DNA from: a virus
Length of the DNA: 38,902 bases
Virus record (IMG/VR): IMGVR_UViG_3300010388_000281
Coordinates: 1-38,902 of that record
Direction: 5' to 3' (one strand)
Shown here piece after piece: positions 1 to 38,902 of the stretch. The position numbers and the translations under genes are program-made. Position 1 is the stretch's first letter. Every line of letters starts with the position of its first letter. Below the pieces are notes generated by a model. It ran no database searches. It was not told where the DNA came from and saw nothing but the letters and a program-made list of their open reading frames with translations.

Positions 1-255
1 TTGCAGGTTGAGTATCCTAAGCAGTTGAAGCAACATCAGGCTCGTTTGTATGCGTTGTGGGCTGGTGTTGATGTTGAGTCTTTGCCCGCTAGTGTGCCTT
101 ATGGTTTGAAGAGTGAGTATCCTGAGCAGTTTTATGTTGGGAATGTGTTGGCTTATCGTCGTATGTTGGCTGATTTGCGTGGTTGGAATGTTAGTGATGA
201 GGAGTTGTTGAGTGTGCCTGTGGGTGATGTTCCGCCTACAAAAGAGGTGAAATAG
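1..255 (+). CDS. Hypothetical protein, possibly truncated at its 5' end
   Basis: The frame is open from the first base of the window and stops at 253-255, giving 84 residues. Base 1 begins a TTG codon, so this could be the real start, but no upstream sequence is available to show a ribosome binding site and the gene may begin before the window. The protein is rich in Tyr, Trp and acidic residues and ends in a Pro/Lys tail; I recognise no domain. Codon choice (G/T-rich third positions) matches the next dozen genes, so it belongs to the same left-arm block of small genes. Function unknown. Confidence 0.65.
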   Translation: MQVEYPKQLKQHQARLYALWAGVDVESLPASVPYGLKSEYPEQFYVGNVLAYRRMLADLRGWNVSDEELLSVPVGDVPPTKEVK

Positions 256-259
256 CGTT

Positions 260-325
260 ATGGTTTCGTTATGTAAATGTGTAGCGGTTGGCGTTGGCGG
301 TGTGTTAGCGTCTGTTTGTAAGTGA
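260..325 (+). CDS. Possible 21-residue peptide
   Basis: A very short frame starting with ATG follows an AGAGGTGA stretch at 243-250 that could act as a ribosome binding site, with about nine bases of spacing. The predicted peptide is small, hydrophobic and contains a Cys-Lys-Cys motif near its start and another Cys near its end. It fills part of the otherwise empty 95-base gap between two genes. It could equally be chance; only its position and spacing support it. Confidence 0.22.
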   Translation: MVSLCKCVAVGVGGVLASVCK

Positions 326-350
326 ATAAGTATCGGGAAAGGATACGGAA

Positions 351-548
351 ATGGGTAAGAAAATGTTTGTTGTGTTTGAGCCTTATGAGATTTGGTATCG
401 GACTGAGGTTTTGGCTGGTAGTGCTGAGGAGGCTTTGGCTAAGGCTAAGCACCCTAGTTTTATTGGTGAGTGGGAGTTGGATTTGGAAACGGGTTCGGCT
501 TTGGATGCTGATTGGGAAGTTTATAGTGATGAGGAGGAGGACAAGTAA
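351..548 (+). CDS. Small acidic protein, unknown function
   Basis: Sixty-five residues with a good AAAGGA ribosome binding site at 338-343, which sits in the loop and 3' arm of a small GTATC/GATAC hairpin (330-346). The middle section (Val-Leu-Ala-Gly-Ser-Ala-Glu-Glu-Ala) looks like a short amphipathic helix of the type seen in small phage proteins that modify host enzymes, but no family is recognised. The C-terminus is strongly acidic. The stop codon overlaps the next start by one base, so the two are translationally coupled. Confidence 0.82.
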   Translation: MGKKMFVVFEPYEIWYRTEVLAGSAEEALAKAKHPSFIGEWELDLETGSALDADWEVYSDEEEDK

Positions 549-769
549 TGACTAAAGAGCAGTTTATTGAGGTTTTGCAGAAGTATGTGCCTGATGGTGA
601 GGAGATTGCTGTTGGTAGTTGGTGGCATAAGGGCGATGTTGAGGATTGGCACGGTGAGCCTTTGTCTGCTGAGCAGTGGGAGCGTTTTGTTTATTGGTAT
701 GAGAAGTATCAGGATGGTTCGGCTGATGCTGATGAGGCGTTGTCTTATGCTTTGAAGGAGGGAAACTGA
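548..769 (+). CDS. Small Trp-rich acidic protein, unknown function
   Basis: Seventy-three residues starting with the ATG that overlaps the preceding stop (TAATG). The AGGAGGA run at about 532-540 is the ribosome binding site, inside the end of the upstream gene. The protein carries seven aromatic residues clustered around positions 25-55 and is acidic. No motif is recognised. Its stop again overlaps the next start by one base, continuing a coupled chain of small genes. Confidence 0.82.
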   Translation: MTKEQFIEVLQKYVPDGEEIAVGSWWHKGDVEDWHGEPLSAEQWERFVYWYEKYQDGSADADEALSYALKEGN

Positions 770-927
770 TGGATGCTGATTTGTTTTGGCGTGTTTGGTC
801 GGTGTTGGCTGTTGTTGTGTTGATGGCTGTGCCGTTTGTGGCTGGGTTGCCTGTTCCGTTGTTGTTTGGTGTTGTTTTGTTGGCTGGTGGGGCTGTGTTG
901 GCTGTGTTGCAGATTGGGCGTGGCTGA
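769..927 (+). CDS. Small two-helix membrane protein
   Basis: Fifty-two residues, too short for most gene callers. The ATG overlaps the previous TGA (ATGA) and a GAAGGAGG ribosome binding site lies at about 755-762. After a short polar start (Met-Asp-Ala-Asp) two hydrophobic segments follow, roughly residues 9-28 and 30-47, separated by a Gly-Leu-Pro-Val-Pro turn, and the protein ends in Gln-Ile-Gly-Arg-Gly. This predicts a hairpin in the inner membrane. It is not in the lysis cassette, so its role is unclear; host takeover or superinfection exclusion are guesses. Confidence 0.72.
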   Translation: MDADLFWRVWSVLAVVVLMAVPFVAGLPVPLLFGVVLLAGGAVLAVLQIGRG

Positions 928-1085
928 TGTCTGAGTTTGCTTTTGATGAGGTTTGGCAGGCTGGGTATGAGCAGGCTGTGATTGATGATACTAAGAAGGT
1001 GGAGTTGGCGTTGCACATTGTGTCGTATTTGGTGAAAGAGAATGAGCGTCTAACTAAGTTGGTTGGTGGTGTGTCGAATGAGTGA
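927..1085 (+). CDS. Small helical protein, unknown function
   Basis: Fifty-two residues. I chose the ATG at 927, which overlaps the preceding TGA by one base, over upstream in-frame starts that would run through the membrane-protein gene. The sequence is mostly amphipathic helix (acidic N-terminal half, then a Val-Lys-Glu-Asn-Glu-Arg-Leu segment that could coil). Unknown function. The next gene starts inside its last codons. Confidence 0.72.
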   Translation: MSEFAFDEVWQAGYEQAVIDDTKKVELALHIVSYLVKENERLTKLVGGVSNE

Positions 1086-1197
1086 GAGTTTGGAGCGTTG
1101 CGACCATACTGACATTGCGGTTGTTCCTTGTCAGGATTGGGCTTGTGAGGATGTTTTGCGTGTTTGTCGTGATTGTGGAGAGGATGTGGCTGAGTGA
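1078..1197 (+). CDS. Small Cys-rich putative zinc-binding protein
   Basis: Thirty-nine residues. The ATG overlaps the end of the previous gene by eight bases. Five cysteines (C8, C18, C23, C30, C33) and His10 are packed into a very short chain, with C30 and C33 in a Cys-Arg-Asp-Cys-Gly knuckle typical of zinc ribbons. It is probably a minimal metal-binding fold. Its neighbours include three more short Cys-paired proteins. Its size makes it easy to miss, but overlap on both sides and codon use support it. Confidence 0.65.
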   Translation: MSESLERCDHTDIAVVPCQDWACEDVLRVCRDCGEDVAE

Positions 1198-1415
1198 TTG
1201 AGCGTGTTGGTTCTGAGGATACTATTGTAATTTTGCCTGATGGTGATTACATTACGGGTGAGGTTATGGTGGTTGATGTGTCTGGTTGGTCTAGTAAGGA
1301 TTTGTTTGCTTTGGATGATTGTCCGAGGTCTGAGCGTGCTGGTTTGGCTCAGATGATTGATGCTATCCGTAAGGCTGAGGGTATGTCGGTGGTTGAGATT
1401 ACTATTCGTAAGTAA
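1194..1415 (+). CDS. Hypothetical protein
   Basis: Seventy-three residues from a GTG that overlaps the preceding TGA (GTGA), with AGAGGA upstream at 1178-1183. The N-terminal half has alternating hydrophobic residues consistent with a small beta structure, and the C-terminal half looks helical. No recognised family. It is the last gene before a 148-base region with two hairpins, so it may end a transcriptional sub-unit. Confidence 0.78.
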   Translation: MIERVGSEDTIVILPDGDYITGEVMVVDVSGWSSKDLFALDDCPRSERAGLAQMIDAIRKAEGMSVVEITIRK

Positions 1416-1419
1416 AGGA

Positions 1420-1449
1420 AACGGGGCTACCCGTTTGGATAGCCCCGTT
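1420..1449 (+). promoter_or_regulatory. Perfect 10-bp hairpin between small genes
   Basis: AACGGGGCTA (1420-1429) pairs perfectly with TAGCCCCGTT (1440-1449) around a ten-base loop, starting five bases after a stop codon. No T-run follows, so it is not a classical intrinsic terminator. It may be an RNA processing or stability element, or a pause site upstream of the next small gene. Confidence 0.55.
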
Positions 1450-1466
1450 GGAGGGAAAGGATGTAA

Positions 1467-1571
1467 ATGAGGAACTGTTTTGTGGCGACCAAGCCACAAT
1501 ATTATTCAAGCATAGGTTTTGGGTTTGTCAAGGTGGCTTGCCCGAATGGAAATGGAGGAAATGATGAGTAA
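1467..1571 (+). CDS. Possible 34-residue peptide or leader ORF
   Basis: An ATG at 1467 is preceded by GGAGGGAAAGG (1450-1460), an unusually strong ribosome binding site, and opens a 34-codon frame ending at 1571, eight bases into the next gene. The peptide has no recognised motif and ends in an Asn/Gly-rich tail. A hairpin lies inside it, so it may be a translated leader controlling the following gene rather than a functional protein. The strong binding site is the main support. Confidence 0.35.
   Translation: MRNCFVATKPQYYSSIGFGFVKVACPNGNGGNDE
1480..1499 (+). promoter_or_regulatory. 7-bp hairpin inside leader region
   Basis: TTGTGGC (1480-1486) pairs with GCCACAA (1493-1499) around a six-base loop and is followed by an AT-rich stretch without a clean T-run. 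Together with the hairpin at 1420-1449 it makes the 1416-1563 region strongly structured. Could be a weak terminator or attenuator. Confidence 0.45.
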
Positions 1572-1950
1572 GGATTTGAAAGAGTTTGAGGCTTTGGTGG
1601 CTGATGCTAAGGCTAAGTTGATTGCTGGTCGGGCTGTTGTTGAGCCTGTGAGCGGTAAGGCTTCGGTTGAGGCTGAGGATGCTGTTTCGGCTAATGAGTT
1701 GTTGGCTGAGCGTTCTGCTATTGAGGATGAGATAAAGTTGTTGACGGCTCGTAAGGGGCAGATTGATGGCATTTTTAGGACTGCTATTGGTGATGCTGAT
1801 GAGTTGTTGGTGCATGGTGCTAAGGTGGCTAGTGTGTCTCGTTGGCGTGAAACCCGTGTTGTTTCTGATGCGGTGAAAGAGTTGTTTCCTGTGGTTGATT
1901 ATCCTGAACTGTATAAGCGTGAGGATAAGAGTAGGCTGACTATTCACTAA
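1564..1950 (+). CDS. Helical protein with a nuclease-associated C-terminal tail
   Basis: 128 residues. The ATG at 1564 is preferred because the GGAGG at 1553-1557 is then spaced by six bases; an ATG three bases earlier is also possible. The first ~80 residues are Ala/Glu/Leu-rich and helical, probably coiled coil. The C-terminal ~45 residues (a Trp-Arg-Glu-Thr segment, then Glu-Leu-Tyr-Lys-Arg-Glu and a basic end) resemble the small tail domain I recall at the end of some phage YqaJ/RecB-like exonucleases. Here it is a separate protein lying 3 kb upstream of a Cas4-type nuclease (4561). An accessory recombination role is inference; moderate certainty only. Confidence 0.78.
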   Translation: MSKDLKEFEALVADAKAKLIAGRAVVEPVSGKASVEAEDAVSANELLAERSAIEDEIKLLTARKGQIDGIFRTAIGDADELLVHGAKVASVSRWRETRVVSDAVKELFPVVDYPELYKREDKSRLTIH

Positions 1951-2183
1951 TGTTTGAGTTGCGTGAGAGGTGTAGTTGCGGTGCTGATTTCAGTATCGTG
2001 GATGCGCCTCTCACGGACGCTAAACGCCTGTTGAGGGAGTGGCGTAGGGTTCATGTGTGTGAGCAGGTTGAGCCTGAGGTTTCTATGGTTGCTTCTACTA
2101 CTAATGCTTTGGTTGAGCGTAGTGATAATGTTTTGGGGTTCAGATGGTCTGAGCCTGTTGAGTTTGAGGAGGATAAGAAATGA
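1950..2183 (+). CDS. Small zinc-finger-like protein
   Basis: Seventy-seven residues, start overlapping the previous stop (TAATG). Near the N-terminus C8 and C10 (Cys-Ser-Cys-Gly) are matched by H35 and C37 after an Arg-rich helix, a plausible C-x-C...H-x-C zinc site that I recall in small actinophage proteins. The C-terminal 35 residues look disordered and acidic. DNA or protein binding is possible; no specific function known. Confidence 0.8.
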   Translation: MFELRERCSCGADFSIVDAPLTDAKRLLREWRRVHVCEQVEPEVSMVASTTNALVERSDNVLGFRWSEPVEFEEDKK

Positions 2184-2329
2184 TGATTTGGGTTCGGGTG
2201 AATGATGGTGTTCGCCGTTATGTTGATGACCGCATGATTTCGCCGTGTCGTGAGTGTGGCGAGGTTTTGTCGGTGTGTTGGGCGAGTGTGTGTGATGGTA
2301 GTCGTGGTATGGAGGTGAAGAGTAAGTGA
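2180..2329 (+). CDS. Small four-cysteine putative zinc-binding protein
   Basis: Forty-nine residues starting with ATG four bases before the end of the upstream gene, with GAGGAGGATAAG as ribosome binding site. C23 and C26 form a Cys-Arg-Glu-Cys-Gly knuckle and C33 and C38 can complete a zinc site. The N-terminal 20 residues look like two short beta strands. Overlaps the next GTG start by four bases. Function unknown. Confidence 0.68.
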   Translation: MMIWVRVNDGVRRYVDDRMISPCRECGEVLSVCWASVCDGSRGMEVKSK

Positions 2330-2475
2330 GTGGGGAGTCGTGGTTGGAGCCTCCTGAGTTTGAGGGTTGTGTTTGTGGGGCTGATGGTGAGCCTGATGAG
2401 TGTGTTTGTTTTGATGAGCCGTGTGATGGTTGCGGTTTTGATGGTTGTATTTGTGATGCGGATGAGGAGAAGTAG
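2326..2475 (+). CDS. Acidic protein with eight cysteines in CxC/CxxC pairs
   Basis: Forty-nine residues from a GTG overlapping the previous TGA (GTGA). Eight cysteines occur as four close pairs: C15/C17, C26/C28, C33/C36 and C41/C43, embedded in a chain very rich in Asp and Glu with almost no basic residues. The spacing is regular enough to suggest two metal sites or a small cluster; it resembles a metallothionein or a ferredoxin-like minifold in composition only, not by any family I can name. The stop codon is directly followed by the next ATG, so it is fully embedded in the operon. Confidence 0.68.
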   Translation: MSGESWLEPPEFEGCVCGADGEPDECVCFDEPCDGCGFDGCICDADEEK

Positions 2476-2709
2476 ATGACTGTTGGTGAGTTGGTTAGCG
2501 GGTTGGATTATATTCGTGATGTTTGCGGGTATAAGGACATTGACATTGCTTTTGATTTGGTGTGGGTGTTTGACGATTTTTATGTGAATGTTGTTCGTGA
2601 GGGTGTTATTGTTGGTGAGCATTTGTCTGTGAATGGCGATTTTGAGCGTGTGTGGGCTTGGTTGGAAACTAATTATCCTGAGGTTGATTGGGGTGAGCAG
2701 GAGTTCTGA
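2476..2709 (+). CDS. Hypothetical protein next to the helicase
   Basis: Seventy-seven residues starting immediately after the preceding stop codon, with GAGGAGAAG as ribosome binding site. The sequence alternates acidic and aromatic residues (Trp, Phe, Tyr), suggesting a small alpha/beta fold with a hydrophobic core. It overlaps the helicase start by one base (TGATG), so it is probably made in step with it. No family recognised. Confidence 0.82.
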   Translation: MTVGELVSGLDYIRDVCGYKDIDIAFDLVWVFDDFYVNVVREGVIVGEHLSVNGDFERVWAWLETNYPEVDWGEQEF

Positions 2710-4232
2710 TGGGGTTAGTGGGTGAGGTTTTGTTTCCGTATCAGGTTGTTGCTGCTGAGCGTATCGCTGACCAAGGTAGGTTGTTGTTGGCTGACCAGCC
2801 TGGGTTGGGTAAAACTCTTGAGGTGTTGGGTGGGTTGGAGTTGGCTGGGTTGTTTGATAAACCTAGTGCGATTTTGATTGCTACGCCTATTGTGAATGCT
2901 CAGACTACTTGGCGTGATACTTTGGAGCGGTTTGTGCGTAAATACCATGACATTGTGGTTGTTGATGTGTCGGTGGGTAGTGCTACTGTGAAAGCGAAAG
3001 CGTTCAAGGCTGGTGTGCGGGAAAGCATTGAGACTGGGTTGCCAACAGTTTTTTTGGTAAATCATAATGGTTTGGATTGGGTGAAGGGTAAGCATCGTGT
3101 TGTTGGGTTTGATGACATCAGGTTTGATGCTGTTGTTGTTGATGAGAGCCACATGGTGTTGCCTATTCGTGTTGGTGGTGGGGTGACTAATTTTTGGTCT
3201 GGGTTGTCTCGTTTGCAGATGCCTAAGGGTTGTGTGCGGGTTGCTGTGTCTGGTACGCCTGACCGTGGGAAGTTGGAGAATAGGTTTGGGACTTGGCGGT
3301 TTTTGTTCAATGAGACTATTGGGCATGATTTGTGGGCGTGGTTGGGTGATTGGTTCTTTATCATTGACCAGCGTGTGTCTAAGTCTCGTGTTGTGAAGAT
3401 GGTGGCGGGGTTGCGTAAGGAAAAGGAGTGGGTTGAGCGTGACCGTGCTTGGATGTTGCGTCGCACTAAGGCTGAGGTGTTAGCCCAGTTGCCTCCTAAA
3501 CGTTATGTGGATGTTGAGGTTGATTTGTCGGGTGGTGAGCGTGCGAAGTATTTTGGTGCTCAGATGGTTTATGAGGAGCAGTTGCGTGGTGGTGACCATT
3601 CGGGTGCGATGACGTTTGCTTTGCGTAGCCGTCAGTTGGCTACGTGTGGTTGGGATGAGGCGTGGGAGCCTGTTGTTGGTGGTGCGTCTGCTAAGTTGGA
3701 GTGGTTGGTTGAGTGGTTGTCTGAGCGTGGGTTTGTTGAGCGTGATGACATGGCTGATAACACGGCGAAGGTTGTTATTGTTTCGCAGTTCAGTAAGGTT
3801 TTGCATTGGGTTGAGAGGGAGTTGAAGAGTGTCGGGATTGATGCTGTTGTGTTGGATGGGTCTGTTGGTAGCGGGCAGCGTGCTAACATTCAGAACGATT
3901 TCCAGACGGGCAATCTTCGTGTTGTGTTGCTTAGCGGTTCTATGGGTGTTGGTATTAACTTGGACGCTGCAGACGACCTGATTTTGTTGGATTTGCCGTA
4001 TGACCCTGATAGGGTTGAGCAGATTGAGGACAGGGTGCATCGTGCATCTTCTAATCATCAGGTTACGATTTGGAATGTTGTTGCTAGGGATACCATTGAC
4101 CAAGTGATTTTGGAGCGTGTGTCTAGCAGGTATAAGATTACTCGTGAGTTGTTGGATGGTAGTCGTGGTGTAGATTTTGCTCGTGAGGTTATGGCTATTG
4201 TGGCTAAGGAAAAAGTGGAGGAAATGGAATGA
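2709..4232 (+). CDS. SNF2-like superfamily 2 DNA helicase/ATPase
   Basis: 507 residues. The ATP-binding motif I Gln-Pro-Gly-Leu-Gly-Lys-Thr is at residues 30-36, motif II is Asp-Glu-Ser-His at 145-148, motif III is Ser-Gly-Thr-Pro at 181-184, and the second RecA-like lobe has motif V (Gly-Val-Gly-Ile-Asn-Leu) and motif VI (a Gln-x-x-x-Arg-x-x-Arg pattern, about 436-446). This is the SNF2/RapA-like layout without extra chromatin domains, as in many phage helicases. It likely moves on duplex DNA during replication or recombination, consistent with the Cas4-type nuclease two genes downstream. Its stop overlaps the WhiB gene start by four bases. Confidence 0.92.
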   Translation: MGLVGEVLFPYQVVAAERIADQGRLLLADQPGLGKTLEVLGGLELAGLFDKPSAILIATPIVNAQTTWRDTLERFVRKYHDIVVVDVSVGSATVKAKAFKAGVRESIETGLPTVFLVNHNGLDWVKGKHRVVGFDDIRFDAVVVDESHMVLPIRVGGGVTNFWSGLSRLQMPKGCVRVAVSGTPDRGKLENRFGTWRFLFNETIGHDLWAWLGDWFFIIDQRVSKSRVVKMVAGLRKEKEWVERDRAWMLRRTKAEVLAQLPPKRYVDVEVDLSGGERAKYFGAQMVYEEQLRGGDHSGAMTFALRSRQLATCGWDEAWEPVVGGASAKLEWLVEWLSERGFVERDDMADNTAKVVIVSQFSKVLHWVERELKSVGIDAVVLDGSVGSGQRANIQNDFQTGNLRVVLLSGSMGVGINLDAADDLILLDLPYDPDRVEQIEDRVHRASSNHQVTIWNVVARDTIDQVILERVSSRYKITRELLDGSRGVDFAREVMAIVAKEKVEEME

Positions 4233-4561
4233 CTGGCAAGTTGATAAATGACGATAATGATTATCGTGAGTTGATGCGGTTGTATTCTGCGTTGGATAAG
4301 GAAGAGTGGCAGGTTCCTTGTGTTCAGGCACCTGACTTGTATTTTCCTGAGCGACCTGAGCATTTGAAAGTTGATGTCAAGGGTGATTTGGCTTTGGCTA
4401 ACATGGCTAAGGATGCTTGTTTGGATTGTCCTGTGATGATGTTGTGTTTGGATGTTGCTGTGAAAACTCGTCGTGAGTATGGTATTTGGGGTGGCACGAA
4501 TTGGCATGAGCGTAAGGCTATTATTCGTGAGCGTAAAAGAAGAAGTGAGAAGGGCAAATAA
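4229..4561 (+). CDS. WhiB-family iron-sulfur transcription factor
   Basis: 110 residues. The four cluster cysteines are C31, C64, C67 and C73 (the C-x2-C-x5-C spacing of the family), followed by the Gly-Ile-Trp-Gly-Gly turn at 85-89 and a basic C-terminal tail for DNA contact. WhiB proteins bind a [4Fe-4S] cluster and work with the primary sigma factor in Actinobacteria; phage versions are known to redirect host transcription. This is the clearest host marker in the window. It sits between helicase and nuclease genes with four- and one-base overlaps, so it is expressed with the replication module. Confidence 0.93.
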   Translation: MTGKLINDDNDYRELMRLYSALDKEEWQVPCVQAPDLYFPERPEHLKVDVKGDLALANMAKDACLDCPVMMLCLDVAVKTRREYGIWGGTNWHERKAIIRERKRRSEKGK

Positions 4562-5298
4562 TGGCTACCGTAAAAATTATCAACGCCAAACAGGATGCGA
4601 CTGATGATGTTGCTGTTGCTGCAGCACATAACTGGATGTCCCGCATCACAGAACTTTTCCTAACCGAACGCTCATTCCAAACCATTATTGGTATCAGTGA
4701 GGTTGGGTCTGATTGTCGTAAGTGTGTTGCCCGCAAGTTGGCTGGGAAACCTAAGAAACCTGATGGTTCTTGGTACCCGTTCATTGGTACCTCTGTGCAC
4801 CAAGCGTTAGAGGATGGGTTTGCTCGTTGGCCTGATGACTACAAGTTAGAGGGTCGTATTGATGTGCACGAATACAAGTCGTTGAAACTTGGTGGTTCGT
4901 GCGACATGTTCGCCTATCAGGCTGGTGTGGTCAACGATTGGAAAGTTGTTGGTGAGCGTGCCCTGAAAGAGGCTGCCACTGGCAAAATCAAAAACCAGTA
5001 TCGCATTCAGGCTATGCTGTATGGTCTTGGATGGAAAAGAAAAGGTTTCGATGTTACGCATGTCGCATTGACATTCTTACCTCGTGATGTAGATTTATCA
5101 AACGCTCAAGTTGTTATGTTGCGTTATGATGAGGCTGTTGCTCTTGAAGCGTTGGCAGCGTTGGAGGTTATGATTGATGCTGCAGAAATTATTGGTTGGG
5201 ATGCGGTCATTGACCGTCAACCTAAGGCTTCTTTTTGTTGGGACTGTAAAAAGTTTGAGCAAGAAGAAAACGTCAACGACATTTCGTCGTTGATTTGA
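4561..5298 (+). CDS. Cas4/RecB-type PD-(D/E)XK exonuclease
   Basis: 245 residues. Visible active-site elements are His80, Asp115 (Gly-Gly-Ser-Cys-Asp), Asp126-x-Lys128 (the D-x-K core) and the Gln-x-x-x-Tyr helix at 150-154. Cysteine pairs C52/C55 near the N-terminus and C226/C229 near the C-terminus match the four ligands of the Cas4/AddB-type [4Fe-4S] cluster. Such enzymes resect DNA ends for recombination or genome processing. It follows the WhiB gene with a one-base overlap and precedes a putative ssDNA-binding protein, forming a recombination set. Bases 4580-4690 are richer in A and C than the rest of the gene. Confidence 0.9.
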   Translation: MATVKIINAKQDATDDVAVAAAHNWMSRITELFLTERSFQTIIGISEVGSDCRKCVARKLAGKPKKPDGSWYPFIGTSVHQALEDGFARWPDDYKLEGRIDVHEYKSLKLGGSCDMFAYQAGVVNDWKVVGERALKEAATGKIKNQYRIQAMLYGLGWKRKGFDVTHVALTFLPRDVDLSNAQVVMLRYDEAVALEALAALEVMIDAAEIIGWDAVIDRQPKASFCWDCKKFEQEENVNDISSLI

Positions 5299-5340
5299 AA
5301 ATAAGAAAAGCAAGAAAACTAAGTAAAGGAAAATAAAAAC

Positions 5341-5955
5341 ATGGTTGACATGAACATTATGTTGCCAGACCCAAACAGTCTTTTGACTGCTCAGTCTGTG
5401 CCAAGCATCTCATTCAAGGATGCAAAGGTTGGCGATGCGTACACTGGTACCATCACTAACTTGGAAACCGCTCAGGTTCGTAACTTTGAGACGGGCGACC
5501 CAGAGTATTGGGAAGATGGTAACCCTAAGTTGCAGATTGTTGTCACTCTTGCAACTGACTACCTTGACGGTGATGTTGAGGGTGATGATGGAACTCGTAA
5601 GGTTTACCTGTTCGGTCAGAAGTTGCAGGCTGCTAAGCAGGCAATGAAAGAAGCAGGTGTTGCAAAACTTGAGAAGGGTTTTGTTTTCACTATCAAGTTC
5701 GCTGGTGAGAAGCCTTCATCTAACAAGAAGTACAACAACGTGAAGTTGTATGAGATTACTCTTGCTAAGGGTGCTTCGAACCCAGCAGTGGATGCTCTTC
5801 TAGCGTCAGGAGCCACTGAGGTTGCTGACAAGTTGACCCCTGAACAGTATGACAAGGCGAAGAAGTTGGAAGCAGCAGGTTTTGTTGCTGAGGAAATCGC
5901 CTCAACTATGGGTGTCAACAAGTATGCTGTTGTGGCTGCTCTAGAACTCATCTAA
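5341..5955 (+). CDS. Putative single-stranded DNA-binding protein
   Basis: 204 residues with ribosome binding site AAAGGA at 5327-5332. Residues ~25-130 alternate in the way expected for an OB-like barrel (Gly-Thr-Ile-Thr strand, acidic Asp-Gly-Asp loops, later Tyr/Val/Lys strands), and the last ~40 residues form a helical segment resembling a small HTH (Gly-Phe-Val-Ala-Glu-Glu-Ile-Ala). I recall similar proteins in actinophage replication modules next to Cas4-like nucleases. The ssDNA-binding assignment rests on that context and the predicted fold, not on a signature motif. It is followed by a strong terminator. Confidence 0.82.
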   Translation: MVDMNIMLPDPNSLLTAQSVPSISFKDAKVGDAYTGTITNLETAQVRNFETGDPEYWEDGNPKLQIVVTLATDYLDGDVEGDDGTRKVYLFGQKLQAAKQAMKEAGVAKLEKGFVFTIKFAGEKPSSNKKYNNVKLYEITLAKGASNPAVDALLASGATEVADKLTPEQYDKAKKLEAAGFVAEEIASTMGVNKYAVVAALELI

Positions 5956-5964
5956 AATAGTATT

Positions 5965-6014
5965 GAGGGGCACGGCCTACCTCCTCCACACTCACCCCGC
6001 CGTGCCCCTCTTTC
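5965..6014 (+). terminator. Intrinsic terminator, 12-bp stem
   Basis: GAGGGGCACGGC (5965-5976) pairs perfectly with GCCGTGCCCCTC (5999-6010) across a 22-base loop, followed by TTTC and then a T-rich stretch to 6024. It starts nine bases after the stop of the upstream gene and ends before the primase binding site. It should reduce readthrough from the early operon into the primase gene. Confidence 0.8.
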
Positions 6015-6032
6015 AATCTCTTTTGAAAGGAT

Positions 6033-8543
6033 TTGAAGGCATTGACCAAGCCATTCCAGGAACTACTTGAACGTTTAGGACGTTCACCAGACGATGTCGT
6101 TACCGTCTGTTACCAATCCGCAACACAGGGTTTTCGTGTAAAGCAAACTAAAGTTTCGCTTGCTGACACCATTGTGGATGCGTTGACTGATTTGAATTGC
6201 AACGTGTGGTTTGAAATCAACCCGTCGATTGCTGAGGGTCGTGCAAGGGCTGAGGATGTTTCTCGTCTTGCAGCGGTGTGGATTGACATTGACTTCAAGG
6301 AAACAGGTATTCAGTCTGCAGATAATGCTCACGAACTTGTTGACCTTATTACTGATTTGATTGCTGTGCCACCGACTGCCGTTGTGCAGTCTGGTCACGG
6401 CTTGCAACCTTACTGGGCGATTGACCCTGAAGAGGACTTCACTCAAGGCCGTGGCGCTGGCATCCTTGCCCGCTGGGGTGCTTTTGTTCGTTGGGTTGCT
6501 GCATCACAAGGTGGGCAGTTGGACAGTGTGTTCGACTTGCCTCGCATTTTCCGTGCCCCAGGTGGCATCAACTACAAAGACCCTGAGCACCCTGTCCGTG
6601 TAGCATCTGAGTTCGCAGAGAACTGGCGTCCGTTGTCTTTGGATGAGTTGGATGACATTCTTATCGCTCACGGTTTCGCAACTGTGCAGACTATGCCTGA
6701 AGACTTTGAGCAGATGTCGTCAGCAACTGACTGGCAGTATGCCGAGGTTGACTGTGCTTGGACACCTAACTTGTTTGCTTCTGTCCGACCTACCAGTGGT
6801 GTGCCTAAGTCACGTCACGGTTGGTTGTTGCAACAGTTGGTGAAAATCAACGCTGCACACCGTAACGGGTGTATCACTGAGGAATCTGCGAAGGTGTTGC
6901 TTGTTGCGTTGAAGACACAGTTCGAAGAGTTTTTGAAACACGCCCCGTCACGCCCTATGAACCCTGGTGAGTTGGAGGGTGCTAACAGGTGGGCTGTTGC
7001 CCGTGTTGAGTCTTTCGATGAGAAGAAGTTGGAGGACGAACTTCGTAAGCATAGCCACAAAAGTGACTTGGCAGTCAACCCAACGGTGGGACTTGAGGGA
7101 CATGCTGTAAAGAACGAGTATGAGTTCTCAGAACTCATTGAGATTTACGATGCGTCATTCTATGCGTTTGGTCGTACCGATGCTGCTAACAGTCACCGCC
7201 TAATCCACTTCATGCAAAACGATTACAAGTATGTGACCGATGTTGGTTGGCACAAGTGGGATGGTGCCCGTTACGCTTTGGATAAAGAGAAGTCCATCAT
7301 GCAGGTTGCGATTGAGGCAACGAAGTTTAGTGTAAACTGTAATGCCGATGATGCCCAGTTGAAATGGGCGCAACAATCCGCTAACAAAGACAGACTTCAG
7401 AATGCTATTACTATTGCTGGCACTAACGAAGAAGTTCTTGTACCAACTATCCAGTTGGATGCGGAAGCCGATAACCTTTGCACTCCTAATGGGATTGTCA
7501 ACCTCCGAACGGGTGAGATTCGCCCAGCGGTTAAGGGTCTTGACCTTAATACAAGGCAGACCAGCGTCGCCCCAGCAACTATGGATACTCCGCTATGGGA
7601 CACGTTCCTCAAAGAAATAATTGAGGACGAAGACCGCATCAACTATTTGCAAGAACTATTCGGTGCTTGTTTGTTTGGCGACTCACGTTTTCACGTGTTG
7701 CCTGTATTTGTTGGCACTGGTGCTAACGGAAAGTCCACAATTTTAGATGTCATCTCAGGAATCCTCAACGACTACTCAGCCACCATGCCCGAAAACTTTC
7801 TACTTGACACTACAGGGAACGCACACCCCACTGACATTGCACGACTTAGAGGAGTTCGTCTTGCCGTGGCTTCGGAAACAAGGCCTGACGGTAAATTTAA
7901 CGAAAGCCGAGTAAAGATGCTGACAGGTGGCGACACCTTGTCAGCCCGTTTCATGGGTCAAAACTTCTTCGACTTCAAACCAACACACACCCTATTCATG
8001 GCAGTGAACCACCTACCTGAAGTGAAGTCTGGTGGTGATGGTTTCTGGCGTCGTCTTCGCAAGATTGATTTCCGTCGAACCATCCCAGCAGATAAACGCA
8101 AGGAGAACTTTGCCCAGTTGCTTATCGCTGAAGAGGGTGCAGGTATTTTGCAGTGGATGGTTGATGGTGCTGTGCGCCTAACCAACCAAGGTTTCAGTGA
8201 GCCTGATAGCGTGAAGATGGCTACCCAGTCATACCGTCACGAAGAAGACCACATTGCCAAGTTCTTGGACGAGAAAACCATTGTTGCTGACACAGCGTCG
8301 GTCACCAAGGTTGCCATGTACAACAGTTACCGTGACTGGTGCTCTGAGAACGGTGAGAAACCTGTCACCCAGAACAACCTATCTCGTGAGGTTCGTGCCC
8401 GCCTAGGTGTTGCTGAGTCATCTAATGCAGGTTTCCGCATGTTCATTGGTGTGGAGTTGCTGAAGTCTGCCCCACCTCAAGAAGTCAGCGTGAATGAACT
8501 ATTCGACATTGTGAACAAGGACAAAGATGAATACTGGCGATGA
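6033..8543 (+). CDS. Primase-polymerase fused to SF3 helicase (D5/P4 type)
   Basis: 836 residues. The N-terminal ~300 residues carry a prim-pol type catalytic pair, Asp85-Ile-Asp87, and a Ser-Gly-His-Gly-Leu-Gln motif, placing it with bifunctional primase-polymerases. The C-terminal half is a superfamily 3 helicase: Walker A Gly-Thr-Gly-Ala-Asn-Gly-Lys-Ser-Thr at ~561-569, then motif B and the Ala-Val-Asn-His-Leu-Pro sensor, with a D5-like middle domain. Such proteins prime and unwind at replication origins. The start is uncertain: TTG at 6033 has only two bases after GAAAGG, while TTG at 6042 gives a longer spacing. No separate DNA polymerase is visible in this window. Confidence 0.92.
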   Translation: MKALTKPFQELLERLGRSPDDVVTVCYQSATQGFRVKQTKVSLADTIVDALTDLNCNVWFEINPSIAEGRARAEDVSRLAAVWIDIDFKETGIQSADNAHELVDLITDLIAVPPTAVVQSGHGLQPYWAIDPEEDFTQGRGAGILARWGAFVRWVAASQGGQLDSVFDLPRIFRAPGGINYKDPEHPVRVASEFAENWRPLSLDELDDILIAHGFATVQTMPEDFEQMSSATDWQYAEVDCAWTPNLFASVRPTSGVPKSRHGWLLQQLVKINAAHRNGCITEESAKVLLVALKTQFEEFLKHAPSRPMNPGELEGANRWAVARVESFDEKKLEDELRKHSHKSDLAVNPTVGLEGHAVKNEYEFSELIEIYDASFYAFGRTDAANSHRLIHFMQNDYKYVTDVGWHKWDGARYALDKEKSIMQVAIEATKFSVNCNADDAQLKWAQQSANKDRLQNAITIAGTNEEVLVPTIQLDAEADNLCTPNGIVNLRTGEIRPAVKGLDLNTRQTSVAPATMDTPLWDTFLKEIIEDEDRINYLQELFGACLFGDSRFHVLPVFVGTGANGKSTILDVISGILNDYSATMPENFLLDTTGNAHPTDIARLRGVRLAVASETRPDGKFNESRVKMLTGGDTLSARFMGQNFFDFKPTHTLFMAVNHLPEVKSGGDGFWRRLRKIDFRRTIPADKRKENFAQLLIAEEGAGILQWMVDGAVRLTNQGFSEPDSVKMATQSYRHEEDHIAKFLDEKTIVADTASVTKVAMYNSYRDWCSENGEKPVTQNNLSREVRARLGVAESSNAGFRMFIGVELLKSAPPQEVSVNELFDIVNKDKDEYWR

Positions 8544-9147
8544 CCCTTGCCTGCCATGCCGTGCAGGTTTCCACAACGAATGCCACTCAACATGGGACGC
8601 ATCATTCACAGACCTCTGCTGCTGCGGAGGTGAAGTCAAGTTCACCGCCAACGGCGACGTAAAGACCTCAGATGCCCCTGTAACCGAGTTTGGTGTGGAA
8701 GTGGATAACGGCTACATCAACGACGGTTATGAAGCCACAAAAGACTTAGCAGACTATAAAGACCCAGTGTCTACAGGACGTAAAAGGGCTGCAGAAATGT
8801 ACCCCATTTCGACTGGAATGGTTTGTGAATGGGCTGGCCTTGCTAAGGCTGGTGGTGGCGTGGTGCCTATCGTGGGTTGCGTTGGTCGCCCAGCCTCCGA
8901 TAGGCACCATGGCCCCGATAAAAACACCATGAATAACGCTCCGACGAACTTGCATCGTATCTGTGACCATTGCCACAACACGTGGCATGCCGTGAATGAC
9001 CCGTTCTATGGTCCTCGCCCTGAGCACACTAAACCGTTTATCCCTGAAGGAGTTGTTGGTGTTGATTGGTTTTTACATGACGCAGAAACTCGTGCGACAA
9101 CAGCGCAGGTCTTGGAAGCGGAAAATAAGAGGCTTGAAGACCGTTAA
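8527..9147 (+). CDS. HNH endonuclease with N-terminal Cys cluster
   Basis: 206 residues, ATG overlapping the primase end by 17 bases. Residues 100-154 form an HNH treble-clef site: zinc ligands C100, C118, C146 and C149, the Asp-Arg-His-His at 125-128, an Asn-rich loop at 136-141, and His150/His154. The N-terminal segment has a second cluster (C8, C11, C19, C31-C33), which I recall as a separate small zinc module in actinophage proteins. Its position in the replication operon, not beside the terminase, argues for a role in DNA metabolism or as a free-standing homing-type nuclease. It ends the rightward block. Confidence 0.88.
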   Translation: MNTGDDPCLPCRAGFHNECHSTWDASFTDLCCCGGEVKFTANGDVKTSDAPVTEFGVEVDNGYINDGYEATKDLADYKDPVSTGRKRAAEMYPISTGMVCEWAGLAKAGGGVVPIVGCVGRPASDRHHGPDKNTMNNAPTNLHRICDHCHNTWHAVNDPFYGPRPEHTKPFIPEGVVGVDWFLHDAETRATTAQVLEAENKRLEDR

Positions 9148-9154
9148 ATGACAA

Positions 9155-9178
9155 AAGCGTACCATTTATGGTACGCTT
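9155..9178. repeat. Perfect 10-bp inverted repeat, tetraloop TTTA
   Basis: AAGCGTACCA (9155-9164) and TGGTACGCTT (9169-9178) flank the loop TTTA, eight bases after the HNH stop. Symmetric, so it can fold in RNA from either strand. It sits between convergent genes and probably helps end transcription or protects the 3' end. Confidence 0.7.
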
Positions 9179-9185
9179 GTGCCAT

Positions 9186-9240
9186 AACCCCAGAACAGTC
9201 CCTGTAACACGAAAGTGTCGGTCAAACTGCTGGGGTTTTT
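9186..9240 (+). terminator. Terminator with branched stem, five T
   Basis: AACCCCAG (9186-9193) pairs with CTGGGGTT (9230-9237), followed by T to 9240. The enclosed sequence holds a second hairpin, ACAC-GAAA-GTGT, with a stable GNRA-type loop. It terminates the rightward replication operon and overlaps the last codons of the opposing gene. Confidence 0.72.
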
Positions 9241-10201
9241 ATTTAGCGGTGAACTTTTGTCCTCGGAACCAAGCGGTTCCGTTGTTTATCTGTACCAGTT
9301 CAAAAAACGGTTCTTCGTTTTCAATCGTGACAACACAGACACCTTGCTGCCAGTTCTCCCAGTAGGTGTGAGGTCTTCCGTCGACACCTGTGGCACCGTT
9401 GACGCTTGGTACAGCCCCATCAACTCGGCAGAGGCAGCCTGGCGATACAGCGACAGATTTAATTGACCCTGCTCGGTCATAAACAGTTTTGCTTTGCAGT
9501 TCTTGTCTGTGCACATGTCCGAAAATGGTTGAGATGTGGGGGTCTGCGTTGGTGTAGGCTGCTGCGGTAGAACCACCTGACCTGACTTTGTTGCCGTGTA
9601 CAGCCCTAAGGCTTTGCGTGAGCCAGAAAGCGCCCGCTGGGTAGGCGTCAATGTATTCAACCCCAATTTCGTCAAGTCGTAGTAGGTAAGGTATAGACAT
9701 CACAGGCAGTTCGTCTGCGTTTGCACGTTTCAAACCGTATGCTGCTGCAGTATTTATCATAACGAACTTTTCCATACGGCGGTCATGGTTGCCTTCGATA
9801 AGCACAATGTGTGCCTCTGGTCCTGCTGCTGCACGCTGCTCCTGTAGGAACTTGTGTCCACGGTTGAAAGCATGCTGAGTCATCCCAGCAAACGCTGGCT
9901 CCTGCTCAAACCGTCCCTGCGAAGGTAGGTCTAGGTAGTCTCCAAGGTTGATGACACCATCTACTTTGTCGTTGTGGTACAACCAGTTGGTGATTTGTAA
10001 AGCAACGTCCATGGCTTTCTCGTCATGGAATGCGTCTAGTTCGCCGTCGAAGTTGCGGTAACCAATTTGTGGGTCTGGTAACACAACCCATGTTTGGTGT
10101 TTAGCCTTTGACTTCTTTGGCTCTTTAGGGTTGCTGATAACAACAGGTGTTGCTGCTTGCACAGGTGTCCACGCTGCTGGTGGTGTCAAACTATCTAGCA
10201 C
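9239..10201 (-). CDS. Calcineurin-like metallophosphoesterase
   Basis: About 320 residues. I place the start at the GTG whose first base is 10201, nine bases after AAAGG and overlapping the end of the HTH gene; the frame stays open up to 10303 but that part covers the upstream gene. Metal-binding motifs in order: Asp43-x-Gln45 (the usual His is Gln), Gly-Asp-Tyr-Leu-Asp at 87-91, Gly-Asn-His-Asp at 137-140, Val-His-Gly-Asn (His202) and Gly-His-Val-His at 228-231. This family hydrolyses phosphodiesters, including DNA ends; phage copies are often near recombination genes. It is last in the leftward operon, after the tail genes. Confidence 0.88.
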   Translation of the reverse strand: MLDSLTPPAAWTPVQAATPVVISNPKEPKKSKAKHQTWVVLPDPQIGYRNFDGELDAFHDEKAMDVALQITNWLYHNDKVDGVINLGDYLDLPSQGRFEQEPAFAGMTQHAFNRGHKFLQEQRAAAGPEAHIVLIEGNHDRRMEKFVMINTAAAYGLKRANADELPVMSIPYLLRLDEIGVEYIDAYPAGAFWLTQSLRAVHGNKVRSGGSTAAAYTNADPHISTIFGHVHRQELQSKTVYDRAGSIKSVAVSPGCLCRVDGAVPSVNGATGVDGRPHTYWENWQQGVCVVTIENEEPFFELVQINNGTAWFRGQKFTAK

Positions 10202-10412
10202 AAGCACACGCCTTTGTGCGGTGCTTACGCACAGTTGATTCGCTGATTTCAAATCCTCGGTTTGTGAGTTCTGCAGCAAGCGCATTGTTTGACCAGCGTG
10301 CATCTAGCAACGCATCTAACAAAATTTTCAAGTCTGATGGTGCCAAGTCTGCTGCCCTGACCATTACGGCACAAAGCGACTCTTTGACTGGTGGGGTAAG
10401 TCCTTCTAACAT
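10191..10412 (-). CDS. Small HTH protein paired with the phosphoesterase
   Basis: Seventy-three residues with a strong TAAGGAG ribosome binding site. Residues ~42-66 (Asn-Asn-Ala-Leu-Ala-Ala-Glu-Leu, then Ser-Glu-Ser-Thr-Val-Arg-Lys-His) form a helix-turn-helix and the chain ends in Lys-Ala-Cys-Ala-Cys-Ala-Arg. I recall the same small protein with the Cys-x-Cys end immediately upstream of phosphoesterases in other actinophages, so the pair is probably functional. A DNA-targeting role is inference. Its end overlaps the phosphoesterase start. Confidence 0.82.
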   Translation of the reverse strand: MLEGLTPPVKESLCAVMVRAADLAPSDLKILLDALLDARWSNNALAAELTNRGFEISESTVRKHRTKACACAR

Positions 10413-10442
10413 TCCGTCTCCTTAATGTTGTCCTTGAAGGTT

Positions 10443-10480
10443 AGCCTACTCGGTTGGGGTAGGCTCCGCAACTAGCCTAC
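10443..10480 (-). promoter_or_regulatory. Three-part inverted repeat, alternative hairpins
   Basis: AGCCTAC at 10443-10449 and again at 10474-10480 can each pair with the single GTAGGCT at 10459-10465, so two exclusive hairpins are possible. It overlaps the stop of the upstream leftward gene and precedes the HTH gene's binding site. No T-run follows. Possible partial terminator or translational control. Confidence 0.45.
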
Positions 10481-10773
10481 GCCTGTGCCTGCATTACTGT
10501 GAGGATTGCTTTTGCTTTACGCATCTCAACAGTTTCTGAACGAATTGCTGCCTGTGCAGCGTCATAAGCCCAAAGGTCGCTAATAAGTTCAACCTGTTCC
10601 AGGTCTTCAATCTCAGCAATTGTTGCGTGCTTATCTGCTGCACCCTTTAGGTGCACTAGTTCTTCAGGCCATACGCTTGGCAGGGTTGCTGCAATGGCTG
10701 TGTACATGTCAATGTTTGCCTGGTATTGGGCTACTTCTTGTTCACGTAGTTGTAGTGGTGTTGGGTCGGTCAT
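10477..10773 (-). CDS. Hypothetical protein of the tail operon
   Basis: Ninety-eight residues with AAGGAAA ribosome binding site. Predicted almost entirely helical; rich in Ala, Glu and Gln with two Trp. It lies just after the propeller-like tail gene, where small tail chaperones or fibre-assembly proteins are often found, but no family signature is visible. Confidence 0.8.
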   Translation of the reverse strand: MTDPTPLQLREQEVAQYQANIDMYTAIAATLPSVWPEELVHLKGAADKHATIAEIEDLEQVELISDLWAYDAAQAAIRSETVEMRKAKAILTVMQAQA

Positions 10774-10815
10774 TTGTTTTCCTTATTGTTTGTTGTTTAC
10801 TTGTAAAAGCATAGT

Positions 10816-11904
10816 TTATGTAGACGCAATCTGGTGCCCAATTTGTCCAGAGTGTGCTGCTGGTAGGGTTGCTGGGTTGGCGTATTTTGTGCCAAACCCT
10901 GGAGACCAAGGCCAAGCGTGCACAAAAGGCGAAGATGTTGTTCTTGCAAAAACAGTTGAACCATCAGACATAAAGGCCATAGAAGCACTGCTTAGCGTGA
11001 CGTCAGCGTATTTGCTGCCCCAACCACCTGACCAAGCCCAACCCTGCCCTCGTGACGTGACAACAGAGTTTTGTGCTGGTGAAGCAACTAAAGAGACTAT
11101 GTTTCCTGCTGGTAAAGTTGCTGGGTTTGCGTATTTGCTGCCCCAACCACCTGACCATGCGTGAGCAAACACGTAAGGGCTTGCTTGGTTTCCTGAAAAT
11201 ACAACGTTTCCTGCAGCAATGAACTCCATGCTGTAGTTAGAGTTTGTAAAGTTGTAGTTTTCTGTTAGTTTTGTTCCCCAACCGCCAGAAAAGTTGTATG
11301 CGCTTGCCCATTGCCCATAGTTTCCTGGGACAATGACATAGTTTGAGCCAGGTGCCCAACCGACTGCACCATCTGTGCCTGTAGGGGCTTGTGAGGGGTT
11401 TGCGTAACGTGTACCAAAACCACCAGACCAGTTGTAAGCATTTAAAGGGTTGCTTGCTGCGTTACCTGAAACTAAAACCGTGTTACCGTTCGGACTCCAA
11501 GTAACATCTTGCATAGCCCAACCTGGCACAGCACCACCTGGTGCAGCGTATTTAGAACCAAATCCTGCACCGCTCCAAGCCCAAGCATGGATGTATGGGC
11601 TAGCACCAAAACCAGCAGCAACAACTGTTTTTGCTGGGTTGAATGCGATACCACGTGTGCCTCCGCCAGCGTTCGCTGCTGGTGCAGAAAACTTTGCACC
11701 CCACCCGCTAGAAAATTGGTAGGCGTCAATGTATGGGCTTGTGTCAGATACGGTCACCACGTATTTTGGTGATGAACCCCAAGATTTCCAAACACCACCG
11801 ACCCTGACGTAAGCAGCGTTGACTGCTTTCCAAGCACCACCAACTTTGACAGATATGGCGCTAACGGTTTTCCAGGCTCCGCTAACCTTCACCGATGCAG
11901 GCAT
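10816..11904 (-). CDS. Seven-repeat beta-propeller-like tail protein
   Basis: 362 residues. The N-terminus has three near-identical 14-residue units (Val-Lys-Val-Gly-Gly-Ala-Trp-Lys type) at 5-12, 19-26 and 33-40. From ~46 onward seven repeats follow, each opening with an aromatic-rich strand and a Ser-Gly-Gly-Trp/Phe-Gly-Ser/Thr-Lys-Tyr turn, at about 58, 104, 154, 200, 246, 288 and 327. Seven units of 39-50 residues fit a seven-bladed propeller, with the short last blade possibly closed by the N-terminal Tyr-Val-Val-Thr-Val strand. Placement after a collagen-like fibre suggests a receptor-binding tip. No recognised domain name; the fold is inference from periodicity. Confidence 0.88.
   Translation of the reverse strand: MPASVKVSGAWKTVSAISVKVGGAWKAVNAAYVRVGGVWKSWGSSPKYVVTVSDTSPYIDAYQFSSGWGAKFSAPAANAGGGTRGIAFNPAKTVVAAGFGASPYIHAWAWSGAGFGSKYAAPGGAVPGWAMQDVTWSPNGNTVLVSGNAASNPLNAYNWSGGFGTRYANPSQAPTGTDGAVGWAPGSNYVIVPGNYGQWASAYNFSGGWGTKLTENYNFTNSNYSMEFIAAGNVVFSGNQASPYVFAHAWSGGWGSKYANPATLPAGNIVSLVASPAQNSVVTSRGQGWAWSGGWGSKYADVTLSSASMAFMSDGSTVFARTTSSPFVHAWPWSPGFGTKYANPATLPAAHSGQIGHQIAST
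11006..11157. repeat. 29-base direct repeat within the propeller gene
   Basis: The same 29 bases (starting GCGTATTTGCTGCC) occur at 11006-11034 and 11129-11157, 123 bases apart, encoding equivalent turns of adjacent repeats. Such identity could allow repeat gain or loss by recombination. Confidence 0.8.
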
Positions 11905-11905
11905 A

Positions 11906-14178
<2,273 letters not shown>

Positions 14179-14179
<1 letters not shown>

Positions 14180-14433
14180 TAGATGCCGCCTCCGTCAAGA
14201 TGTGGAATAGGTGTATAAATTGTACTAGGAATACCACCATCAACATTCATCCAACCACCCTCAATGTCTGAGAACTTGATAAACGGAGAATCTTTACCGT
14301 TGTGGGTGTGGTTACCTGGTGATGCCTGCGTTGGTTTAATACCTAAAGTGTGGTGCTGTGCCTGTGTGCTAGAGTCCTTATCGGAGTTAATGTGTAAAGC
14401 ATTAACTTCTTCAGAATTCAAAACAGGCGACAT
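14179..14433 (-). CDS. Small tail protein, first in the leftward operon
   Basis: Eighty-four residues from the ATG at 14433; the longer open frame upstream would run through the divergent promoter. No good ribosome binding site is seen, and a TACAAT -10-like box ends six bases upstream, so the mRNA may be leaderless. The protein has an Asn-His-Thr-His-Asn-Gly motif, common in tail-fibre associated proteins, and ends in a Gly-Gly-Gly-Ile tail. It overlaps the fibre gene by one base. Likely a structural tail or fibre-attachment component. Confidence 0.75.
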
Positions 14434-14462
14434 GCTACTATTGTAGCGTAAAGGAGACGACC
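14434..14462. promoter_or_regulatory. Divergent promoter region with palindrome
   Basis: The 29 bases between divergent genes contain the inverted repeat GCTAC-TATT-GTAGC (14434-14447). Read leftward it gives TACAAT (14445-14440) as a -10 box six bases before the ATG; rightward it offers TACTAT. The AAAGGAG at 14450-14456 serves the rightward TTG start. The -35 boxes are weak. The palindrome could also be a protein-binding site. Confidence 0.5.
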
Positions 14463-14894
14463 TTGAGCAAAGCAAAAGACATTGGTACACGAGCCGAAAC
14501 GGCTGTAAGAAACTACCTACTAAGCGCAGGATACAACCCGTTAGACGCACACCGCAACGTCCTAAAAGGCACAGCCGATGAAGGTGACGTTTGGCTGCGA
14601 GAAACCTACGGGCTAATAGTCTTTGAAATCAAAGGCGGTAAGATGGCTAAAGAAGCATCCTACGGTCAAGTTGAAAAATGGATGATAGAAGCAGAAACGG
14701 AGCGTGCCAATGCTGACGCCAAGTTCGGTTTTCTGGTCACTCAGCGTGCTGGCGTTGGTTACCCTAGGGCTGGCGAATGGTGGGCTTACGCCAAAGTTCA
14801 AGACATTATCTATCTCCGCACTCACCTTAACGTTATTGACGAATCTATTGTTCGCCTCAGACTCAGCGACCTAGTCAAACTAATACATGGCTAA
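14463..14894 (+). CDS. Holliday-junction-resolvase-like nuclease
   Basis: 143 residues from a TTG with AAAGGAG upstream. Catalytic pattern of the PD-(D/E)XK resolvase fold: Glu12 (Gly-Thr-Arg-Ala-Glu), Gly41-Asp42-Val, Glu55-x-Lys57 (Phe-Glu-Ile-Lys-Gly-Gly). Length and motif order fit Hjc-like enzymes that cut branched DNA. It directly precedes the large terminase and overlaps it by eight bases, so clearing junctions before packaging is a reasonable role. Exact specificity is inference. Confidence 0.85.
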   Translation: MSKAKDIGTRAETAVRNYLLSAGYNPLDAHRNVLKGTADEGDVWLRETYGLIVFEIKGGKMAKEASYGQVEKWMIEAETERANADAKFGFLVTQRAGVGYPRAGEWWAYAKVQDIIYLRTHLNVIDESIVRLRLSDLVKLIHG

Positions 14895-16422
14895 AGACTC
14901 ATTCGACTTACAGGACGTCCTGCTCCAACTAGGAGAAGGGCTGTCCGAGTCTGTCCACACCCCCAACCTGTACGACTACAAAGCATCAGACAAACAGCAA
15001 CTGTTTCACCAGATGCAACAAAAAGCCCGCCTATACATTGGTGGTAACCGTTCAGGAAAATCGTTGGGTTCAACCATCGAAGGCATCTACTACGTAACCA
15101 AAACCCATCCATTCCGCAAAATGCCTGACGAACCAGTGCGTGGGCGTGTCGTAGCCGTTGACTTCCTGAACGGTGTTGATAAGATTATCCTTCCACTATG
15201 GAAGCAGTGGCTGCCCAAAAAATACCTAATCAACGGTTCATGGGAGCAGTCATACAGCCGTGAACGCCACGTACTAACCCTGAACAACGGGTCGTTCGTA
15301 GAGTTCATGTCCCAAGACCAAGACCTTGACAAGTTCGCAGGTTCATCCCGCCACTTTGTCCACTTCGACGAAGAATGCCCCAAGTCAGTTTGGTTAGAAT
15401 GCTTAGCCCGTCTTGTTGACACGGATGGCGACTGGTGGATGTCACAGACCCCTGTGCAAGGAATGGAATGGATTTTTGATGACGTTTATCAGCCTGCCAA
15501 AGATGGCACCAAAGACATTGGCATTGTTGAAGCAAGCATGGAGGATAACCCTTCGCTTAGTAAAGAGGCCATTGACAGGTTCATGGAGAACCTCAGCGAA
15601 GAAGAGCGCCTTATCCGCAAAAACGGACAATACATCCATCTTGGCGGTTCAGTCTTTCCAGAATTCAGCCCTGTCACACACTGTATACCTAGAGGGCAGT
15701 TCAAACCCGCTGCGAGACATCGAATTATTCGAACAATGGATTCGGGATACACCAACCCCACCGTCTGGTTGTGGATGGCAGTTGACGAAGATGGAACTAT
15801 TATCGTCTTCAAAGAGCATTACCAGTCGAAATGGAACGTTGAGCAGCACGCCCAAGTAGTGAACCGTTGGACTAACGAAATCCTAAAAGAGTCAGGTGCG
15901 GAACTGTTCCTCACCACAGGCGACCCAGCCATCAAACAAACCAAAGAACACACAGGCACATCAATCCTGCAGGAATACGCCAAACACGGCATCTATCTGG
16001 CTGTGGACAACATCCCATCAGACCGCCGTATCGGGTTGGAAAAGATTCAGCAATACATGAAAATCAACCCAAAAACCAAGAAACCTTACCTGATGATTAC
16101 GGACGACTGCCCTCACCTCATTGCAGAACTCCCTAAACTAAAATGGAAGAAACACGCATCTGCTAGAGTTGCGGAACAGAAAAATAAACTAGAAGACATA
16201 CGAGACAAAGACAATCACTGCTATGATGCTCTTAAGTACGCCATGACATTCATGGACGACTTGACACCAGAGAAGCAGTTCAGTGCTTCCAAACGAGACG
16301 AATTCCACCGTGAGTTCAGAGGACATTTTGGTGCTACCGAAAAGTTCAAAGACTACGACGATTCATCCGAATGGGGCGACAATTGGCGAGGCGTAGCCTC
16401 AGTTAGAGAGTTAGAAGGATGA
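14887..16422 (+). CDS. Terminase large subunit
   Basis: 511 residues. ATPase: Walker A Gly-Gly-Asn-Arg-Ser-Gly-Lys-Ser at 52-59, Walker B Phe-Val-His-Phe-Asp161-Glu162, and a Met-Ser-Gln-Thr-Pro coupling motif near 185-189. Nuclease: RNase-H-like acidic residues Asp285, Asp346 and Asp447. It cuts concatemers and pumps DNA into the prohead through the portal encoded three genes downstream. The gene for the probable small subunit is not adjacent; see 35357-36088. Confidence 0.95.
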   Translation: MAKDSFDLQDVLLQLGEGLSESVHTPNLYDYKASDKQQLFHQMQQKARLYIGGNRSGKSLGSTIEGIYYVTKTHPFRKMPDEPVRGRVVAVDFLNGVDKIILPLWKQWLPKKYLINGSWEQSYSRERHVLTLNNGSFVEFMSQDQDLDKFAGSSRHFVHFDEECPKSVWLECLARLVDTDGDWWMSQTPVQGMEWIFDDVYQPAKDGTKDIGIVEASMEDNPSLSKEAIDRFMENLSEEERLIRKNGQYIHLGGSVFPEFSPVTHCIPRGQFKPAARHRIIRTMDSGYTNPTVWLWMAVDEDGTIIVFKEHYQSKWNVEQHAQVVNRWTNEILKESGAELFLTTGDPAIKQTKEHTGTSILQEYAKHGIYLAVDNIPSDRRIGLEKIQQYMKINPKTKKPYLMITDDCPHLIAELPKLKWKKHASARVAEQKNKLEDIRDKDNHCYDALKYAMTFMDDLTPEKQFSASKRDEFHREFRGHFGATEKFKDYDDSSEWGDNWRGVASVRELEG

Positions 16423-16859
16423 GACAGTTCAACGTTTTTGAAAACGGTGCACCATTTCCTGGCACATGCGTAGGGTGCCGAAGCAACATAAAACTATTTG
16501 ACCTAGGCGCAGACCTAATCTCAGGCGGTAACGCCATGATTTGTTTACAGTGTGTAAACGACTTGGCAGAGTTTGTAGGCCAAGCACCTAAGCAGCCTTT
16601 GCTTGAAGAAATTGACAGACTCAAGGCTGAAATTGTTTCACGTGAAACAGAACTAAATAAAGTACCAGAACTAGTAGAGGGACTCATCAATGGAATTCGT
16701 GGTAGCGTTACTGATTTTGTGTTTGCTGTTTCTTACAGCGACAGTTCTAGCAGCGAAAAGCCTATTCGGAAGGCTAAGCCAAGCAGCGGAGGACTCAATA
16801 AAACTGTCGAAGATGCAGAACGACACAATCAAACACCTGAGCAACCTCTTAGCGAGTAA
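16419..16859 (+). CDS. Zinc-ribbon and coiled-coil protein, unknown
   Basis: 146 residues; start overlaps the terminase stop by four bases (ATGA). C17/C20 and C42/C45 make a four-cysteine zinc ribbon in the first 50 residues, followed by a helical segment (~57-90) and a Ser/Lys-rich, probably disordered tail. The last ~56 codons overlap the next gene in another frame. Position between terminase and portal suggests a packaging accessory; no family recognised. Confidence 0.78.
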   Translation: MRQFNVFENGAPFPGTCVGCRSNIKLFDLGADLISGGNAMICLQCVNDLAEFVGQAPKQPLLEEIDRLKAEIVSRETELNKVPELVEGLINGIRGSVTDFVFAVSYSDSSSSEKPIRKAKPSSGGLNKTVEDAERHNQTPEQPLSE

Positions 16860-17016
16860 AGACCCACTAGCATTTCAGCAGATACAAACAGTTACAGTTG
16901 AGCCTGAAACACGGTATACTGGACCATATCTATCTGGAGACGAAATAGAACTATTGGAACAGCAAGAAGCGGAAATGCTGAAAGCATGGAAGTCTCTAGC
17001 AGACGACGTGGAATAA
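16690..17016 (+). CDS. Membrane-anchored helical protein
   Basis: 108 residues. One strong transmembrane segment (residues ~3-22, with short Lys-bearing end), then a long amphipathic helix and an acidic C-terminal helix. Weak ribosome binding site (GAGGGAC). It overlaps the upstream gene for 170 bases in a different frame. Single N-terminal anchor plus coiled coil is the layout of Rz-like or virion-associated membrane proteins, but it is far from the lysis cassette. Function unknown. Confidence 0.7.
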   Translation: MEFVVALLILCLLFLTATVLAAKSLFGRLSQAAEDSIKLSKMQNDTIKHLSNLLASKDPLAFQQIQTVTVEPETRYTGPYLSGDEIELLEQQEAEMLKAWKSLADDVE

Positions 17017-17020
17017 GGTT

Positions 17021-19141
17021 ATGGCTAACGACATATTTGGCAGCAACGGCAACCTCGCAGGCGGAGCGCCTGTAGAGGGAGACATGACCGACAGTGCTAC
17101 TCTCAATAAGTTCAAGAAGCAAGAAGATGCTAAGAAACTTGTTGCTTGGGTAAAAGCCGAGTATGAGAAATGCAAGCAGGCCCGTAAGTCTGAAGAACAA
17201 GAATGGTATCTGAACATCTCGTTCTACAACGGATACCAGTACCACTCTTGGCGTAACGTTGGCAGCACCCAGATGCTGCAAGAAGAGCCTAACCCTCAGG
17301 GTTTGCCACGTGTAACCGTGAACCGTATCGAACCTGTTATCCGAACCGAAATCGCTAAGACCACCTCAGGTCACCCTTCAGCCACTGTAGCCCCAGCATC
17401 TAACGACGACGACGACCTTATGGCTGCCTCTGCAGGTGAACAGGTTTGGCAGTCAATTTACGACAAACACTCTTTCCAGACCAACGTTTTGCAGAAAGCC
17501 GAGTTCTGGCGTGCAACCACAGGCAACGCTTTCATCAAAACCTACTGGGATTCAAGTGTCAAAGAAGTTACCCCAACATCAATGCAAGACCCATACACAG
17601 GCCAGAAGCAGGTTATCCAGCGGGTAACCGCAACTGGTGACGTGGCTTTCGAAGTGGTATCACCATTCCACCTTTTCGTCCCAGACCTCTCAGAAGAAAA
17701 CATTGAAGCACAGCCGTATGTATTTAATGTCTATACAAAGTCAGAGCAGTGGGTTCGTTCAACCTTCGGCTCAGTGCTACCAAAAGACTTCAAGCCAGCA
17801 AAGGTATCCACCTCGGAAATCCTAGATGCAGCCCTAATGGACATGCGAAACGTTGACAACGCCAAGCCTGACGCTGTGCTTGTTATTGAAATGTGGTGCA
17901 AACCAAACGGCAACCCACACATGCCAAACGGTGGACTAGTAACCATCGTTGACAACGAGATTGTCCAGTTGGCTGAAAACGGCATCCCCTACGCCCACAA
18001 ACAGTACCCGTTTGCACACCTATACAGCATCCCGACAGGTAAGTTCTACCGCCGTTCAGTGGTCAAATCTTTGATTCCTATTCAGCGTGAATACAACCGT
18101 CTACGTTCACAAATCATCCACGCCAAAAACCTTATGGCTAAGCCACAGATGATGTACCAAGAGGGTTCTGTAGACCCACGTAAGATTACCGCCCGTGCAG
18201 GTATCTGGATTCCTGTACGCCCAGGTTTCGCCAACCCAACCCCTGTCCCGCTACAGCCGTTGCCTAACTATGTTCTAAACGAAGTTCAGCAGTTGCACTC
18301 AGACTTCGAAGACCTATCAGGTCAGCACCAAGTCTCACGCGGCGAATCAGGTGGCGTCACCGCAGCCACCGCAATCAACTACCTACAGGAACGTGACGAC
18401 GCCTACCTGACCACCGTGTTCTCATCAATTGAGGCAGCAATCGGCAAGGTAGCAAAACAGTCACTAACCCTATTTGTACAATATGTACAAACTCCACGCC
18501 TAGTGAAAACCGTTGGCACCGATGGTGCATTCGACGCAACAGTCCTATCAGGTGCAGACATCGCATCAGGAACCGACATCCGCATCGAATCAGGTTCAGC
18601 CCTCCCAACCTCAAAGTCAGCACGCCAAGCGTTGATTACAGAGTGGATGAAGATGGGCTTCCTCCAGCCACAAGACGGCCTGAAGATTCTCGACATGGGC
18701 ATGCTGAAGCAGTTCTACAACGTCATCAAAATTGATGAAAACCAGGCTCAGCGTGAGAACCTAATGATGAAACGCCTAGACGACCAGACCATCCAACAGT
18801 TCCAGATGGAATGGGAGCAGGGTGCAGCAAATGGTGACGTGGACAAGATTGTTCCAGGTCAGGTAGACGCAAACGGTCAGCCAGTAGGTTTGGCAGTTCC
18901 ACCAGTTGTTCAGGTTCACAACTACGACAACCACGCTGTGCACGTAGAAATTCACAACCGTTTCCGCAAGTCACAGTCGTTCGACATTCTTCCAGATTCT
19001 GTGAAGGCAGAGTTTGAGAAGCACATAAGCATGCACGAGCAGGCTCTACAGCAAAAGGCTATGGAGCAGGCTATGATGGGCATGGGACCAGAAAACCCAC
19101 AACAGGCTCCACCACAAGGTGACCAGCCACCAATACAGTAA
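17021..19141 (+). CDS. Portal protein
   Basis: 706 residues, a size typical for P22-like portals. Helical N-terminus with Trp/Tyr-rich segment (Tyr-Asn-Gly-Tyr-Gln), a beta-rich wing domain, the long crown/stem helices in the second half, and a Gln/Met/Pro-rich C-terminal tail. Position straight after the terminase and before scaffold and coat genes fits the portal. Twelve copies form the vertex through which DNA enters and leaves. Strong by order, size and general character; no single signature motif. Confidence 0.9.
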   Translation: MANDIFGSNGNLAGGAPVEGDMTDSATLNKFKKQEDAKKLVAWVKAEYEKCKQARKSEEQEWYLNISFYNGYQYHSWRNVGSTQMLQEEPNPQGLPRVTVNRIEPVIRTEIAKTTSGHPSATVAPASNDDDDLMAASAGEQVWQSIYDKHSFQTNVLQKAEFWRATTGNAFIKTYWDSSVKEVTPTSMQDPYTGQKQVIQRVTATGDVAFEVVSPFHLFVPDLSEENIEAQPYVFNVYTKSEQWVRSTFGSVLPKDFKPAKVSTSEILDAALMDMRNVDNAKPDAVLVIEMWCKPNGNPHMPNGGLVTIVDNEIVQLAENGIPYAHKQYPFAHLYSIPTGKFYRRSVVKSLIPIQREYNRLRSQIIHAKNLMAKPQMMYQEGSVDPRKITARAGIWIPVRPGFANPTPVPLQPLPNYVLNEVQQLHSDFEDLSGQHQVSRGESGGVTAATAINYLQERDDAYLTTVFSSIEAAIGKVAKQSLTLFVQYVQTPRLVKTVGTDGAFDATVLSGADIASGTDIRIESGSALPTSKSARQALITEWMKMGFLQPQDGLKILDMGMLKQFYNVIKIDENQAQRENLMMKRLDDQTIQQFQMEWEQGAANGDVDKIVPGQVDANGQPVGLAVPPVVQVHNYDNHAVHVEIHNRFRKSQSFDILPDSVKAEFEKHISMHEQALQQKAMEQAMMGMGPENPQQAPPQGDQPPIQ

Positions 19142-19149
19142 GGAAAACA

Positions 19150-19986
19150 ATGTCTGATGAGACGCAGGTAACCCCTGACCAGACTACCGAGACGGTAGAA
19201 ACCCCAGTAGTTGAAGAGACAAAGGCTCACCCAGCCCACGAGAAACTACTCGCTGAATTGCCTGAGGCTTGGCACTCAAAGGTAACCCCATACCTTCAGG
19301 AGCAGGACAAGTATTTCCAGCAGCAGTTGGAAAAGTACACCCCATTCAAGGAATACGTTGAGCAGGGCGTTTCATCTGACCTTATTCTTGGCGGATTGAA
19401 CCTTGCCCGTGCAATCGAATCAAACCCACAAGAGGTTTACTCGTCACTGAAAGACTACCTAGGTCAGCAGGGTCTACTCCCTGAAGAGGCTGCACAGGCT
19501 GCAGCAGACATCATGGAAAATGAGTCTGGTGATGACGTAGAGAACATTTTTGACACTGTCCCAGCAGAACTGAAACGTGAGATTGAAGACCTCAAACAGT
19601 TCAAAAACCAACAGGAAGAGTTCCAGTACAAGCAGGAACTTGAGAAGGAAACTGAGCGTTACACTCAGGAACTTGAAACTGAGATGGCTGGGCTAAAGTC
19701 ACGTTTCAGCATCTCTGAAGCACACGAAATTGCTATGTATGACCTTATGAACGCTGCCCTAAGCGCAGGACGTGAAATCACTTTGGCTGACGCTGCCCAG
19801 CAGTTGCAGGCCATGGTTGGTCCGTTCGGCGGAGCAGGTCAGGGTGGCGAACCAGCACCAACCATTGTTGGTTCAGCAGGTGGCGCAGGCGTAGTAGCCC
19901 CAAATTTGCAGGTACCAAAAGATGATAAAGGTAAGAAAGAAATGCTTGCCCAAATGTTTGAGGAATACCGCAAAGCAAACCAGTAA
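19150..19986 (+). CDS. Capsid scaffolding protein
   Basis: 278 residues with AAGGAAA ribosome binding site. Acidic disordered N-terminus, a long coiled coil (~150-190, Glu/Gln/Lys-rich), a Gly/Ala/Pro linker (~222-255) and a short basic C-terminal helix, the classic scaffold end that contacts the coat protein. It lies between portal and major capsid genes. No protease domain is evident, so the scaffold may leave intact or be cleaved by an unidentified enzyme. Confidence 0.87.
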   Translation: MSDETQVTPDQTTETVETPVVEETKAHPAHEKLLAELPEAWHSKVTPYLQEQDKYFQQQLEKYTPFKEYVEQGVSSDLILGGLNLARAIESNPQEVYSSLKDYLGQQGLLPEEAAQAAADIMENESGDDVENIFDTVPAELKREIEDLKQFKNQQEEFQYKQELEKETERYTQELETEMAGLKSRFSISEAHEIAMYDLMNAALSAGREITLADAAQQLQAMVGPFGGAGQGGEPAPTIVGSAGGAGVVAPNLQVPKDDKGKKEMLAQMFEEYRKANQ

Positions 19987-19990
19987 AATC

Positions 19991-20095
19991 TGCTACGATA
20001 TTACTGTATTCCGATGTTACAGCCCTAAGAGGGGTCAGGGACTGAAGATAAATTTTAATTCATTTATCCACTTCTACTCTTAGGAGAGTAAAATT
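19991..20095 (+). promoter_or_regulatory. Promoter and structured leader of the capsid gene
   Basis: TGC-TACGAT (19991-19999) is an extended -10 candidate. The ~90-base leader holds three possible hairpins: CAGCCCT paired with AGGG-A-CTG, GATAAAT (20047-20053) with ATTTATC (20062-20068), and TACTCT-TAGG-AGAGTA (20075-20090), the last containing the ribosome binding site GGAGAG. This could stabilise the mRNA or tune capsid output. Confidence 0.5.
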
Positions 20096-21319
20096 ATGGC
20101 TGGTCAAGGCATTTTGACTTTCGCCTCGGAGGCTTTGAAACTCGTCTACGGCGACATTCACGAGCAACTCCGAGACAAGAACCCTGCGTTGGAATTCATC
20201 GAATCTTCATCGCAGCACATCACCCAGAACGGTAAAGAAGTAATCTTCGATACCCACATTGGACGCAACCAGGGCATCGGTGCTCGTGGAGTTCGAGAGA
20301 AACTCCCTACCGCTGGCGCTCAGAAGTACAAGCAGGCTCACCTATACCTAAAGAACCTATACGGTGCTATTGAGGTTGACGGTCAGTTGTTTGAGCAGGC
20401 TGCTGACAACTACAACTCGTTCATCAACGTAGTTGACAACGAAATCAAGGGCCTAAAGCGAGACCTATCTCGTGACCTAAACCGTCAGATTTACGGTGAC
20501 GGAACTGGTACCCTCGGTGTCGTAAAGACCACTGACTCAACCGCAGACACCTCAGTCGACTTCGACGACGTGCACTGGATTGAGCCAGACATGGTTGTTG
20601 ACCTACTTGCAGGAACTGACCTTGTAGACGGAACTCCAACCGTTCTATACGCTGGAATCCAGGTTGTATCTGTAAACGAAACCACCAACGTTGTAATCTT
20701 CGACACTGCTGTTGCAGTGACCGCAGGTGACATCATTGTTCGTGCATCGAACACCGCCAACTCATTCAACAAGGAACTCACTGGTTTGGGTAAAATTGTT
20801 GGCTCAGGCGACTCGCTACACGGCATCGACGGTTCTTCTGTATCAGTATGGAACTCAACCATCAAGACCCTAGGCTCAGTAGGCACCCCAGGTACCCTAA
20901 CTGAACTAAACCTTATCAACCTCGTTCAGGATGTTGACAAGAAGGGTGGCGACGTTGACGTATTCCTAGCATCACCAGGTGTATACAACGCTTACTGGAA
21001 CCTGCTTCAGGGCATGCGCCAGTTCGTAAACGGTGCAGCACTAACTGGTGGTCAGCGTTCATTCACATTCGAAGCATTGGGTAAGCCAATCAAGTTCGTG
21101 TCTGACTACGCTGCTCCAAAGGGCACCTTGTACGCACTATCAAGCAAGGAAATTGTCATCAACCGCAAGAAGGACTGGTCATGGATGGACCGTGACGGTT
21201 CAATGTGGTCACGTGTTGCTGACACTGACGCTTACGAAGCACGTTTGTACCAGTACTCAGAGATTGGTACCTACCGTCGTAACGCACACGCTAAGTTGAG
21301 CAACATCGCTGAACTATAA
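20096..21319 (+). CDS. Major capsid protein, HK97-type fold
   Basis: 407 residues. N-terminal arm, then a region matching the E-loop and P-domain (Asp-Thr-His-Ile-Gly-Arg-Asn...Ala-Arg-Gly, a long helix around 105-130), an Asp/Thr-rich insertion at ~140-230 that may be an I-domain or surface loop, and an A-domain at the end. Order after scaffold, strong leader and codon optimisation support a highly expressed capsid protein. It ends at a strong terminator. Confidence 0.93.
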   Translation: MAGQGILTFASEALKLVYGDIHEQLRDKNPALEFIESSSQHITQNGKEVIFDTHIGRNQGIGARGVREKLPTAGAQKYKQAHLYLKNLYGAIEVDGQLFEQAADNYNSFINVVDNEIKGLKRDLSRDLNRQIYGDGTGTLGVVKTTDSTADTSVDFDDVHWIEPDMVVDLLAGTDLVDGTPTVLYAGIQVVSVNETTNVVIFDTAVAVTAGDIIVRASNTANSFNKELTGLGKIVGSGDSLHGIDGSSVSVWNSTIKTLGSVGTPGTLTELNLINLVQDVDKKGGDVDVFLASPGVYNAYWNLLQGMRQFVNGAALTGGQRSFTFEALGKPIKFVSDYAAPKGTLYALSSKEIVINRKKDWSWMDRDGSMWSRVADTDAYEARLYQYSEIGTYRRNAHAKLSNIAEL

Positions 21320-21334
21320 GCACTAAAATAAACT

Positions 21335-21378
21335 CCCCCGCTACTGTGGTCCGTCTCGCCCAGTAGCGGGGGTTTTTT
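21335..21378 (+). terminator. Strong intrinsic terminator after the capsid gene
   Basis: CCCCCGCTACTG (21335-21346) and CAGTAGCGGGGG (21361-21372) form a perfect 12-bp stem with a 14-base loop followed by six T (21373-21378). It isolates the capsid mRNA from downstream tail genes, allowing different expression levels. Confidence 0.93.
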
Positions 21379-21380
21379 AG

Positions 21381-21386
21381 TAGAAT
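21381..21386 (+). promoter_or_regulatory. -10-like box for a probably leaderless mRNA
   Basis: TAGAAT lies six bases before the ATG at 21393, directly after the terminator. There is no ribosome binding site before that ATG, so transcription would begin at or next to the start codon. The -35 region is not recognisable. Confidence 0.45.
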
Positions 21387-21392
21387 AGATTT

Positions 21393-21815
21393 ATGGACGT
21401 AATAAACTTTGCCCGCATCGACGGCCTGTACTCGGACCACCAACGCCGAGTAGCAGCAGTCATCTCTGACGTGTTCCCCACTGTTCGCTTGCTCCGTATG
21501 GAGCCAGGCCACCCAGCGTTCGACCCAGAACGCCCATTTGCTTTAGTGGATGAACCAAACCTTGGCACCCCATACCACATCCGCAACCTACACGAATCAG
21601 AAATCGATTCCCGCATACTGGCCTGGTTGCTAGAAAATAACACCCACGACCCCAACTCTAAAGTAAATAAGTTACAATTGTTAGAGATGGCTGAGGCTGC
21701 GCTCAACGCTAAAAAAGAAGAAGAATGGCGTGCAGAGCGTAAAGACATTCTAAAGAGTGCTATGAAATCACACAAAAATTCGTGGTCTCACGATGGAAAA
21801 ACCCTTAGGAAGTAA
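21393..21815 (+). CDS. Head-to-tail region protein, unknown
   Basis: 140 residues. A globular first half with Phe-Asp-Pro-Glu-Arg-Pro-Phe-Ala-Leu-Val and Tyr-His-Ile-Arg segments, then a charged helix and a C-terminal basic end (His-Asp-Gly-Lys-Thr-Leu-Arg-Lys). I recall comparable proteins between the coat and adaptor genes of other actinobacterial phages, without a firm function. Probably a minor head or joining protein. No ribosome binding site is visible. Confidence 0.82.
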   Translation: MDVINFARIDGLYSDHQRRVAAVISDVFPTVRLLRMEPGHPAFDPERPFALVDEPNLGTPYHIRNLHESEIDSRILAWLLENNTHDPNSKVNKLQLLEMAEAALNAKKEEEWRAERKDILKSAMKSHKNSWSHDGKTLRK

Positions 21816-21817
21816 TC

Positions 21818-22477
21818 ATGCCAGCAGAAGAATTCACCCACACAGGCACAGACGTTGCAGACCGTGTACGCTCACAATTTGGTGACGTTTCAGGTGCACA
21901 GTTGGCTGATGCTGCCATTCTTCGCTGGATAAATGACGGTCAACGAGAAATCGTCAACTCAAACCCAATCCTCAGAGCCACCAAACTAACCGACATTGTT
22001 GCAGGTCAGCAAGACTACACATTCCCTAACGACAAAGTCCTAGCCATTGAAGCCATTTATGTTTCAGGTTACCCAATCAAAAACGTGTCACCGCAGGCTG
22101 CCCGTGAATACATCATCGCCATTGACCCAACCTCAATCCTCAACGCTGAACGCCCAGAGGTATGGTATGAGCGTGCAGGCGTAATCACCTTCTACCCAGT
22201 GCCAAGCAAATCAATCACCAACGGCATGAAAATGGAATACGTAAAAGTGCCAACCAACATCACCACATTTGGTAGCACACTAACCATCCCAGACCGTTAC
22301 TTCAATGAACTGGTCAACTACGTTATTTCGCAGGCCCTGGAAATGGACGAAAACTATGACGCAGCATCATACAAAACCCGCCAATTCCGTGAAGGATTAG
22401 ACCGCCTGAACCTGAAAGAGAACCTGTCCCAGACAGACCTATACCAGAGCATCCTCCCTGACGCATTGGACTACTAA
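21818..22477 (+). CDS. Tail-tube adaptor (T7 gp11-like)
   Basis: 219 residues. Begins with a helical region (Ala-Asp-Arg-Val-Arg, Trp-Ile-Asn-Asp-Gly-Gln-Arg-Glu-Ile), then beta segments with Tyr-Thr-Phe-Pro and Phe-Tyr-Pro-Val-Pro, and a C-terminal helix bundle. This helix/Trp-Ile-Asn pattern and location between capsid and nozzle genes fit the tail tubular protein A/head-tail adaptor group that forms the ring under the portal. The stop overlaps the next start by one base. Confidence 0.84.
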   Translation: MPAEEFTHTGTDVADRVRSQFGDVSGAQLADAAILRWINDGQREIVNSNPILRATKLTDIVAGQQDYTFPNDKVLAIEAIYVSGYPIKNVSPQAAREYIIAIDPTSILNAERPEVWYERAGVITFYPVPSKSITNGMKMEYVKVPTNITTFGSTLTIPDRYFNELVNYVISQALEMDENYDAASYKTRQFREGLDRLNLKENLSQTDLYQSILPDALDY

Positions 22478-24129
22478 TGTCCTCAACAATCAGAACCCGC
22501 TCAGCGACACTACAACGCTTCACTGGTGGTCTAAACAACTACTGGGACCAGTCATCAATTGACGACACTGAACTTGCAGGCATTGTCAACTTCGAATTCA
22601 CCACCAATGGTGCACTAACCTCACGTCCAGCAATCTACCCAGAATCTGCAGGCATCGGCTACGTTGCAACACCAGAAGCAGACGAACCTCTAGACATTCT
22701 AGGCACCTACATCAAACAAGACGGCACCCGCTACCTTGTCTGTGTTACCGACGCTAAAACCTGGCTATACAACGTCGAAGCCTACGAGTTCACCCTAATC
22801 GCTGCGTTCCGTGCATCAGACTGCACCCAATACGACGACAAAGTGGTCCTATCCTCAACCTACACACACGGCGGATACTGGGACGGCACAGCCTTCACGG
22901 TCACCAACATGCCATACCTTGGCGGAATTGAACTGTTCCAAAACCGTTTCTTCGGCTACGGCGTAGAAGGCACAGGCACCGCCTCAACCCTCTACTGGTC
23001 AGACATCACCACCTTCGGCCCATCAGGTGAACTAACCTCAATCTGGGACTGGACCGACGACACCTCAAACTACTACTACGTAGAAATCGGTACAGGCGAC
23101 GGACAATGGATTACCGCCATGGCCCAAGGCTACGGAGATGTCGTAATCTTCCGCAACCGCTCAACCTACCGTTTCAGTTATGGTGACTCACCAGAAACAG
23201 GCACCATGCAACCAATGCAACAAGACATTGGTGCCGAAAACAAACGCTCAGTTGTCAAATTCGAAAACGCCCACTTCGTCCTATCAGGTGGCATCCTCTA
23301 CAAATACCAGAACTGGCTCTACTACCCACTAAACGCACAACGAGTCAAATTCACTGGCGACAGCATAACAACAAGATTTCAACACGCTGTAAGCATCGTC
23401 GGACGACGCTGCCTCGTATGGCATGATGGAACCCTATACTCATACAATCTGGACACAGAGACATGGTCAGAATGGCAAAGCACAAGCAAAGTCGCATACT
23501 TCCGAGACGTGCCAAGACGCTCAGAAGAAGATACAGAAGCCACCTACTATGGCATCAGTGGGGTAGAGAACCCTACCGTGTCTGGTTCAGGCGACTTCTG
23601 CTTATGGCGCATCGAAGATAAACCAACCACCAATGTTGGCTCAGAATCATTCGAATGCTCACTACGCACCAAAATCTACGACTTCGACACCCCCGTCGAA
23701 TGGAAACGCCTATACTTTTGGGCTGTGGATTTGCAAACCGCCAACCCTGTAAAGGCTGTTGCTTTCCCTGTATCAATCCCTGAAAGCGCATTGCAAACAA
23801 CCTGGGATGAGTTGTCTAAAGACTTTGAAGGCGAAACAGGTTTCTACACTTGGGACAAGTTATCTAAAGATGACCCATCTGACACCGTGTACGGAACATG
23901 GGACGCCATCACCACCCCATCTGGTGCCATTTCTACAATTGTTGAAGATTTCCCTCAAAACTACCCTTTGCGTATGGAAGTGAAACTCAATCAGGCTTTG
24001 CGCTTCAGACGCATCTATTTTGAGTTATACTTGACCTGTGACGGTACGGCGTCCACTTCACCTGTACAGATTTTTAGCATCATTCCTTTGATTGGTGCTA
24101 AAGCAAAGATTGCTAAGGGAGCAAACTAG
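22477..24129 (+). CDS. Tail nozzle protein (T7 gp12/P22 gp10-like)
   Basis: 550 residues, beta-rich throughout. The start (Arg-Phe-Thr-Gly-Gly-Leu-Asn) and repeated strands with Trp/Tyr (for example Leu-Tyr-Trp-Ser-Asp, Val-Val-Ile-Phe-Arg-Asn-Arg) are typical of the propeller-type nozzle that extends the short tail. It follows the adaptor with a one-base overlap. Around 23.70 kb codon choice changes from C/A-ending to more G/T-ending inside the gene, a possible recombination joint. Confidence 0.85.
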   Translation: MSSTIRTRSATLQRFTGGLNNYWDQSSIDDTELAGIVNFEFTTNGALTSRPAIYPESAGIGYVATPEADEPLDILGTYIKQDGTRYLVCVTDAKTWLYNVEAYEFTLIAAFRASDCTQYDDKVVLSSTYTHGGYWDGTAFTVTNMPYLGGIELFQNRFFGYGVEGTGTASTLYWSDITTFGPSGELTSIWDWTDDTSNYYYVEIGTGDGQWITAMAQGYGDVVIFRNRSTYRFSYGDSPETGTMQPMQQDIGAENKRSVVKFENAHFVLSGGILYKYQNWLYYPLNAQRVKFTGDSITTRFQHAVSIVGRRCLVWHDGTLYSYNLDTETWSEWQSTSKVAYFRDVPRRSEEDTEATYYGISGVENPTVSGSGDFCLWRIEDKPTTNVGSESFECSLRTKIYDFDTPVEWKRLYFWAVDLQTANPVKAVAFPVSIPESALQTTWDELSKDFEGETGFYTWDKLSKDDPSDTVYGTWDAITTPSGAISTIVEDFPQNYPLRMEVKLNQALRFRRIYFELYLTCDGTASTSPVQIFSIIPLIGAKAKIAKGAN

Positions 24130-24311
24130 TGGCGCAAAAGAACACCATGCTTGGCACCTACTCGTTCAACCCTTTTTCGGCTGGTAAGAAAATGTATGCA
24201 AGCATGTCTGGTGCACCTACTCGTGGACCAGTGGACATGACAGGGTATGCTGACCGTGACCGCCGTATCGCAGCGAAGAAGGCTGCTTTGATGAAGAAGA
24301 GGGGCATGTAA
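24129..24311 (+). CDS. Small basic virion-associated protein
   Basis: Sixty residues from a GTG overlapping the previous TAG, with AAGGGAG as ribosome binding site. Asn-Pro-Phe-Ser-Ala-Gly start, then an Arg/Lys/Ala-rich C-terminal helix. Located between nozzle and internal proteins; unknown function, perhaps minor virion protein. Confidence 0.75.
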   Translation: MAQKNTMLGTYSFNPFSAGKKMYASMSGAPTRGPVDMTGYADRDRRIAAKKAALMKKRGM

Positions 24312-24874
24312 TGGCAATAATGCCTGTCAAAACCACAGACGTTGCAGACCCAAACAGCCCTATCAAGTTTTACGCTCCTGAGCGTGCAGTGCAGATGGCT
24401 GGCGGAACTATGACTGGTGACCCAACAACTGTGCAGCGTGCATCAGAGTCTTGGAAATTAGAATCAGACCCTGTGTATCAGCAGGCTCTTGCTGGTGGGC
24501 AGTCAGCGTTCAACCGTTCACGTGCTAATGCTTTGTCAGATGTGCAGAACCAGACCACTGCTGCTAACCGCCAACTATCGGGTATGAAGCAGTCTGCTGC
24601 AGGTTCACGACGAAACCTTGCAGGTAATTTTGCTGCACGTGGTATGGGGCGTGGAGCGTATGGTGCTTATTACCGTGCACAGGACCAGGCGAATGCTGCA
24701 GATGTTGCTGCCCAGACCAGTGTGAAGGACCAGTTGGCTGCTTTGAACCAGAACTTTTTGGCGAACTATGGTGCTATTGGCACTGATTGGACTGGCACAA
24801 CTGTTGGTCAGGATTACAGGAACCAAGCAATTCAGCAAGCAATTGCTGCCCAACTAGCCCGTTACGGAGCATAA
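24311..24874 (+). CDS. Putative internal virion protein
   Basis: 187 residues, Ala/Gln/Asn-rich, with a long helical region (~60-180) containing Gly-rich breaks (Ala-Ala-Arg-Gly-Met-Gly-Arg-Gly-Ala-Tyr). This resembles the small ejection proteins (T7 gp14-like in size and composition) that cross the envelope with the DNA. Its place just before two larger internal-type genes supports this. Assignment by context. Confidence 0.8.
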   Translation: MAIMPVKTTDVADPNSPIKFYAPERAVQMAGGTMTGDPTTVQRASESWKLESDPVYQQALAGGQSAFNRSRANALSDVQNQTTAANRQLSGMKQSAAGSRRNLAGNFAARGMGRGAYGAYYRAQDQANAADVAAQTSVKDQLAALNQNFLANYGAIGTDWTGTTVGQDYRNQAIQQAIAAQLARYGA

Positions 24875-24875
24875 A

Positions 24876-26216
24876 ATGGCTGACCCAAAGAAACCAACAC
24901 CTACGCCAGTATTCCCTAAGGGTAGATTTCCTGGCGTAAATATTCTTGCACTTGCTGGACGCAACCGTGATGCTGCAGCAGGACAAGCAGCATGGTTGTA
25001 TGACACTTTCACACCTGGGATGAATAAAACTGACGCAGGTCGCCAGGCTGCCGTAGACAATGCAACAAGAAACTATGGAACTCCCACCCCTACTTCTACA
25101 ACAACCCCAATGGGTCAGGTTGGTGCACGAGGTCAGATTGGTGCCGAAAAGCAACTAGTTGCTCAGCAAAAAGTCCAAAGAGACCAACTAGACGCAATGA
25201 ACAACATCCCTAAACCTCCTGCTGGCATCCCTGCAACCCGCCCAGCAGCACCAAAGCCATTCACAGCAGACATGCTATACCAAGACGCTGCGCCTGTTTA
25301 CAAGCCCCTCATGGACCTTTACACAAACCAGCAGCAAGCAGCCAACGAACGCTACGCAGAAAACGCTGGCGACATCACGAACATTTTTGGCACCCTAACC
25401 ACAGTACGTGCAGCCGACAAAGTAAAAATTGCTGACCAGTTCAGAACCTCAATTGAACAGCAGCAAAACGCTCTTGCAGCACGCACAGCCGAGGCTCGTC
25501 AAGGTGTTGCTGCAGGTCAGCAAGGTGCAGCAACCGCTGCAGCAGAAATGGGCACTGCGGGTCAACCCGCACCAACTGACTCGTTGACCGCCCAGGCTGC
25601 CGAGCAGGGCATTGCAGATTCAAACGCCTACCAGACTACCTGGTCTGCGCTACAGAACGTGATGGCTCAGCAAGCACAGAACGACGTCCAGAGCGCCGTA
25701 CAGGGCTACAACTACCAGGAAGCATCGGCCCTAGAGCAACTCCGCAACAACCTAGAGGACCGCCTAGCGGGCATTGAAGCCAACATGGCAGGCACTCAGA
25801 CAGACATTGCACAAGCCAACTACGGCAGCAAGCAAACCGTTCTAAACACCAAATACAGTGAAGAACAGGCCCGTCAGGCAGCAATTGCTAAGGCTCAGGC
25901 TGCTGCACAGGCTGCTGCATCAAAGAAACCAACTTATAGTAAAGACACTTTCGGTTTGCAGCAGCGTGCAGCAGATGCTGGCGTCGCTTACACCGACATT
26001 CAAACAACTGTGAACGACGCTTACGCCTCAGCATTTGCAGCCTTGAACCCAGGCGGAGTATACGACAAAGAAGCAAACCCAACAGGAACTAAGACGCCTA
26101 AAACACCAAAGAAGGCTGACATCCTAAACGCTTGGAACTACATCAAATCGGGTAGCCCACAAACCGCTGCAAAACTATCGCCATTTGTAACGGCTTACGT
26201 CGACCAGCAGTACTAA
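24876..26216 (+). CDS. Ala/Gln-rich putative ejection protein
   Basis: 446 residues. Pro-rich N-terminal ~110 residues, then extended helices (~145-350) with heptad-like Ala/Gln repeats, and a Lys/Pro-rich C-terminal part. Likely helical internal virion protein of the T7 gp15 class by size and position. No enzymatic motif seen. A TATAAT box lies in the gap downstream. Confidence 0.8.
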   Translation: MADPKKPTPTPVFPKGRFPGVNILALAGRNRDAAAGQAAWLYDTFTPGMNKTDAGRQAAVDNATRNYGTPTPTSTTTPMGQVGARGQIGAEKQLVAQQKVQRDQLDAMNNIPKPPAGIPATRPAAPKPFTADMLYQDAAPVYKPLMDLYTNQQQAANERYAENAGDITNIFGTLTTVRAADKVKIADQFRTSIEQQQNALAARTAEARQGVAAGQQGAATAAAEMGTAGQPAPTDSLTAQAAEQGIADSNAYQTTWSALQNVMAQQAQNDVQSAVQGYNYQEASALEQLRNNLEDRLAGIEANMAGTQTDIAQANYGSKQTVLNTKYSEEQARQAAIAKAQAAAQAAASKKPTYSKDTFGLQQRAADAGVAYTDIQTTVNDAYASAFAALNPGGVYDKEANPTGTKTPKTPKKADILNAWNYIKSGSPQTAAKLSPFVTAYVDQQY

Positions 26217-26232
26217 TCTGCGCTTTATTGCG

Positions 26233-26238
26233 TATAAT
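26233..26238 (+). promoter_or_regulatory. Perfect TATAAT box before the giant gene
   Basis: TATAAT occurs 29 bases before the TTG start at 26268 in the only gap of this operon. No matching -35 hexamer is found at the usual distance. An AGGA ribosome site and a weak CCTAT/ATAGG hairpin follow. Possible internal promoter for the 6-kb gene. Confidence 0.45.
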
Positions 26239-26267
26239 TGACCTATCTAATGGAATAGGACTTCAGT

Positions 26268-29200
26268 TTGGCTTCTCCAACACCAGCACCAAAACCAGTT
26301 AGCCCTTTTGAAAAACCAACAAAAGGCGCTAACAAAAAAGCCGTATCCCCATTCCTAAAGCCTGGGCAAACTAAAGCAACAACAGGTGGTGGCACTGGCA
26401 CACCAGGCAACCCACTAGGCCCAGCACAGGCTGTCATCGACATCCTGAGCATGCCAATGTACAGCGTTGCAGGAAAAATTTCTGCACTACAAAAAGGCAA
26501 CGTTGCTGGAGCAATTTTTGGTGCAGGTGAAGTAAACGCACTTAAATGGATTTGGGGAGAACGCCCAGAAACTGGCGCAGATGTCCTAAAGAATGCTGGA
26601 GTAAAAGACCCAGGTTTCTGGGGTTCATTAGCACTTGACGTAGCCATCGACCCAACCACCTACATTGGTGGAGCAGCAATCAAGATTCCACTAAAACTTC
26701 TCACAACAGGAACTAAGACTGTTGCTAAAGCAGGAAAACTTGCTGCAACTACTGGTGAGATTGCTGCAAAGGCTGGCACTGAAGGTGCAGCAGCATCTAC
26801 AGCATTCACCCCTACATACGGCAAAGCAAGCAAGGGTTACACGAACTGGAAGGGCACAGGCCCAGTCCCTGAAGTAACCAACGCCACTGCACGTCAACAG
26901 CGCATCCTGTCAAAGCAAAAAGCAATTCAAACAGGTGCACAGAAAAACATTGAAAAGTTTACCTACACCACAACCATTGCCCCAGAAAACCGTGTGCTGG
27001 CAACCAAAATTGGTGACACTCTATCTTCAATGCTTGACGCTGGAATTAAATCTTCAGCAAGCATCATTGCACAAGAAGTCGCTAAGCGCAGACTAAAAAC
27101 TTATGCAGCAAAATCTGCAGGTGTTGCACGCAAAGCAAACAAGGCTTCTGCTGCTCTTGCTGCCGCAGAGGCTGCTGCGACGGCAGCAGCAGATGACGCT
27201 GTCAAAGCAATCGATAACGTTGTCGAATCGGCTGCAAGTAAAGCGACTGAAACACCTGCGCCAGTAACGCCAAAAACTGCTGCAAAGAGTTTCACCCTAG
27301 AGCCACTTGTAGACACTGGCAAAACCCTTCGTGAGACTTTGAAAGAGTCAAGCATTGTTAGTAGCAGCGCAGAGGTTAAGGCTGCTAACGAGATGCTCAG
27401 TAAAGCAGATAAGGCTGCTAAGGCTGCTAAGGTAACTAAGGTTGCTGAAGGTAAATCAGAGAACGTTCTGAAAAGAATCCTTGACCCAGGCAAAGACAAA
27501 CAGGTCGCCTACATTGAAAATCTGCCAGACTACCTCATTCGCCGTGCAAAAGAAGCAACCGTGCGAAAACAAGGAACATCACCTTTTGAGTTCTTCCGCA
27601 GCCTAACCGAATCATCTTTGCAACCAGACCAGGCTCTGGCTAAATACATAAGTGGAATTCCGCTACTTGACGCTGACGGAGCAGCCTCAACACTATCTGC
27701 TATTGCCAGAAAATACCCGCTAGACAAAAACATCCCAACTCCAGTAATGGACCAAATCATCAAAACATTTGATGTTGTCTTCAACAAAGTTGGAACAAGT
27801 AAAGACCTACAAAAGGTTCGCCTAAAAGAACTTACAGACGAACTTGGTAAAGAATTTGCAGACAAATACAAAACTCTTACCACTGGCAACAAAAAACTAG
27901 ACATCAATGAACTAGTTGCCATGCTCCCTGCACCAGGGACCGCTGCAAAAGGCAACTACAAGAGTGTTGAAGCCCTCCTGCGTGGTCTCAAATACGGTGA
28001 CCAGATTGAAACAGCGTCACTCAAGAAAATTCTTCAAGCACTTGACCCAGAGAGCAAACTGGAAATCAAAGTTGAAAAGGCAATGTCTAACGAAGATGCG
28101 TTCAACGCATACCGTGACCTGCTACTAAAGCAGACTGCCAGCATCAAGGAAATGCGTAGCCGAATTGACAAAACAAACCCAGACATGATTTTCAAGGCGA
28201 AAAACATCAACGGCGCAGACGTTCTTGCCCCATACTATGTTGCTCGTCTAAACAACGAAATTCCAGTACCAGACCCTGTCAAGACACAGACCCGCCAAAA
28301 GGCTGCAGAGCGCACCGAAGGTCGCAGAGAATCTTTTGGCACCTCATACACCGAAAACATTGGCACACTAGTCGGCCGTGTTCTTGACTTTGACATTCGA
28401 GACATGGTTGAAAACATGCCATTCCACCAAATCTCAAACCTTGGTGACCATGTTGCACGCTCAATCGATGGCGAAATGGACGCCTTCAGCAAAGCAAAAC
28501 GCAAATACGAATTCAACGAAAACTTTGGCACAAAAATTGCAGCCCTCGCAGCAGCCCGCTGGCGTGGGCGTGCCATGGAAAAAGTTGGTAAAGGTAAAAC
28601 CTCTTCAGAAGAAGTTCTACGCAACATCGCTGAAGACATCCACGCAGCAAGCGACCTGACTCTCTCAGGTATGGGTGCCCGCTTCATCGTCAAAGAACAA
28701 GCAGCAGCCGTCAAAGAAGGTTCAGCAGCCCACCTAGTGTTCCTAGAAGTAGGCGACTTCATCGACGCCTCATTCCTCCACGGATTCAACAAAATCGCTG
28801 AACGAATGGTAATTCCATTCACCCCAAACAAAAACGACAGCGTATCATTCACAGGTCTAATGGATGCAATTCGCATGGTACTACAGGGCGTAGACACAAA
28901 GAACATGCCAACCGTAGATACCATCGCAAAACGAATCCGCAGCGTTGGTGAAGGCCAGAAGAAACTATCGCCTGAATACAAGAAAGAAATGAAAACTCTT
29001 TCTGAGCAGTTGGCTGTAGAACTATTTAAACCAGAAATAATCAAAACTTTCCAAGACATCCACTCAACCCGTGCCCTAGCAGACGTCGAAGACGCCCTGC
29101 AACCAGGCGTCACCATGATGGAAGAAGTTTGGGACAAACTAGTCGAAGCATGGCGAGTAGTCAACGAAAACGGTTCAGATAGCCCAACTGTCAAAGCCGA

Positions 29201-32200
29201 ACAAGTACGACGCCTATTCGCAGAATTCGCCTACATCTCACACATCTTCGACCAGTCATACGGCCCAGCAGCGGAATCAGTATTCCGTGCAATGAGCATG
29301 GCATTCATCAAAGATGGCGAAATCGCTGGCATCAAAAAAGTTCTCATGCCAGAAGACGAAGAAGCATGGAGTCGTTTCCGTGTCGAACTAAACTCATACT
29401 TCAAACAAGCAGAACTCCGTGGCGCAGCCCCAGCAGGACGTGAACACCTACCATCACCAACCAAAGCAGCGAAAGCCACAGCGGAACGCATGTACACCAA
29501 AGCCCGCAACGAAATTGAACTGCACCTAACAAACATCACCAGCAAAACAACGAAACAAGAAGTTGCCAACTGGACACGCACCCTAAACAAACTAGTTCGT
29601 AACCTTGAAAAAGCCCGCAACAAAGCATGGGAAAAATGGTTACCAACCGAACACTGGATGTACGACGCCGTAAACAACCGTGTCCAGTGGGTCCCAAGCA
29701 CCCAGTTCGATGAACAACTAGCCACAGAACTAGCCAACAAAAACCGTGTACTCATCACCACCGACGGTGCAGCAAACATTGGTAACATCCTACACGACAC
29801 AAACATCACAGCAAAAGCACCAAAACTTACACCCGCACAAACAAAAGCATCAGCAAAGAAAATCGCTGAAGCAGCAGATGTCCGTGCAGGTGAACTTGCT
29901 GAAGGTGCTCGTGAAGATGCTTTCGTTGCAGCAGGTAAACTTGCACAAGAAATTCGCAACATGACAGAAGGCGAATTTGACGGGTTTATGCGTTTAGAAC
30001 AAGAACGCCTAATGCGTCCATTCCTAAACGCAGAAATCAAAACCTACCTATACGACCCTGCATGGAAACTCAGTGCAAAGATTTCAAAAGACCAGCAAAC
30101 AGTTTCCCGTGCAAAGAACATCCAAAAGCACCTAAGTTCAACAGCAGGCAACGCAGAAATCCAACAGATTGCTGTAATTGCTGAAAGCAAACTAATGGGT
30201 GCTGTCCAAAATGTTGCAGACGTCTTCACTGACATTGCACGCCGATACGACAAAATTCTATCAGCAGAAGATTTCCGAAAAGGATTCACCCTAGCATTGC
30301 GCCGAGGCGAAGCAGTATCACCATCAGAGAACTCTCTGGTCAACGAATTTGCTAAAGAAATGCGTAAAGTCCTAGACCCAATCATGGAAGAACTAGGACC
30401 AAACAGCACACTTTCACGTGCAGCACTAGACCAAATGTTTGACATGCTGAACCTAAACATGTCGCTAGGAATCAAGAAATCATCAGATGTTACCGACCTC
30501 ACAAAACTGCTCGATAACCTGCCGTTCACTGAACCAACAAAAGACATCCAAAACGACACCATTGCGCTATCAAAATGGAATGACAGAGCATCAGACTTCG
30601 AAAAAGCAAACGGTAACCCATTCGTAGTCATCAACAGTTTCATCACAGCAGTCCAAAACGCAAAAACAATCCAAGCAATCGGCCTGCACTTTGCTAAAGA
30701 ATTCAGCCACCTAGCACAAGGTGTACCAGCAGAACAAGCACTAAAAGAAGGCTGGGTTGAACTCAAAGCAATCCCAGGCAGCGGAATCGACCTAACAGTT
30801 GGCATACCAAAGGGAATGCTATTCCCTGAATACATGGCTGAAGGTTTCATGCTAATGAACCGCAACTACTCAGGACTAATCGAAAACCCAATCAAGGGCT
30901 GGACACGCACACTCCTAGACCTAACAGGCATGGTCAAAGCAGTCCAAACAATCGTGAAGCCAAGTTACCACATCATCAACGGCGTAAGCGACTCAGTAAC
31001 ATCAGTCATGCAAGGCGCAAACCACGCATCAGACTGGATTGCTGCATTCAAAGCCGTCAAACAATGGGTAGGTGAAGACATCGCAGCAGCCTGGGGCACA
31101 GGCGAAGGAGTGGCAAAAGCACTTGGCACAAAAGGAACCGAAGGTCTAAGCCAAGCAGAAATCAAATTCAACCGTGCACTACGACGCATGCAAGGCGTCA
31201 ACTCACGAGAATACAAAAACATTACAGAAGGTGGCGTAGTCACCGCCATCATCAACGGCAAAACAAAAACATTCAACGTTGAAGAACTAATCAAAATTGG
31301 TGAAGACTCTGGCGGAATCATCAACAGCCTCTTCGATGACCGTGTACTAAACCTATACGACGAAGTAATCAGCAACCCAATCAAATTTGGCACCGAAGCA
31401 GAACAGGTCTACAACAAAGAACTGGGCAAAACCTTCCAAGAGGGTGTTCGCCGTGCAGCATCAAAGTTCCAAACAACACTGAAACCAGTTGGTGACTTTG
31501 CAGCCTACTACGGAAACATTGCCCGCATGGCAACCGCCATGAGTATCATCCGCCGAGGTAACTTCAAGAGCGAAGCAGACATGCTCCGTCAAATCTCAGA
31601 AGCAGTAAGCAAATACCACCCAACGCTCCAATCGCTAACCGCTTTTGAACGCAAACGCATCCGCCCAATAACCACCTACTACACATGGTTGCGTGTCGCA
31701 CACGGTGCAATGTTCAAACTAGTAATGGACCACACCGCAGCAGTTCTCCTATATCCAAAGGTCCAATACGAACTGTCACAAGAAGCAGGCTACGAACCAA
31801 ACAGTTTCGGTAAACCATGGGACCCTAAGCAGCAAACCCCAAGTTTCCTAAGTAACAGCGTATTCGGCCCAATCACCGAAGGACCAAATGGACCAATGGT
31901 TTGGAAGCCATCAATCCTGCCAATGGATGTTCTCGACAACTACAGCGGGTTCTCATACGACCCTGCCTACACTGGCGAACAAAACGTTTTCAAAGGCATC
32001 AGCGCAACCCAGTCGCTAGTTGGTAAAAACATCAACACCATCCTCCAGTTGCCACTAGAGTTCGCCACCAAGACAGATGTTCGCTACGGCACACCATCAA
32101 CCGTGAAAGACATGCCAACCTTCGCAGACCGCCTATTCTCAATGACAGCGTTTAGCGGAATCGCACAAGGCCTCGGCTACAACCCTCCAGGGAAAGAACT

Positions 32201-32348
32201 CACAGACCGAGAACGAGAACTCAAAAACATCAGTTTCTTCCTCGGAGGAAAACCAATCGATGTAAACAAAGAATCCTACCAAAAGTACAGCCAGAAAGAA
32301 CAATCTGCTAGGATGAAAGCATTCCTGGAACAATACCAAAACAAATAA
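26268..32348 (+). CDS. Giant (2026 aa) internal/ejection protein
   Basis: TTG start with AGGA nearby. The N-terminal ~140 residues include Pro/Lys-rich sequence, then hydrophobic segments (Leu-Ala-Leu-Asp-Val-Ala-Ile-Asp-Pro-Thr-Thr-Tyr) and an Ala-rich region (~280-325). Most of the rest is long charged helices, and the last ~450 residues include Gly-rich, amphipathic segments (for example Tyr-Thr-Trp-Leu-Arg-Val-Ala-His-Gly near 1800). The layout matches the largest internal proteins of short-tailed phages (T7 gp16 class), which form a channel and help DNA entry. I see no clear lysozyme or transglycosylase catalytic motif. Strong antisense open frames here are codon-bias shadows. Confidence 0.88.
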   Translation: MASPTPAPKPVSPFEKPTKGANKKAVSPFLKPGQTKATTGGGTGTPGNPLGPAQAVIDILSMPMYSVAGKISALQKGNVAGAIFGAGEVNALKWIWGERPETGADVLKNAGVKDPGFWGSLALDVAIDPTTYIGGAAIKIPLKLLTTGTKTVAKAGKLAATTGEIAAKAGTEGAAASTAFTPTYGKASKGYTNWKGTGPVPEVTNATARQQRILSKQKAIQTGAQKNIEKFTYTTTIAPENRVLATKIGDTLSSMLDAGIKSSASIIAQEVAKRRLKTYAAKSAGVARKANKASAALAAAEAAATAAADDAVKAIDNVVESAASKATETPAPVTPKTAAKSFTLEPLVDTGKTLRETLKESSIVSSSAEVKAANEMLSKADKAAKAAKVTKVAEGKSENVLKRILDPGKDKQVAYIENLPDYLIRRAKEATVRKQGTSPFEFFRSLTESSLQPDQALAKYISGIPLLDADGAASTLSAIARKYPLDKNIPTPVMDQIIKTFDVVFNKVGTSKDLQKVRLKELTDELGKEFADKYKTLTTGNKKLDINELVAMLPAPGTAAKGNYKSVEALLRGLKYGDQIETASLKKILQALDPESKLEIKVEKAMSNEDAFNAYRDLLLKQTASIKEMRSRIDKTNPDMIFKAKNINGADVLAPYYVARLNNEIPVPDPVKTQTRQKAAERTEGRRESFGTSYTENIGTLVGRVLDFDIRDMVENMPFHQISNLGDHVARSIDGEMDAFSKAKRKYEFNENFGTKIAALAAARWRGRAMEKVGKGKTSSEEVLRNIAEDIHAASDLTLSGMGARFIVKEQAAAVKEGSAAHLVFLEVGDFIDASFLHGFNKIAERMVIPFTPNKNDSVSFTGLMDAIRMVLQGVDTKNMPTVDTIAKRIRSVGEGQKKLSPEYKKEMKTLSEQLAVELFKPEIIKTFQDIHSTRALADVEDALQPGVTMMEEVWDKLVEAWRVVNENGSDSPTVKAEQVRRLFAEFAYISHIFDQSYGPAAESVFRAMSMAFIKDGEIAGIKKVLMPEDEEAWSRFRVELNSYFKQAELRGAAPAGREHLPSPTKAAKATAERMYTKARNEIELHLTNITSKTTKQEVANWTRTLNKLVRNLEKARNKAWEKWLPTEHWMYDAVNNRVQWVPSTQFDEQLATELANKNRVLITTDGAANIGNILHDTNITAKAPKLTPAQTKASAKKIAEAADVRAGELAEGAREDAFVAAGKLAQEIRNMTEGEFDGFMRLEQERLMRPFLNAEIKTYLYDPAWKLSAKISKDQQTVSRAKNIQKHLSSTAGNAEIQQIAVIAESKLMGAVQNVADVFTDIARRYDKILSAEDFRKGFTLALRRGEAVSPSENSLVNEFAKEMRKVLDPIMEELGPNSTLSRAALDQMFDMLNLNMSLGIKKSSDVTDLTKLLDNLPFTEPTKDIQNDTIALSKWNDRASDFEKANGNPFVVINSFITAVQNAKTIQAIGLHFAKEFSHLAQGVPAEQALKEGWVELKAIPGSGIDLTVGIPKGMLFPEYMAEGFMLMNRNYSGLIENPIKGWTRTLLDLTGMVKAVQTIVKPSYHIINGVSDSVTSVMQGANHASDWIAAFKAVKQWVGEDIAAAWGTGEGVAKALGTKGTEGLSQAEIKFNRALRRMQGVNSREYKNITEGGVVTAIINGKTKTFNVEELIKIGEDSGGIINSLFDDRVLNLYDEVISNPIKFGTEAEQVYNKELGKTFQEGVRRAASKFQTTLKPVGDFAAYYGNIARMATAMSIIRRGNFKSEADMLRQISEAVSKYHPTLQSLTAFERKRIRPITTYYTWLRVAHGAMFKLVMDHTAAVLLYPKVQYELSQEAGYEPNSFGKPWDPKQQTPSFLSNSVFGPITEGPNGPMVWKPSILPMDVLDNYSGFSYDPAYTGEQNVFKGISATQSLVGKNINTILQLPLEFATKTDVRYGTPSTVKDMPTFADRLFSMTAFSGIAQGLGYNPPGKELTDRERELKNISFFLGGKPIDVNKESYQKYSQKEQSARMKAFLEQYQNK

Positions 32349-32357
32349 GGAGACACC

Positions 32358-32606
32358 ATGGACGAAAAAGAACTAGAAGCCCTGAAACTAGGCGCAACAC
32401 TAATGTACGACACACTAAACAACGTGTTCCTACTGCACGAATCTGAAGCCATGGAAGGCGAAAACACTGCAGAACCAATCGAAGGCTGCAGACACTGCTC
32501 AGCCATCGCAGACGCAATCGTCCACTACCCATGCCCAACAGTTCAACTACTGCTACGAGACTTTGAAACAGAACAACCTGTAAACGAAGAAACCCCCGCC
32601 GAATAA
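32358..32606 (+). CDS. Small acidic protein at the end of the late operon
   Basis: Eighty-two residues with AAGGAGA ribosome binding site. Contains Cys-Arg-His-Cys (44-47) and one further Cys (59), so a metal site is possible. Very acidic. The terminator stem overlaps its last codons and stop. Unknown function. Confidence 0.8.
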   Translation: MDEKELEALKLGATLMYDTLNNVFLLHESEAMEGENTAEPIEGCRHCSAIADAIVHYPCPTVQLLLRDFETEQPVNEETPAE

Positions 32607-32617
32607 GCGGGGGTTTT
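32593..32617. terminator. Bidirectional terminator between convergent operons
   Basis: CCCCCGC (32593-32599) pairs with GCGGGGG (32607-32613), followed by TTTT (rightward) and by AA on the other side (TT in leftward RNA). It overlaps the stop of the rightward gene and lies 14 bases after the leftward gene's end. Ends both operons. Confidence 0.85.
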
Positions 32618-32630
32618 CCTCTAACAACAA

Positions 32631-32843
32631 CTAGTCGCCCAGTTCACCAATCTTGCCGATTAGTTCATCAATTTTCATCTGACGCTCAGCCAAACCATTG
32701 CTGCCATTCTCAGCCAACAACTTCTTCAACTCAGCCAACATGGCATCCTTGTTAGGTTCAGGCATAGCACCCTTACCCATCTCAGCACCACACTTGTCAC
32801 ACTTCTCAGCAGACTCAACTTCAATTTCAATACTTGTAGACAT
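32631..32843 (-). CDS. Small protein with Cys-x-x-Cys motif
   Basis: Seventy residues. C15 and C18 (Cys-Asp-Lys-Cys-Gly) form a half zinc knuckle, followed by a helical Leu/Lys/Glu-rich region that could dimerise, giving four ligands. Start overlaps the stop of the preceding leftward gene (TAATG). Last gene of the lysis operon; function unknown. Confidence 0.8.
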   Translation of the reverse strand: MSTSIEIEVESAEKCDKCGAEMGKGAMPEPNKDAMLAELKKLLAENGSNGLAERQMKIDELIGKIGELGD

Positions 32844-32983
32844 TATTCGCCCTTTCTTGGCGGGATACGACCCTCTTTACGCAGTTTAGCCAACTGAATA
32901 GCCACAGCCTGCTTCTTAGGCATGTAATCACGCTTACCATCTTTCATGTGGTAAGCCTGCTTAGCAGTGAACTTGTAAGGCAC
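32843..32983 (-). CDS. Small basic protein (46 aa)
   Basis: Too short for most gene callers. The GTG at 32983 overlaps the upstream TAG (TAGTG), an AAGGA lies six bases before, and the end overlaps the next ATG. The chain is strongly basic with Tyr-Met-Pro-Lys-Lys-Gln-Ala and Leu-Arg-Lys-Glu-Gly-Arg-Ile-Pro-Pro segments, which I recall in small phage proteins near lysis genes. Possibly nucleic-acid binding. Coupling on both sides makes it convincing. Confidence 0.78.
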   Translation of the reverse strand: MPYKFTAKQAYHMKDGKRDYMPKKQAVAIQLAKLRKEGRIPPRKGE

Positions 32984-33171
32984 TAGTCCTTACCATTGAA
33001 TTCATTTGTTTTACCATACGAATCATACTTCGTTCCGCCACCAGGCAACTTGTAAGAATCGTTAACCTTTTTAGCAGCCTTCTTCTTAGCAGCCAACATG
33101 GCAGCAACACGCTTCGCAGCCTCAACACGAGCATTACGAGGCGTAGGCTTAGGTGTAGGTTTCTTGTCCAT
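32983..33171 (-). CDS. Lys/Ala-rich small protein
   Basis: Sixty-two residues, very basic (Lys/Ala-rich helix at ~17-36 after a Pro-rich start), then Gly-Gly-Gly-Thr-Lys-Tyr. Histone-like composition; could bind DNA or the envelope. Overlaps both neighbours by one base. Function unknown. Confidence 0.8.
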   Translation of the reverse strand: MDKKPTPKPTPRNARVEAAKRVAAMLAAKKKAAKKVNDSYKLPGGGTKYDSYGKTNEFNGKD

Positions 33172-33452
33172 TATTTCTCTTTCTTCGCATTAGACTTCAA
33201 AGTCTCAATGCTCTCATTAATGTGGGCATCAAAATCAGGGTCAGATACCTCACCCTTACCAGCATAAGTAAGCAACAAAGCAGCCGTCAAAGACAACAAT
33301 ACCACCATCGCACCAAAAATAGCCGACGTCACAGCATCAATGCCAATCCACGAACCAGCACCAGGCGAAACAATACCCGAAGCCACACCAAACGCCAAAA
33401 CACGCTTAGCACGCTTCACATGCCGAGGCTCAATGAACTTGTGCTTGCCCAA
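33171..33452 (-). CDS. Putative holin, two transmembrane helices
   Basis: Ninety-three residues from a TTG with GGAG six bases upstream, just downstream of the peptidase stop. Basic N-terminus (residues 1-17), hydrophobic segments ~18-36 and ~43-64, and a charged C-terminal tail of ~30 residues. Directly after an M23 lysis peptidase this is the best holin candidate: it would permeabilise the membrane and release the enzyme. Confidence 0.82.
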   Translation of the reverse strand: MGKHKFIEPRHVKRAKRVLAFGVASGIVSPGAGSWIGIDAVTSAIFGAMVVLLSLTAALLLTYAGKGEVSDPDFDAHINESIETLKSNAKKEK

Positions 33453-33454
33453 GA

Positions 33455-34051
33455 TTACTCCGTAACAGACACAGAAGACTTAGCAGCCTTCTTAGGGGCA
33501 GGTTTAGCCACAGGCTTCGCAACAGCCTCCACAGAGGCTGCAGGAGCCTCTACAGGGGCCTCAGAGGCCACAGGAGCCCCCACAGGGGCTGCAGGGGCTG
33601 CAACAGGCTTCACGCCCGCCTCAGCAGCAATACGCTTCTTCAAACCAGCCAACGGGTCAACAACCTTACCCATGCTGTAACCATCCATCTCAGGGCTGCA
33701 CGTCCAGTGCAAATGGGCCCCACGAGACGCAGAACCCGTGTTCCCAACCTTACCCAAAACAGTCACACCAGCAACACACTTAGTACCAATAGGCACACCA
33801 GCATCACGCAAATGGCAGTAACCCCAAAAAACACCCTTGTGGTCCTCAACAACAACAACGTTACCCAAAACAGTGTTCCACTTAGAAACAACAACCGTAC
33901 CAACAGTCGCAGACTTCACAGGAGTGCCACCAGCAACAGCAAAATCAGTGCCACGGTGAGGGTTAGTACGAGGCGCTTCCTTGTTACCAAAATCGCCACC
34001 CGCAGGCACCTTAGACTCAGGAAATGGTAGGACGTGAAGAGGCATAATCAA
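33455..34051 (-). CDS. M23-family peptidase endolysin
   Basis: 198 residues. The zinc ligands are His32, Asp36 (His-Arg-Gly-Thr-Asp) and His115, with catalytic His80 and His113 (Ala-His-Leu-His-Trp). This LytM/M23 metallopeptidase cleaves peptide bridges of the wall. A Pro/Ala/Lys-rich tail from ~145 to the end replaces a classic binding domain; its repeated Ala-Pro-Val-Glu units may span or bind the wall. Flanked by two membrane proteins. Start at 34051 or 34045 (second Met) is open. Confidence 0.9.
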   Translation of the reverse strand: MIMPLHVLPFPESKVPAGGDFGNKEAPRTNPHRGTDFAVAGGTPVKSATVGTVVVSKWNTVLGNVVVVEDHKGVFWGYCHLRDAGVPIGTKCVAGVTVLGKVGNTGSASRGAHLHWTCSPEMDGYSMGKVVDPLAGLKKRIAAEAGVKPVAAPAAPVGAPVASEAPVEAPAASVEAVAKPVAKPAPKKAAKSSVSVTE

Positions 34052-34305
34052 CCCTTAATAATCGAAGAAATAACTGTCGTCCCAACAGCAATTATAGCAC
34101 CACCAAGCGCCGAATAAGCAATCTTCTCCACCCAAGCAGACCTGGCCTGCGAAATCTCCACAGCCCTCAAACGGTCAGGCACATCAGCCAACTGCTCCAA
34201 ATGCGTAACAGTCTTAACCAACAACTTGTTAGTTTCCTGCTGCTCCCTGTAAAGGTCATTAATTGTAACCTTGACATGAGCAGGGGTGCTGTCAATGTTA
34301 GACAC
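34048..34305 (-). CDS. Second holin-like protein, C-terminal anchor
   Basis: Eighty-five residues. The first ~60 are helical and charged (a coiled coil around 20-55), followed by one hydrophobic segment at ~62-83 and Lys-Gly end. One-helix holin or antiholin is likely given the lysis context. It overlaps the tail gene by eight bases and the peptidase by four. Confidence 0.78.
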   Translation of the reverse strand: MSNIDSTPAHVKVTINDLYREQQETNKLLVKTVTHLEQLADVPDRLRAVEISQARSAWVEKIAYSALGGAIIAVGTTVISSIIKG

Positions 34306-34984
34306 TTGTCACCCACGCAGACCCATTCCAAACCCTCACCGAAGAAGCCACCCACGCAGACCCATTCCAAACCTTCAACGGCCCAACAACCCAAGCAGAA
34401 CCAGTCCAAACACGCCACTTACCAGCAGAAGCAGGCGCAGCCACAGTACCCGAAAACGCAGCCGTAACAAACCCAATACCATTAGTCGCACGCAAAACAA
34501 ACGAATAAGACTGACCACCCGTAGAAGGCGTACCAGTAACCGCACCAGTCGAAGTGTTCAAACTAATACCAGAAGGCAACGAACCAGAATAAACACTATA
34601 AGTAGGGCTATTAGTTGCTGCTACCGCATCACTATACGCAGCCCCAGCCTGAAAACCAGCCAAAGTATTATCAGACCAAACAGGCGCATTACCCGTAGTA
34701 ACCGTATTCGTAGTAATCCCAGTCGGGTCAACCTGGTCAGCAGGGCAACGAATATCAAAACGCCAACTATACGAAGTCGCATCAGTCAAACCAGAAAGAC
34801 GAATAGTGCCAGAAGCAGACCCAACACCCTCAGCATAGCCAGGGTCAACACGAGTACCAGCACCAACAACACTGAAATTCCAGTCACGCAAAGGCAAATC
34901 AATGCCAGTAACACTCCACGACAAAGTAGCCGTAGTAGGACCAGTCGCTACCGCACTAACAGTCCAAGTGCCTAAAAGAGCCAT
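34298..34984 (-). CDS. Ig-domain tail protein with GSAW repeats
   Basis: 228 residues. Residues ~5-95 look like a fibronectin III/Ig-like sandwich, ~100-182 like a putative-Ig (He_PIG type: Leu-Pro-Ser-Gly-Ile-Ser-Leu then Gly-Thr-Pro), and 191-225 hold three 13-residue repeats (Val-Trp-Asn-Gly-Ser-Ala-Trp-Val). The same kind of repeat opens the propeller protein at 10816-11904. A surface or tail adhesion role is likely; located in the lysis operon rather than the tail operon. Confidence 0.85.
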   Translation of the reverse strand: MALLGTWTVSAVATGPTTATLSWSVTGIDLPLRDWNFSVVGAGTRVDPGYAEGVGSASGTIRLSGLTDATSYSWRFDIRCPADQVDPTGITTNTVTTGNAPVWSDNTLAGFQAGAAYSDAVAATNSPTYSVYSGSLPSGISLNTSTGAVTGTPSTGGQSYSFVLRATNGIGFVTAAFSGTVAAPASAGKWRVWTGSAWVVGPLKVWNGSAWVASSVRVWNGSAWVTSV

Positions 34985-34990
34985 CAGGTA

Positions 34991-35344
34991 TTACACCTGA
35001 ATCCACAAATCACCAGTAGTCGGTGAAGAGGGAGCAGACGAAGCAACAGTCAACTTACGACCATCCAACTTCAAAGCATTCGACGCAGTAGCAGCAGTCG
35101 TAGCATCATTCACAGTCCCAGACGTAGTCTTAGTCTCCAACGCCGTAACCTTAGGCTCAACCACATCAAGGCGACCATCCAACGACGAAGCAGCAGACTC
35201 AACACTGTCCAAACGCCCATCAACCGCAACAAACTCAGCATCAACATCATCCAAGTTCTCATTAAACACAGCAGTCTCAAAAGCCTGATTAGACCCAGCA
35301 ACAGCCTTCTTCAAACCCAAACGAGTAGTAGTCGAATACGACAC
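34991..35344 (-). CDS. Small tail/fibre-associated protein
   Basis: 117 residues from a GTG. Starts with Thr-Thr-Arg-Leu-Gly-Leu-Lys-Lys-Ala and Asn-Gln-Ala-Phe-Glu-Thr, a pattern I recall in minor tail proteins, followed by a coiled coil (~30-75) and a short beta end (Gly-Asp-Leu-Trp-Ile-Gln-Val). Likely trimeric fibre segment. No strong ribosome binding site is visible. Confidence 0.82.
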   Translation of the reverse strand: MSYSTTTRLGLKKAVAGSNQAFETAVFNENLDDVDAEFVAVDGRLDSVESAASSLDGRLDVVEPKVTALETKTTSGTVNDATTAATASNALKLDGRKLTVASSAPSSPTTGDLWIQV

Positions 35345-35356
35345 AACAACACCTAA

Positions 35357-36088
35357 CTAATCTTCCGAAGCCTCAACAACAATCGTATCATAAACAGGCT
35401 CCGCAACCACAGCCAACGGCGACTGACCCGAAGCCAACGCAATCAACTCACGAGCAATATTGCGCTTCACCTCAGGCTCACGCACATGACGCAACACAAT
35501 ATCCTGCACCTGCAACAACAACGCAGGCACATCCAACGCAGACTTAGCATTCGGGTCAAAACGCCCCGTAAGTTGGTTCAAAAACGTAATAGCCTTCATG
35601 TCACCCTGCGACACCAACTGCCCCAAAGCCTGGTCAGCCATCGGCAAATAATGTTTCAAATTATCCGCAGCCTTCACAGACATCGCAGAAGCAAACTCCT
35701 TCTGACGCATCCACCCATCCAACTCAGGCAAACCAATCTTCATCTGCTTAGCCAACACCTGAGGAGTCTTCACATTCAAAGGACTCAAATAAGCCTGAAG
35801 GAAAGTTTCCTGTCTAAGAGTGAGATTAGGATTAGACGTCGTCCTAATCCCACGGTCAGACAACGCTCGTTGAAACTTCGAACTAGACCAGACAAGTTCC
35901 ACATCCTTACGTGAAAGGCTGGCATCCTGGTCCAAAATAACTGCAGTCTCCAAGAACAACCCCTGCCTGTCCGCAGCGACTGCTGATGCCAATACACGCT
36001 CAAACAAGGCTTGCTCACGCTTCTCCGCCTTAGACGGCTGACGGCTCTCAAAAAGCGACGCATCTAGTTCTCCAATTTCATCAGACAT
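35357..36088 (-). CDS. Probable terminase small subunit
   Basis: 243 residues. A helix-turn-helix type region at ~90-130 (Leu-Thr-Leu-Arg-Gln-Glu-Thr-Phe-Leu-Gln-Ala-Tyr...Pro-Glu-Leu-Asp-Gly-Trp) is followed by a helical oligomerisation part with Gly-Asp-Met-Lys-Ala and Leu-Thr-Gly-Arg-Phe-Asp, which is the arrangement of small terminases that recognise packaging sites. It is 20 kb from the large subunit gene and on the opposite strand. A DNA-binding protein of other role cannot be excluded. Overlaps the kinase gene by 25 bases. Confidence 0.72.
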   Translation of the reverse strand: MSDEIGELDASLFESRQPSKAEKREQALFERVLASAVAADRQGLFLETAVILDQDASLSRKDVELVWSSSKFQRALSDRGIRTTSNPNLTLRQETFLQAYLSPLNVKTPQVLAKQMKIGLPELDGWMRQKEFASAMSVKAADNLKHYLPMADQALGQLVSQGDMKAITFLNQLTGRFDPNAKSALDVPALLLQVQDIVLRHVREPEVKRNIARELIALASGQSPLAVVAEPVYDTIVVEASED

Positions 36089-36609
36089 TCAAGCACCTTA
36101 CCTTCCAAATCCTCCAACGACCCATCATTCAAAACCGTCTCATCAAAAACAAACCCAGCCAAAGCAGACTCAGACACATGCCCATTAACAACACCAACAC
36201 CAGGACGAACAACATTCCAAACAACACCACCACCCCGACGAATAGCCTCCGCCTCATTAGGAAACCGCACATCCGTAAAAACAACACTCTCATCGCCCAA
36301 CCCCCTAAACGCCTGCGAAACCCAAAAATCCTCACCAAACATCTCACGCCCAACATCCGTACCAAAACGCTGCAACAAATCCCTCACACCAGGAGCACGC
36401 ACCTTCAAACCCTCCCAAGAACCCAACAAATACAACGCATCCATCAACGGCATCACACCATTCACCGTATCCACCAACGGATTCAAACGACACAAAGCCT
36501 GACGCATCGGCGTCGCAAAACTACGCCTCACAAAACCCTGCGACACCAACACAGCCCCCACCGAATCCTTACCCGAACGAGCAAACCCCGCAAGTCCAAC
36601 ATCAACCAT
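36064..36609 (-). CDS. Deoxynucleoside monophosphate kinase
   Basis: 181 residues. P-loop Gly-Phe-Ala-Arg-Ser-Gly-Lys-Asp-Ser at 8-16 and the Asp-Val-Arg-Phe-Pro-Asn-Glu motif near 113-119 identify the phage dNMP kinase group. It would phosphorylate dNMPs to dNDPs for DNA synthesis. It overlaps the HTH regulator gene's end by one base, so it is second in this operon. Confidence 0.88.
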   Translation of the reverse strand: MVDVGLAGFARSGKDSVGAVLVSQGFVRRSFATPMRQALCRLNPLVDTVNGVMPLMDALYLLGSWEGLKVRAPGVRDLLQRFGTDVGREMFGEDFWVSQAFRGLGDESVVFTDVRFPNEAEAIRRGGGVVWNVVRPGVGVVNGHVSESALAGFVFDETVLNDGSLEDLEGKVLECLMKLEN

Positions 36610-37145
36610 TACAAATCCTTCCCAGAAGGATTTGTTTGACCCAAAGCCGAAGGCTTCGGGGCACGTTTTAGCCCTTCTAAAGCAATTAGGTACTCCGAAC
36701 TCAAACCCAACGCAGAAACCAAACGCCCAGCCAACACATCCCCCATCGCCTCAACACGACCCTCCTCAAACTCACGCACAACCGCAGGATTCAAACGCAA
36801 CAACGACGCAAACGCAGTCACCGTCGGAGCAAACTCACGACGCCACTGACCAAAACTCCCATAATACTGACCCAACGTATAAGGCGGAATCAACAACAAA
36901 TTCTCCGCAGACGGCTTCAACCTCGGCCTAACAGGAGCATCCCACCATTGGAGCACCTCACTAAGAAGTTGCTTCGGGTCATCACTCAACACAGCCAAAA
37001 TCCGCTCACTAGGATGCTTAGTCCTACCATCCTCAACAGCAGTAACAGCAGAACGCTGCACACCAGCCAAAGACGCCAACTTATTCTGCGACAAACCTTT
37101 TTGGATTCTCGCCAAACGAATCGGGTGGTCAGATATACGAGCCAT
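36609..37145 (-). CDS. HTH (XRE) regulator with two DNA-binding-like domains
   Basis: 178 residues if started at the ATG of 37145; an open frame 12 codons longer exists (to 37181), but a TATTAT box ends nine bases before 37145 and would lie inside it. The first helix-turn-helix spans ~9-48 (Leu-Ser-Gln-Asn-Lys-Leu-Ala-Ser-Leu-Ala-Gly, then Ser-Ala-Val-Thr-Ala-Val-Glu) and a second, weaker HTH is at ~110-156. It is the first gene of the leftward operon and is divergent from the rightward early-type genes, the classic position for a repressor or switch protein. It may regulate itself through the nearby palindrome. Confidence 0.87.
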   Translation of the reverse strand: MARISDHPIRLARIQKGLSQNKLASLAGVQRSAVTAVEDGRTKHPSERILAVLSDDPKQLLSEVLQWWDAPVRPRLKPSAENLLLIPPYTLGQYYGSFGQWRREFAPTVTAFASLLRLNPAVVREFEEGRVEAMGDVLAGRLVSALGLSSEYLIALEGLKRAPKPSALGQTNPSGKDL

Positions 37146-37154
37146 ACAACCATC

Positions 37155-37160
37155 ATAATA
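37155..37160 (-). promoter_or_regulatory. -10-like box of the leftward operon
   Basis: TATTAT on the - strand, nine bases before the ATG at 37145, with TTGCAA 15 bases upstream as a possible -35. The short distance implies a leaderless or near-leaderless mRNA. Drives the regulator, kinase, small terminase and lysis genes. Confidence 0.5.
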
Positions 37161-37170
37161 GACAACTATC

Positions 37171-37204
37171 TGATTTTGCAAATTTCAAGGAGCGATGCTA
37201 GATA
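37171..37204 (+). promoter_or_regulatory. Operator-like palindrome and rightward promoter
   Basis: TGATTTTGCAAATTTCA (37171-37187) is an imperfect palindrome centred on TTTGCAAA. TTGCAA (37176-37181) and TAGATA (37199-37204), 17 bases apart, resemble a rightward promoter. The palindrome overlaps both divergent promoters, an ideal site for the HTH protein. The gap 37205-37291 holds nothing else I can name. Confidence 0.4.
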
Positions 37205-37291
37205 AGAGGGGACGGCTGGAATGTCGGTACAACATCGCAGGTTGTAGATTTGTTCTTGTCGGGCAGGGTGCTCGGCAGTTAGGGATAATAA

Positions 37292-37519
37292 ATGTCTGTA
37301 AATGTTCGTATTACTTATGAGGTTGCTTTGACTGACACTGATGAACTGCTCGGTCTGGCTGATAGTGCCTTTACTTACAGGGCGCACAAGGCTCTGATGG
37401 ATTACATGATTGCCATGCGTTTAGGTGGTGCAGGTCTAGCCCCGATGCCTGATGGCTATGGTAAGGGCGTGGATGCTATCTTGACGTTCCCAAACAAAAC
37501 CAAGATTGAGGTGAAGTAA
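37292..37519 (+). CDS. Hypothetical early-type protein
   Basis: Seventy-five residues with AGGGA ribosome binding site six bases before the ATG. Mixed alpha/beta with a long middle helix. First gene of the right-end rightward block; stop overlaps the next start (TAATG). No family recognised. Confidence 0.8.
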   Translation: MSVNVRITYEVALTDTDELLGLADSAFTYRAHKALMDYMIAMRLGGAGLAPMPDGYGKGVDAILTFPNKTKIEVK

Positions 37520-37827
37520 TGGCTAGGTTGCGTGGCAGTCTTGTCTGCGATAGTTGCGATGCCTACTTCGATGGCGACTTGGCTACCATTATCGGTGCCA
37601 ATGATGCCCTCGCTGCAACCCTACGCAACCCCGCTAACCGCAAGCAGGTGCAGGACTTTTGGTTGTGCACCGAGTGCGCCCCCAACTACATCGGTGGTGC
37701 TGAGAACTGGTTTAGCGAGGTTGTTTGGGCTGATGACCCTGTATGTGATGAATGCGAGGAGGACTATGTGGATGAGTGGGGCCACGTCTGCGATACCTGC
37801 GATGCAGCGATGAGTGATAATCGCTGA
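37519..37827 (+). CDS. Double zinc-ribbon protein
   Basis: 102 residues with four Cys-x-x-Cys pairs: C10/C13, C50/C53, C76/C79 and C91/C94, enough for two zinc sites. Very acidic outside the knuckles, so protein rather than DNA binding is more likely. Its stop codon is the first base of the structured repeat at 37827. Function unknown. Confidence 0.82.
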   Translation: MARLRGSLVCDSCDAYFDGDLATIIGANDALAATLRNPANRKQVQDFWLCTECAPNYIGGAENWFSEVVWADDPVCDECEEDYVDEWGHVCDTCDAAMSDNR

Positions 37828-37906
37828 GAGTTATCCCCTGACCGCCCTGAGCATGGCGTAAAACTGCTCATTACTCATGCCCGAAAAACCCTGCGGGTTT
37901 AGGGGA
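37827..37906 (+). repeat. Structured repeat element, copy 1
   Basis: Bases 37827-37863 are identical to 38841-38877. Two exclusive hairpins are possible: CGCC (37843-37846) with GGCG (37855-37858), or TGAGCA (37848-37853) with TGCTCA (37865-37870). A further hairpin, AAACCC-TGC-GGGTTT (37886-37900), follows, and TCCCCT (37834-37839) can pair with AGGGGA (37901-37906) to close a branched structure. It begins at the stop codon of the upstream gene. Confidence 0.7.
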
Positions 37907-37951
37907 CGGGTGGAGTGTGTGTGGCGTGTAGTGCTGGCGTAAATTGGTATC

Positions 37952-37970
37952 ACTAGCAACGGTTGCTAGT
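37952..37970. repeat. Perfect 8-bp palindrome before a small gene
   Basis: ACTAGCAACGGTTGCTAGT lies three bases before the TAGGGAG ribosome site of the next gene. As DNA it is a typical dyad operator; as RNA it is a hairpin next to the ribosome binding site. The rest of 37907-37951 shows no gene. Confidence 0.65.
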
Positions 37971-37987
37971 AGTTAGGGAGTATCAAA

Positions 37988-38212
37988 ATGTATGGAGATA
38001 ATGACGCATTGACTAACTTGCAGCGTCGTGTGCGACGGTTGGCAGATAGCCACGGTGCAAGCGAGAATGCGCTGCGGGATGATAAGGAGTTGCTGATTAT
38101 GTTGCTTAGTGGCGACATGGCATCTGCTGAGGCTCGTATTGTTAGCGATTATGCGTATTGTGAGGAATGCGATGATAACCACGGTGTTTGCGAGATGGCA
38201 GGTGTGAACTAA
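37988..38212 (+). CDS. Small protein with a CCHC-like cluster
   Basis: Seventy-four residues with TAGGGAG upstream. Helical N-terminal part rich in Arg (Leu-Gln-Arg-Arg-Val-Arg-Arg-Leu), then C58, C61, H65 and C68 near the C-terminus, an arrangement compatible with one zinc knuckle. Nucleic-acid binding is possible. Overlaps the next start by one base. Confidence 0.78.
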   Translation: MYGDNDALTNLQRRVRRLADSHGASENALRDDKELLIMLLSGDMASAEARIVSDYAYCEECDDNHGVCEMAGVN

Positions 38213-38388
38213 TGGATGGGCTAAACAAGGACACACCTATTGCGTTCGACATCTATGAGCGCAAAGAGATGATGGCTAACGGCGAGGCAGGGAGTGTCTA
38301 CACGGACATTCAGGATGCTATCGCTGATGGTGATTACCAAGCATTCGAAGATTATTTTGGGGACCAGGACCCGTTCGAATTCTTGTAG
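38212..38388 (+). CDS. Small acidic protein
   Basis: Fifty-eight residues; the ATG at 38212 overlaps the previous stop (TAATG) and is preferred over an in-frame ATG at 38188 inside the upstream gene. Strongly acidic, Asp-Tyr-Phe-Gly-Asp-Gln-Asp-Pro end; could mimic DNA. Followed directly by the third version of the repeat element. Confidence 0.75.
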   Translation: MDGLNKDTPIAFDIYERKEMMANGEAGSVYTDIQDAIADGDYQAFEDYFGDQDPFEFL

Positions 38389-38422
38389 GCGTCACCACCT
38401 GAGCAGGTGGCTAAAAGGCTCA
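38389..38422 (+). repeat. Structured repeat element, diverged copy 3
   Basis: Directly after the TAG, CCACCT (38395-38400) pairs with AGGTGG (38405-38410); alternatively TGAGC (38400-38404) pairs with GCTCA (38418-38422). The CTGAGCA core and the TAAAAGGCTCAC end match copy 2 (38861-38885) while the outer stem differs in sequence but still pairs. Confidence 0.55.
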
Positions 38423-38452
38423 CCACACAAAACACTATGAAGGGATACAGAA

Positions 38453-38842
38453 ATGTTGGAATTTGAAACCGCAATAAAGATGGAGTTGTCGTCGGACTGC
38501 ACCTGCGAATACTATGACGACGAGGACAACCTAGTGCCTAGCAATGACTGCTGGGGATGCTGGGATGATAGCGCAGCATACTTCAATGATGAGTTTCTGC
38601 CTCTATGGCTGAAGGCTAAAGGCTTGACCGATGAGGACATGTTCAGAATTGATGGGTATGCGATGGGTTGGATGCGCCAGAATGGCAGCGCCGACCTGAC
38701 CGCTGATAAGGTATTGGATGCGTTGACTTTGCGAGGCGACTTCAGGTTGACGTTCACGCTTGATGGTGGCGTCCTGCGAGGCATGCGTTACAGTCACGAT
38801 GAGCCTACTGGTGCATCGTTTGTGTTCACACCTATGCAGTAG
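38453..38842 (+). CDS. Hypothetical protein with two cysteine pairs
   Basis: 129 residues with AAGGGA upstream. C16/C18 and C33/C36 can form a metal site in an acidic N-terminal region; the C-terminal two thirds look alpha/beta (Gly-Tyr-Ala-Met-Gly-Trp, then Phe-Thr-Leu-Asp-Gly-Gly-Val). No family recognised. Stop is followed at once by repeat copy 2. Confidence 0.8.
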   Translation: MLEFETAIKMELSSDCTCEYYDDEDNLVPSNDCWGCWDDSAAYFNDEFLPLWLKAKGLTDEDMFRIDGYAMGWMRQNGSADLTADKVLDALTLRGDFRLTFTLDGGVLRGMRYSHDEPTGASFVFTPMQ

Positions 38843-38902
38843 AGTTATCCCCTGACCGCCCTGAGCATGGCGTAAAAAGGCTCACTTTTCATGCCCTGCG
38901 GG
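38841..38902 (+). repeat. Structured repeat element, copy 2, cut by window end
   Basis: Starts in the stop codon and keeps CGCC (38857-38860)/GGCG (38869-38872) versus TGAGC (38862-38866)/GCTCA (38880-38884), then CCC-TGC-GGG (38894-38902). The 37-base core equals copy 1; the following part is related but nine bases shorter. The closing strand seen in copy 1 would lie outside the window. Confidence 0.68.

Follow-up and report, generated by a model that had tools for sequence, protein, structure and literature searches.

Thirty-seven bases recur exactly in a virus genome fragment, each time directly behind a gene, and the locus raises the question of what such a sequence does immediately after a stop codon. 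The window examined here is the whole 38,902-nt stretch of an IMG/VR record, which is a linear fragment. A sequence-only reading had located the two copies, had placed the start of each inside a stop codon and had described looser similarity further on. The first two points were borne out exactly, and the similarity was found to span 56 nt at 91% identity without gaps (37827-37882 against 38841-38896). No dinucleotide-shuffled sequence matched the repeat's first 20 bases, even with three mismatches allowed. The flanking genes had also been called unrelated, and gene duplication dismissed as an explanation, which agrees with the absence of homology between the 102-aa and 129-aa proteins encoded before the two copies (best BLASTP E 9.7); the window genes flanking the copies gave no Pfam and no PHROG match. 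A third, diverged copy (69-81% over 26 nt), which that reading had missed, was found at 38389-38422. The genes and repeats concerned are:

37519-37827, plus strand: 102-aa gene, upstream of copy 1
37827-37863, plus strand: exact 37-base repeat, copy 1, starting at the last base of the stop TGA (37825-37827)
38212-38388, plus strand: 58-aa gene, upstream of the third (type A) copy, with the stop TAG at 38386-38388
38453-38842, plus strand: 129-aa gene, upstream of copy 2
38841-38877, plus strand: exact 37-base repeat, copy 2, starting inside the stop TAG (38840-38842)

The window contig falls within an actinophage-like virus family, and its terminase is about 46% identical to those of Arthrobacter phages; a polymerase/primase gene is common to 22 contigs. 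A close relative (contig L004, kinase 88% identical) has this spacer a single time, matching at 35 of the 37 bases, and the third copy is orthologous there as well. Comparison with this relative suggests that about 2.6 kb separate the equivalents of the window's two ends there; the contig end at 38902 falls within the repeated spacer and cuts off the rest of the copy-2 spacer. It is proposed that the two exact copies derive from one early-operon spacer by duplication, either recent or followed by homogenisation. Two separable motifs recur in the early operons of relatives, CORE (CCUGAGCA...UGCUCA) and LEAD (GGGGACGGCTGGAAT). In the window, copies 1 and 2 comprise CORE, a small hairpin and then LEAD (the last seen for copy 1), and in the third copy a ribosome-binding site and a start codon come after CORE. 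Elsewhere in the window, GC skew is very strong (about 0.5) at 1-4000 and, from 6 kb onward, close to zero or below it, and a tail fibre at 11906-14179 (minus strand) has an Mtd N-terminal domain and collagen repeats.

The conserved core was found to be a 28-nt H-type pseudoknot, comprised in order of S1 NNNC, L1 C, S2 UGAGCA, L2 N, S1' GNNN, L3 NNAAAC and S2' UGCUCA, in which loop 3 is A-rich. In the window, the knots and the hairpin are placed as follows:

37843-37870, plus strand: copy-1 pseudoknot, from sequence and covariation
37843-37846 with 37855-37858: its stem 1, CGCC with GGCG
37847: its loop 1, C
37848-37853 with 37865-37870: its stem 2, UGAGCA with UGCUCA
37854 and 37859-37864: its loops 2 (U) and 3 (UAAAAC)
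37886-37900, plus strand: small hairpin AAACCC-UGC-GGGUUU, between the copy-1 pseudoknot and LEAD (GCCC-UGC-GGGGC in L004)
38395-38422, plus strand: pseudoknot of the third copy (diverged, type A), stem 1 CCAC/GUGG and stem 2 UGAGC/GCUCA, 6 nt past its TAG, with a ribosome-binding site and ATG (38453) downstream; orthologous in L004
38857-38884, plus strand: copy-2 pseudoknot, stem 1 CGCC/GGCG and stem 2 UGAGC/GCUCA

Stem 1 changes on both sides, from CGCC/GGCG and CCAC/GUGG in the window to CGUC/GACG, CGAC/GUCG, GCAC/GUGC and AGUC/GACU in relatives. Viral contigs were scanned with the pattern CTGAGCANNNNNNNWAACTGCTCA, in which stem 1 was left unspecified. The sequence-only reading would have been refuted by an element without copies elsewhere; the pattern matched at least 120 viral contigs, and nearly all of the 136 sites among the matches listed pair at three or four of the four stem-1 positions. 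All four positions pair in 76 of 101 distinct viral elements, against a mean of 8.5 and a maximum of 19 in 2000 shuffles, in counts that, like those for placement below, ignore relatedness among contigs. In bacterial and archaeal genomes, the same pattern gave 66 of 119 listed sites with at least three paired positions and a one-base loop 1, the others being chance-like.

Stem 2 is kept in the same way. When it was left free, at loci that were mostly pattern-selected, 207 sites paired at 6/6 and 4/4 positions, compared with three in a reversed control, and two-sided compensations occur in several contigs (UGGACA/UGUCCA, UAGACA/UGUCUA, UAAGCA/UGCUUA, UGGCUA/UAGCCA, UGAGUA/UACUCA and UGAACA/UGUUCA). 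A 51-row alignment has 98.2% of cells paired, as opposed to 25-36% with the partner strand slid; its rows were hand-chosen, and it therefore illustrates the pairing and does not test it. Both interleaved helices (a5' b5' a3' b3') are thus kept by compensatory change, as is characteristic of the H-type class. Plain minimum-free-energy folding of the three copies gave ordinary energies (z 0.25, -0.98 and -0.84), because the knot is absent from the folding model. A helix around the spacer as a whole, CCCCUGA/UUAGGGG, was also considered; it fits the window and L004, fails in most relatives, and was dropped. In one viral contig (L203), the closing C-G of stem 1 is exchanged for G-C. At 2300-5700 (minus strand) of that contig, several knots with stem 1 NNNG/CNNN lie between small genes and are followed by U-runs.

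The knot was found in cultured phages that include Roseobacter SIO1, Arthrobacter Molivia and Lactobacillus phig1e. In all, 47 phage records have knot matches, some of them marginal, and Lentibacter ICBM1-3, Celeribacter P12053L, Lactobacillus AQ113, Mycobacterium Labelle, Nostoc NMeng1, Synechococcus S-EIV1, crAss-like cr7_1 and the thermophilic phage D6E are also among them; the phages infect many bacterial phyla, and the sites are nearly always unannotated. Its gene contexts include ribonucleotide reductase (RNR)-knot-glutaredoxin, portal-knot-scaffold and, in Molivia, SSB-knot-tRNA-Gly. The knot variants tried gave no match in E. coli genomes, and an exact 17-mer scan of viral contigs gave one chance match inside an unrelated contig.

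Rfam 15 scans of the window and knot-carrying loci at permissive thresholds, and of 19 further loci at the gathering threshold, matched no family on the element. The knot is a large family that is uncatalogued in Rfam. A search by the literal element sequence, in a literature of partial coverage, gave nothing relevant among the papers listed, and the chance that the knot has already been described elsewhere is put near one in five. The STAXI motif, a tandem array of two to three simple pseudoknots (PMC2864571), resembles it as a simple pseudoknot near DNA-manipulating, integrase and antirestriction genes, but the present knots are single and the Rfam scans were without match. Small structured RNAs of phages are usually found singly and tied to one gene; this knot recurs, with strong covariation.

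The position of the knot was then read against the genes around it. With ORFs called mechanically, 51% of viral knots begin 4-12 nt past the stop of an ORF of at least 60 aa on the coding strand, a lower bound because shorter ORFs were left uncounted; random positions within these loci fall in that interval in 1.9% of cases, and the opposite strand gives 0.7%. The distance from stop to knot has its mode at 5-6 nt, with none at 0-3 nt, and the three window knots begin 15, 6 and 14 nt past their stops. Both the pseudoknot and its post-stop placement are consequently well supported by the sequence comparisons, and probably very close to certain.

This placement bears on several of the roles that could be imagined for the repeat. 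Mycobacteriophage stoperators are directional intergenic repeats bound by the phage repressor, and LEAD, which adjoins the knot and is a directional repeat in early gaps, is reminiscent of them. A DNA-level element (a repressor stoperator, an origin or a packaging site) or a chance repeat is nevertheless barely conceivable for the core, which shows the covariation of an RNA knot among unrelated phages and occurs after stops on the coding strand only; for the core, this reading is largely refuted. A replication or packaging signal, one of the suggestions of the sequence-only reading, is unsupported, since the knots keep to stop codons and to a single strand.

Readthrough and frameshift pseudoknots of luteoviruses and murine leukaemia virus have an A-rich loop 3 and lie 5-8 nt from the stop. 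The present knots share their topology, loop 3 and stop distance, and could by analogy with the murine leukaemia virus gag-pol pseudoknot be stimulators of recoding, by readthrough or frameshifting. Of 92 stops that precede knots, however, 63 are TAA; tandem stops are frequent, and no consistent in-frame continuation was found past knot-associated stops. A leaky stop with a conserved coding extension was thus lacking at these strong or tandem stops, and recoding is extremely improbable for that reason.

Termination of transcription was likewise considered, in the form of a pseudoknot-based terminator or attenuator. U-runs do follow some knots, as in L203, and TTTTT occurs within the first 12 nt after the knot in 19 of 196 cases. 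About 90% have no U-run, however, the next gene often begins within 60 nt, and downstream intrinsic terminators are not enriched (4 of 135 knots against 38 of 587 ORF ends). An intrinsic terminator is a GC hairpin followed by a U-tract, a pattern that the knots do not show as a rule, and a role of this kind is very unlikely. Of the proposals in the sequence-only reading, a functional element, supported by the covarying structure and its placement, and an RNA role near 3' ends both stand, along with the argument against gene duplication; termination control through an intrinsic terminator is unsupported, like the replication or packaging signal, and nothing in the analysis points to an RNA decoy.

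Support for a role near 3' ends comes from what follows the knot. A tRNA starts within 25 nt downstream, at a distance of 3-13 nt, in 21 of 135 knots (16%), against 4 of 587 ordinary ORF ends (0.7%), with the qualification that these are not independent events because most share a tRNA-Asp context. In a Polynucleobacter MAG contig (L353), four knots follow four ORFs. Two of them, at 1772-2140 (minus strand), lead straight into hammerhead ribozymes of type III, of which Rfam scores one above and the other below its gathering threshold; self-cleavage there would leave 5 nt behind the knot. The remaining two are followed by other hairpins. In one viral contig (L155), a hatchet ribozyme (Rfam RF02678) was seen at 2975-3112 (plus strand), with a knot about 600 nt away. 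RAGATH-18, the IS607 TnpB guide RNA, was considered on account of the hammerhead neighbour and dropped, being about 73 nt long and of another architecture (PMC11061315). Theta ribozymes are self-cleaving phage RNAs tied to tRNA 3' processing (PMC10879173); the knot resembles them as a phage RNA element adjoining tRNA genes with a bearing on transcript processing, but it shows no sign of self-cleavage and is found behind an ORF, on the 5' side of the tRNA.

In the tRNA and hammerhead cases, cuts are possible a few nucleotides downstream of the knot, and a block to 3'-to-5' exonucleases is therefore suggested; the evidence for such a block, drawn from the position of the knot between stop and tRNA or hammerhead, is circumstantial. 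The knot may be a cis-acting element at the 3' boundary of the mRNA that guards the ORF, stop codon included, once the message has been cleaved further downstream, a reading to which about even confidence is attached. It would act in cis to mark the 3' boundary of the upstream ORF and would start just past a ribosome seated on the stop codon. A distance of 5-6 nt past the stop is about the nearest at which a terminating ribosome need not melt a structure. The polycistronic message would be cut downstream by RNase P at a tRNA, by a self-cleaving ribozyme, or by an endonuclease acting in the tail, whose first 9 nt behind the knot are poor in G, and the knot would stop 3'-to-5' exonucleases before the stop codon erodes. 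More tentatively, and with somewhat less than even confidence, the knots may be regarded as an unrecognised, widespread phage and bacterial RNA class of 'stop-guards', portable 3' caps about 5 nt after stops that avert non-stop mRNA when messages are cleaved. Protection of 3' ends, if true, would account for the survival of compact phage operons that are cut at tRNAs or ribozymes, and would offer a short portable stabiliser for synthetic operons.

Many knots have just the next gene behind them and no known site of cutting. In translation insulation, the main rival to 3'-end protection, the knot would sit at the ribosomal mRNA entry site with the stop in the A site, and block post-termination sliding and reinitiation or tune coupling. 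The very tight spacing of 5-6 nt is in keeping with this, as are the many knots that precede the ribosome-binding site and ATG of a next gene. Insulation is nevertheless unlikely, if to be taken seriously, given that knots followed by tRNAs or hammerheads have no immediate downstream start codon and that stem 1 by itself is just 3-4 bp.

A knot ahead of a gene could also be an operator, bound by a phage or host protein or by a ligand that controls the downstream gene, in the manner of T4 gp32 on gene 32 mRNA or of preQ1 riboswitches. The preQ1-I riboswitch of bacterial mRNA is also a small H-type pseudoknot whose loop 3 is A-rich. The present knot differs from it in its conserved core, in having no Rfam match and in following the stops of unrelated genes. 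The autoregulatory pseudoknot of T2/T4 gene 32 lies 67 nt before the start codon and is bound by gp32 (PMC3014915). It shares with the present knot its occurrence in phage mRNA, the compact H-type topology and the unstructured stretch that follows, which here often includes a ribosome-binding site. Whereas the gene 32 pseudoknot is far upstream of one gene, the present knot occurs in multiple copies, its flanking genes are unrelated and differ from copy to copy, and its position is set by the upstream stop, not the downstream start. The regulated gene of a gene 32-type operator encodes the binding protein, and an SSB gene was found adjacent to the knot in Molivia only; an operator is quite unlikely.

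A further class was found in bacterial chromosomes of several phyla, where about 12-13 knots overlap or abut the stop of a 20-aa cysteine micro-ORF (L233, L239, L241, L262, L298, L308, L319, L322, L332 and L336). These micro-ORFs have a strong ribosome-binding site, and their peptides gave no Pfam or NCBIfam match above cut-off. In stand-alone examples such as MKRFMIPRTAHCDEGCRILS*, the UGA stop forms part of the knot, a point in favour of translation insulation; a selenocysteine reading was examined and found unsupported. Five tested genomes of several phyla with a micro-ORF knot have one knot each. Several micro-ORFs are followed by an intrinsic terminator, and this class counts against a pure stability role for the knot, as extra 3' protection looks redundant there.

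The second motif, LEAD, is separate from the knot. Its two positions in the window, and the regulator gene near the first, are:

36609-37181, minus strand: HTH transcriptional regulator gene, divergent, at the start of the early operon
37208-37222, plus strand: LEAD GGGGACGGCTGGAAT, at the presumed early transcript start, downstream of TGCTAGATA and the divergent HTH gene
37902-37916, plus strand: LEAD GGGGACGGGTGGAGT, at the end of the spacer behind copy 1

In this phage family (relatives L086-L098 and the window), an early operon or genome contains up to four copies of LEAD. The first lies at the presumed transcription start after the divergent HTH gene, as TGCTAnnTA and then AGGGGACGG. A search for PF00940 as an indication that LEAD is a phage RNA-polymerase promoter gave no match in eight relatives, and the control was likewise without match. 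Later copies lie in intergenic gaps, often right after an intrinsic terminator, and have no obvious -10; all are directional, along transcription. From its sequence and placement, LEAD may serve either as an RNA leader signal or as a site of the operator or stoperator kind; it shares with mycobacteriophage stoperators its directional, intergenic repetition, and the HTH protein is the putative binder.
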